A stretch of 36,506 nt of DNA from Desulfomonilia bacterium (GTDB lineage Bacteria > Desulfobacterota > Desulfomonilia > UBA1062), in the NCBI GenBank assembly GCA_036567785.1, contig DATCTV010000013.1, positions 1 through 36,506 of the forward strand, written 5' to 3'. The notes under the pieces are model-generated. The model saw only the letters and a program-made list of their open reading frames with translations, searched no databases and was not told the origin of the DNA. The translations under genes were made by a program, and so were the position numbers. Each line of letters starts with the position of its first letter. Within the stretch, counting starts at the first letter, position 1. This document shows positions 1-36,506 of this stretch, piece by piece.

Positions 1-119
1 CGGTTGTTCTCTGGAAATCGTATTTGCAATTTTCGGGATATTGCTTTGAGACATCTCTACGTCTGACCAAGTGCTCCATAAACCCGCAAAATGCGACTCC
101 CCAAAATCAATCAGGGCAA

Positions 120-136
120 CAGGCCGTAAAGGCCTG
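120..136 (-). terminator. Short hairpin downstream of the metallophosphoesterase
   Basis: A perfect 6-bp stem (CAGGCC/GGCCTG) with a 5-nt loop lies a few bases past the metallophosphoesterase stop codon. There is no clear U-tract after it on the minus strand, so a role as an intrinsic terminator is only a guess. I see no other feature in bases 1-119. Confidence 0.3.
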
Positions 137-140
137 ACAC

Positions 141-1154
141 CTATTGTTTGACGTTCGTGACCTTTATTTTTCTGCCGGCAGTGTTTACTTCAACTATGTT
201 TATGTTATTTCCACTGGAACTTCCGTCACCGGTTGCCCCGGTTTCATAAACCCTGACGCTGCCCAGAGTATCATAGGCCCACACGTGTCCGTGGCCTACA
301 AATATGGCGAGAATCTTATCCTGATTATCTTCGACAACGTTATAAAACTCATCACCATTTTCAATAAGGAATGAGGGCAAGGCAAAATATATAATAAACT
401 GATTATCCGTGACAGGAGGATGGTGAATAAATATGATGGCAGGTTCAGGGTTGGCCAGTTCGGCCCTGAGCCATGCGATCTGACCAGCATCGAAACTGCC
501 TGTACAGCCCATTTCTACTGTACATGTGGGGCATACATCATTATATGCGTCACCTCGGTTGGAGTTAGCAAAAACCATGCGGACGCCTTTATTCACAATC
601 GAGTAATAGGGCTCCATACCCAGAACCTTTTTCCATACGGCTTCAATGGCATCACGATTTTGCGAAGAAACTCCCTCGTGAAGTACAGGGTCATAGCTTT
701 TCTGATAATCGTGATTGCCAAAAGTGCTGTAAACAGGCATCGAGAGCGTGTCTATCATACTCTTATATCTTTCCGCAGTCGTATCCATGCCGATGCCGTA
801 ATCGTCCGGGTTTTCCGAAAACAGGCAGCCGACCATATCGCCGGTCACAGCCACGAAATCGGCTGTGCTGAAATCGGTATTGATGCGATTGATGATGTGA
901 GCCAGATTGTCAAGATTGCGCTGTGCATTGTAGTCAATACTGTCAGCATTTCCGGGCAGCCGGACATGCGTATCGGAGATTACCAGAAACCTGAAGTCTG
1001 CATTGAAATCATCTTGTGGAGAGTCTGACTTGCCGCCTCCACATGAAATAAAAAGGCCGACTGTCATAATCAGCCAGGCAGTAAGAATCAGCCTGAATAC
1101 GCCAGCCGTTCTGCAGAAAACATCAGAAGATGAAATAATAAAGCGGTTTGACAA
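141..1154 (-). CDS. Calcineurin-like metallophosphoesterase, predicted lipoprotein
   Basis: A 337-aa predicted exported phosphoesterase. The metal-binding motifs of the calcineurin-like family occur in order: SDTH (D61, H63), TGDM near 107, GNHD near 148, HHPP near 245 and GHGH near 290. The N-terminus has a hydrophobic stretch (about 20-36) ending in a lipobox-like FISC with Cys38, followed by GGGKSD, so it probably sits on a membrane facing the periplasm. The start is TTG, placed directly after the rng stop codon with a G-rich Shine-Dalgarno upstream; no in-frame ATG would keep the signal peptide. It is the last gene of the miaA-rng operon, but its envelope location does not fit RNA metabolism. 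The substrate (phosphomonoester, phosphodiester or nucleotide) cannot be read from the sequence. Confidence 0.85.
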   Translation of the reverse strand: MSNRFIISSSDVFCRTAGVFRLILTAWLIMTVGLFISCGGGKSDSPQDDFNADFRFLVISDTHVRLPGNADSIDYNAQRNLDNLAHIINRINTDFSTADFVAVTGDMVGCLFSENPDDYGIGMDTTAERYKSMIDTLSMPVYSTFGNHDYQKSYDPVLHEGVSSQNRDAIEAVWKKVLGMEPYYSIVNKGVRMVFANSNRGDAYNDVCPTCTVEMGCTGSFDAGQIAWLRAELANPEPAIIFIHHPPVTDNQFIIYFALPSFLIENGDEFYNVVEDNQDKILAIFVGHGHVWAYDTLGSVRVYETGATGDGSSSGNNINIVEVNTAGRKIKVTNVKQ

Positions 1155-2618
1155 TTAATCTGCCCCCGGTATTTCGATTGTCACCTCATCAGGCTTTACG
1201 GCATTACTGTCCATCACCATGATCTCGGCGGAATAATCCTGCTCGAGTTTTACAAGGTGGCTGCGGTATTTATTGAGCAGAGACAGGGCAACGTCCCTCG
1301 GGAGGGTCACTCTTATCTTCTGCTGCCTGTTGCGGTCAAGAAAGAGGTGGATTTCTCTGAGCGCCATAAGTGCGGAAGAATCATCCGAGCGGACTATGCC
1401 ATGCCCGCAGCATGATGGGCACACGACATGGCTTTTTTCGAGTATGGGGGGCGAAAGCCTTTCTCTGGACATTTCGAGGATACCAAACTGGGAAATGCGT
1501 CCGAGCCTTGAGTGGGCCCGGTCATTTTTGAGTGATTCCTTGAGTGTTTTCTCTACCTTTTTTATGCTCTCCTTGGATCTCATATCGATGAAATCAATAA
1601 CTATTAATCCGCCCAGATCTCTAAGAATGAGCTGCCTTGCAATTTCTTGTGCAGCTTCGAGATTTGCATTGAGAGCTGTCTCCTCCATGTCTTTGCCGTT
1701 GCTGGCCTGACCTGAATTCACGTCGATGGACACGAGGGCTTCCGTCGGGTCGATCACTATATGTCCGCCGCTTTTTAATTTGACTTTGCGGCTATAGACA
1801 CCTGTAAGCTGTTTTTCAAGTTCGTATTTCGTGAACAGAGGCCTGGAATCACGGTAAAGCTTCAATATGTTCTTGTAACGGGGCATAACGCTTTTCATGA
1901 AGGATACCGCCTTCTTGTAAGTCGCTTCATCGTCGATAAGGACTTCCTTCATGTCTATGCTGAAATAATCGCGGATGGATCTGATTACTACGTCGTCTTC
2001 GGAATATATAAGGGCCGGCGACGTCGCACTGGCATAGTCGTCCTCGATTTTCTTCCAGAGCTTGAGGACATAGTTAAGGTCACGCTGCAGCTCGATCTTT
2101 GAGCGGTCCATGCCTGCGGTTCTCACGATAACCCCCGTGTCTTTAGGCGGGTTAAGCTGCTTCACTATTTCTTTCAGCCGGTTTCTCTGCTCGTCGTCTT
2201 CGATTTTGCGGGAGATGCCGGACGAATCTTGCCCGGGCAGCAGCACCATATACCTTCCGGCAAGCGAGATGTTCATAGTAAGGAGCGCGCCTTTTGCAGA
2301 CTTTTCATCGCGCACTACCTGAACAGGAATATCCATGCCGTTTTTAATCTGGCTGGAAAGGCTCTTTCCGGGATCGGAATCAGGCACGAACATAAGGTTC
2401 ATATCGTGCATGGGGAGAAAGCCGTTCTTGTCACGGCCTATTTCAACAAAAACCGCATTGAGCCCTTTCTCGATCCGGGATATCTTCCCCCTGTAAATAT
2501 TGCCCTTTATCTGCTCCTTCATCGTGCTTTCGATGAAGATTTCCCTTAATATCCCGTCTTCAACCACGGCCACCCTGATCTCTTCGGGATGGACTGCGTT
2601 TATAAGCATTTTTTTCAT
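1155..2618 (-). CDS. rng: Ribonuclease G (RNase E/G family)
   Basis: A 487-aa endoribonuclease of the RNase E/G family, which cuts single-stranded AU-rich RNA and matures 16S rRNA 5' ends. The length matches RNase G; the long RNase E C-terminal scaffold is absent. An S1 RNA-binding domain occupies about residues 37-120 (GNIYRGKISRIEKGLNAVFV). The DNase I-like catalytic part carries the two magnesium aspartate motifs, SIDVNSG and VIDFIDM. The zinc-link CPSC lies near residue 405 in CPSCCGHG. Its ATG overlaps the stop codon of the upstream YciO-like gene by 4 bp (ATGA), so the two are translationally coupled. The second residue of the CPxCxG loop region is Cys-Gly rather than the usual single-Cys spacing, which is a small variation. 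Confidence 0.93.
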   Translation of the reverse strand: MKKMLINAVHPEEIRVAVVEDGILREIFIESTMKEQIKGNIYRGKISRIEKGLNAVFVEIGRDKNGFLPMHDMNLMFVPDSDPGKSLSSQIKNGMDIPVQVVRDEKSAKGALLTMNISLAGRYMVLLPGQDSSGISRKIEDDEQRNRLKEIVKQLNPPKDTGVIVRTAGMDRSKIELQRDLNYVLKLWKKIEDDYASATSPALIYSEDDVVIRSIRDYFSIDMKEVLIDDEATYKKAVSFMKSVMPRYKNILKLYRDSRPLFTKYELEKQLTGVYSRKVKLKSGGHIVIDPTEALVSIDVNSGQASNGKDMEETALNANLEAAQEIARQLILRDLGGLIVIDFIDMRSKESIKKVEKTLKESLKNDRAHSRLGRISQFGILEMSRERLSPPILEKSHVVCPSCCGHGIVRSDDSSALMALREIHLFLDRNRQQKIRVTLPRDVALSLLNKYRSHLVKLEQDYSAEIMVMDSNAVKPDEVTIEIPGAD

Positions 2619-3232
2619 ATCACTTCCTGTAATATATAATCGGTAGTTCCCCTGCCTTGCCTTAATATTTCTATTTCACCGTTTTCAAGGCTTATAACGG
2701 TGGAAGGATCATCCGGCAGTATTCCGCTGTCGATGATAAGGTCGACCACGTGCCCGAGACTGTCTTCAATCTCAATGGGATCGACATGGCGGCCAACTGT
2801 TCCAATCGGGATGCTGGTTGTGACAACCGGCTCGCCAAGTTCAGTAATCAGCATCTCGCAGAACCAGTGGTCGGGTATCCTTATGCCTATTGTCTTTCTG
2901 TTGGACTGCATTATTCTGGGCACCAGCTTGGTCGACGGTAGAATGACGGTGTACGGCCCGGGAAGAAGCTTTCTTATGAGCCTGAAGGCGTTGTTGTCGA
3001 CATGGGCGTACATGCTGATATCTTTTAAATCGGCGAGCATGATGCTTCTGGGCTTGTCAGGGCCTTTTTTTACCTCGTTGATCTTGTCGATCCCTTTCTT
3101 GTTCGAGAGTCTGCACCCGATTCCATAGACGGTATCGGTAGGATAAACGATTATGCCGTCCTCTTTGAGCACCTCAACAGCGCGTTTAACCGCCCTTGGC
3201 TTGGGTATGTACGGTTCAATCTCGATACGCAT
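2615..3232 (-). CDS. YciO/YrdC/Sua5-family protein (threonylcarbamoyl-AMP synthase-like)
   Basis: A 205-aa single-domain YrdC-fold protein. The family hallmark YPTDTVYGIG is at about residues 30-39, followed by the KKGPDKPRSIML segment that corresponds to the substrate-binding KxR region. True TsaC/YrdC proteins make threonylcarbamoyl-AMP for the t6A37 tRNA modification. The middle of this protein (LLPGPYTVILPSTKLVPR and RKTIGIRIP) looks closer to the YciO branch, whose exact role is less certain. Gene order supports a tRNA-modification job: TtcA-like and MiaA lie immediately upstream, and RNase G overlaps its end by 4 bp. The start ATG is 4 bp after the ttcA stop. I am confident of the family, less so of TsaC activity. 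Confidence 0.85.
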   Translation of the reverse strand: MRIEIEPYIPKPRAVKRAVEVLKEDGIIVYPTDTVYGIGCRLSNKKGIDKINEVKKGPDKPRSIMLADLKDISMYAHVDNNAFRLIRKLLPGPYTVILPSTKLVPRIMQSNRKTIGIRIPDHWFCEMLITELGEPVVTTSIPIGTVGRHVDPIEIEDSLGHVVDLIIDSGILPDDPSTVISLENGEIEILRQGRGTTDYILQEVI

Positions 3233-3236
3233 TAAA

Positions 3237-3983
3237 TCAATCCCTGATACAAAGCCCTTTCATGTCAACGTTGGACAGTGAAGCAAAGATGGAATATCTC
3301 AGGTTGGGTATGTCCTTTTCCATTTTCCTTATATAATCTTTTACCAACCGCCTTTTGCCGTCTTTTCTCATGATGCATTCGTTTGTTACATGCTTAACAT
3401 CCAGGAAAGAAAAGTAGGATGCGATCATTTCTTCCGTGCAATAGGCCAATGGTCTTATTATCCTGTTCTTTCCGTCATCCGAAACTCTGGAAGGGCTCAT
3501 CGCACCTATCTGCCCTGTAAAAAAGCATCTTAGCAGAAAAGTCTCCACAATGTCATCCAAATGATGTCCCAGAGCAATGGATGTCGCGCCTGTCCTTGAC
3601 GCATGGGTATAGAGGACGCCCCGTCTCAGTCTCGAGCATAATGCGCACGGGCTTTTTTCAGGGTCTGATGAACCGGCGAGTATTGCGGATATGCCGCTAT
3701 TGATTATGTCAATTTTAAGCCCCAGTTCAGATTCGGACCAGGATGAAACGGCATCGAATCCTTTTTCATAGCCTGTGCTTACATGGACAGGCCAGAACTC
3801 GAAATCAACGGGCGCCGCCTTTTGCAACAGATGGAGGATTTTAAGGAGCACGATTGAATCCTTGCCGCCCGAGATCGCGACCATCACCTTATCGCCGTCT
3901 TTAATCATGGAGTAATCGCTTATCGCACGGCCCGCATTCTTTCTGATGGCCTTCTCGAAGTATTTTATTCCCTGCTCTTTCAT
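3237..3983 (-). CDS. ttcA: TtcA-like tRNA 2-thiocytidine biosynthesis protein
   Basis: A 248-aa PP-loop ATPase of the TtcA/TilS superfamily. TtcA adenylates cytidine 32 of certain tRNAs and inserts sulfur using a 4Fe-4S cluster. Visible motifs are the ATP pyrophosphatase loop SGGKDS near residue 39, CALCSRLRRG near 113 (the CxxC cluster ligands characteristic of TtcA) and GHHLDDIVETFL near 139. It is shorter than the roughly 310 aa of E. coli TtcA, as in many anaerobes. Its ATG overlaps the miaA stop codon by 4 bp. TilS is unlikely because the CxxC motif is present and the C-terminal TilS domains are missing. A TtuA-type thiouridine enzyme is the main alternative, but it normally has extra zinc-finger cysteines. 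Confidence 0.82.
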   Translation of the reverse strand: MKEQGIKYFEKAIRKNAGRAISDYSMIKDGDKVMVAISGGKDSIVLLKILHLLQKAAPVDFEFWPVHVSTGYEKGFDAVSSWSESELGLKIDIINSGISAILAGSSDPEKSPCALCSRLRRGVLYTHASRTGATSIALGHHLDDIVETFLLRCFFTGQIGAMSPSRVSDDGKNRIIRPLAYCTEEMIASYFSFLDVKHVTNECIMRKDGKRRLVKDYIRKMEKDIPNLRYSIFASLSNVDMKGLCIRD

Positions 3984-4909
3984 GATGAGAGCCTTTTGTC
4001 GATAAGTTTTTCCATGCCCTTAAAGGCGTTCTCGACAGAACAAAATATATCAGTGCCGTAATGCCCCCTGTTCCAGGTCATCTGGCGTTTTGCATAGTGG
4101 CGGGTGTCGCGCTGCACAAGTAAGATTGCCTCATCGAGCGGCAGGCCGTCAAGCAGGTGCGCCACAAGGTGCTTGTAGCCCAGAGCCTGCATCGATTTAA
4201 GTGTCGGTGAATAACCTTTTTCGAGCAGCTTCTTTGTTTCATCCACAAGCCCCATTCCGATCATATCTATGACGCGAAGGTTGATCCGTTCATAAAGAAC
4301 ATCACGCTCCATTGAGATGCAGAAAACCCTGGCGTCGATTTTCGGCTCCCTGAAACCGTGACCATCATGCATTGCAGACGGTTTCTCGCCGGTGAGCAGT
4401 ATCATTTCCATATAGCGGATTATGCGGGAGGCGTCTGATGGACTTATCTTGGAGGCTATGTCTGGGTCATGCTGGTTAAGGATCTCCCATGCCTTTTGCG
4501 GGCCGTTTGCCCGTATAAAGTCTCTTAAATTTTCTCTGATCTCTTCAGAGCGGGTAGGGCCCTCGCTGAGGCCGAATATGAGCGCCTTTATATACAGGCC
4601 TGTTCCGCCTGCAACTATCGGTATATGTCCGCGCAATTCGATTTCGGAGGCGATCCTCAGAGCGTCTTTTCTGAATGCTCCTGCATTGTATTCCTCGTCA
4701 GGGTTCATGATGTCGATAAGGTGGTGCGGCAGAATCTTCTGCTCTTCCGGTGTAGGCTTTGCTGTCGCTATGTCCATGCCGCGATAAATCTGCATGGAGT
4801 CGGCAGAGATTATCTCGATAGGATATTTTTCGGCCAGCTTAAGAATGATGCCGGTCTTTCCGGAGGCCGTAGGCCCTGTCAGTATGATGAGCGGGTTTGT
4901 TTTGTTCAC
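3980..4909 (-). CDS. miaA: tRNA dimethylallyltransferase
   Basis: MiaA transfers a dimethylallyl group to N6 of A37 in tRNAs reading UNN codons. Motifs are the P-loop GPTASGKT, ISADSMQIYRGMDI, the conserved AGGTGLYIKAL, and QRDTRHYAKRQMTWNR near the C-terminus. I place the start at GTG (4907-4909), giving 309 aa, the usual MiaA length, with VNKTNPLIILTGPT at the N-terminus. An ATG further upstream (5045-5047) would add 46 atypical residues and overlap the divergent pseudouridine synthase gene, so it is rejected. miaA is the first gene of the minus-strand operon, and its promoter should lie in the 125-bp divergent gap. Confidence 0.93.
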   Translation of the reverse strand: MNKTNPLIILTGPTASGKTGIILKLAEKYPIEIISADSMQIYRGMDIATAKPTPEEQKILPHHLIDIMNPDEEYNAGAFRKDALRIASEIELRGHIPIVAGGTGLYIKALIFGLSEGPTRSEEIRENLRDFIRANGPQKAWEILNQHDPDIASKISPSDASRIIRYMEMILLTGEKPSAMHDGHGFREPKIDARVFCISMERDVLYERINLRVIDMIGMGLVDETKKLLEKGYSPTLKSMQALGYKHLVAHLLDGLPLDEAILLVQRDTRHYAKRQMTWNRGHYGTDIFCSVENAFKGMEKLIDKRLSS

Positions 4910-5034
4910 AGAACTTTTCTTACAACAATAAACTTCAATAGCATAGTGGGTTTGGAATATGGCTTTCAAATCCGGTTCAAGCCTGATAGAGACTTTTTTT
5001 ATCAAGGGTTCAAGGGTCAGGGCGCAAAAAATTG

Positions 5035-5937
5035 ATGAAGAAACCATTCAAGACAAAACGCGGCGAGGAAAAGCAGACGATATTAAAGGTGGCCGCACCC
5101 ACCGATCTGATTACATTCCTTACAGCTTGCTTGCCTGATAAAAGCCGCAAGGCGATCCTCTCTATGCTCACACACAAGCAAATCAGCGTGGATCACAGGA
5201 TTACCACGCAATACAACCATCCCCTGAACACAGGGCAGCAGGTGATTGTAAACTGGAACAAGGTCCTGCAGGGTTCCCGTCAGAAGGGACTGAAAAACGT
5301 ATTTGAAGACGCCTGTATAGTTGTCGTTGAAAAGCCTTACGGCCTCCTTTCCATTGCAACGGATAAGGAAAAGGACAGGACCGTCTACAGGATTCTGAGC
5401 GATCAGGCGAAAAAAATCCACCCCAAGAACCTCATATTTATCGTGCACCGCCTTGACCGTGATGTCTCTGGGCTGATGGTGTTCGCCAAGAAAAAGGACA
5501 TCCAGCAGAGGCTTCAGGAGGCATGGGACAAGGACGTGATTGAAAGGAAATACGTTGCTGTCGTCGAAGGCGTTGTAAAAGAAGACCGGGGAACGATTAC
5601 CTCATGGCTAAAGGAAAACAAGGCACGCATAATGTATTCAAGCGATATCCCCGATGACGGGCAGAAGGCCGTCACGCATTACCGGGTGCTTAAAAGGGCC
5701 AAAAACTTAACACTTATCGAAGTGAGCCTTGAAACCGGCCGCAAGAACCAGATACGCGTGCACATGAAGGATATCGGCCACAGTATAGTGGGCGATGTCA
5801 AATACGGTGCGCACAGAAAGGACCTGGGCCGTCTGGGACTGCACGCTTTTGTGCTTGCCTTCCGTCATCCGGTGACAGGCGAGAACCTGCGTTTCGAAAC
5901 CCGTATCCCTGACAGCTTTTTAAGCCTTTTCAAGTAG
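5035..5937 (+). CDS. RluA/RluD-family pseudouridine synthase
   Basis: A 300-aa RNA pseudouridine synthase of the RluA family. An N-terminal S4-like RNA-binding region is at about residues 15-75. The catalytic motif HRLDRDVSGLMVF carries the nucleophilic Asp near residue 142. Downstream the family motifs ETGRKNQIRVH and GDVKYG are present, and the protein ends in LHAFVLAFRHPVTG. I chose ATG 5035; a TTG one codon earlier is less likely. It is transcribed divergently from miaA, which extends the RNA-modification theme of this end of the window. Its exact target (23S rRNA or tRNA position) cannot be assigned from sequence alone. Confidence 0.9.
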   Translation: MKKPFKTKRGEEKQTILKVAAPTDLITFLTACLPDKSRKAILSMLTHKQISVDHRITTQYNHPLNTGQQVIVNWNKVLQGSRQKGLKNVFEDACIVVVEKPYGLLSIATDKEKDRTVYRILSDQAKKIHPKNLIFIVHRLDRDVSGLMVFAKKKDIQQRLQEAWDKDVIERKYVAVVEGVVKEDRGTITSWLKENKARIMYSSDIPDDGQKAVTHYRVLKRAKNLTLIEVSLETGRKNQIRVHMKDIGHSIVGDVKYGAHRKDLGRLGLHAFVLAFRHPVTGENLRFETRIPDSFLSLFK

Positions 5938-5966
5938 AGACTCATAAATATGATTCAGGCAGGAAG

Positions 5967-6305
5967 ATGAAAGCGCAGGCTAGATCTTCAAGGGAAAAGA
6001 AAACGCTCAGAATAATGGTCGGGATGTACTGCCGTGCAACTCACGGGCAAACTGACTGTCTATGCGCGGATTGCACCCAGCTCTTTTATTATGTATCGGA
6101 CAGGATCGAGAAATGCCCTTTTCATGAAAAAAAGCCTGCATGCGGCAAATGTCCGGTACATTGCTATAAGCCTGACATGAGAGAGAAGATTCGTTCGGTC
6201 ATGCGCTATTCAGGCCCGAAAATGCTGCTTTCGCACCCTGTTCATGGAATAATGCACATCATCGACGGCTTCATATATAAGGCGGATAAGGGCAGTAAAA
6301 AATAA
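5967..6305 (+). CDS. ygbA: YgbA-family (nitrous oxide-stimulated promoter) protein
   Basis: A 112-aa cysteine-rich protein of the YgbA/NO-responsive family. Recognisable parts are MYCRATHG, CADCTQLFYYVSDR, CPFHEKKPACGKCPVHCYKP and REKIRSVMRYSGPKML, which follow the layout of E. coli YgbA. The roughly ten cysteines suggest metal or Fe-S binding. In enterobacteria ygbA belongs to the nitric-oxide stress (NsrR) regulon; its biochemical role is not established. Here it follows the pseudouridine synthase by 29 bp on the same strand and may be cotranscribed. I did not find a convincing NsrR site in the short gap. Confidence 0.85.
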   Translation: MKAQARSSREKKTLRIMVGMYCRATHGQTDCLCADCTQLFYYVSDRIEKCPFHEKKPACGKCPVHCYKPDMREKIRSVMRYSGPKMLLSHPVHGIMHIIDGFIYKADKGSKK

Positions 6306-6407
6306 TAGTCATTTACGCCGCATAAATAAACCGGCTGCCAGAAGTGTAAATTGTAATGTCCTTAAAGCTGCATAATGATATACTTGTTCAATTAATCAAT
6401 AAAATCA

Positions 6408-6416
6408 GGGGGGGGG
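6408..6416 (+). repeat. Nine-G homopolymer in the ribosome-binding region of the amidase
   Basis: Nine consecutive G residues lie directly upstream of the amidase start, in the position where the Shine-Dalgarno would be. The tract ends 6 nt before ATG 6423. An out-of-frame ATG (6418) sits between the two. Tracts of this length can slip during replication, so spacing or strength of the ribosome-binding site could vary between cells. This is a sequence observation; phase variation is inference. Confidence 0.6.
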
Positions 6417-6422
6417 TATGTT

Positions 6423-7832
6423 ATGGCTGCACAGAGAGTCCATTCCTTTACGGATGATGTACTGGCCGATCACGACGCAACCGGTATTGCCGCACTTATA
6501 AGAGAGCGTAAGATCAGCGCTGAAGAGGCAGCTTTAGCCGCCATTGCCCGCGCTCGAAAGGTCAACGGCGAACTAGACGCCATCGAGGTCGAGGCATATG
6601 AGCGCGCACTTGCCGAATCACGCATACCGAAATCAGGAATATTTGCAGGCGTCCCCACCTTTATAAAGGATAACGTCGATGTCATCGGCATGCCCACACG
6701 GCATGGTTCCAGGGCAACTTCAGCGAAACCTGCACGCAGGAACGATCCCTTTGTCTCACAGTTCATGCAGCTGGGTTTTACCGTGCTCGGAAAATCGAGG
6801 CTGCCCGAATTCGGTTTCAATGCCACCACTGAATGCAGCGGCCGCAGCCCTGCGCACAACCCGTGGAATACTGCGTATTCAACCGGGGGTTCCTCAGGCG
6901 GATCAGCGGCCCTGGTCGCATCCGGTGTCGTGCCTGTCGCTCACGGTAATGACGGAGGAGGTTCCATCCGCATCCCGTCATCGTGCAACGGTCTCATAGG
7001 CATGAAGCCTACCCGCGGACGTTTTATATTCAGTGCAATGGCAAGCACTCTGCCCGTAAAAATTGTAGGGGATGGATTATTGACCCGCTCTGTGCGGGAT
7101 ACCGCTAGGTTTTATCATGGTATGGAGCAGATATGGCGCAATAAGAAATTGGCGCCGGTCGGAGAAGTTACGGGACCCGGGAGAAAGCGCCTCAGAATAG
7201 GGCTTGTCGTGGATTCCATCACCGGCATTCCCACCTGTCCTGAAACCCGTAAAGTCATCAATGACACAGCATACCTGATGGAGAGCCTCGGGCATCGCGT
7301 GGATCCAATGAAGGTTCCGGTTGATAAGGTTTTTATAGAGGATTTCACTCTGTACTGGGGTTTCCTGGCTTTTTCGATCAGCACATTCGGGCGTCTGATA
7401 TTGTCCTTTGATTTTGACGCATCAAAACTGGAACCATTCAGCCGCGGTCTGGCGCAATATTTTCGAAAGCGCATGATGAAGACGCCTGGCATGCTGTACC
7501 GTTTGAGCCATGGTGCAGCAGATTATGACGCTGCGCTTGCCGGGTATGACGCTGTTTTATCACCGGTGCTCGCACATGCAGTGGCCGAACTCGGATACCT
7601 GCATCCCGATGTCGAATTCGACGAGCTGTTCAGACGTCTTATCGGCTATGTATCGTTCACACCGGTAAATAACGCATCAGGCTCGCCCGCCATCACTCTG
7701 CCAATGGGCGCGAGTGCCAATGGCGTACCCATTGGGGTACAGTTCATGGCCGCAAACGGGCAGGAACGCACCCTGCTTGAAATCGCATATGAAATCGAGG
7801 AGGCCCGTCCCTGGCGGAAAATTACAGGGTGA
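6423..7832 (+). CDS. Amidase signature-family enzyme
   Basis: A 469-aa amidase hydrolysing an unknown amide. The Ser-cisSer-Lys triad is visible: the Lys lies in VPTFIKDNVD (near residue 82), the cis-Ser in the glycine-serine motif STGGSSGGSAAL (near 155), and the nucleophile Ser in GNDGGGSIRIPSS (near 180). The C-terminus has the usual SPAITLPMG and GVPIGVQFMA. It is not an obvious GatA: no gatB or gatC is adjacent, and the middle of the protein diverges. The start ATG 6423 follows a nine-G tract that overlaps the ribosome-binding position. The gap upstream (6306-6422) probably holds its promoter; no clear boxes were picked out. Confidence 0.88.
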   Translation: MAAQRVHSFTDDVLADHDATGIAALIRERKISAEEAALAAIARARKVNGELDAIEVEAYERALAESRIPKSGIFAGVPTFIKDNVDVIGMPTRHGSRATSAKPARRNDPFVSQFMQLGFTVLGKSRLPEFGFNATTECSGRSPAHNPWNTAYSTGGSSGGSAALVASGVVPVAHGNDGGGSIRIPSSCNGLIGMKPTRGRFIFSAMASTLPVKIVGDGLLTRSVRDTARFYHGMEQIWRNKKLAPVGEVTGPGRKRLRIGLVVDSITGIPTCPETRKVINDTAYLMESLGHRVDPMKVPVDKVFIEDFTLYWGFLAFSISTFGRLILSFDFDASKLEPFSRGLAQYFRKRMMKTPGMLYRLSHGAADYDAALAGYDAVLSPVLAHAVAELGYLHPDVEFDELFRRLIGYVSFTPVNNASGSPAITLPMGASANGVPIGVQFMAANGQERTLLEIAYEIEEARPWRKITG

Positions 7833-7874
7833 TGGGATTTGTGGTTATCCATCTGATTATTCAGGAGGAGAGCA

Positions 7875-9263
7875 ATGATTAAAACGGCACCAGAAAGATA
7901 CTTGATGACATTTATCTGCCCATTATGCCTCATTATGGTGTTAACGGTTTCATGTATTAAAAGCAGACCGGAAATCATTTCACCAGCAAAAAACGCCCTT
8001 GTTTACGGAGACTCGGTAAAAGTAATCGTAAAAAACCCGGGTGAGCCCGATTTCAGAATCATGCTTGATGATATTGAATACAGCCCATCCTGGCTGAAAG
8101 AAGTCTGGCCGGGCAGATGGATGACAGAACTTGAAATTGAGAGGAAAGGCGATCACAGGATTGTCATAAAAAAAGGCTCAAAAGAGCTCTCTGAGGTAAC
8201 GTTTTGCAATTCCCTTTCAATTCAGGAAATAACAGATAAGGTGATCAACTCGTATGTTTCAGGCAACGCGCCTGAAACCCTCAAATGGGACTGGGCGCCT
8301 GCGGTTCTTTTATATGCGCTCATGAAATACGCGCCATATTCAGCGGATGAGAAAGGATGCATTGATTATGTAAGGGCATATCATAAAAACTGGCTTGAAA
8401 AGGGACTTCCGGAAATAAACTGGGCGGATGAATGCCCGCCGGCCCTTTCAGCCCTTATGCTCGATCAATTTTACGGCGATGATTTCGCCATGCCCGCTGT
8501 ACTCGATGTTGCTGCCTATATTAGAGAGACGCCCAGGAATGCGCTCGGCAGCCTTGATCATCTCGGCTCAAGCGCATTTTCCATAATTTATCCCGATTCA
8601 ATCTGGGTGGATTCGCTTATGATGTGGGCTCTCTTTTCTGTTCAATATGGTCTTTATTCTAACGACAGCGGGCTCGAAAATTTCGGTCTTGAGCAGCCTT
8701 TTATTTTTTCAGAAAAGCTTAAGGATCCTGAAACCGGATTGTTCCATCATGCCTGGAATATAAAAACAGGTTCGCTTATCCCGAAAGAGAACGCATTCTG
8801 GCTCAGGGGAAACGCCTGGGTAATGGTTTCCGTTCTGGAGATGATTTGCGAGGCAGGTGAAAACCATGAAAAGTACTCTGAGCTGTGCGGCATGTTTAAA
8901 GAACTTGCAGAGAGCGCGCGGACTTACAGGCAGCCTTCCGGCTACTGGGACACCGTAATGGCAGATCCCGGATTCGCCTATGAAGAAAGCTCAGGCTCGG
9001 CGCTCATTGCATACGCTTATGCCAAAGGCCACAGACTGGGTCTTCTTGACGAAACTTATCTGTACTCAGCTCAAGATACATTCTCATCGATCACGGCCAG
9101 GCTGAAAAAAAGCGATGAGGGTTATCTGGTTACAGATGTGTCTTCAGGAACCATCCCGTCAACAAAACTTGGATATAAACTCGTCCCGGTATCGGACAAT
9201 ATTCCTTATGGTGTCGGAGCATATCTGATGCTTGCAACCGAAATGATACTTTCAGGATATTAG
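7875..9263 (+). CDS. GH88/GH105-type unsaturated glucuronyl/rhamnogalacturonyl hydrolase, lipoprotein
   Basis: A 462-aa predicted glycoside hydrolase of the six-hairpin (alpha/alpha)6 fold. Family motifs are DSIWVDSLMMWALF near residue 249, HAWN near 294, and FWLRGNAWVM near 311, matching the WxRGNxW signature of GH105/YteR. Such enzymes remove unsaturated uronic acid from oligosaccharides made by pectin or glycosaminoglycan lyases. The N-terminus has a signal peptide ending at Cys27 (LTVSC), and residues 30-110 form a beta-rich extra domain before the catalytic part. A strong AGGAGG lies 5 nt upstream of ATG 7875. A tagaturonate reductase at 25195-26613 would handle downstream hexuronates, but it is far away and not in the same operon. 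Confidence 0.78.
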   Translation: MIKTAPERYLMTFICPLCLIMVLTVSCIKSRPEIISPAKNALVYGDSVKVIVKNPGEPDFRIMLDDIEYSPSWLKEVWPGRWMTELEIERKGDHRIVIKKGSKELSEVTFCNSLSIQEITDKVINSYVSGNAPETLKWDWAPAVLLYALMKYAPYSADEKGCIDYVRAYHKNWLEKGLPEINWADECPPALSALMLDQFYGDDFAMPAVLDVAAYIRETPRNALGSLDHLGSSAFSIIYPDSIWVDSLMMWALFSVQYGLYSNDSGLENFGLEQPFIFSEKLKDPETGLFHHAWNIKTGSLIPKENAFWLRGNAWVMVSVLEMICEAGENHEKYSELCGMFKELAESARTYRQPSGYWDTVMADPGFAYEESSGSALIAYAYAKGHRLGLLDETYLYSAQDTFSSITARLKKSDEGYLVTDVSSGTIPSTKLGYKLVPVSDNIPYGVGAYLMLATEMILSGY

Positions 9264-9378
9264 AAAGAAAAGAGCTGATAAGCTATTAAGCTGTTGAGCT
9301 GATAATCAAAATCAAATCCCATAAAATATGTTTTTTATAATCAACATATCTGTGAGCTTCCCAATAGACAGATGAATC

Positions 9379-9402
9379 ACTCTCTGGTTGAAAGAAGAGA
9401 GT
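9379..9402. other. Hairpin between convergent genes
   Basis: A perfect 7-bp inverted repeat, ACTCTCT/AGAGAGT, with a 10-nt loop lies in the 180-bp gap between the convergent GH105-type and SDR genes. Neither side has a T-run, so it is only a candidate bidirectional terminator. Confidence 0.25.
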
Positions 9403-9444
9403 TATCCTGTTAAGTAAGGCAGCGCCGGGATGGTCAAAAGGCTA

Positions 9445-10272
9445 TCAGTTGGTGTTGCAGTACTCCGGCTCCAGTCTGCGCGCCAGCTTATAAAAGCATG
9501 CTGGACACCATCTATGGATTAAGATGGCAAGCCGCTCCGGAAATCCACCCACATAAATCAGGGGTGATTTTTTCTCAAGGCGTTTGACTACATGTTTTGC
9601 CATTTTATCCGGCGGCATGCCTTTAAGGCATGCTTCGGAATGCTCTCCGAAAATGTGCCCTTTGCCATTCAAACTGTTCACCGTAATATTGGTGCGGATA
9701 AACCCCGGGGTGATCATTGATACGGTGATGCCTTTCGGGCTTTCCGCGCGCAGGGCATCATAGAATCCATGCAGTCCATGTTTTGCCGCGGAATAGGCCG
9801 AACTGCATTTGTCGCTCAAGACCCCGTTTACGCTGCTTACGCAAACGATATGCCCCGTTCCCTTCTTTTCCATCAAAGGCAACACCTTAAGGGTTATGGC
9901 GATATTTCCGAAGAAATTAACTTCCATAACTTTTTGGTAAATCGATAATGGCGTGTTTCTCACCCAATCCTTGTAATCGATGCCTGCATTATTGATCAGA
10001 ACATCTATCCCGCCGCATCGGGCCATGACCTTGGCGACCTTTTCATCAACGGTATCGAACTGGGTAATATCAAGAGGGAGCACCATGGCGTTCTCCGGGT
10101 ACTTTAATTCACTTTTGACTTTATTCAAGACAGCTTCTCTTCTTGCAGACAAGACGACATAAGCGCCCCTGGCATTGTATTCTCTGGCCAAGGCCTCACC
10201 GATGCCCGAAGATGCACCCGTTATCCAGACGACTTTTTTATTCAGCATGACGTTTTTCTCCTCTACAGTCAT
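9445..10272 (-). CDS. Short-chain dehydrogenase/reductase (DHRS7-like)
   Basis: A 275-aa NAD(P)-dependent oxidoreductase of the classical SDR family. It has the cofactor motif TGASSGIGEALA, NNAG, catalytic Ser in CVSSVNG and the YSAAKHG (YxxxK) pair, followed by PGFIRTNI. The C-terminal 40 residues are hydrophobic and cysteine-containing, as in membrane-associated DHRS7-type SDRs. I placed the start at ATG 10272, which has AAGGAG at good spacing; an in-frame GTG at 10296 is less likely. It follows the histidine kinase by 55 bp and may be the last gene of the ArnT-regulator-kinase operon. The substrate is unknown. Confidence 0.85.
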   Translation of the reverse strand: MTVEEKNVMLNKKVVWITGASSGIGEALAREYNARGAYVVLSARREAVLNKVKSELKYPENAMVLPLDITQFDTVDEKVAKVMARCGGIDVLINNAGIDYKDWVRNTPLSIYQKVMEVNFFGNIAITLKVLPLMEKKGTGHIVCVSSVNGVLSDKCSSAYSAAKHGLHGFYDALRAESPKGITVSMITPGFIRTNITVNSLNGKGHIFGEHSEACLKGMPPDKMAKHVVKRLEKKSPLIYVGGFPERLAILIHRWCPACFYKLARRLEPEYCNTN

Positions 10273-10327
10273 TTTATACTCCTTTTCAGATACCACCTGG
10301 TTTTTCCGAGGCTCAGCATTCGGGTCG

Positions 10328-11719
10328 CTATATCGGGAGGCTCAGACAGAAGGTGCTTCCGTCTGATGAGGTCTTGACGCTCACATCCCCGCCGTGGGCC
10401 TTGGCGATCGCCATGACCAGGCTCAGGCCGAGGCCGCTTCCCGGTGTGGACCGGCTGAGGTCGCCACGGTAGAAGCGTTCGAATATATGAGACATATCCT
10501 TTTCGGATATTCCAGGTCCGGTATCGGTTACTGAAATTGCCATCCTGCCATCTGCAGATCGTGCGCTTACGCATATCTCACCGCCAGAAGGCGTATATTT
10601 GACCGCATTATCGATCAGGTTGGCGACAGCCCTCTGGATCATGGCCTTGTCAGCTGAAATGCAGGGGAGTGTGTCAGGATTAAGCAGGACAAGAATGATC
10701 CCCCTGTCCTGGGCAAGCGCACCGTAAATATCAACAATATCGCCGAGAATCTCATTGATATCCACCTCTTCGGTGTCAAGCCCCGTCAACCCGGCATCTG
10801 TCCGTGCTATATCGAGCATGGTGTTTATCATCGAGACCATCCTGTCGCATTCCTCGATCACGTTGCCTGCCATATCCCTGTATTCGGTAAGATTCTGCGA
10901 GCCTGTAAGGGTCGTTTCTGCAATTCCCCTGATTCTTGTAAGAGGGCTTTTAAGGTCATGAGCTATGTTGTCCGTTACGGCCCTCATATCGTTTATAAGG
11001 GCCTCAATGCGCTCGAGCATATCATTGAAGGCCGTTGCAAGTTCAGCTATCTCACGGCCTTCATTCCCCACGGGAACCCTTCTTGAAAGCCCTTCTGTCC
11101 CGATGATCCCTGCCGTCTTTGTTACTCGTTCGACCCCGCGCATCGCCTTTTTTGCAACGAACCATGCAGCTAGGGCTCCTATCATGAGAATCAGCGAGAA
11201 AGCGGTTGAGAATATCTCCCTGAAATCTTCCATGACCTCGTCATTGTCTCTCACCGTTCTTCCTGCTGCGATGAATGAGCCGTCCTTCAAATGCCTGATG
11301 ATTACCCTGACCTTGTGTTTTCGTTCTTCAACCTTGAGTGTGGTAAAATTTTCTTCGTTCTTCATGCCTTTTGCTTTTTTTGACAAGGCCTCTGCAGCCC
11401 CTTTCCATGGATTCATGTCAGTTTTCAGAACGGGATCGGCCTTATTATCCAGAAGCATAACGAACATCCTGTCAACGCCCTCGTATTTTGTCTGCCTGTT
11501 GATTTCCTCGTTAAACAGAGGTCTGTTCCCCGATTCGTAAAGGAGCCCCAGGTCGGACGCCTGTTTTCTTAAAAGCTCGTCAAGCCTTGCCTGAAGGTTG
11601 GATGCGAGCCCTATGTAAAGAACGCCGAATGCCGCGGCTGAGACAACGACGAAGGCTGCGACATAGGAAAGGGCGATTTTCAGGGCAACGCCCGATATTA
11701 TGGAAGGCTTTCTACTCAA
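10328..11719 (-). CDS. HAMP-domain sensor histidine kinase
   Basis: A 463-aa membrane sensor kinase. A first membrane segment is at about residues 13-37, a periplasmic sensor region at 38-165 and a second membrane segment at about 168-188, followed by HAMP. The phosphoacceptor motif NIAHDLKSPLTRIRG is near residue 250. The ATPase domain shows NLIDNAVKYTPSGG (N box), DTGPGI (G1), FERFYRG (F box) and GSGLGLSL (G2). The start is TTG 11719, overlapping the stop of the response regulator by 8 bp; no later ATG would preserve the first membrane helix. It should phosphorylate the OmpR-type regulator encoded just upstream. The stimulus is unknown; the layout resembles CusS/QseC-type kinases sensing metals or envelope stress. 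Confidence 0.93.
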   Translation of the reverse strand: MSRKPSIISGVALKIALSYVAAFVVVSAAAFGVLYIGLASNLQARLDELLRKQASDLGLLYESGNRPLFNEEINRQTKYEGVDRMFVMLLDNKADPVLKTDMNPWKGAAEALSKKAKGMKNEENFTTLKVEERKHKVRVIIRHLKDGSFIAAGRTVRDNDEVMEDFREIFSTAFSLILMIGALAAWFVAKKAMRGVERVTKTAGIIGTEGLSRRVPVGNEGREIAELATAFNDMLERIEALINDMRAVTDNIAHDLKSPLTRIRGIAETTLTGSQNLTEYRDMAGNVIEECDRMVSMINTMLDIARTDAGLTGLDTEEVDINEILGDIVDIYGALAQDRGIILVLLNPDTLPCISADKAMIQRAVANLIDNAVKYTPSGGEICVSARSADGRMAISVTDTGPGISEKDMSHIFERFYRGDLSRSTPGSGLGLSLVMAIAKAHGGDVSVKTSSDGSTFCLSLPI

Positions 11720-12380
11720 TCATGTACCCCGCGCCGCGGATTGTCTGGATAAGCTTGTGTTCGTGGTCTCGGTCGATCTTGTCCCTCAAGTGGCATATCC
11801 TTGCCTCGACAACGTTTGTCTGGGGGTCAAAATTATAATTCCAGACATTTTCAATGATCATTGTCTTTGAAATGACCCTGCCCTTGTTTCTGACAAGGTA
11901 TTCAAGCAGTGCGAATTCTTTTGTCTGAAGTTCTATCTCAACCCCCGCCCTGAAGACCTTTCTTTTTATAAGGTCAAGAGTCAGGTCTGATATGCTGAGC
12001 GTTGTAGGTTCCGCGGATGTCGAAGCACGCCTGAGAACAGCCTGAAGTCTTGCAAGAAGTTCGGAAAATGCGAAAGGTTTTGGAATATAGTCATCACCAC
12101 CCGCCTGAAGTCCTTTTATGCGGTCCTCGGTCGAACCCTTTGCGCTTAAAAAAATGACCGGGGTCGTGTTTCTGTCAGCCCGCAGACGTTTCACCACGGA
12201 TATTCCGTCGAGCAGCGGCAGCATTATATCAACTACCGCCGCATCATAAGATGCCGTCTGCGCCATGAAAAGGCCGGTTTCTCCGTCAGGCGCATGGTCC
12301 GCCAGATATCCGGCCTGCGTGAGGCCTTTGATTATGAATGATGCTGTTTTCACATCATCTTCAATTACAAGGACTTTCAT
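11712..12380 (-). CDS. OmpR/PhoB-family response regulator
   Basis: A 222-aa two-component response regulator. The receiver domain (1-115) has the acidic pair EDD (8-10), phosphoacceptor Asp in VVDIMLP (near 51), Ser/Thr in FLSAKG and Lys in PKPF (near 101). The C-terminal winged helix (about 125-220) includes LQTKEFALLEYLVRNKG and TIRGAGYMIE, which is standard for OmpR-type DNA-binding domains. It overlaps the histidine kinase gene by 8 bp, making a clear cognate pair. The ArnT-like gene ends 3 bp upstream, so regulator, kinase and glycosyltransferase probably share a transcript, and the system may regulate its own operon. Confidence 0.95.
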   Translation of the reverse strand: MKVLVIEDDVKTASFIIKGLTQAGYLADHAPDGETGLFMAQTASYDAAVVDIMLPLLDGISVVKRLRADRNTTPVIFLSAKGSTEDRIKGLQAGGDDYIPKPFAFSELLARLQAVLRRASTSAEPTTLSISDLTLDLIKRKVFRAGVEIELQTKEFALLEYLVRNKGRVISKTMIIENVWNYNFDPQTNVVEARICHLRDKIDRDHEHKLIQTIRGAGYMIE

Positions 12381-12383
12381 TCT

Positions 12384-13952
12384 TTATTTCACCGTTTTTA
12401 CAGGGGATTCGGGAATGATATAAGCAAGTCTTGCGTTTTTTCTACCTATTCGCTTGTCCAGCACCACATCGACCTTATACAGCTTCCTGATTTTCCGCGT
12501 TATGTCTTCTTTGCGGCTGTCGGCCCAGATATAATATCCTTCTTCGGTAATATGATCGGGTTTCGGAACGTTCCTGAAATGCCTGCCGGTTATCATTGGC
12601 ATCACGCCTTCAAACACCTCGTCATCAGCAAGCAGGATTATTTCGTTGCCATGAGAAACGCTGAGGGCTTTTTCAGCAAACGGCAGAAAATCCTCCCCGG
12701 GCTGTCTGTATATGTAGAAAACAAACATGGCCGAGGCCATCACCATGCAGACCGAAATGCACAGAGCGAGGTTGGACATCTTCAGTCCGCTGAACCTGTA
12801 TATGTATACAAGGCTGCCGATGGATATTATACCCATGATTATTCCCCAGAAAGGCACACCCATGAATAATCCTGCAAGCGGAACCAGTGCTGCGGCTGCA
12901 GTAAGGGCCCATGTGATCTTTATCATGAGTTCCTCCCATTTTTTCTGTGGCGGAGACGACAGCCATGAAGCGATCATACAGGCTATTGCAGGACCGAGTG
13001 GCGCCAGATAAAGCCCTCTTTTTGCCGATGAAGCCGAAAGCAGCAGCAGCGGTCCTATAAACCAGGGGAGATAGCTGTCGTTTCTGAAATTCTTAAATGA
13101 TGCAATGAAAGCGGGTATTCCAACAAGCGTCCATGGGATCATCTCGGAGGGTATTTTGGGCAGATAATAGAAAGTTCCGTGCATATGTCCGAGAGCAGCA
13201 CCTTCAGGCGCGCCTGTAAAACGCATGATGTTGTTTACGACTATCACTTCCCTTACGAATGACCACCCTCCGCTGTTATAGAGAAGGGCGGTCCATGCAC
13301 CGATGGGCAGAAGGAAGAATATGAGCGCGATATGGGGTTTCGATCTGATGATAAGCTTGAAATCACGTTTTATGATGATATCCACAAGGATGGCGGATGC
13401 TATCATTGCCGGCCCAACAAAGCCCTTTGCCATGAATGCCGCTGCCGCACCGGTGCCCAGAAGCATGGAATCAGTCCATTTCCCCTCGCGGGTTATTCTG
13501 AACCACGCTATCATGGAAAGCGCCACACCGAACACGAGGGCAATGTCGACGATTATCCAGCGCGATTGATCGAAAAACTGCCAGAGGGTGGAAAGCACGA
13601 GGCAGGCCATAGCTGCGGTAATATCCGATGTCCTTTTCCTTATGCCGAAGAAGATTGTAACCAGGGTAAGGATTGAAAAGAATGTTGAAGCAAGTCTGAA
13701 AGGCAAATCGTCGGTGGTGCCGAAAATTTTCCCGAATGAAGCCGCGACCCAGTAATAAAGCGGGGGTTTTTCGAGGAATGGGACACCGTTGAGCCTGGGG
13801 ACGACAAAATCACCGGTTCTGGCCATCTCTGAACATATGCCTGCCATATAAGGCTCGTCGGGACGCCATATGCCGTGATTTATTCCGGGCAGAAGTATAA
13901 ACACCAGTGCCCCGAGGATGAAATACCAGGTTTTTTTGTCGATCTTTTCCAT
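12384..13952 (-). CDS. ArnT-like/GT39 family integral-membrane glycosyltransferase
   Basis: A 522-aa polytopic membrane protein of the PMT/ArnT (GT-C) superfamily, whose members transfer sugars from a lipid-phosphate carrier to lipid A or protein on the periplasmic side. The N-terminal loop contains the expected acidic motif RPDEPYMAGICSEM near residue 33 and the conserved PRLNGVPFLEKPPLYYW near 53. About ten to twelve hydrophobic segments follow, then a soluble C-terminal domain (about 430-522). ATG 13952 has a GGAG Shine-Dalgarno. It heads the minus-strand operon with the two-component system, as in other envelope-modification systems. Transfer of 4-amino-arabinose itself is not shown: no arnABCDEF genes are in the window. 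Confidence 0.82.
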   Translation of the reverse strand: MEKIDKKTWYFILGALVFILLPGINHGIWRPDEPYMAGICSEMARTGDFVVPRLNGVPFLEKPPLYYWVAASFGKIFGTTDDLPFRLASTFFSILTLVTIFFGIRKRTSDITAAMACLVLSTLWQFFDQSRWIIVDIALVFGVALSMIAWFRITREGKWTDSMLLGTGAAAAFMAKGFVGPAMIASAILVDIIIKRDFKLIIRSKPHIALIFFLLPIGAWTALLYNSGGWSFVREVIVVNNIMRFTGAPEGAALGHMHGTFYYLPKIPSEMIPWTLVGIPAFIASFKNFRNDSYLPWFIGPLLLLSASSAKRGLYLAPLGPAIACMIASWLSSPPQKKWEELMIKITWALTAAAALVPLAGLFMGVPFWGIIMGIISIGSLVYIYRFSGLKMSNLALCISVCMVMASAMFVFYIYRQPGEDFLPFAEKALSVSHGNEIILLADDEVFEGVMPMITGRHFRNVPKPDHITEEGYYIWADSRKEDITRKIRKLYKVDVVLDKRIGRKNARLAYIIPESPVKTVK

Positions 13953-13993
13953 AAAACATTCTCCAAGTTAGACTGAAATTAACATATAATAAA

Positions 13994-14023
13994 TTGACAA
14001 GGCAAATTGCATATTGGTAATCT
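13994..14023 (+). promoter_or_regulatory. Candidate sigma-70-type promoter for the redox operon
   Basis: A perfect -35 TTGACA (13994-13999) is followed after 18 bp by TAATCT (14018-14023). The start codon of the FAD oxidoreductase is only 7 nt past the -10 box, so a transcript from here would be leaderless or nearly so. No good Shine-Dalgarno precedes that ATG, which fits. The reading rests on two short boxes. Confidence 0.4.
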
Positions 14024-14029
14024 TGGCGG

Positions 14030-15115
14030 ATGAATAATAATTATAAAGCCATTGTCATCGGTGCAGGCCCTGCAGGACTGGGAGCGGCGCTTGCCCTTTC
14101 CCGTGCGGGAATTGAAGTGGATATTTATGAGAGACAGAAGGAAATCGGCCTTCAGAGAAGGGGAGAGACCATACGATTCAGCCCTGAAATGGAGGCCCTG
14201 CTCGGAAAAGGTTTTTTCGAATCGCAGACGATCCACAAAATAAACAAACGCCGCTACTATTCCCATTCGGGCAAAAAGCTGGTTGACCGGACGATATCCG
14301 AATATAACCTGATCATCGACTGGCAGTGTTTCATCAGGGCCATTGCAGCAGTGGTTGAGAAATCCGGGGCAAGGATTAATACCGGGACCGCTGTTGAAGG
14401 TATCGTGATTGAAAAGGGAAGGGCCAGGATGGTGAGGCTTTCCGGAAGGGATTGTCCGGCTGATCTTGTATATTCCTGCGGCGGCATAGACGATCTTTCT
14501 TCAATCCTTGCCGGAATTGACCGCTCCAGACTGGACAGGCCCGCCGCAAAATGGATTCTTAAAAACTATGGCGGCCCTGAAGACAGGCTGGAGTATCATT
14601 TCCATGCGGAAGACGGCAGGCTTGCAGTCGGCTGCATATTTCCCAGAGGCAAGGGGGAAGCGGAAATAATCATCCTGAGCCTGTCGAACAACTGGCTGCC
14701 CGAACTTGAAGAATTCTCCTCTTTCCACAAAATCTTCTCCGAGAGGATAAATGGCGCCACAGTCGAATACAGCCTGCGTACATCGATCCCGATGGGCGGG
14801 ATGATAACCGAATGCATGCCTGCGAAAGGCCTTTTTACGGCAGGAGATGCACTGGGCCATGTACAGGCGAGAGGAGGCAGCGGCATCAGGACGTCTTTCC
14901 TGATATCGAATGCATGCGGTGTTGCCGGGGCTAATGCCCTAAGATATGGAAACTGGGACAGGGTCCCGGAGATAATCAGAAAAAATTCTCATATGAAATC
15001 GCTAAGAATACATAACTTGATTTTTTCGGAATTAAGAATGCTTATGTTCAGGCCGGCTGCAACCGAGCAGGGGATGGATATCCTCTGGCCGGCTATTTCA
15101 GCGGCACTCCGCTGA
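14030..15115 (+). CDS. FAD-dependent oxidoreductase (geranylgeranyl reductase-like)
   Basis: A 361-aa flavoprotein of the PHBH/geranylgeranyl-reductase type. The FAD-binding GAGPAGLGAALAL is at residues 11-23, with the ribose-binding acid E34 in DIYERQ. The second FAD motif GLFTAGDALGHVQARGGSG lies near residue 264 and matches the GDAAG-type motif of geranylgeranyl reductases better than a hydroxylase. Such enzymes reduce isoprenoid double bonds, often with ferredoxin in anaerobes, or oxidise substrates with oxygen. It is the first gene of the plus-strand redox operon and would use low-potential electrons if the downstream Fe-S proteins supply them. Substrate unknown. Confidence 0.8.
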   Translation: MNNNYKAIVIGAGPAGLGAALALSRAGIEVDIYERQKEIGLQRRGETIRFSPEMEALLGKGFFESQTIHKINKRRYYSHSGKKLVDRTISEYNLIIDWQCFIRAIAAVVEKSGARINTGTAVEGIVIEKGRARMVRLSGRDCPADLVYSCGGIDDLSSILAGIDRSRLDRPAAKWILKNYGGPEDRLEYHFHAEDGRLAVGCIFPRGKGEAEIIILSLSNNWLPELEEFSSFHKIFSERINGATVEYSLRTSIPMGGMITECMPAKGLFTAGDALGHVQARGGSGIRTSFLISNACGVAGANALRYGNWDRVPEIIRKNSHMKSLRIHNLIFSELRMLMFRPAATEQGMDILWPAISAALR

Positions 15116-15181
15116 TGCGGTATAAAACCGGTTATGCCTTATCTGTTGCAGGATGATTTAACTTCTTTAAAGGGGGATAAA

Positions 15182-16174
15182 ATGAAAGGCAGATTTTCAG
15201 TCATATTTGTCATGCTGATCGTTTCATCGATTCTAAGCGGGTGCGGGATTTTCATAAAAAATATACCGAAGGGTGAAATCGCAATCCCATGCCCGAACGG
15301 CGAAGACCACATGATAAAGGTCGGCGGTATTAATTTTCATTATACTGAATACCCTGCTGCGGGCCAGAAAGTGCTTATGGTACATGGATTCGGTTCGTCG
15401 ACTTATTCATGGGAGAAAACGGCCCCTGTTCTTCAGGCAAAAGGAATGCACGTCTATGCAATCGATATGAAAGGGTTCGGCTGGTCTGACAAACCCAGGG
15501 CGTCCCGTGATGTCAAATATGATCCGGTTACGCTTATGGAGGAAGTTAGAGCCTGCATGGATGCCATGGAACTCCGGAATGTGATCTATGTCGGCAACTC
15601 ACTGGGCGGTGCCGTGGGGATTCTCATGGCGATGGAGCATCCCGAATACATCAACAGCATGGTGCTTCTGGACCCGGCAGGCTATCCCCAGAAAAAGCCT
15701 CTTATCATACGTCTGGGGGCGGTGCCCGGGGCAGTCTGCTCGATAAAGACGCTGTTCGGTAAATGGGTGGTGAAATGGAACCTGAAGGAAGTATTCTACA
15801 ACAAGGACTGGGTGAGCCGGGATCAGATAGACAATTATTATGCAAGGCTTATAACTGAGGGTGCGATTGACGCTCAGGCATCAATAATAACGCAGCTTGA
15901 TTTCGATTATTTCAAACCATACCTCAAGCGCATTCCTTCAATCGGACAGAAAACCCTGCTCGTATGGGGAAAGGAAGATGAATGGATTCCGCTCAACGTG
16001 GGCTATCAGTACAGGCACGACCTTCCGAATGCAAACCTAACAATAATTCAGCATTGCGGGCATACGCCACAGGAGGAACTGCCGAATGTAACAGCCAGTC
16101 TGATACTTGATTTTATTGATGAAAAGATAACAAAAGATATGACGATCGGACCATATTCAAAAGAAAACAGATAA
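15182..16174 (+). CDS. Alpha/beta-hydrolase lipoprotein
   Basis: A 330-aa alpha/beta-fold hydrolase anchored by a lipoprotein signal. The lipobox LSGC gives lipidated Cys21. The oxyanion segment is MVHGFGSSTYSW, the nucleophile Ser lies in GNSLGGAVG, the acid in LVWGKEDEWIP and the His in QHCGHTPQEE, so the triad is complete. I chose ATG 15182 because AAAGGGGG is correctly spaced and the signal peptide then starts naturally; an in-frame ATG at 15134 would add 16 residues before it. It sits between the FAD oxidoreductase and an SDR in one operon. It could be an esterase, epoxide hydrolase-like or C-C hydrolase enzyme; the envelope location suggests a lipid or polymer substrate. Confidence 0.85.
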   Translation: MKGRFSVIFVMLIVSSILSGCGIFIKNIPKGEIAIPCPNGEDHMIKVGGINFHYTEYPAAGQKVLMVHGFGSSTYSWEKTAPVLQAKGMHVYAIDMKGFGWSDKPRASRDVKYDPVTLMEEVRACMDAMELRNVIYVGNSLGGAVGILMAMEHPEYINSMVLLDPAGYPQKKPLIIRLGAVPGAVCSIKTLFGKWVVKWNLKEVFYNKDWVSRDQIDNYYARLITEGAIDAQASIITQLDFDYFKPYLKRIPSIGQKTLLVWGKEDEWIPLNVGYQYRHDLPNANLTIIQHCGHTPQEELPNVTASLILDFIDEKITKDMTIGPYSKENR

Positions 16175-16192
16175 CAGCAGGGAGAGAAAGTT

Positions 16193-16951
16193 ATGAATTA
16201 CGGACTTGAAGATAAGGTTGTTCTTGTTACAGGAGGAAGCCGTGGCATTGGGCTCGAGATGGCGAAGACCCTGCTCGGCCAGGGAGCAAAAGTTGCGATT
16301 TGTGGAAGGAAAAAAGAAGGCCTCGACGCGGCAGCGGCTCTTCTTAATGGGGGCGAACGGCTCATTCAAATTCAGGCCCATATAGCGCAGGAAGCCGACG
16401 TCGAAAGGATGTTCGATGAAATCACCGCATGGTCTGGCGGCCGCCTTGACATACTCATAAACAATGTCGGAATGAACCTTCTGACCGCATCGATTGCAGA
16501 TACCGAACCAGCGGTCTGGCAGAAGATAATCGATTCGAACCTGGGCGGCACGTTTCTGGTTTCCCGCAAGGCTGCAAAAATAATGAAGCCTCAGAATAAG
16601 GGCTCTATCGTCACAATCACATCCGTTGCAGGCAGAAAGGCCTCTCCGGGCATGGGGATTTACGGAACGGCAAAGGCGGCGATAGAGATGCTTACAAAGG
16701 TGCTGGCAAGCGAACTGGCCCAGTACGGTATAAGGGTCAACGCCGTTGCGCCTGCCATGGTCAGGACCGATTTTTCAAAACCCTTCTGGTCTAATGCCGA
16801 CATACTGGCCCAGATCACTAAAGGCATTCCCATGGGCCGCATAGCCGAACCCTCGGAAGTGGTGCATCCCGTGCTTTTCCTGGCCTCGGACGGTGCCAGC
16901 TTTATAACAGGCCAGACCCTTGTCGTCGACGGGGGCACCACGGCAATTTGA
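16193..16951 (+). CDS. Short-chain dehydrogenase/reductase (FabG-like)
   Basis: A 252-aa classical SDR close in layout to 3-oxoacyl reductases and glucose dehydrogenases. It shows TGGSRGIG, NNVG, catalytic Ser in TSVAGRK, Tyr-Lys in YGTAKAA, and the C-terminal DGASFITGQTLVVDGG, typical of FabG-type enzymes. It lies 18 bp after the hydrolase, and its stop is 2 bp before the activase start, so all three are cotranslated. FabG itself is unlikely because no fatty-acid genes are nearby. A dehydrogenase acting on a hydroxyacyl or alicyclic intermediate would fit the adjoining activase, but this is inference. Confidence 0.88.
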   Translation: MNYGLEDKVVLVTGGSRGIGLEMAKTLLGQGAKVAICGRKKEGLDAAAALLNGGERLIQIQAHIAQEADVERMFDEITAWSGGRLDILINNVGMNLLTASIADTEPAVWQKIIDSNLGGTFLVSRKAAKIMKPQNKGSIVTITSVAGRKASPGMGIYGTAKAAIEMLTKVLASELAQYGIRVNAVAPAMVRTDFSKPFWSNADILAQITKGIPMGRIAEPSEVVHPVLFLASDGASFITGQTLVVDGGTTAI

Positions 16952-16953
16952 CC

Positions 16954-17718
16954 ATGATAACGCTCGGTATCGACATAGGCTCCATAACGGCAAAGGCGGC
17001 CATTCTGAAGGACGGTAAGGTCATCGCCACAATGGTCTCTTTTACGGGCTACAACGCCACACAGGCCGGAAAAAGGATATATGATGATATCCTCGATGAA
17101 GCAGGAATAAAGCCGGGGTCAGTGAGCAGAGTGGTGGCAACGGGCTACGGAAGAAATTCCATTGATTTCGCGGACAAGGCCGTTACCGAGATAATATGCC
17201 ATGCAACAGGGGCGCATTTTCTCAATCCTGAAGTCCGCTCTGTCGTCGATATAGGAGGGCAGGACAGCAAGGCGATCGTGCTCGACGCAGGCGGCAAGGT
17301 CAAGGATTTTGCCATGAATGACAAGTGCGCAGCCGGGACAGGCAGGTTTCTGGAAGTGATGGCCAGGGCACTGGAGGTCGATCTCGACAAGTTCGGCGAA
17401 ACGTCTCTGAGGGCTCAAAGCCCGTCGCATATAAGCAGCCTATGTACGGTATTCGCCGAAAGCGAGGTAATATCACTGATAGCAAAAGGGGAGACCCGCG
17501 AAAACATAATAGCGGGCATTCATGAATCGGTCGCCTCACGCGTCGCTGCACTTGCAAACAGGGTTGGAGTGAAGAAGCCTATCATGATGACAGGAGGCGT
17601 TGCAAAGAACATAGGCATTGTAAAGGCGCTTGAAGCGAAGCTTGGACCAATGGAGGTGTTCACGGAAGCACAGGTGAACGGGGCGATAGGTGCTGCAATA
17701 ATCGCTTCGAGGATTTAA
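16954..17718 (+). CDS. 2-hydroxyacyl-CoA dehydratase-type activase (BadF/BadG/BcrA/BcrD family)
   Basis: A 254-aa ATPase of the ASKHA fold that, in known systems, hydrolyses ATP to push one electron at very low potential into a dehydratase or benzoyl-CoA-type reductase. Visible are phosphate loop GIDIGSITAKA (5-15), DIGGQDSK (99-106), the adenosine motif MMTGGVAKN, and cysteines 125 (NDKCAAGTGRFL) and 164 (SSLCTVFAESE). These two match the ligands of the 4Fe-4S cluster bridged by the HgdC homodimer. ATG 16954 starts 2 bp after the SDR stop. Neither of the usual partner dehydratase subunits (HgdA/HgdB type) is in the operon, so its electron acceptor is unknown. Confidence 0.9.
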   Translation: MITLGIDIGSITAKAAILKDGKVIATMVSFTGYNATQAGKRIYDDILDEAGIKPGSVSRVVATGYGRNSIDFADKAVTEIICHATGAHFLNPEVRSVVDIGGQDSKAIVLDAGGKVKDFAMNDKCAAGTGRFLEVMARALEVDLDKFGETSLRAQSPSHISSLCTVFAESEVISLIAKGETRENIIAGIHESVASRVAALANRVGVKKPIMMTGGVAKNIGIVKALEAKLGPMEVFTEAQVNGAIGAAIIASRI

Positions 17719-17750
17719 GTTTTAAAAAATATCAACCGAATGAGTTAAGA

Positions 17751-18257
17751 ATGAATAAGCTTGGAAGGATATTCACAAAAGGCATGTTGCAGACCATTAT
17801 AATAATAGTGGCCGGCATCGTAATAGGCCTTACAGTAAACGCTATGCGTCCTGACAAGGTTGAACTGACCGGTGAAGGTAAAACGCAGGCCGGACAGTCC
17901 GAGTCTCAGATAAAACCTGTTGCCGTACCTGTTGTGAAGATCACCGTCTGGGAAGGATTCAAGGCTTTCCGCTCAGGCAAGGCATTGTTCATCGATGCAA
18001 GAAGCGAATATGACTACAACCTGGGGCATATCCCTAATGCCATCAACATACATCCCGGCAAAGGCGACAAATCTGTCAAAGAGAACGAGAAAGACAAATC
18101 AAGGCTTATTATCACCTATTGCATCGGTATTGACTGCCCCCTTGCCGAGGAGCTTGCAAAGGAGCTCATGGCAGATGGTTTTACAAATGTCAGGGAAATG
18201 CCTGAAGGCTGGGAAGCCTGGAACATGTCAGGCTATCCTGTGGAGTCAGGCAGATGA
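17751..18257 (+). CDS. Membrane-anchored rhodanese-domain protein
   Basis: A 168-aa protein with an N-terminal membrane segment (about residues 13-31) and a rhodanese-like domain at about 62-165. The domain shows FIDARSEYDYNLGHIPNAINI and the active-site loop Cys124 in ITYCIGIDCPLAEELA, and ends in EMPEGWEAWNMSGYPV, the usual rhodanese C-terminus. The domain probably faces the periplasm and could bind persulfide or carry out sulfur transfer. The stop overlaps the following DoxX/MauE-like gene by 4 bp (ATGA). The second cysteine (129) next to the active site is less common and might permit disulfide chemistry. Confidence 0.87.
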   Translation: MNKLGRIFTKGMLQTIIIIVAGIVIGLTVNAMRPDKVELTGEGKTQAGQSESQIKPVAVPVVKITVWEGFKAFRSGKALFIDARSEYDYNLGHIPNAINIHPGKGDKSVKENEKDKSRLIITYCIGIDCPLAEELAKELMADGFTNVREMPEGWEAWNMSGYPVESGR

Positions 18258-18697
18258 ACATAAAAAGGCTTGTCTATATCCTGGCAAGGCTCTTAATCGG
18301 CGGCATGTTCATATATACCGGCTTCATTCATTTTTCGGAACCGGCAGCCTTTGCAAAGGCGATCGATGCATACCGGATCCTCCCGAACGGGTTTCTCGTG
18401 AATCTGGCCGCTGCATCCATGCCGCCAATCGAGATCATAGCCGGATTTTTTGTCGTAAGCGGGATATTCATCGAGGGCGGTTCCCTCGCTATCTCTGGCA
18501 TGCTCCTTATATTTGCGGCCGCCCTTTGTGCAAGCCTCGTACGCGGGCTTGACATTTCATGCGGGTGCTTTACAACAGACCCCGCCGCAGCAAAGATTAC
18601 CTGGTGGTATCTGCTGAGGGATATCGGGCTTCTGCTGGTATCAGCCGGCATCTTTATTTACCCTGCAATATTTTCGGATAAGAACCAGGCCGGATAA
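18254..18697 (+). CDS. DoxX/MauE-like four-helix membrane protein
   Basis: A 147-aa protein with four predicted membrane segments (about 5-25, 47-70, 75-95, 115-137). Its DISCGCF motif near residue 97 is typical of the MauE/DoxX group, which includes quinone-linked and disulfide-handling membrane proteins. MauE assists methylamine dehydrogenase maturation; DoxX-type proteins bind quinone or thiosulfate dehydrogenase partners. The 4-bp overlap with the rhodanese gene is a known kind of pairing: rhodanese plus DoxX-like protein at a membrane. Role in this operon: perhaps a quinone or disulfide relay for the Fe-S proteins that follow, by inference. Confidence 0.8.
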   Translation: MNIKRLVYILARLLIGGMFIYTGFIHFSEPAAFAKAIDAYRILPNGFLVNLAAASMPPIEIIAGFFVVSGIFIEGGSLAISGMLLIFAAALCASLVRGLDISCGCFTTDPAAAKITWWYLLRDIGLLLVSAGIFIYPAIFSDKNQAG

Positions 18698-18714
18698 TAT
18701 AAGTGTGAGATTGA

Positions 18715-18731
18715 GCCGGGATATCCCCGGC
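18715..18731 (+). other. Hairpin upstream of the HdrD-like gene
   Basis: GCCGGG and CCCGGC form a 6-bp GC stem with a 5-nt loop in the 51-bp gap before the HdrD-like gene, followed by a short TTTT. It could be a weak internal terminator or an mRNA-processing stem that tunes expression of the downstream half of the operon. Confidence 0.35.
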
Positions 18732-18748
18732 AATTTTCGGAGGTTAAA

Positions 18749-19939
18749 TTGTCAGGTGTAATCAAAGGGTTCAGGGAGGTTTTAGGCTGGGACAGATGCA
18801 TTGAATGCGGCGAATGCCTTGTAAACTGCCGGTATATGAAACTCTCGAGGCTGGATGCGATAAAGGACATCAAAAAGATAAACCTCGGACTTCATAAAGA
18901 ATCGATCGCTGCAAGGAAATGCATGAGCTGCTATGCCTGCAACGCATTCTGCCCGAACGACGCGCATCCATATGAAAGAATCCACTACTTCTGGAATGAA
19001 CGGTATGAAAGGGAAGGTCTTCCTGCAAGGACCAGTTATCTGATGCCCGGAAGATTGCCCAATTTCAGGCAGAGCCTCGCATACACAGAATCTGAAAAGG
19101 CCCTTCAGAAAAAATGGTCGATTGAACAGCCACCTGCAAAGACCTGCCTTTATCCGGGCTGCAACCTTCTCTCAATGCCTCTTCTTGCCGAAGGCGCCAT
19201 ATTTGAAGAGCTTCCGGTATGGGGAAGGTGGGACCTTTGCTGCGGAGAGATGTTCTTCAGGATGGGAGCACTCGAGCCGGTCGGAAAGACTGCGGAGTAT
19301 CTTACCGGATTTTACAGGGGAAAGGATATCGAAGAACTCGTATTTATATGTCCCGCCGGGTACAACATGTTTTCAAATGTGCTGCCGGAGCAGTTCGGTG
19401 CCAGTTTTGATTTCAAAAAGACATTCTTTACGGACTGGTTCATAGACAGGATCGAAGACGGGACCTTTAAAATCAGAAAAAAACTCTCAGGCACGGTTGT
19501 GATGCATGATTCCTGCCATGCCAGGGTGCTCGGGAAAGATTTCATGCAGAACCAGCGCAGGCTGCTAGAGATGCTGGGGCTTACGGTTGTTGAGACTGAG
19601 CAAAATCACGAGCACGGTCTTTGCTGCGGCGTGGCCGCAGGCTGCAACAGCTTCAGTCTTGTCGACCTGGCCATATGCGGCCTCAAAGGTCTGTCAGCGC
19701 TGGATAAGTCTGATGCGGATGAAGCTGCAATATACTGCACCGGCTGTCTTCTTACCCTGGGTATATTCAGGCTGACAAACCCTTTCGGCAAGACCCTCAG
19801 GCATATTATCGAATATGCAAGAGAGGCGCTTGGCGAAAATGTTAAAAGGTCTAATACGAAAAAGGCTTTACAGATGGCCCTCGGGATCGGCATTAACGCC
19901 CTGCCGAAATATCTCGACCCGAGACGCTTTAAAATGTGA
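18749..19939 (+). CDS. HdrD/GlpC-like Fe-S oxidoreductase
   Basis: A 396-aa iron-sulfur protein. Two 4Fe-4S motifs lie at the N-terminus: C17, C20, C23, C27 (CIECGECLVNC) and C58, C61, C64, C68 (CMSCYACNAFC). Two CCG-type cysteine-rich domains follow: CLYPGCN and LCCGEMFFRMG (about 134-170), then HDSCHARVLG and GLCCGVAAGCN (about 254-292) with YCTGCLL near 330. That arrangement is that of HdrD, GlpC and LutA-type subunits, which reduce heterodisulfides or quinones. The start is TTG 18749 with a strong CGGAGG 5 nt upstream; the next ATG would delete the first cluster. No HdrE/cytochrome partner is in the operon. Confidence 0.87.
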   Translation: MSGVIKGFREVLGWDRCIECGECLVNCRYMKLSRLDAIKDIKKINLGLHKESIAARKCMSCYACNAFCPNDAHPYERIHYFWNERYEREGLPARTSYLMPGRLPNFRQSLAYTESEKALQKKWSIEQPPAKTCLYPGCNLLSMPLLAEGAIFEELPVWGRWDLCCGEMFFRMGALEPVGKTAEYLTGFYRGKDIEELVFICPAGYNMFSNVLPEQFGASFDFKKTFFTDWFIDRIEDGTFKIRKKLSGTVVMHDSCHARVLGKDFMQNQRRLLEMLGLTVVETEQNHEHGLCCGVAAGCNSFSLVDLAICGLKGLSALDKSDADEAAIYCTGCLLTLGIFRLTNPFGKTLRHIIEYAREALGENVKRSNTKKALQMALGIGINALPKYLDPRRFKM

Positions 19940-19945
19940 GGGTAT

Positions 19946-20839
19946 ATGAAGGAAGAGCGTCTGATGAAACTCGAACTGCCTCCCATAGGAATCAAGCTGC
20001 TTGATGATAAACTTTATGAAGAGTTCAAGGAAACGGTTATTTTTTCAGGGGTCTCATACTGTCAGGGTATATTCGGTGCGACCTTCGGCATGGAACTTAT
20101 ATTGAATTCCGGCTCGATAAAAATATGCAAATGGTCGCCTGTTGTGCTCGGGTTCAAAGAGCCGGCAAATGATTTTGAAAAGACGATCGAACCTCACCTT
20201 GAACATCTTTCCATAAAGGGCATATACATGGCGCCGCTTCACCTTTTCAAGAAAGGCGTAACACCTGACGGCGTGATCATAAGGACGAATCCGGAGAACT
20301 ACAGAAGGATAATAGAACTGCTCGGCTGGGAGAGCTTCATCGACCCTGAAAAGTACAAGCAGGACCAGACGTCTCTCAATACATTCAGGATGAAACCTCC
20401 CACAGGCCTGTCCGCAATTTCGATCAAATATATCAACCGCACGCTTTCACTGCTCAACAGGTTCACTCTCTGGCACAGGTTCACCACGTTCATATTCAGG
20501 AGTGATTTTATAACGAAAATCTTCGATAAGTTCATCACGCGCTACATGGCCAACATGAGCATGTGCAGGAACAGTTTTGTAATACCATGGCAGAACGGAA
20601 AGGCAAACATCAGCTACTACTGCACGGGCGGAGTGGCATGGGGAAAGAACGAACCGGATGACATGACCTCGGGCTTCCCGTATGAGACATACCTCAAGCT
20701 TGAACCTCATCTCGACTATCCGGGAAAACTGCCTGACGACCCGAGGCTGAACAGGCTTGATAAGGTCAGAAAGCGTCTTCTTGAAGCTGCAAAGGCCAAA
20801 GGCTATACGATGGCGCCGTCCTACGGTAAAGAGGCATAG
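19946..20839 (+). CDS. DUF169-like protein
   Basis: A 297-aa protein that I match tentatively to DUF169 (ArCR-type) proteins. Supporting features are the N-terminal PIGIKLLDDKL, the SYCQGIFGATFGMELIL segment, CKWSPVVLGF, and a late SFVIPWQNGKANISYYCTGG with GFPYETY. It has no signal peptide; an aromatic-rich helical segment is at about 155-200. Alternative start ATG at 19964 is possible. It starts 6 bp after the HdrD-like gene and 3 bp before the next gene, so it belongs to the redox operon. Function of the family is unknown; cysteines (C38, C60, C215, C231) could bind a cofactor. Confidence 0.55.
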   Translation: MKEERLMKLELPPIGIKLLDDKLYEEFKETVIFSGVSYCQGIFGATFGMELILNSGSIKICKWSPVVLGFKEPANDFEKTIEPHLEHLSIKGIYMAPLHLFKKGVTPDGVIIRTNPENYRRIIELLGWESFIDPEKYKQDQTSLNTFRMKPPTGLSAISIKYINRTLSLLNRFTLWHRFTTFIFRSDFITKIFDKFITRYMANMSMCRNSFVIPWQNGKANISYYCTGGVAWGKNEPDDMTSGFPYETYLKLEPHLDYPGKLPDDPRLNRLDKVRKRLLEAAKAKGYTMAPSYGKEA

Positions 20840-20842
20840 GTC

Positions 20843-21697
20843 ATGGAATTCAAACCTTTCTCAAACGAAGACAATCCGTTAAGGCGATTTCTGCTCTTTG
20901 TATTCGCCAGATATATCGAGATTCCGCTCCTGCTGCTTTGCTATCAGCTTCTGCGCGGTAAATGGAAAAGGGTGGGGCAGATAGGCTGGTTTAAAAAAAT
21001 TGCAGGGATAGCCCTGGCAAGGCCTTTCGGATATCTTGGAGATTCTGCCAGACCCATTCCTTATGACGAGCTTATAAAGCTTATCGACGCGCAGGACGGT
21101 CCGATTGCGGTAGGCCCTTGCAGGTGCAGGATAGGACACAAGGCGTGCAGCCATCCCATGGAAACAGATATGGTCTTCAGGACAGGATATTACGCGTGGA
21201 TGAAGGCGTTCCCGAAAGACTACCGGCAGATATCAAAGGAAGAGGCCAGGGCGATAATCAGGTCCTGCCATGAAAAGAAGATGTTTCACATGGTCTTTAT
21301 CCATTGTCCGGTGAACCTGTACAATGAATACGCCATCTGCAACTGCTGCATATGCGGGTGCGTGCCCTACATAATCAACCGTGAGCTTGGTCAGCTCGAT
21401 TACCCGCTTATCGACGGTTTTTTTACGGCTCAAACCGACAGGGAGAAATGCAAGGACTGTTCTAAGTGCATAGAGATATGCCCGTTTGAGGCCAGAAAAC
21501 TCGTGGACGGGAAAAGTCTCACTGCTGAAAACTGCTTCGGATGCGGACTCTGCATATACGAATGCCCTGAAAAGGCGATTTCGATGAAGAAGCTGAGGGA
21601 ACCGATCCTGGAAAGAGACCCGGCTGGCAATGCCCCTTCAGGCTACAGACCTCGGTTATATAAACAGCATGAGGATTATTCGGAAAAGCTGAAATAA
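20843..21697 (+). CDS. Ferredoxin-like 4Fe-4S protein with N-terminal cysteine-rich domain
   Basis: A 284-aa protein. Residues 1-85 contain a hydrophobic segment near residue 12-35 that may attach to the membrane. A cysteine-rich middle region follows: GPCRCRIGHKACSHP (about 91-105), RSCHEKK near 138, FIHCPVN and CNCCICGCVPY (about 151-175). Two standard 4Fe-4S motifs then occur: CKDCSKCIEICPFEA (about 205-219) and CFGCGLCIYECPEKA (about 233-247). The middle cysteines look like an extra cluster site. It is the last gene of the operon, 3 bp after the DUF169-like gene. It is a plausible electron donor to the BadF-type activase, as ferredoxins are in known systems. Confidence 0.82.
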   Translation: MEFKPFSNEDNPLRRFLLFVFARYIEIPLLLLCYQLLRGKWKRVGQIGWFKKIAGIALARPFGYLGDSARPIPYDELIKLIDAQDGPIAVGPCRCRIGHKACSHPMETDMVFRTGYYAWMKAFPKDYRQISKEEARAIIRSCHEKKMFHMVFIHCPVNLYNEYAICNCCICGCVPYIINRELGQLDYPLIDGFFTAQTDREKCKDCSKCIEICPFEARKLVDGKSLTAENCFGCGLCIYECPEKAISMKKLREPILERDPAGNAPSGYRPRLYKQHEDYSEKLK

Positions 21698-21726
21698 CGA
21701 AAACTCTTTCCTGTCCTTATGCGCTA

Positions 21727-22401
21727 TCAGGCAGGGGTCGATGTGATGATACTGGCGTTCCGGTATTTCGGCCTGTTTGCCATTTTCTGAATACCCTCGA
21801 TCATGTCCGCGCCGAGCGATTTTGTAAACAGATTGACGACAAAGGCCGGAATGCTGCCTCCGGGGTCCGCCATTGCCTGGCAGATGACAAGGGTGAGGTC
21901 ATTGCCTCTGGGAATAAGTGTATACTGGGACACCACCCTTTCCATCCTGACTACATTAGCCTGGAACCTGTAATCGCTGTCTATGCTTTCAGACCTGCAG
22001 TAGATACTCCCCGACGCCTTGTCTATCGTCCAGACGCTCTTCACCACGCAGTCCCTGTCGTTCATGAAAGCGGGCATTCTGGTCCTGTTGTATATATAAT
22101 GGACATCGGCCGTATTCTTAAGCCCCGGAATATCCGCATATGAGGTTTCCGCGCATCCATAGACATATTGAGGGCGGGCCGAGACATCTCTTAAAAGGGC
22201 CTCGATTGAGGCAATCGGGGCATTCACCATACCTGCCGAATATATTTCATAGACGCCGCTTGCGGATTGCCTGCTGTAGCTTACGATACCTTTTGATTCG
22301 CCTGTTTTGGACCACTGGCCGTTCAGAGCGAAAAGAGGAAGGCATTGCAGAAGAACAAGGGGCGTAATTAAAAGCATAAAACCGTAAATTCTAGTTTTCA
22401 T
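21727..22401 (-). CDS. Secreted START-domain lipid-binding protein
   Basis: A 224-aa protein with a cleavable signal peptide (residues 1 to about 25, ending LFALNG) and a START-like domain. Motifs are the early WSKTGESKGIVSYSR, VSARPQYVYG near 73, NRTRMPAFMNDRDCVV near 105 and the late GGSIPAFVVNLFTKSLG. START domains bind lipids or hydrophobic ligands in a deep cavity; bacterial secreted examples exist but ligands are mostly unknown. It stands alone on the minus strand, convergent with the redox operon (29 bp gap) and divergent from the YiiX-type gene. A GAGGAT ribosome-binding site precedes ATG 22401. Confidence 0.82.
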   Translation of the reverse strand: MKTRIYGFMLLITPLVLLQCLPLFALNGQWSKTGESKGIVSYSRQSASGVYEIYSAGMVNAPIASIEALLRDVSARPQYVYGCAETSYADIPGLKNTADVHYIYNRTRMPAFMNDRDCVVKSVWTIDKASGSIYCRSESIDSDYRFQANVVRMERVVSQYTLIPRGNDLTLVICQAMADPGGSIPAFVVNLFTKSLGADMIEGIQKMANRPKYRNASIITSTPA

Positions 22402-22455
22402 ATTATCCTCATCGCAGATTTCATTAATAATTTTTTCGGCATGAAACCCGATTAC

Positions 22456-22490
22456 TTTAGGCGTTGGAATAATAAAAGATGACGCCTTAA
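22456..22490. promoter_or_regulatory. Inverted repeat in the divergent gap
   Basis: TTTAGGCGT (22456-22464) and ACGCCTTAA (22482-22490) form a 9-bp inverted repeat with one mismatch and a 17-bp spacer between the START-protein gene and the YiiX-type gene. It could be an operator or an mRNA stem. Confidence 0.3.
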
Positions 22491-22666
22491 GGGAACAACT
22501 GATACAGCCGATAATTATATAAAGAGCTTAAATCTAAGTAATTGGCGGGGGTATGGGTGTCATGTTCAAGGCATTTTCAAGAACAGGCTTTTTCGCTGGT
22601 ATAAGCGGATATTTTATGGGCAGGACGCCTCAGGCTCAAGGAAACCAACTGATGGGGGGCTCGCAT

Positions 22667-24055
22667 ATGTATATGCAGAATCATGGGAAGATATATTTCT
22701 TTGCTGTTGTGCTAATATTCATTTGTCAGATATTCACGGGATGCAGTTCTTCGAGCAGCAATGATACGCCAGGAATTAACCTCACTAATGACGCCGATCA
22801 CGACGGCCTTCCTGATGAGCTTGAATCCTCGGTCGGCGATATTCTCTCAATGACGGACGGAAGTGTTAATGCCGACAAGGCGGATATGATGATCGATGCC
22901 TATGAGAAATTTGGTGACAGGCTTCCATACTCCAGGAAAGTCAGAGCGATTCAGCAAGAGATAGCCGACCTTTATGCCTCATATGAGGCATTGCCTGTTG
23001 ATGAAAAAACAGAAGAAGCGTTTTTACGTCTGAAGGAGCAGCTCGAAATAAAATTTCAGGAGCTTTCTGAAGATAAGACATATGCTGTCATCCAGGATTA
23101 CATGGAAGAAATTCTCAAGAGTGCTTCCGGGGATCCTGCAACGGAAGCCTGGGCGGGAAATGAGAAATGGGACAGCCTGAGGCGCGGCGACGTAATGCTC
23201 ATAAAGAGCCCGGACCTGGACTGGCATCAGCGGTTCTATGTCTGGAAATATTCACATGCCGGAGTCTATAACGGCAACAATCTGGTCTATGAAGCAATCG
23301 GTGAGGGTGTAGCCTTGAGACCCCTCTCCAAATGGAAAAAAGAGGGCGTCTATGTCGGTCTTGGACGCAGCAACGTAAAAAGTGAATCGGAAGTCTGTGC
23401 GAAACTTGACGAACTATACGGTACTTTCGGTGACGGTAACACAACCGCCTACAATTACATTATCCCCATGAAAACAAGCTGCGTGAATATGCTCAAATTC
23501 AAGGACGCACCCAGATACAGGGAAAATGCGCTGTACTGCTCGCAGCTTGTATGGTGGCTGCATAACTATCTTCTGGGGTATGACATAGACAGCAATGACG
23601 AAAGGTATTACATGGCCCTCATCGCACAGGTCCCGCTTGCAAGATATCTGGTCAATGTCCTGCTGATACCTGGTGTTCTGCCGGATGAGATTGCTCTTTC
23701 GCAATATATCGACATGTATGCAGTAGGTCCCAATATAACAGCCGTCGTTAAACCTTCGGCTATCACATGCTCATCACCCGAACCTCTGGAATCAGGAAGG
23801 AAGATCACTTTCACGGCAAAAGGTGCATCTTCACCGGACGGCAGGGAAATCGAATACAACTTCAAGGTGGAAACCTGTTCAGACGGCAGCTGGAGTATAA
23901 TGAGCAATAATTGGCAGACCGGGTCTTCCTTATATTTAATACTTCCTGAAGGACAGGGTATAGAGAACGTATCAATAAGCGTTCGGGTCAGGGAAAAGGA
24001 TGTACAGGGAAGCGAATCCGGCTGGTACAGCCACTCTTACAACGTAGAGGAATAG
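22667..24055 (+). CDS. YiiX/YaeF-type papain-like amidase lipoprotein
   Basis: A 462-aa envelope protein. The signal peptide ends in a TGC lipobox at Cys26 followed by a serine-rich linker. A short calcium-binding-like loop NDADHDGLPDELE comes next. The catalytic region (about 165-310) has LRRGDVMLIK, YSHAGVYNG with the catalytic His, YEAIGEGV, and the late YCSQLVWWL with the catalytic Cys: the circularly permuted NlpC/P60-like layout of YiiX/YaeF proteins, which cleave peptidoglycan or lipid-linked amides. The last 110 residues look like an Ig/PKD-type beta domain. I chose ATG 22667, which gives a proper signal; an in-frame ATG at 22553 would add 38 non-signal residues. Confidence 0.75.
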   Translation: MYMQNHGKIYFFAVVLIFICQIFTGCSSSSSNDTPGINLTNDADHDGLPDELESSVGDILSMTDGSVNADKADMMIDAYEKFGDRLPYSRKVRAIQQEIADLYASYEALPVDEKTEEAFLRLKEQLEIKFQELSEDKTYAVIQDYMEEILKSASGDPATEAWAGNEKWDSLRRGDVMLIKSPDLDWHQRFYVWKYSHAGVYNGNNLVYEAIGEGVALRPLSKWKKEGVYVGLGRSNVKSESEVCAKLDELYGTFGDGNTTAYNYIIPMKTSCVNMLKFKDAPRYRENALYCSQLVWWLHNYLLGYDIDSNDERYYMALIAQVPLARYLVNVLLIPGVLPDEIALSQYIDMYAVGPNITAVVKPSAITCSSPEPLESGRKITFTAKGASSPDGREIEYNFKVETCSDGSWSIMSNNWQTGSSLYLILPEGQGIENVSISVRVREKDVQGSESGWYSHSYNVEE

Positions 24056-24067
24056 CAGCCGGAACCG

Positions 24068-25186
24068 ATGAAAGGATTTTACAGAAAGGGGGCCGGCGGA
24101 GTAATTGAGTTTTTATTCCTGTCGGTACTGCTTGTTTCTATGCCTGTCGACGTTACTCATGCCGCAGGCAGATCACTGGATAAGGCTTATCTTTATATCC
24201 TCTCTTCCGGAAAGAACGGGGCGTCCGGGGTCAATACTCTATCAATTGTTGATGCAGATTCAAAAAAGTCAAAAGAATTGTTCCGCCTGGAAAAGGGCAA
24301 TGTCGGAACCCTCAGCCTGGACCCCTATGGCCGTTTCTGGGCGGGCTACTCTTCACCTGACGGCCGCAGGGAAAACCGTGTGCAGGTATTCAAACCTGAC
24401 GGGTCGTTTTCAAAAATAATCAAAACAGCAGGCAATCCTGAAGCGGGGTTTGTGTTTTCCAGAGGAAGGGTGTTTATAGCATGCACACAAAACGGTTTTT
24501 CCGGAGCTATAGATGTTTTTGATCAGACTACCCTGAAGAGGATCAAAACCATAAAACTTTCATCTAAAATAAAGGACAGCCCCTATTATCTGAGCGCAAT
24601 AGCCGGTGACGAAAGGCGTATAATCGTAGCAGGCATGACATCCGGCCCTGATAAAAATCTTAATTACTGCATTATCAAGGTCATCAACCCTGCAAACCTC
24701 TTGATAATCAATCAGACAGACGCCCTTGCCGGTGTGGATATATGGTGCATTATCCCTCACAGAGGAAAGTTTATTATGTTGAACTCGGCCCCTGCAGGAA
24801 AATCCGATAAAAATGTATCAAATATGCTGGTTATGGGAGAGCACGGCAAGATAGATGGAACATCCTTTGTTCAGTCTCCACTTCTTGGTGTGATTAAAGA
24901 CAATACGCTTTATGCCTACCACAACCCTGCATTCAACTCCATTTCCACTAACCCTTCAAGGATGTTAAGCGCCTATAATCTAAGGACCGGGAAATATCTT
25001 TCATGGAAACTGCCGGACAGATGGAACTGTTCCGGCATTGCGGCGGTTGAAGACAGGTTACTGCTGTTGAATTCCGAAGCGCCTGACAAAAAAGCCAGGG
25101 GGATTTATGCATTCAGTCTTAAGGATAATAAACTTTCTCTTATGATGAACATCCCCGCTGCAAAAAGAATGCTTTTTGAAAAATAG
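24068..25186 (+). CDS. Secreted beta-propeller-like protein, function unknown
   Basis: A 372-aa exported protein. A signal peptide (about 1-32) ends in THA-AG. The rest has repeated short strands separated by Gly-Asp turns (SLDPYGRFWAGY, VFSRGRVFIAC, YYLSAIAGDERRIIVAG, GIAAVEDRLLLLN), which suggest a beta-propeller of six or seven blades of the YVTN/WD-like type. No catalytic motif is visible. It begins 12 bp after the YiiX-type lipoprotein and is probably cotranscribed, so it may act with that enzyme outside the cell membrane. I do not recognise a specific family. Confidence 0.6.
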   Translation: MKGFYRKGAGGVIEFLFLSVLLVSMPVDVTHAAGRSLDKAYLYILSSGKNGASGVNTLSIVDADSKKSKELFRLEKGNVGTLSLDPYGRFWAGYSSPDGRRENRVQVFKPDGSFSKIIKTAGNPEAGFVFSRGRVFIACTQNGFSGAIDVFDQTTLKRIKTIKLSSKIKDSPYYLSAIAGDERRIIVAGMTSGPDKNLNYCIIKVINPANLLIINQTDALAGVDIWCIIPHRGKFIMLNSAPAGKSDKNVSNMLVMGEHGKIDGTSFVQSPLLGVIKDNTLYAYHNPAFNSISTNPSRMLSAYNLRTGKYLSWKLPDRWNCSGIAAVEDRLLLLNSEAPDKKARGIYAFSLKDNKLSLMMNIPAAKRMLFEK

Positions 25187-25194
25187 TTCCCGAT

Positions 25195-26613
25195 TCAGTT
25201 CATGAAATCGGAAAGAGCCTGAGCCATGCCATTTTCGACTATCTCTTTCATGAAAACCGCCACCATTACAGAAAACTGTGGAATATCATTAAGGTCAGCA
25301 CCCCAGAAGTCTTTCCTTGAGAGGATATTCCGTGTAATCTTTCCTGTATCGGTTGAATCCTGCCAGAGCGTTTTCATTGTTTCGATAACTTCCGGATTGT
25401 CGTTCAAGGGGATTGTACCGTTTTCCCTGATGCCCCTGTAGAAGACTAGCAGCGCGGCGAATGAAAAGGCAATCCGCTCAGGGATCATGCCTGTCAGATG
25501 GTGATAGTCGATAACCGTCGGCAGAAGTCTGGCCCGCCATTTTGGAAAAGAGTTCAGCATGATGCTTGAAAACCTGTGCACGATGAAAGGATTCATGAAC
25601 CTGTTCAATACCTCATCGGCAAACTCTTTAGCACCCGGCGCCTTGACTGCGGGGACTATCTCATTGAAAACTGTTTCTTTGACAAAACGGTTTATGAGCG
25701 GATTTTCAAGCGCCTCCCTGACGGTGTCGATGCCCATGAGGTATGACACGGGCAGCATGGCCGTGTGCGTGCCGTTTAATATCCTCACCTTGCGCTCACG
25801 GTAGGGTCTTATGTCGTCGGTGAATATGACATTGAGGCCTGCCTTTTCAGCAGGGAATTCCGTTCTGACTTCTTCAGGTGCCTCAATCACCCAGAGATGA
25901 AAAAACTCGCCTTCGACCAGCAGTTCATCCCTGTAGCCAAGTTCTGCAAATATGCTTTCAGCTTTTTCCTTGGGAAATCCCGCCACTATTCTGTCAACGA
26001 GAGTCCCGCAGAATATGCATTTTCTGCCCAGCCATGCATCAAAACCGTCCTTGAGACCCCATAAGGTTGCATAATTGAGGACGGCTTTTTTTAGCTCGTT
26101 TCCATTATCTTCGATAAGTTCGCATGGAATGATTATGAAACCATTGTCAGGAAGATTCCTGAACCTTCTATACAAGAGTCTGGCGAGCCTTCCGGGAAAG
26201 GTAAGGGGTTTCTCATACGGGTCTGTTTTATCAAAAGAAATCCCAGCCTCTGTCGTGTTCGATATGATGAAGCGCAGATCGGGATTATCCGCCAGCGCCA
26301 GAAATGCATCGAAATCATCCGGTATCGAAAGTGCCCTTGTCACGCAGCTTACCAGGTCATGACTGGTTTCTGGTTTGCCGTCAACAATACCGGTGAGCCT
26401 TACTGTAAAGAGGCCATCCTGTTTTTTGAATGTCTCGGCGGTTTTACCCGATGTGGATTGGCAGACGACAACGCCCGTATCAAATCCGGCGCATTTATTC
26501 ATTTTATCTATAATCCAGTCTGCAAAACCTCGCAAAAAAACGCCGGTACCGATCTGGATTATCCGTTCCACCATCGTTGCACTGTGGTTTATTGATCTGT
26601 TGAGCTGTTCCAT
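25195..26613 (-). CDS. uxaB: Tagaturonate reductase (altronate oxidoreductase)
   Basis: A 472-aa NAD-dependent enzyme of the polyol-specific long-chain dehydrogenase (mannitol dehydrogenase) family, most like UxaB, which interconverts D-tagaturonate and D-altronate in galacturonate catabolism. The N-terminus has IIQIGTGVFLRGFADWI (cofactor binding), then ISNTTEAGISF, GTLVDRIVAGFP near 208 (family signature VDRI), and ERKVRILNGTHTAMLPVSYLMG near 272, which includes the catalytic Lys-Asn-His. The gene is single, convergent with the beta-propeller gene (8-bp gap). No uxaA, uxaC or exuT is in the window, so the pathway genes are elsewhere; the GH105-type lipoprotein is the only related function here. 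Confidence 0.87.
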   Translation of the reverse strand: MEQLNRSINHSATMVERIIQIGTGVFLRGFADWIIDKMNKCAGFDTGVVVCQSTSGKTAETFKKQDGLFTVRLTGIVDGKPETSHDLVSCVTRALSIPDDFDAFLALADNPDLRFIISNTTEAGISFDKTDPYEKPLTFPGRLARLLYRRFRNLPDNGFIIIPCELIEDNGNELKKAVLNYATLWGLKDGFDAWLGRKCIFCGTLVDRIVAGFPKEKAESIFAELGYRDELLVEGEFFHLWVIEAPEEVRTEFPAEKAGLNVIFTDDIRPYRERKVRILNGTHTAMLPVSYLMGIDTVREALENPLINRFVKETVFNEIVPAVKAPGAKEFADEVLNRFMNPFIVHRFSSIMLNSFPKWRARLLPTVIDYHHLTGMIPERIAFSFAALLVFYRGIRENGTIPLNDNPEVIETMKTLWQDSTDTGKITRNILSRKDFWGADLNDIPQFSVMVAVFMKEIVENGMAQALSDFMN

Positions 26614-26644
26614 AAGAATCCCCTTTCTGACATGTCGACTATTA

Positions 26645-26686
26645 AACCATTATGGTTGACATTTCCAGTCCATCGCCTGATATCAT
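26645..26686 (+). promoter_or_regulatory. Candidate promoter with overlapping palindrome for the methyltransferase
   Basis: TTGACA (26656-26661) is followed after 19 bp by TATCAT (26681-26686), a plausible but long-spaced -35/-10 pair. An AACCA-TTA-TGGTT inverted repeat (26645-26657) overlaps the -35 box and lies between the divergent uxaB and methyltransferase genes, so it could be an operator. Confidence 0.35.
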
Positions 26687-26715
26687 TTTTGTTGATTGGA
26701 AAAGGAGAATCACAG

Positions 26716-27519
26716 ATGAGCGGCGAATACATACACGGATACGACGGAAAGGAAAACGAAAGACTAAACGATCAGGCGAATACACTGGTCGAATTGCTGC
26801 ATTCAGATACCTTTTATCCTGCCGGGAGCAAGGTTCTGGAGGCAGGCTGCGGGGTAGGGGCGCAGACCGTGACACTGGCGCTGAAAAGCCCGGATGCGGT
26901 TTTCACATCAATCGATATTTCTCAGGCCTCTCTTGATGAGGCTGAAAAACGCTGCAATGCATTGGGATATAAAAATGTAACATTTAAACAGGCGGACATC
27001 TTCAACCTGGAGTTCAATCCCGAATCATTCGATCATGTATTTGTGTGTTTTGTTCTCGAACACCTGAAAAATCCTGTCGAGACCCTGACAATATTAAAAA
27101 GACTTATCCGGCCGGGTGGTACTATTACCGTCATCGAGGGAGACCACGGCTCGGCATACTTTTATCCGGACAGCGTTTATGCACACAAGGCGATTGCATG
27201 CCAGGTCGAACTCCAGAGACGCGCCGGAGGCAATGCAATGATAGGCCGGGAGCTGTACCCGCTGCTAGTTAAAGCGGGGTTTAAAGACATCTGTGTTTCA
27301 CCAAGGATGGTCTATGTGGATTCGTCCAGCCCCGGTCTCGTTGAAGGATTCACGAAAAAGACCTTTACGGCCATGATAGAAGGCGTGCGCGAAAAGGCCG
27401 TCTCAGATGGGCTAATTAATGCGGCTGATTTCGACCGGGGAATAGCCGACCTCTACAGGACTTCGGAAAGCGACGGCGTCTTCTGCTATACATTTTTCAA
27501 GGCTTTTGCAGTAAAGTAA
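26716..27519 (+). CDS. Class I SAM-dependent methyltransferase
   Basis: A 267-aa methyltransferase with the Rossmann core. Motif I is VLEAGCGVGAQT near residue 41, motif II SIDISQASLDEAE near 66, the QADIF and FDHVFVCFVLEHL segments (motif IV) near 90-115, and LIRPGGTITVIEGDHG near 133. It resembles UbiE/COQ5 and sterol-type enzymes in layout, but no ubiquinone/menaquinone gene is adjacent. I placed the start at ATG 26716, which has AAAGGAG correctly spaced; an upstream in-frame start would add an unrelated 28 residues and overlap the promoter. Substrate unknown. Confidence 0.88.
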   Translation: MSGEYIHGYDGKENERLNDQANTLVELLHSDTFYPAGSKVLEAGCGVGAQTVTLALKSPDAVFTSIDISQASLDEAEKRCNALGYKNVTFKQADIFNLEFNPESFDHVFVCFVLEHLKNPVETLTILKRLIRPGGTITVIEGDHGSAYFYPDSVYAHKAIACQVELQRRAGGNAMIGRELYPLLVKAGFKDICVSPRMVYVDSSSPGLVEGFTKKTFTAMIEGVREKAVSDGLINAADFDRGIADLYRTSESDGVFCYTFFKAFAVK

Positions 27520-27569
27520 AAAACTCAATTCTTACTTCCTTATAATATGTATTGGCTGCAATCTGAGCT

Positions 27570-27869
27570 TTGGCTGAGATGCTTTTTCATTTGCTCTTCG
27601 ACAGCTGCAGACAAAGCCGAATGAATAGTGTTTAAGACGGATCAGCCGTTTTGTTTCCTCCAATATGTAAGCTTGATCGTCAGCTCAGGTAGATTTCAAT
27701 TCTGAAAAAACGCCTGACTCCAGGCCGATATAATGGAATAGGTAAAGTATTTGCTTGCCCGCAGGGCATAAAAGAAAATATTTTTTTTCTGCGCCAGTTT
27801 CTTTTCCAGAAGAAAGTTCTGAAACTCGGTAAGAATATCAATTTTGTTTGCATTGGACAATTTACTCAT
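27570..27869 (-). pseudogene. Decayed integron-type tyrosine recombinase (intI remnant)
   Basis: An open frame from ATG 27869 encodes 57 residues that resemble the N-terminal SAM-like domain of integrases (EFQNFLLEKKLAQKKNIFFY, then ALRASKYFTY), ending in TGA at 27696-27698. In another frame the sequence continues as AYILEETKRLIRLKHYS (27622-27669), which matches the RxxHYS hallmark of integron integrases. The rest, including the catalytic RHRY part, is gone. So a stop, a frameshift and a large deletion have inactivated it. It points away from the cassettes, as intI does in integrons. The integron reading leans on this orientation and on the attC-like sites; a phage integrase remnant is the alternative. 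Confidence 0.55.
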
Positions 27870-28103
27870 AATATCACCGTAGTGTTTTTAGTTCTTATTA
27901 AAGTAAAATACCCGCCGATTTAAGTTTGAACAGGTTGATATTATGGCATTATATCTCTTTTCATTTGCTGTTAATTGAAGTACAATTTTAGAAAATATTA
28001 ACATGAACTAAGACCAAGTATAGAGCTTGATAAACAAGGTTTTATCAAAACAATAATAATCCATATTCATGTTTCGAGCGCTAAACCACATCAAGGGGCA
28101 TGG

Positions 28104-28304
28104 GTGCCTCATTTTACTGAAAGAGGGAAAATGGCGCTTAAAACTCTTCTCCAAGATGGCGAAGAGGGCCACAGATTTGACGTGAGACTTGACTCATTTT
28201 TTGATGAGCACGGGAATAAAGTACTGACATTGTATGATTTAACATCTCAAGGTTATGGCAATGTAAATCAAGATACAAATAAAGCTTATGCAACATTTTT
28301 TTAA
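28104..28304 (+). CDS. Small hypothetical cassette protein
   Basis: A 66-aa frame starting at GTG with AAGGGG upstream. It is acidic and soluble, with DVRLDSFFDEHGNKVLTLYD in the middle and no membrane segment. The open frame continues without a stop upstream to 28002 (reading KTIIIHIHVSSAKPHQGAW), so a longer original protein that lost its start is possible; an ATG at 28131 is a further option. It lies in the first cassette position of the integron relic, with no family I recognise. Confidence 0.4.
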   Translation: MPHFTERGKMALKTLLQDGEEGHRFDVRLDSFFDEHGNKVLTLYDLTSQGYGNVNQDTNKAYATFF

Positions 28305-28318
28305 GCAATCTATTTATC

Positions 28319-28498
28319 ATGGTTGAAGGCATTCTTGCTGAGATACGAGGGCTTGAATACGAAATTCCATTTGATTATTACACACGAGAGGTAAGAATTA
28401 CTTACGATAGCGAACATAGATTTGTTATCAATGATGAAAATGGAAATGTCCTCACGTTTTTGACAGATAAAATGTTAAAAACGTTTTCTTTTAATTAA
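28319..28498 (+). CDS. Small hypothetical cassette protein
   Basis: A 59-aa frame from ATG to TAA, 14 bp after the previous small gene. Sequence features are an N-terminal helix (GILAEIRGLEYEI), then alternating strands (REVRITYD, HRFVINDENGNVLTFL). It shares an acidic D/N-E-x-G-N-x-V-L turn with its neighbour, so the two may be related or form a pair. It ends right at the attC-like site, as last genes of integron cassettes do. There is no convincing Shine-Dalgarno and no recognised family. Confidence 0.4.
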   Translation: MVEGILAEIRGLEYEIPFDYYTREVRITYDSEHRFVINDENGNVLTFLTDKMLKTFSFN

Positions 28499-28556
28499 AC
28501 AATAACAAACAAATCCAGCCGACGGCTTACAGCCGTGGCTGATACGCATGTTGAGC
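28493..28556 (+). repeat. attC-like recombination site 1
   Basis: An imperfect hairpin AGCCGACGGCT (28517-28527)/AGCCGTGGCT (28531-28540), with one extrahelical G, is followed by the core GTTGAGC (28550-28556), which fits GTTRRRY. This is the layout of an integron attC site; crossover would be between G28550 and T28551. The opposite core is degenerate: ATTAAAC (28494-28500) has one mismatch to RYYYAAC. Confidence 0.6.
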
Positions 28557-28626
28557 ATCAATAGGATTGACTATACAACATCGATCATGTTATCGTAGCA
28601 CAAATAAGATCGATGGAGGTTTTGGC

Positions 28627-28833
28627 ATGCAAATGGTCACGGTGTCACCAAAATATCAAGTCGTTATACCTAAAACCGTCAGGGAGGCATTGAAGCTTCA
28701 ACCAGGCCAAAAAATGCAAATAGTTGAATATGCCGGACGCATTGAGCTTATTCCGGAACGCGACATCAAAGAACTTCGCGGGTTTCTCAAGGGTATCAAT
28801 ACAGAATTCAAACGGGAGAAAGACAGAGTATGA
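28627..28833 (+). CDS. vapB: VapB-type AbrB-fold antitoxin
   Basis: A 68-aa SpoVT/AbrB-like swapped-hairpin antitoxin. The N-terminal DNA-binding fold is TVSPKYQVVIPKTVREALKL (about 5-24), followed by GQKMQIVEYAGRIELIPE. The C-terminal tail (ELRGFLKGINTEF) is the part that should wrap the toxin. GGAGG lies 7 nt before ATG 28627. Its stop overlaps the toxin start by 4 bp (ATGA). VapB binds VapC, blocks its ribonuclease site and represses its own promoter, which should lie at 28557-28610 inside the cassette. The pair begins just after the attC-like core, as in toxin-antitoxin gene cassettes of chromosomal integrons. Confidence 0.9.
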   Translation: MQMVTVSPKYQVVIPKTVREALKLQPGQKMQIVEYAGRIELIPERDIKELRGFLKGINTEFKREKDRV

Positions 28834-29204
28834 ATATTGTAGATTCTTCAGGCTGGCTCGCATACTTTGCCGATGAGCCTAATGCCAAGCATTTCCTGCC
28901 CCCACTGAGCGATTCGGATTTGCTTATTGTTCCAGTTGTGACGATATACGAAGTTTTTAAAGTAATTTTGAGGGAGTCCAGTGATAATGAAGCATTACAG
29001 GCAGTCATTGCCATGCAGAAAGGAAAGGTAGTGGATCTAAACGCATCATTGGCAATATCGGCTTCAAGGTTAAGTTTGGAAAATCAATTACCAATGGCTG
29101 ACAGCATCATTCTCGCAACGGCGCAAGAATTCAAAGCAGTTATATGGACTCAAGATTCAGACTTTAAAAATATTCGCAATGTAAAATACTTTCCAAAAAA
29201 ATAA
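28830..29204 (+). CDS. vapC: VapC-type PIN-domain ribonuclease toxin
   Basis: A 124-aa PIN-domain nuclease. Conserved acidic residues are D5 (MNIVDSSGWLAYF), E41 (TIYEVFK), D91 (PMADSIILATA) and D109 (IWTQDSDFKNI), all in the expected positions. VapC toxins cut tRNA or rRNA when free of antitoxin. The gene overlaps vapB by 4 bp. Its stop codon is 1 bp from the R''-like box of the second attC-like site, so cassette end and gene end coincide. The pair probably stabilises the array or the element; that is an inference from other integrons. Confidence 0.92.
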   Translation: MNIVDSSGWLAYFADEPNAKHFLPPLSDSDLLIVPVVTIYEVFKVILRESSDNEALQAVIAMQKGKVVDLNASLAISASRLSLENQLPMADSIILATAQEFKAVIWTQDSDFKNIRNVKYFPKK

Positions 29205-29205
29205 T

Positions 29206-29260
29206 GCTCAACAAGGTTAATATAGCCGATCGCTACGCTCCGGCTGATTTTTTCGTTATC
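29206..29260 (+). repeat. attC-like recombination site 2
   Basis: It starts with GCTCAAC (29206-29212), a perfect RYYYAAC core and the exact complement of the start of the VapBC cassette. A stem AGCCG (29224-29228)/CGGCT (29241-29245) follows, and the 3' core is GTTATC, which departs from GTTRRRY. At about 55 bp it is short, as expected for an attC. The 3' core decay suggests that it no longer recombines well. Confidence 0.6.
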
Positions 29261-29366
29261 ATCTCCATAAAGGATCTTCATTTAAAGTCAGCTGAAAAAT
29301 ATAATTTGCCGCTGCTGATATGCACTGTTAGAGAATTTGTCAGATCAGATCCAGTTATCTTACAAA

Positions 29367-29828
29367 TTACAATATGAGCCGCATGGGTATCATCGGAGAT
29401 TTTTTGAAACTGGATTTTTCATAAAGCTTTTGTGCCGACTCATTGTTCTTGTCGGTTAAAACAGTGATCCTCAGGCATCCTTTCTCCCTTGCGCAGTCAA
29501 TTGCCTTGTCAAGCAGCCTGGAGCCTAGACCGCGGCACCTGGCTCCCGGTTCGATGATCATATCTTCCAGAATGGCTGTCTTGCCACCAAGCGCGGTTGA
29601 GACAAGAAACAGCAGGCTGACACAGCCTGTTATGCAACCCGATTCCTCAATGACCAGGAAGAGGCCTTTGTGAGGGTCTGATACAATCTCTGAAACGCCT
29701 CTTTTCTGCATTTCATAATCCGGTTCAAACTCGACCTCCTGCTCGAAAAGAAGGGCAAGCAACCGGCAGATGTCTTCGATGTCGCCGGGATCCGCCTCAC
29801 GTATTATAATATTTCTGTTTTCTTGCAT
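29367..29828 (-). CDS. GNAT-family N-acetyltransferase
   Basis: A 153-aa single-domain acetyltransferase. IIIREADPGDIEDICRLL starts the fold, VSLLFLV and ILEDMIIEPGARCRGLGSRLL (near 94-115) hold motif A with its pyrophosphate-binding RxxGxG, and NNESAQKLYEKSSF (near 135) is motif B. It transfers acetyl from acetyl-CoA to an unknown amine. It lies 10 bp after the TenA-like gene and is likely the last gene of that operon. Confidence 0.88.
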   Translation of the reverse strand: MQENRNIIIREADPGDIEDICRLLALLFEQEVEFEPDYEMQKRGVSEIVSDPHKGLFLVIEESGCITGCVSLLFLVSTALGGKTAILEDMIIEPGARCRGLGSRLLDKAIDCAREKGCLRITVLTDKNNESAQKLYEKSSFKKSPMIPMRLIL

Positions 29829-29838
29829 GGCTCACTAC

Positions 29839-30585
29839 TCATTGAATCCATTTTACGTCCCTGTATATCCCATCCCAGAACATGTATTCAAGATTCATCG
29901 AGGTCTTGAATGCCTGCCTCATTTTCAATCTGTTTTCATCAGTAGTGTTTTCCATGTAGCCGCCCAGAAGATCGGTGAAGGCCTTGGTTTCACTCGACTC
30001 CCATTTGACCGGCGTATATCCTTCGATCCATTTTGCATACTTGTTATCGGGCGAGGGTTTGGCCTTGCTCATGTCGCCGCCCAATCTGTAGTATACCCAG
30101 TCGCAGGGCAGCATTGCGGCCAGGCCGGTCTCGAAGGGTTCTAAACATGCAGTCTTTATCAGGTATGATACGTACAGCTCAGTCGAAGGAAGAGGTGAAA
30201 CATTCGCCAGTTCGGTCTTTGAAATGTTGAATTGTTTGATATACACGTTGTGGACATTTCCGATCTCATCATCGATTGCCTTGATTGTAGAGACGATAAA
30301 GGCGGACGCCTTGTCGTCAGGGGCTTTCGAAAGAAGGATGGCGAATGCCTTCCTGTAATACTCGAGATAGATATAGTCCTGGATTATATAGTTCTTGAAA
30401 ATATTCTCATCGAGCGTTCCCTTGATAAGTTCGCTGTTAAACGGCATATGCAGGATTTTCTGGTAAAGGTCCTCATTTTCCTTGAACATCTCATCCGTCA
30501 GACTTGTCGCATGGGAAGGGATGTTGTGGAACAAAATGATCAATAAAATTAAAAACACTGTTCTTGATCGGAAATTCCCGGTCAT
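29839..30585 (-). CDS. TenA/THI-4 family protein with predicted signal peptide
   Basis: A 248-aa all-helical TenA_C-type protein. The catalytic Cys is in AMLPCDWVYYRLG near residue 155, the early Asp in IIQDYIYLEYY near 68, and the late Glu in NLEYMFWDG near 237. Cytosolic TenA enzymes hydrolyse aminopyrimidines in thiamine salvage. Unusually, this copy starts with a clear signal peptide (MTGNFRSRTVFLILLIILF, cleavage near SHA-TS), so it should act outside the cytoplasm. ATG 30585 is chosen because AGGAGG is 6 nt upstream; an ATG six codons earlier overlaps that site. The stop of the preceding esterase overlaps the region. No TPP riboswitch is visible, so a salvage role is uncertain. Confidence 0.75.
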   Translation of the reverse strand: MTGNFRSRTVFLILLIILFHNIPSHATSLTDEMFKENEDLYQKILHMPFNSELIKGTLDENIFKNYIIQDYIYLEYYRKAFAILLSKAPDDKASAFIVSTIKAIDDEIGNVHNVYIKQFNISKTELANVSPLPSTELYVSYLIKTACLEPFETGLAAMLPCDWVYYRLGGDMSKAKPSPDNKYAKWIEGYTPVKWESSETKAFTDLLGGYMENTTDENRLKMRQAFKTSMNLEYMFWDGIYRDVKWIQ

Positions 30586-30599
30586 GAGATTCCTCCTGT

Positions 30600-31523
30600 T
30601 CATATGTGGTTTTTTATAAATCCTGCGATCTCATTGAGGGCGTCGCTTGCTTCGGGAAAGAGAGGCGCGCATACCGGATAGCAGTGAAAAAGCCCGTTGC
30701 CGATCCTGAGCGTCACATCGACTCCCGCTGCCGAAGCTTTATTCGCAAAATCGGCCGAGTCGCTCAGAAGCATTTCATTGCCTCCTGCGAAAAGAAGAAG
30801 ACGGGGCAGCTCTGAAAGATCGCCGAACAATGGAGATATCAGAGGGTTCACAGGGTCGTTGCTGGCTGCATAATATCTGCTGAAGACGTTCAGGGCTTCT
30901 TTCCTGCAAAAGGCGTCAAGCTCGGCGTTGGTTTTCCGTGACTCAACGGAGTTTGTCAGGTCGGTCCATGCGGACAGTGTTATGCCTGCAGCCGGAAGGG
31001 AGATATCCTTGTCCTTCAGTGCCAACATTGTAGAGAAAACGAGATTGCCGCCTCCGGAATCGCCCATGAATATGATCCTGCCCGGTTCTATTCCCGTATC
31101 GAGAAGATATCCGTAGGCCTTCAGGCTGTCATTGAGCCCCTTAGGGAACGGGTTCTCGGGTGCAAGCGCATAATCGAAGACGAGCGCGGGTCGAGAGCTT
31201 GCCTTTACGAACTTGGCGACGATGCCGCGATAAGCGTTAACCGAACCCATTACGAGGCTGCCCCCGTGAAAGTACAGTATGGCGCAGTCCTTTCCGGCAC
31301 CCGGCGGGATGATCCATTCCGCGTTCAGGCCGTCGATATCGACCTTTTCAGTGGTAAAGCCTTCGGGCAGCTTCCCGAAGAACGATGCGCCCCTTTCCAC
31401 CTCTTCACGAAGCTTCTTTATTGATGTCTCATCAGTTACGACGGAAGTCCTTTTAAGCCTGAATTTTAAAAGGTACCTGTATTTCAGCATGAAGACGAAA
31501 ATCCTGCTTCTGATACTTGGCAT
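30600..31523 (-). CDS. HSL-family alpha/beta-hydrolase (esterase)
   Basis: A 307-aa esterase/lipase of the hormone-sensitive lipase family. The oxyanion motif is HGGS (YFHGGSLVMGS near 83, in place of HGGG), the nucleophile Ser is in GDSGGGN near 155, and the His is in GLFHCYPV near 283. The usual acid position (x-D-x-L-x-D) reads GGNEMLLSDS, so Glu or the later Asp would serve. No signal peptide is evident, although an N-terminal hydrophobic stretch is present. AAGGGG lies 8 nt before ATG 31523. It is 12 bp from the frameshifted hydrolase upstream, so two hydrolases sit in one transcript. Confidence 0.84.
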   Translation of the reverse strand: MPSIRSRIFVFMLKYRYLLKFRLKRTSVVTDETSIKKLREEVERGASFFGKLPEGFTTEKVDIDGLNAEWIIPPGAGKDCAILYFHGGSLVMGSVNAYRGIVAKFVKASSRPALVFDYALAPENPFPKGLNDSLKAYGYLLDTGIEPGRIIFMGDSGGGNLVFSTMLALKDKDISLPAAGITLSAWTDLTNSVESRKTNAELDAFCRKEALNVFSRYYAASNDPVNPLISPLFGDLSELPRLLLFAGGNEMLLSDSADFANKASAAGVDVTLRIGNGLFHCYPVCAPLFPEASDALNEIAGFIKNHI

Positions 31524-31535
31524 GTCGCTTTCCCC

Positions 31536-32327
31536 TTATTTGCTTCGCAAACGCATGTCGTCCAGTATCCGGTCGACGGCTGCCGGACACGCCCAGTGTA
31601 TGATGTCTCCCTTGGCCCAGAATACGTCGAACTCGCCGCCTACCGACTTGAGCACATCCTGTATCGCAGGCTCGTAAAGGACATACCTGGGCTCATTGAA
31701 GCAGCATATGTCGAATTCATTGAGCACCTGAATCTGCGAGCGCTTGTACGAGCCCATTATGTAAAGGTCTTCATAGCTCGCTATGTGGTACATATCAGGC
31801 ACTACCTGCTTCCAGTCGCCCCAGTTCTTCTTGTAGTGGTCAAAATGCATGGCCATCGGCACGCTGCCTGCAACCGGATAGCTGGCGGTTATGCGCGGAT
31901 CAATGGCAGCGACTACGGTCGTTGTCCAGCCGCCTCCGGAAAGGCCAACCATGAATATGTTCTTATAGCCTTTTAATTGAGCGAGATTGACCGCTGCAAT
32001 CACGGGTTCGATGAAATAGCGGACCGGCGATCCTGTGGTCATGTCATAGAGAAATATCATCTCCTCGTGCTGTGTTATGGGAACGCGGCCTATGCGGGGA
32101 AGGTCTAACCATACCGGCTCCTTGTTGTTTCCTATCAGTGGCATGTCCACCCTCCAGACGGTGTAGCCGTTGGCCAGGAAGCGCTGAATCGGGACCGCAT
32201 CGGACATCGTATAGCCGTCATGACCGTCATGGTAGATGATGAGCGACCCGTTGGGAGAAATCGGACGGTAGGCCGTTATGTGAGACGTGAAGCCGTTCTG
32301 CTCGTACAGAGGCGATATCGGATTCAT
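31536..32327 (-). CDS. Alpha/beta-hydrolase catalytic body (gene frameshifted at its 5' end)
   Basis: A 263-aa open frame that holds the hydrolase domain: SLIIYHDGHDGY, GYTVWRVDMPLIG, nucleophile Ser in MVGLSGGGW near 143, Asp in FDVFWAKGDIIHW and His in the same segment. The fold suits a prolyl-oligopeptidase or acetyl-xylan-esterase-like enzyme, with no exact family match. The first codons (MNPISPLYEQNGF) have no ribosome-binding site of their own. Upstream, in another frame, a lipoprotein signal and 30 residues of linker run straight into this one, so the gene appears to be one lipoprotein broken by a 1-nt shift. It could also be translated by frameshifting. Confidence 0.65.
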   Translation of the reverse strand: MNPISPLYEQNGFTSHITAYRPISPNGSLIIYHDGHDGYTMSDAVPIQRFLANGYTVWRVDMPLIGNNKEPVWLDLPRIGRVPITQHEEMIFLYDMTTGSPVRYFIEPVIAAVNLAQLKGYKNIFMVGLSGGGWTTTVVAAIDPRITASYPVAGSVPMAMHFDHYKKNWGDWKQVVPDMYHIASYEDLYIMGSYKRSQIQVLNEFDICCFNEPRYVLYEPAIQDVLKSVGGEFDVFWAKGDIIHWACPAAVDRILDDMRLRSK

Positions 32328-32330
32328 TGT

Positions 32331-32505
32331 TCACCCGGATGTCCGGCTTGTAGTTTACCGGCTCGGAGTATGTAGCATTCTCCGTCATGCCGCCGGCATA
32401 TTTCAGATCCTGAGAAGCCGATGAATTGGTATTGCCGTTTTTGCATGCTATGATTGAAACGTCGATGAATGCCGTACATATAAGCCGGGAAAAGAATCTC
32501 CTCAT
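32331..32505 (-). pseudogene. N-terminal lipoprotein part of the frameshifted hydrolase
   Basis: From ATG 32505, with GGGGAGG 8 nt upstream, the frame encodes a lipoprotein signal peptide (MRRFFSRLICTAF, lipobox IIAC at Cys21) and a Ser/Asn-rich linker (up to about PDIRVNN). The frame then runs on as a shadow of the hydrolase and stops at 32227. The catalytic frame is offset by one nucleotide, as if one base had been inserted near 32325-32340. A sequencing error, a real mutation or programmed frameshifting could explain this. Confidence 0.6.
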
Positions 32506-32614
32506 AATATAAACCTCCCCGCACAGGTTATTGCCGGGCATAAAGTTACATCTGAAAGCCCGGCAAATGATGTCGTTAAGTATATTTGCGATGAGCGTTC
32601 ATGTCAATTCGACA

Positions 32615-32631
32615 TAATGATCAGATCATTA
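32615..32631. promoter_or_regulatory. 17-bp perfect palindrome, candidate operator
   Basis: TAATGATCAGATCATTA is a perfect palindrome with a single central base, in the 200-bp gap between the divergent hydrolase operon (5' end 32505) and the hybrid kinase gene (32707). A site of this length and place would suit a dimeric regulator of one or both transcripts. No cognate regulator is identified. Confidence 0.55.
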
Positions 32632-32706
32632 AGATTATCTCATGGAATACCGATTAATAAATAATAAAATCTCGATGAACATTATAATACAGCAGGAATT
32701 ATGAAT

Positions 32707-35598
32707 ATGAAGTTTTTGAGGATTTTGGCGACTGTGCTGTTTGTGCTTTTGGCAGTATTATCAGCCTGCACAGGCAAAGAGTCTTCAAAAGCAGCACCTG
32801 TCGCCGTAAATGGTGTTCTGGATCTGCGGAACTGGAATATCGAAAAAGACGGGCCCGTAAAGCTTCAGGGACAATGGGATTTCTATTGGAAAGACTTTGT
32901 TTCTCCTGATGCATTCAGCGGCGTCAATGTTCCGGTCCCGACCGTTTATGCGAATGTTCCGGGATTCTGGAAAAACATCAGGATTGGCGGAAAGAATCTG
33001 CCTGTCGAAGGATTTGCGACCTACCACCTCAGGATATTGTTGAACAGGGCGGGCAGGGACCTTGTGATCAAGCACCACACCATACACACGGCGCATAGAA
33101 TGTTTATAAACGGAATTCTGAAGGGACAAGACGGTAAACTGGCCGTCACTGCAGGGGACGAGATCCCCGACAATCTGCCGGATGTTGTGGATGCAGGCAT
33201 TGATAAGAATGTCATGGACGTCGTGATTCATGTGTCGAATTTCAGTTCATTCAACTGCGGCCTGGGGGAAACCATCAAGATCGGGGTGAAAAAACAGATT
33301 CTCGATACATGGAGAAAGGCGCTCTATGTCGACGTATTCCTGAAGGGCAGCATTATCGTGATCGGATTATTCTATCTGATAATCTATCTCTTCAGGCGTC
33401 AGGACAGGGCCAATCTCCTTTTCGGGGTGTTCTGCCTGATGCTCGCCCTGATCATAGAAAGCATAGGGGAGAACTACTTTTACAGGCTCATGCTTCCCGG
33501 AGTGCCATACAAGGTGAGGCTTGTGCTGAACGATTGCTGCGTCTTCCTTGCAGTGGCGGTGTTCACCTCTTTCATACGCGAACTGTTTCCGCTTGAAACC
33601 CCGCGGATCTTCGTAAAGGCCGTTTGGATGGTATCGCTTCTGTTCTCGGCCGCAACCCTTGTTTTCCCCAGCATTATCTATGTCAGGTTGCTGATATACT
33701 ACCAGTTTTTCATTATCATTCCGTGGGGAATAATATTGACCGGCATGATCATCATTGCCGTGATAAGAAAACGTGAAGCAGCAATTATCGTTCTTTCGGG
33801 ATTCGCATTGCTCTTCTTATCCACTGCAGGAGATATTCTGAGTCTTAACGCCATCATAAGCAGCTTTTCCATACCATATATGCAGTTCGGCATTTTCTTT
33901 TTCATAATGTGCATGGCGAGCGCTCTTGCATTGAGAATGACAAGGGCTTTCAGGGCGCAGGAGATACTCTCGGAAAAGCTCACGGTGAAATCAAGGGAGC
34001 TGACTGAAAAAAATATAGAGCTGGACAATGATATTGCTATACGTATTCAGACCGAACGTGAATTGACGGACACGAGAAATTATCTGGACAACGTATTCAA
34101 TTCTCTTTCCTCAATCCTTGCATCAGCCGATTCTTCAGGCAGGATTACGCAATGGAACACAAGGGCGGAAACATTCACCGGAATAAAAGAGGAGGATGCG
34201 AAGGGGCTTTATTTATGGGACTGCCTTACATTTCTGAAGGAATTCAGGGACGACATCATGAATGTGATCAATGAAAGGAATCCCAGGATGTTTGATAATA
34301 TAAATAATGAAGAGACATCCGGAAGATATTTCAAGATCACGCTTTCTCCCTTGAAGTTTTCAGATTCCGGCGGTGTGGTCGTTTCAGCGGAGGACTGCAC
34401 CGAATTGGTAATGAAGGAAAAACAGCTCAGACATGCGCAGAAGATGGAGACTATCGGGACCCTTGCCGGTGGGCTGGCGCACGATTTCAACAATGTCCTT
34501 GCAGGGATCATCGGCCCGATCTCGCTCATTCAGTACAAGATGGATGCGCACGGCGTGCCTGACAAGGAATTCATGGAGAAACAGCTGTCGGTTATGAGTG
34601 TATCGGCGAACCGTGCGGCGGACATGATCAAGCAGCTGCTGGCTGTTTCCAAGCGCAGGGAGATGGATTTCACGGCGATAGACCTGAATGACTCTATCAG
34701 AAATGTCCTTGCGATATGCGAAAACTCAATCGACAAAGCCATAAAGATAAAGGTTTCATATTCTTCCAAGGCTGTTGTGCTGGGAGATCAGACCCAGATA
34801 GAGCAGGTGCTCCTCAATCTCTGTGTGAATGCCGTTCATGCAATGACTATAATGAGACCGGATAATGATCCATATAAAGGCGAACTGAGTGTTTCAATTG
34901 AAAAGTTCAAGACGGACCCCGTTTTCTGTTTGAACCACCAGGAGGCCCTGTCCGGAGAATACTGGAGACTTTCAGTTCAGGATACCGGCGTGGGTATGAC
35001 CGAAGATATCAAGGCGAAGATATTCGATCCGTTCTTTACCACCAAGGAGATCGATAAGGGAACGGGCCTGGGCCTTTCGATGGTCTACAGCATCGTAAAA
35101 CAGCACAAGGGATTCATGTCCGTTTATTCCGAGCCGATGATAGGCTCACAGTTCAATATTTTCCTTCCCTCGATTGAAGATATGCTCATGCGTAATGAAA
35201 AGGTTTCAGACAAGCTGGTTCATCTTGACGGGAAAACGGTTCTCATAGTGGATGATGAAGCGTTCATAAGGGACAGCCTGAGGACGATGGCCGAAGAATT
35301 CGGCCTGAAGGCAATCGATGCACCGGACGGGGAAGAAGCTCTCCTGATTTTTGAAAAGGAAAAAGATTCGATAGATATAGTGATACTTGACATGATGATG
35401 CCTAAAAAGTCAGGCAGACAGACCATGAAAGAAATGATGGATATGAAGAAGGATGTCAGAATAATCATAAGTTCCGGCTTCAGCAGGGATGACAGGGTGG
35501 AGTCAATGATAAGCCTCGGCGCGAAAGCATTTATCCATAAGCCCTATACGATTGAAAAGTTGAACGAGGCCCTGAAAGAGGCGTTTCTCGTAAAATAG
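32707..35598 (+). CDS. 7TM hybrid histidine kinase with lipobox
   Basis: A 963-aa hybrid sensor kinase. N-terminal signal with a LSAC lipobox (Cys20), a beta jelly-roll extracellular domain (about 35-195, [20 protein letters not shown]), seven hydrophobic segments (about 212-420, 7TMR-DISM-like), a short coiled coil, a PAS domain (about 455-570), HisKA with [15 protein letters not shown] near 592, HATPase ([24 protein letters not shown]) and a C-terminal receiver (about 840-960, VDDEAF, DMMMP, KP). No DNA-binding output, so it must signal to a separate phosphotransfer or regulator. ATG 32707 is chosen for spacing to AGGA; ATG 32701 is two codons earlier. A ligand-binding lipoprotein-like N-terminus on a 7TM kinase is uncommon. 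Confidence 0.85.
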
Positions 35599-35636
35599 GC
35601 TAAGGTCTCAGCCCGGACTTTCATATTCTCCGTTTT

Positions 35637-35911
35637 TCAGGAAAGGGCTGCCAGAAACGCTGACAGAACGATTGTAGCATTTTCCGCTGCCAGACCGGAA
35701 AACCGCAAAAACTGCCTCTCGTTCGAAGGTGTTCCGGCCTGGTCTGACATGGCCCTTATAGCGATAAATGGGATATTGTTGACCCTTGCGACCTGGGCGA
35801 CGGCAGCGCTTTCCATATCGACCGCATTCATCCTGAAATTATCCGAGAGATAATCGCTGTATGACAGATTGTCGATGAATGTAGTACCCGAACCTGCTTT
35901 TCCGCCTATAA
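35637..35911 (-). pseudogene. 5'-truncated nucleoside phosphorylase/MTAN-type gene
   Basis: The C-terminal 90 residues or so of a 5'-methylthioadenosine/S-adenosylhomocysteine nucleosidase-type protein: GGKAGSGTTFIDN, then AVDMESAAVAQVARVNNIPFIAIRAMSDQAG, the signature that holds the ribose-contacting Met-Glu and the catalytic Asp (SDQA). The frame meets a stop codon just upstream (about 35912) at the junction with the IS200/IS605-type element. The missing N-terminal part may lie past the right end of the window. Confidence 0.75.
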
Positions 35912-35928
35912 CTCAAAGACAGGTAAGC

Positions 35929-35945
35929 CACTGGTTTGACCAGTG
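35929..35945 (+). repeat. Left-end subterminal hairpin of the IS
   Basis: CACTGGT-TTG-ACCAGTG, a perfect 7-bp stem with a 3-nt loop, as recognised by Y1 transposases at the left end of IS200/IS605 elements. Confidence 0.7.
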
Positions 35946-35991
35946 AGACTTGAAAAGGTTTGACCTTGCAGGATTAAGTATAAATAAGCTT

Positions 35992-36026
35992 CCAGATAGG
36001 CTTGACGGCAGTCAAAGGCTATCTGG
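35992..36026 (+). promoter_or_regulatory. Leader hairpin that partly covers the transposase ribosome-binding site
   Basis: CCAGATAG (35992-35999) pairs with CTATCTGG (36019-36026); the interior CTTGAC/GTCAAG adds more pairs. The Shine-Dalgarno GGAGG (36025-36029) begins inside the stem, 5 nt before ATG 36035. In IS200 such a 5' stem keeps transposase translation low; the same is likely here. Confidence 0.6.
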
Positions 36027-36034
36027 AGGCTTAA

Positions 36035-36422
36035 ATGGAAACTTATAAAAGTTTAACACACTCGAGGTTTGATTGTAAGTATCACGTGGTTTTTGTACCA
36101 AAGAGCAGAAAGAAAACATTGTATGGAAAGATCAGGGAATATTTAAAAGGTGTGTTTCACGAACTGGCGAGGCAGAAAGGATGCGAAATTATTTCTGGGC
36201 ACATAGCAATGGATCATGTGCATTATGATAACGCCGAAGCTGGCAGTATCAGAAGTAATAGGGTATTTAAAGGGCAAGAGCGCAATAGCAGTAGCGCGTC
36301 AGTTTGGAGATAAGCAAAGGAATTTCAACGGAGAGAATTTCTGGGCTCGAGGATACGCGGTATCAACAGTTGGTTTTGAATTGGAAAAGGTTAAGGAATA
36401 CATTGCCGAAGATGGACAGTGA
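36035..36422 (+). pseudogene. tnpA: IS200-type TnpA transposase, frameshifted
   Basis: A Y1 HUH single-strand transposase. The first frame (from ATG 36035) reads YHVVFVPKSRKKTLYG and ends its homology at GHIAMDHVH, with the HUH pair. The rest is in another frame: TPKLAVSEVIGYLKGKSAIA, NFNGENFWARGY with the catalytic Tyr, and STVGFELEKVKEYI, ending at TGA 36422. Restoring 8 bp (CATATGTG) between GATCATGTG and CATTATG gives DHVHMCIMITPK in one frame, so an 8-bp deletion between short repeats is the simplest explanation. The copy should be inactive unless complemented in trans. Confidence 0.8.
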
Positions 36423-36506
36423 GAGGTAAGAGGGCAGATTCTAACGGCCGTCTTTGAGACGGCTCATAACCGTCAAGCCTCCCTCTCTGAGGGAGCGTTA
36501 TGACTT

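Follow-up and report, generated by a model that had tools for sequence, protein, structure and literature searches.

A VapBC toxin–antitoxin gene cassette between two attC sites in a Desulfomonilia genome with no detectable integron integrase

Toxin–antitoxin operons are carried both as ordinary chromosomal genes and as integron cassettes, and a vapBC pair on one Desulfomonilia contig raises the question of which of these it is and, if a cassette, what kind of element now holds it. The window analysed here is that entire contig of 36,506 bases, part of a draft genome of 3.96 Mb in 64 contigs that is 97% complete. The original prediction had read the locus as a VapBC gene cassette with exactly complementary ends, and had noted that toxin–antitoxin cassettes are known in large chromosomal integrons. 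The features on which the discussion below depends are the following.

28319..28498, plus strand: 59-aa open reading frame (ORF) of the preceding cassette (from sequence; its stop lies 1 bp before the upstream attC)
28500..28556, plus strand: upstream attC, with R'' CAATAAC at 28500-28506, hairpin arms at 28516-28541 and R' GTTGAGC at 28550-28556
28551..29255, plus strand: VapBC gene cassette, 705 bp (from sequence, attC models and the homologous cassette L011/L073, which has the same left junction, GTTGAGCATCAAT)
28567..28596, plus strand: likely cassette-borne promoter, TTGACT-18-TATCGT with extended TG (consensus match)
28627..28833, plus strand: antitoxin gene, 68 aa, MazE/AbrB fold, vapB-like (Pfam MazE_antitoxin, 39.6 bits; TIGR01439, 49.6 bits)
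28830..29204, plus strand: vapC toxin gene, 124 aa, PIN domain (Pfam PIN, 63.5 bits)
29206..29261, plus strand: the cassette's own, downstream attC, with R'' GCTCAAC at 29206-29212 and R' GTTATCA at 29255-29261

The first bases of an integron cassette are the TTRRRY of the site before it, and its last base is the G of its own R' box. By this rule the cassette spans 28551-29255, running from the left end TTGAGC up to and including the G of R' in the downstream attC (a G/TT cut in both R' boxes), which is exactly the span that had been predicted. The description of its left border needs adjusting: TTGAGC had been placed after a GTTGAGC core, and both strings are present, but TTGAGC (28551-28556) lies within the core itself (28550-28556) and there is no second copy. 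At the other end, the vapC stop codon TAA occupies 29202-29204 and the attC-like GCTCAAC begins 1 bp further on, as predicted. The left end TTGAGC is the exact complement of GCTCAA(C), the R'' box of the cassette's own attC.

How much weight this match can bear depends on the comparison. By our own estimate, the probability that random DNA holds a perfect complement of all seven bases no more than about 17 positions from the stop is near 1e-3, and across the homologous loci described below the complementarity is also beyond chance (P = 0.0016), so the view that such ends are hard to obtain by chance holds in this sense. However, the consensus common to real cores makes even ends shuffled among the homologous loci perfectly complementary in about 14% of cases, and the match at this single locus is thus only moderate evidence. 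The case is carried by the attC model and the homologues rather than by the window's own end match.

The hallmarks of an attC site are an R'' box (RYYYAAC) and an R' box (GTTRRRY) at its ends, with an imperfect hairpin between them. Both sites have this arrangement of boxes and hairpin, with the downstream R' (GTTATCA) and the upstream R'' (CAATAAC) departing from the consensus at some positions. The covariance-model search that had been proposed as a check found attC at both borders. Using model R1, trained on 14 attC-like sites flanking homologous vapBC loci elsewhere with the window excluded, we obtained 55.7 bits for the downstream site (29206-29261; E = 2.9e-12 in the window, 3e-10 genome-wide) and 25.6 bits for the upstream site (match 28502-28556; E = 1.5e-4 and 0.016 respectively). 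The two rank first and second both within the window and across the 3.96-Mb genome, and R1 gave no third match above 13.7 bits in the window. A partial attC-like match at that score (9539-9574; E = 0.17; hairpin CCACCC...GGGUGAUUUUUUC) is probably due to chance.

As a control on whether R1 recognizes attC or merely a private repeat, it was run on class 1 integron plasmids and on arrays beside IntI genes of relatives. It recovered the sites that follow aadA1, aadA2, cmlA1, qacL and further class 1 integron cassettes, as well as many sites in the IntI loci of relatives, among them two same-family genomes (G006, locus L161; G019, locus L165). In one relative (L171, G137:C1:863000-882500), a cassette array beside intI carries repeated long attC-like sites of one family and is interrupted by a cassette with a 60-bp attC of class 1 type after a putative class D beta-lactamase gene.

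Other detection methods gave a mixed picture. A narrower model, R2, built mainly from class 1 attC sites, ranked the upstream attC at the top with a weak score (14.9 bits, E = 0.084) and did not report the downstream one. Energy folding separated the upstream attC from its shuffles (z = -3.3 to -3.6) but did not do so for the downstream attC (z = -0.2 to 0.2). An Rfam search of the window returned no match, nor did the simple pattern AGCCG..CGGCTGA..GTTRRR, which demanded too rigid a spacing and core. Scanning by rule for R''/R' pairs that are complementary and accompanied by hairpins picked up neither window site: within an array, each attC takes its R'' and R' from different cassettes, so the two need not be complementary to each other. 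Two alignments (A2 and A3) were dropped as model input, as sites with longer hairpin loops were misaligned in them.

Upstream of the cassette the record is sparser. The 59-aa ORF of the preceding cassette has no Pfam match over the cut-off, and a search for that cassette's left end, expected near GTTATTG, yielded nothing beyond chance. A 99-aa open frame at 28005-28301, with no usual start codon before a GTG at 28104, is possibly a gene remnant; it matches nothing in Pfam and has no relative among 148 genomes. Relatives yielded no empty site. Homologues of the flanking methyltransferase are present in relatives, with the other window neighbours not adjoining them within the 1.5 kb examined.

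The genes themselves have sequence features expected of a VapBC system: a PIN-domain toxin with conserved acidic residues, and an upstream, overlapping antitoxin gene with a DNA-binding fold. The vapC start overlaps the antitoxin stop (ATGA), and a GGAGG lies ahead of the antitoxin gene at 28615-28619. Among 11 homologues, residues D5, E41, D109 and D111 of VapC are invariant and D91 nearly so. The name VapBC is appropriate for a PIN-domain VapC with its antitoxin, with the correction that the antitoxin is of the MazE/AbrB fold. VapC scores 25.1 bits against the NCBIfam equivalog NF047959 (cut-off 80), which is one narrow model and not definitive for all VapC, and a sequence search of solved structures found none resembling it. 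The promoter match is not by itself above the chance count; the promoter region is conserved in 76 homologous loci, and in 88 of 92 loci there are ATCGAT boxes within 60 nt upstream of the antitoxin ATG.

A search for the same cassette in other integrons had also been suggested, and homologous VapBC pairs were indeed found between attC sites in other genomes. VapC homologues of 65–90% identity come from genomes with the labels Syntrophaceae, Smithella, Desulfobacterales, Nitrospira, Ignavibacteriales, Chloroflexi, Planctomycetota and others; these labels are record titles, nearly all of metagenome-assembled genomes in which contigs may be misplaced. With the window included, 20 of 88 distinct loci have an attC found by R1 directly beside vapBC, although 14 of the flanking sites trained the model and are detected by construction; that these sites are attC-like in the first place is shown by the building of the model and by its control on class 1 and IntI-adjacent sites. 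The share flanked by attC is 7/11 at 85% or more identity to the window VapC and 2/32 below 75%. Several of the homologous vapBC pairs lie in arrays of four to seven attC sites, a Smithella locus (L069) having seven. Plasmid and viral-contig relatives reach at best about 54% identity, the plasmid ones being nearly all from Leptospira; on one L. interrogans plasmid (NZ_CP043889.1, locus L204) a 54%-identical VapBC pair sits amid other toxin–antitoxin genes.

The ends of these cassettes match as a family. We compared 19 distinct loci, including the window, that have GTT on the left and an AAC box on the right, shuffling the right ends among loci. Complementarity was perfect in seven, against a mean of 2.6 when shuffled (P = 0.0016), and end mismatches totalled 28 against 37.2 (P = 0.009). 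Four different cores occur among the perfect pairs (GAGC, GGGC, GTGC and GGCC), and the two ends therefore change together. Pairwise identity among cassette-borne homologues is 54–58% inside the G/TT junction and 30% outside it.

The VapC tree places the window protein in a supported eight-row clade in which seven rows are cassette-borne. Across the tree, copies in cassettes are interspersed with attC-free ones, with 12 changes of which at least eight are forced by supported branches, a lower-confidence result because R1 misses long-loop attC sites. We tentatively raise the possibility, which we consider rather doubtful, that a single vapBC lineage has moved into and out of cassette form on several occasions across phyla.

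Might the pair nonetheless be an ordinary chromosomal operon, flanked by hairpins (transcription terminators or other repeats) whose likeness to attC is accidental? The operon does occur outside recognizable cassettes, since 68 of the 88 homologous loci have no R1-found attC beside vapBC, and one terminator-like match overlaps the upstream site. Against this, the two borders are the genome's top two attC matches, homologous cassettes have matching ends and lie in multi-attC arrays, and L011/L073 shares the left junction; we consider a chance resemblance highly improbable. The best explanation on sequence grounds, drawing together both attC sites, the matching ends, both genes, the conserved promoter region and the homologous cassettes, is that the locus is very probably a complete integron gene cassette with a VapBC pair, in a two-attC array without integrase, i.e. 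a CALIN, the term for attC clusters lacking an integrase (PMC9668308, PMC12444791).

A large chromosomal integron, mentioned earlier as a known setting for such cassettes, is not seen here: the genome has no detectable IntI and the contig only two attC sites. The integron-integrase family model gave only Xer-like matches in the genome (84 bits or less; cut-off 265), and no IntI was found there at 1e-60, whereas IntI exceeds the cut-off in 53 of 148 relatives. A complete integron, which has an intI gene, is thus not seen in the assembly, while two close attC sites (28500-28556 and 29206-29261) with no intI found are what defines a CALIN (at least two such sites). As far as the assembly shows, the array is a minimal, two-site CALIN rather than a large integron. 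A real cassette could also be an outlying piece of a normal integron, its intI missing only through incomplete assembly: the draft is in 64 contigs at 97% completeness, contig C4 has an attC-like site 359 bases from its end, and 11 genomes of the same family have a strong IntI match. Yet no IntI-like gene exceeds the cut-off in the assembly, and both window sites lie 7–8 kb from the nearer end of the 36.5-kb contig among ordinary genes (methyltransferase, GNAT, TenA), so that either way IntI does not adjoin them. On balance we think an assembly gap unlikely, and retain the integrase-less array as our reading. The C4 site (G000:C4:359-415, minus strand; locus L190) is a third attC-like site of the same family, ACCTAACAAAATCAATACAGCCAATCGCTACGCT...TTTCGTTAGCA, at 18 bits. 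It lies about 10 bp past a 154-aa ORF and is followed by a 67-aa ORF on the same strand; a GTTAGTT near the start of the 154-aa ORF is one mismatch from the complement of the site's R''. This end of the contig may hold further cassettes.

How such a cassette would have arrived and persisted can be sketched from established knowledge of integrons and toxin–antitoxin systems, in which IntI integrates cassettes at G/TT, VapC RNases are held in check by their antitoxins, and loss of the pair is costly. An integron integrase, located elsewhere or since lost, would have joined the circular cassette at the G/TT of the preceding attC. In the circle, the R' box (the G from 29255 plus TTGAGC) would pair with R'' GCTCAAC on the folded strand to form the substrate. 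The cassette's own promoter may then express the antitoxin and vapC, with autoregulation through the putative ATCGAT operator boxes. VapC is a predicted PIN-domain RNase that the MazE/AbrB-type antitoxin would neutralize; a cell that lost the cassette would then be harmed, so that the cassette would stabilize itself together with its neighbours. With no integrase resident in the genome, it is now probably fixed, though one supplied in trans could move it.

Cassettes of this kind have been described before. VapC-AbrB/MazE/SpoVT cassettes are among the promoter-active integron cassettes of a human oral metagenome (PMC6557892; repeated in PMC8876359). By description, ours is like them in pairing a PIN toxin with an AbrB/MazE-type antitoxin as an integron cassette, and unlike them in belonging to a genome with relatives in the Deltaproteobacteria group and no integrase found; the window cassette thus adds another VapC-AbrB/MazE cassette to those already reported (PMC6557892). 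In the sedentary chromosomal integron of Vibrio cholerae, toxin–antitoxin cassettes are held to stabilize the array through toxic loss (PMC11023631). The likeness there is in having their own promoter (a likely one in our case), lying between attC sites and being expected to be toxic when lost, whereas Vibrio arrays are large and have intI (PMC11023631), and here there are two attC sites and no intI. What our array has in common with CALINs is a set of two or more attC sites with no integrase, here in a minimal form: two sites, one recognizable complete cassette and the end of another (PMC9668308, PMC12444791). Two-cassette CALINs without intI have been described in Xanthomonas (PMC12444791).

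Alone, the window cassette changes no accepted idea. It is a clear example of a toxin–antitoxin cassette whose intact ends persist although no integrase is detectable in the genome. The cassette family to which it belongs is present, judging from record titles, in several phyla. That family offers a natural set for asking whether toxin–antitoxin cassettes stabilize arrays, and how cassettes arise and decay. If repeated entry into and exit from cassette form is true, the family would let one watch both the making of cassettes and their decay into fixed operons.
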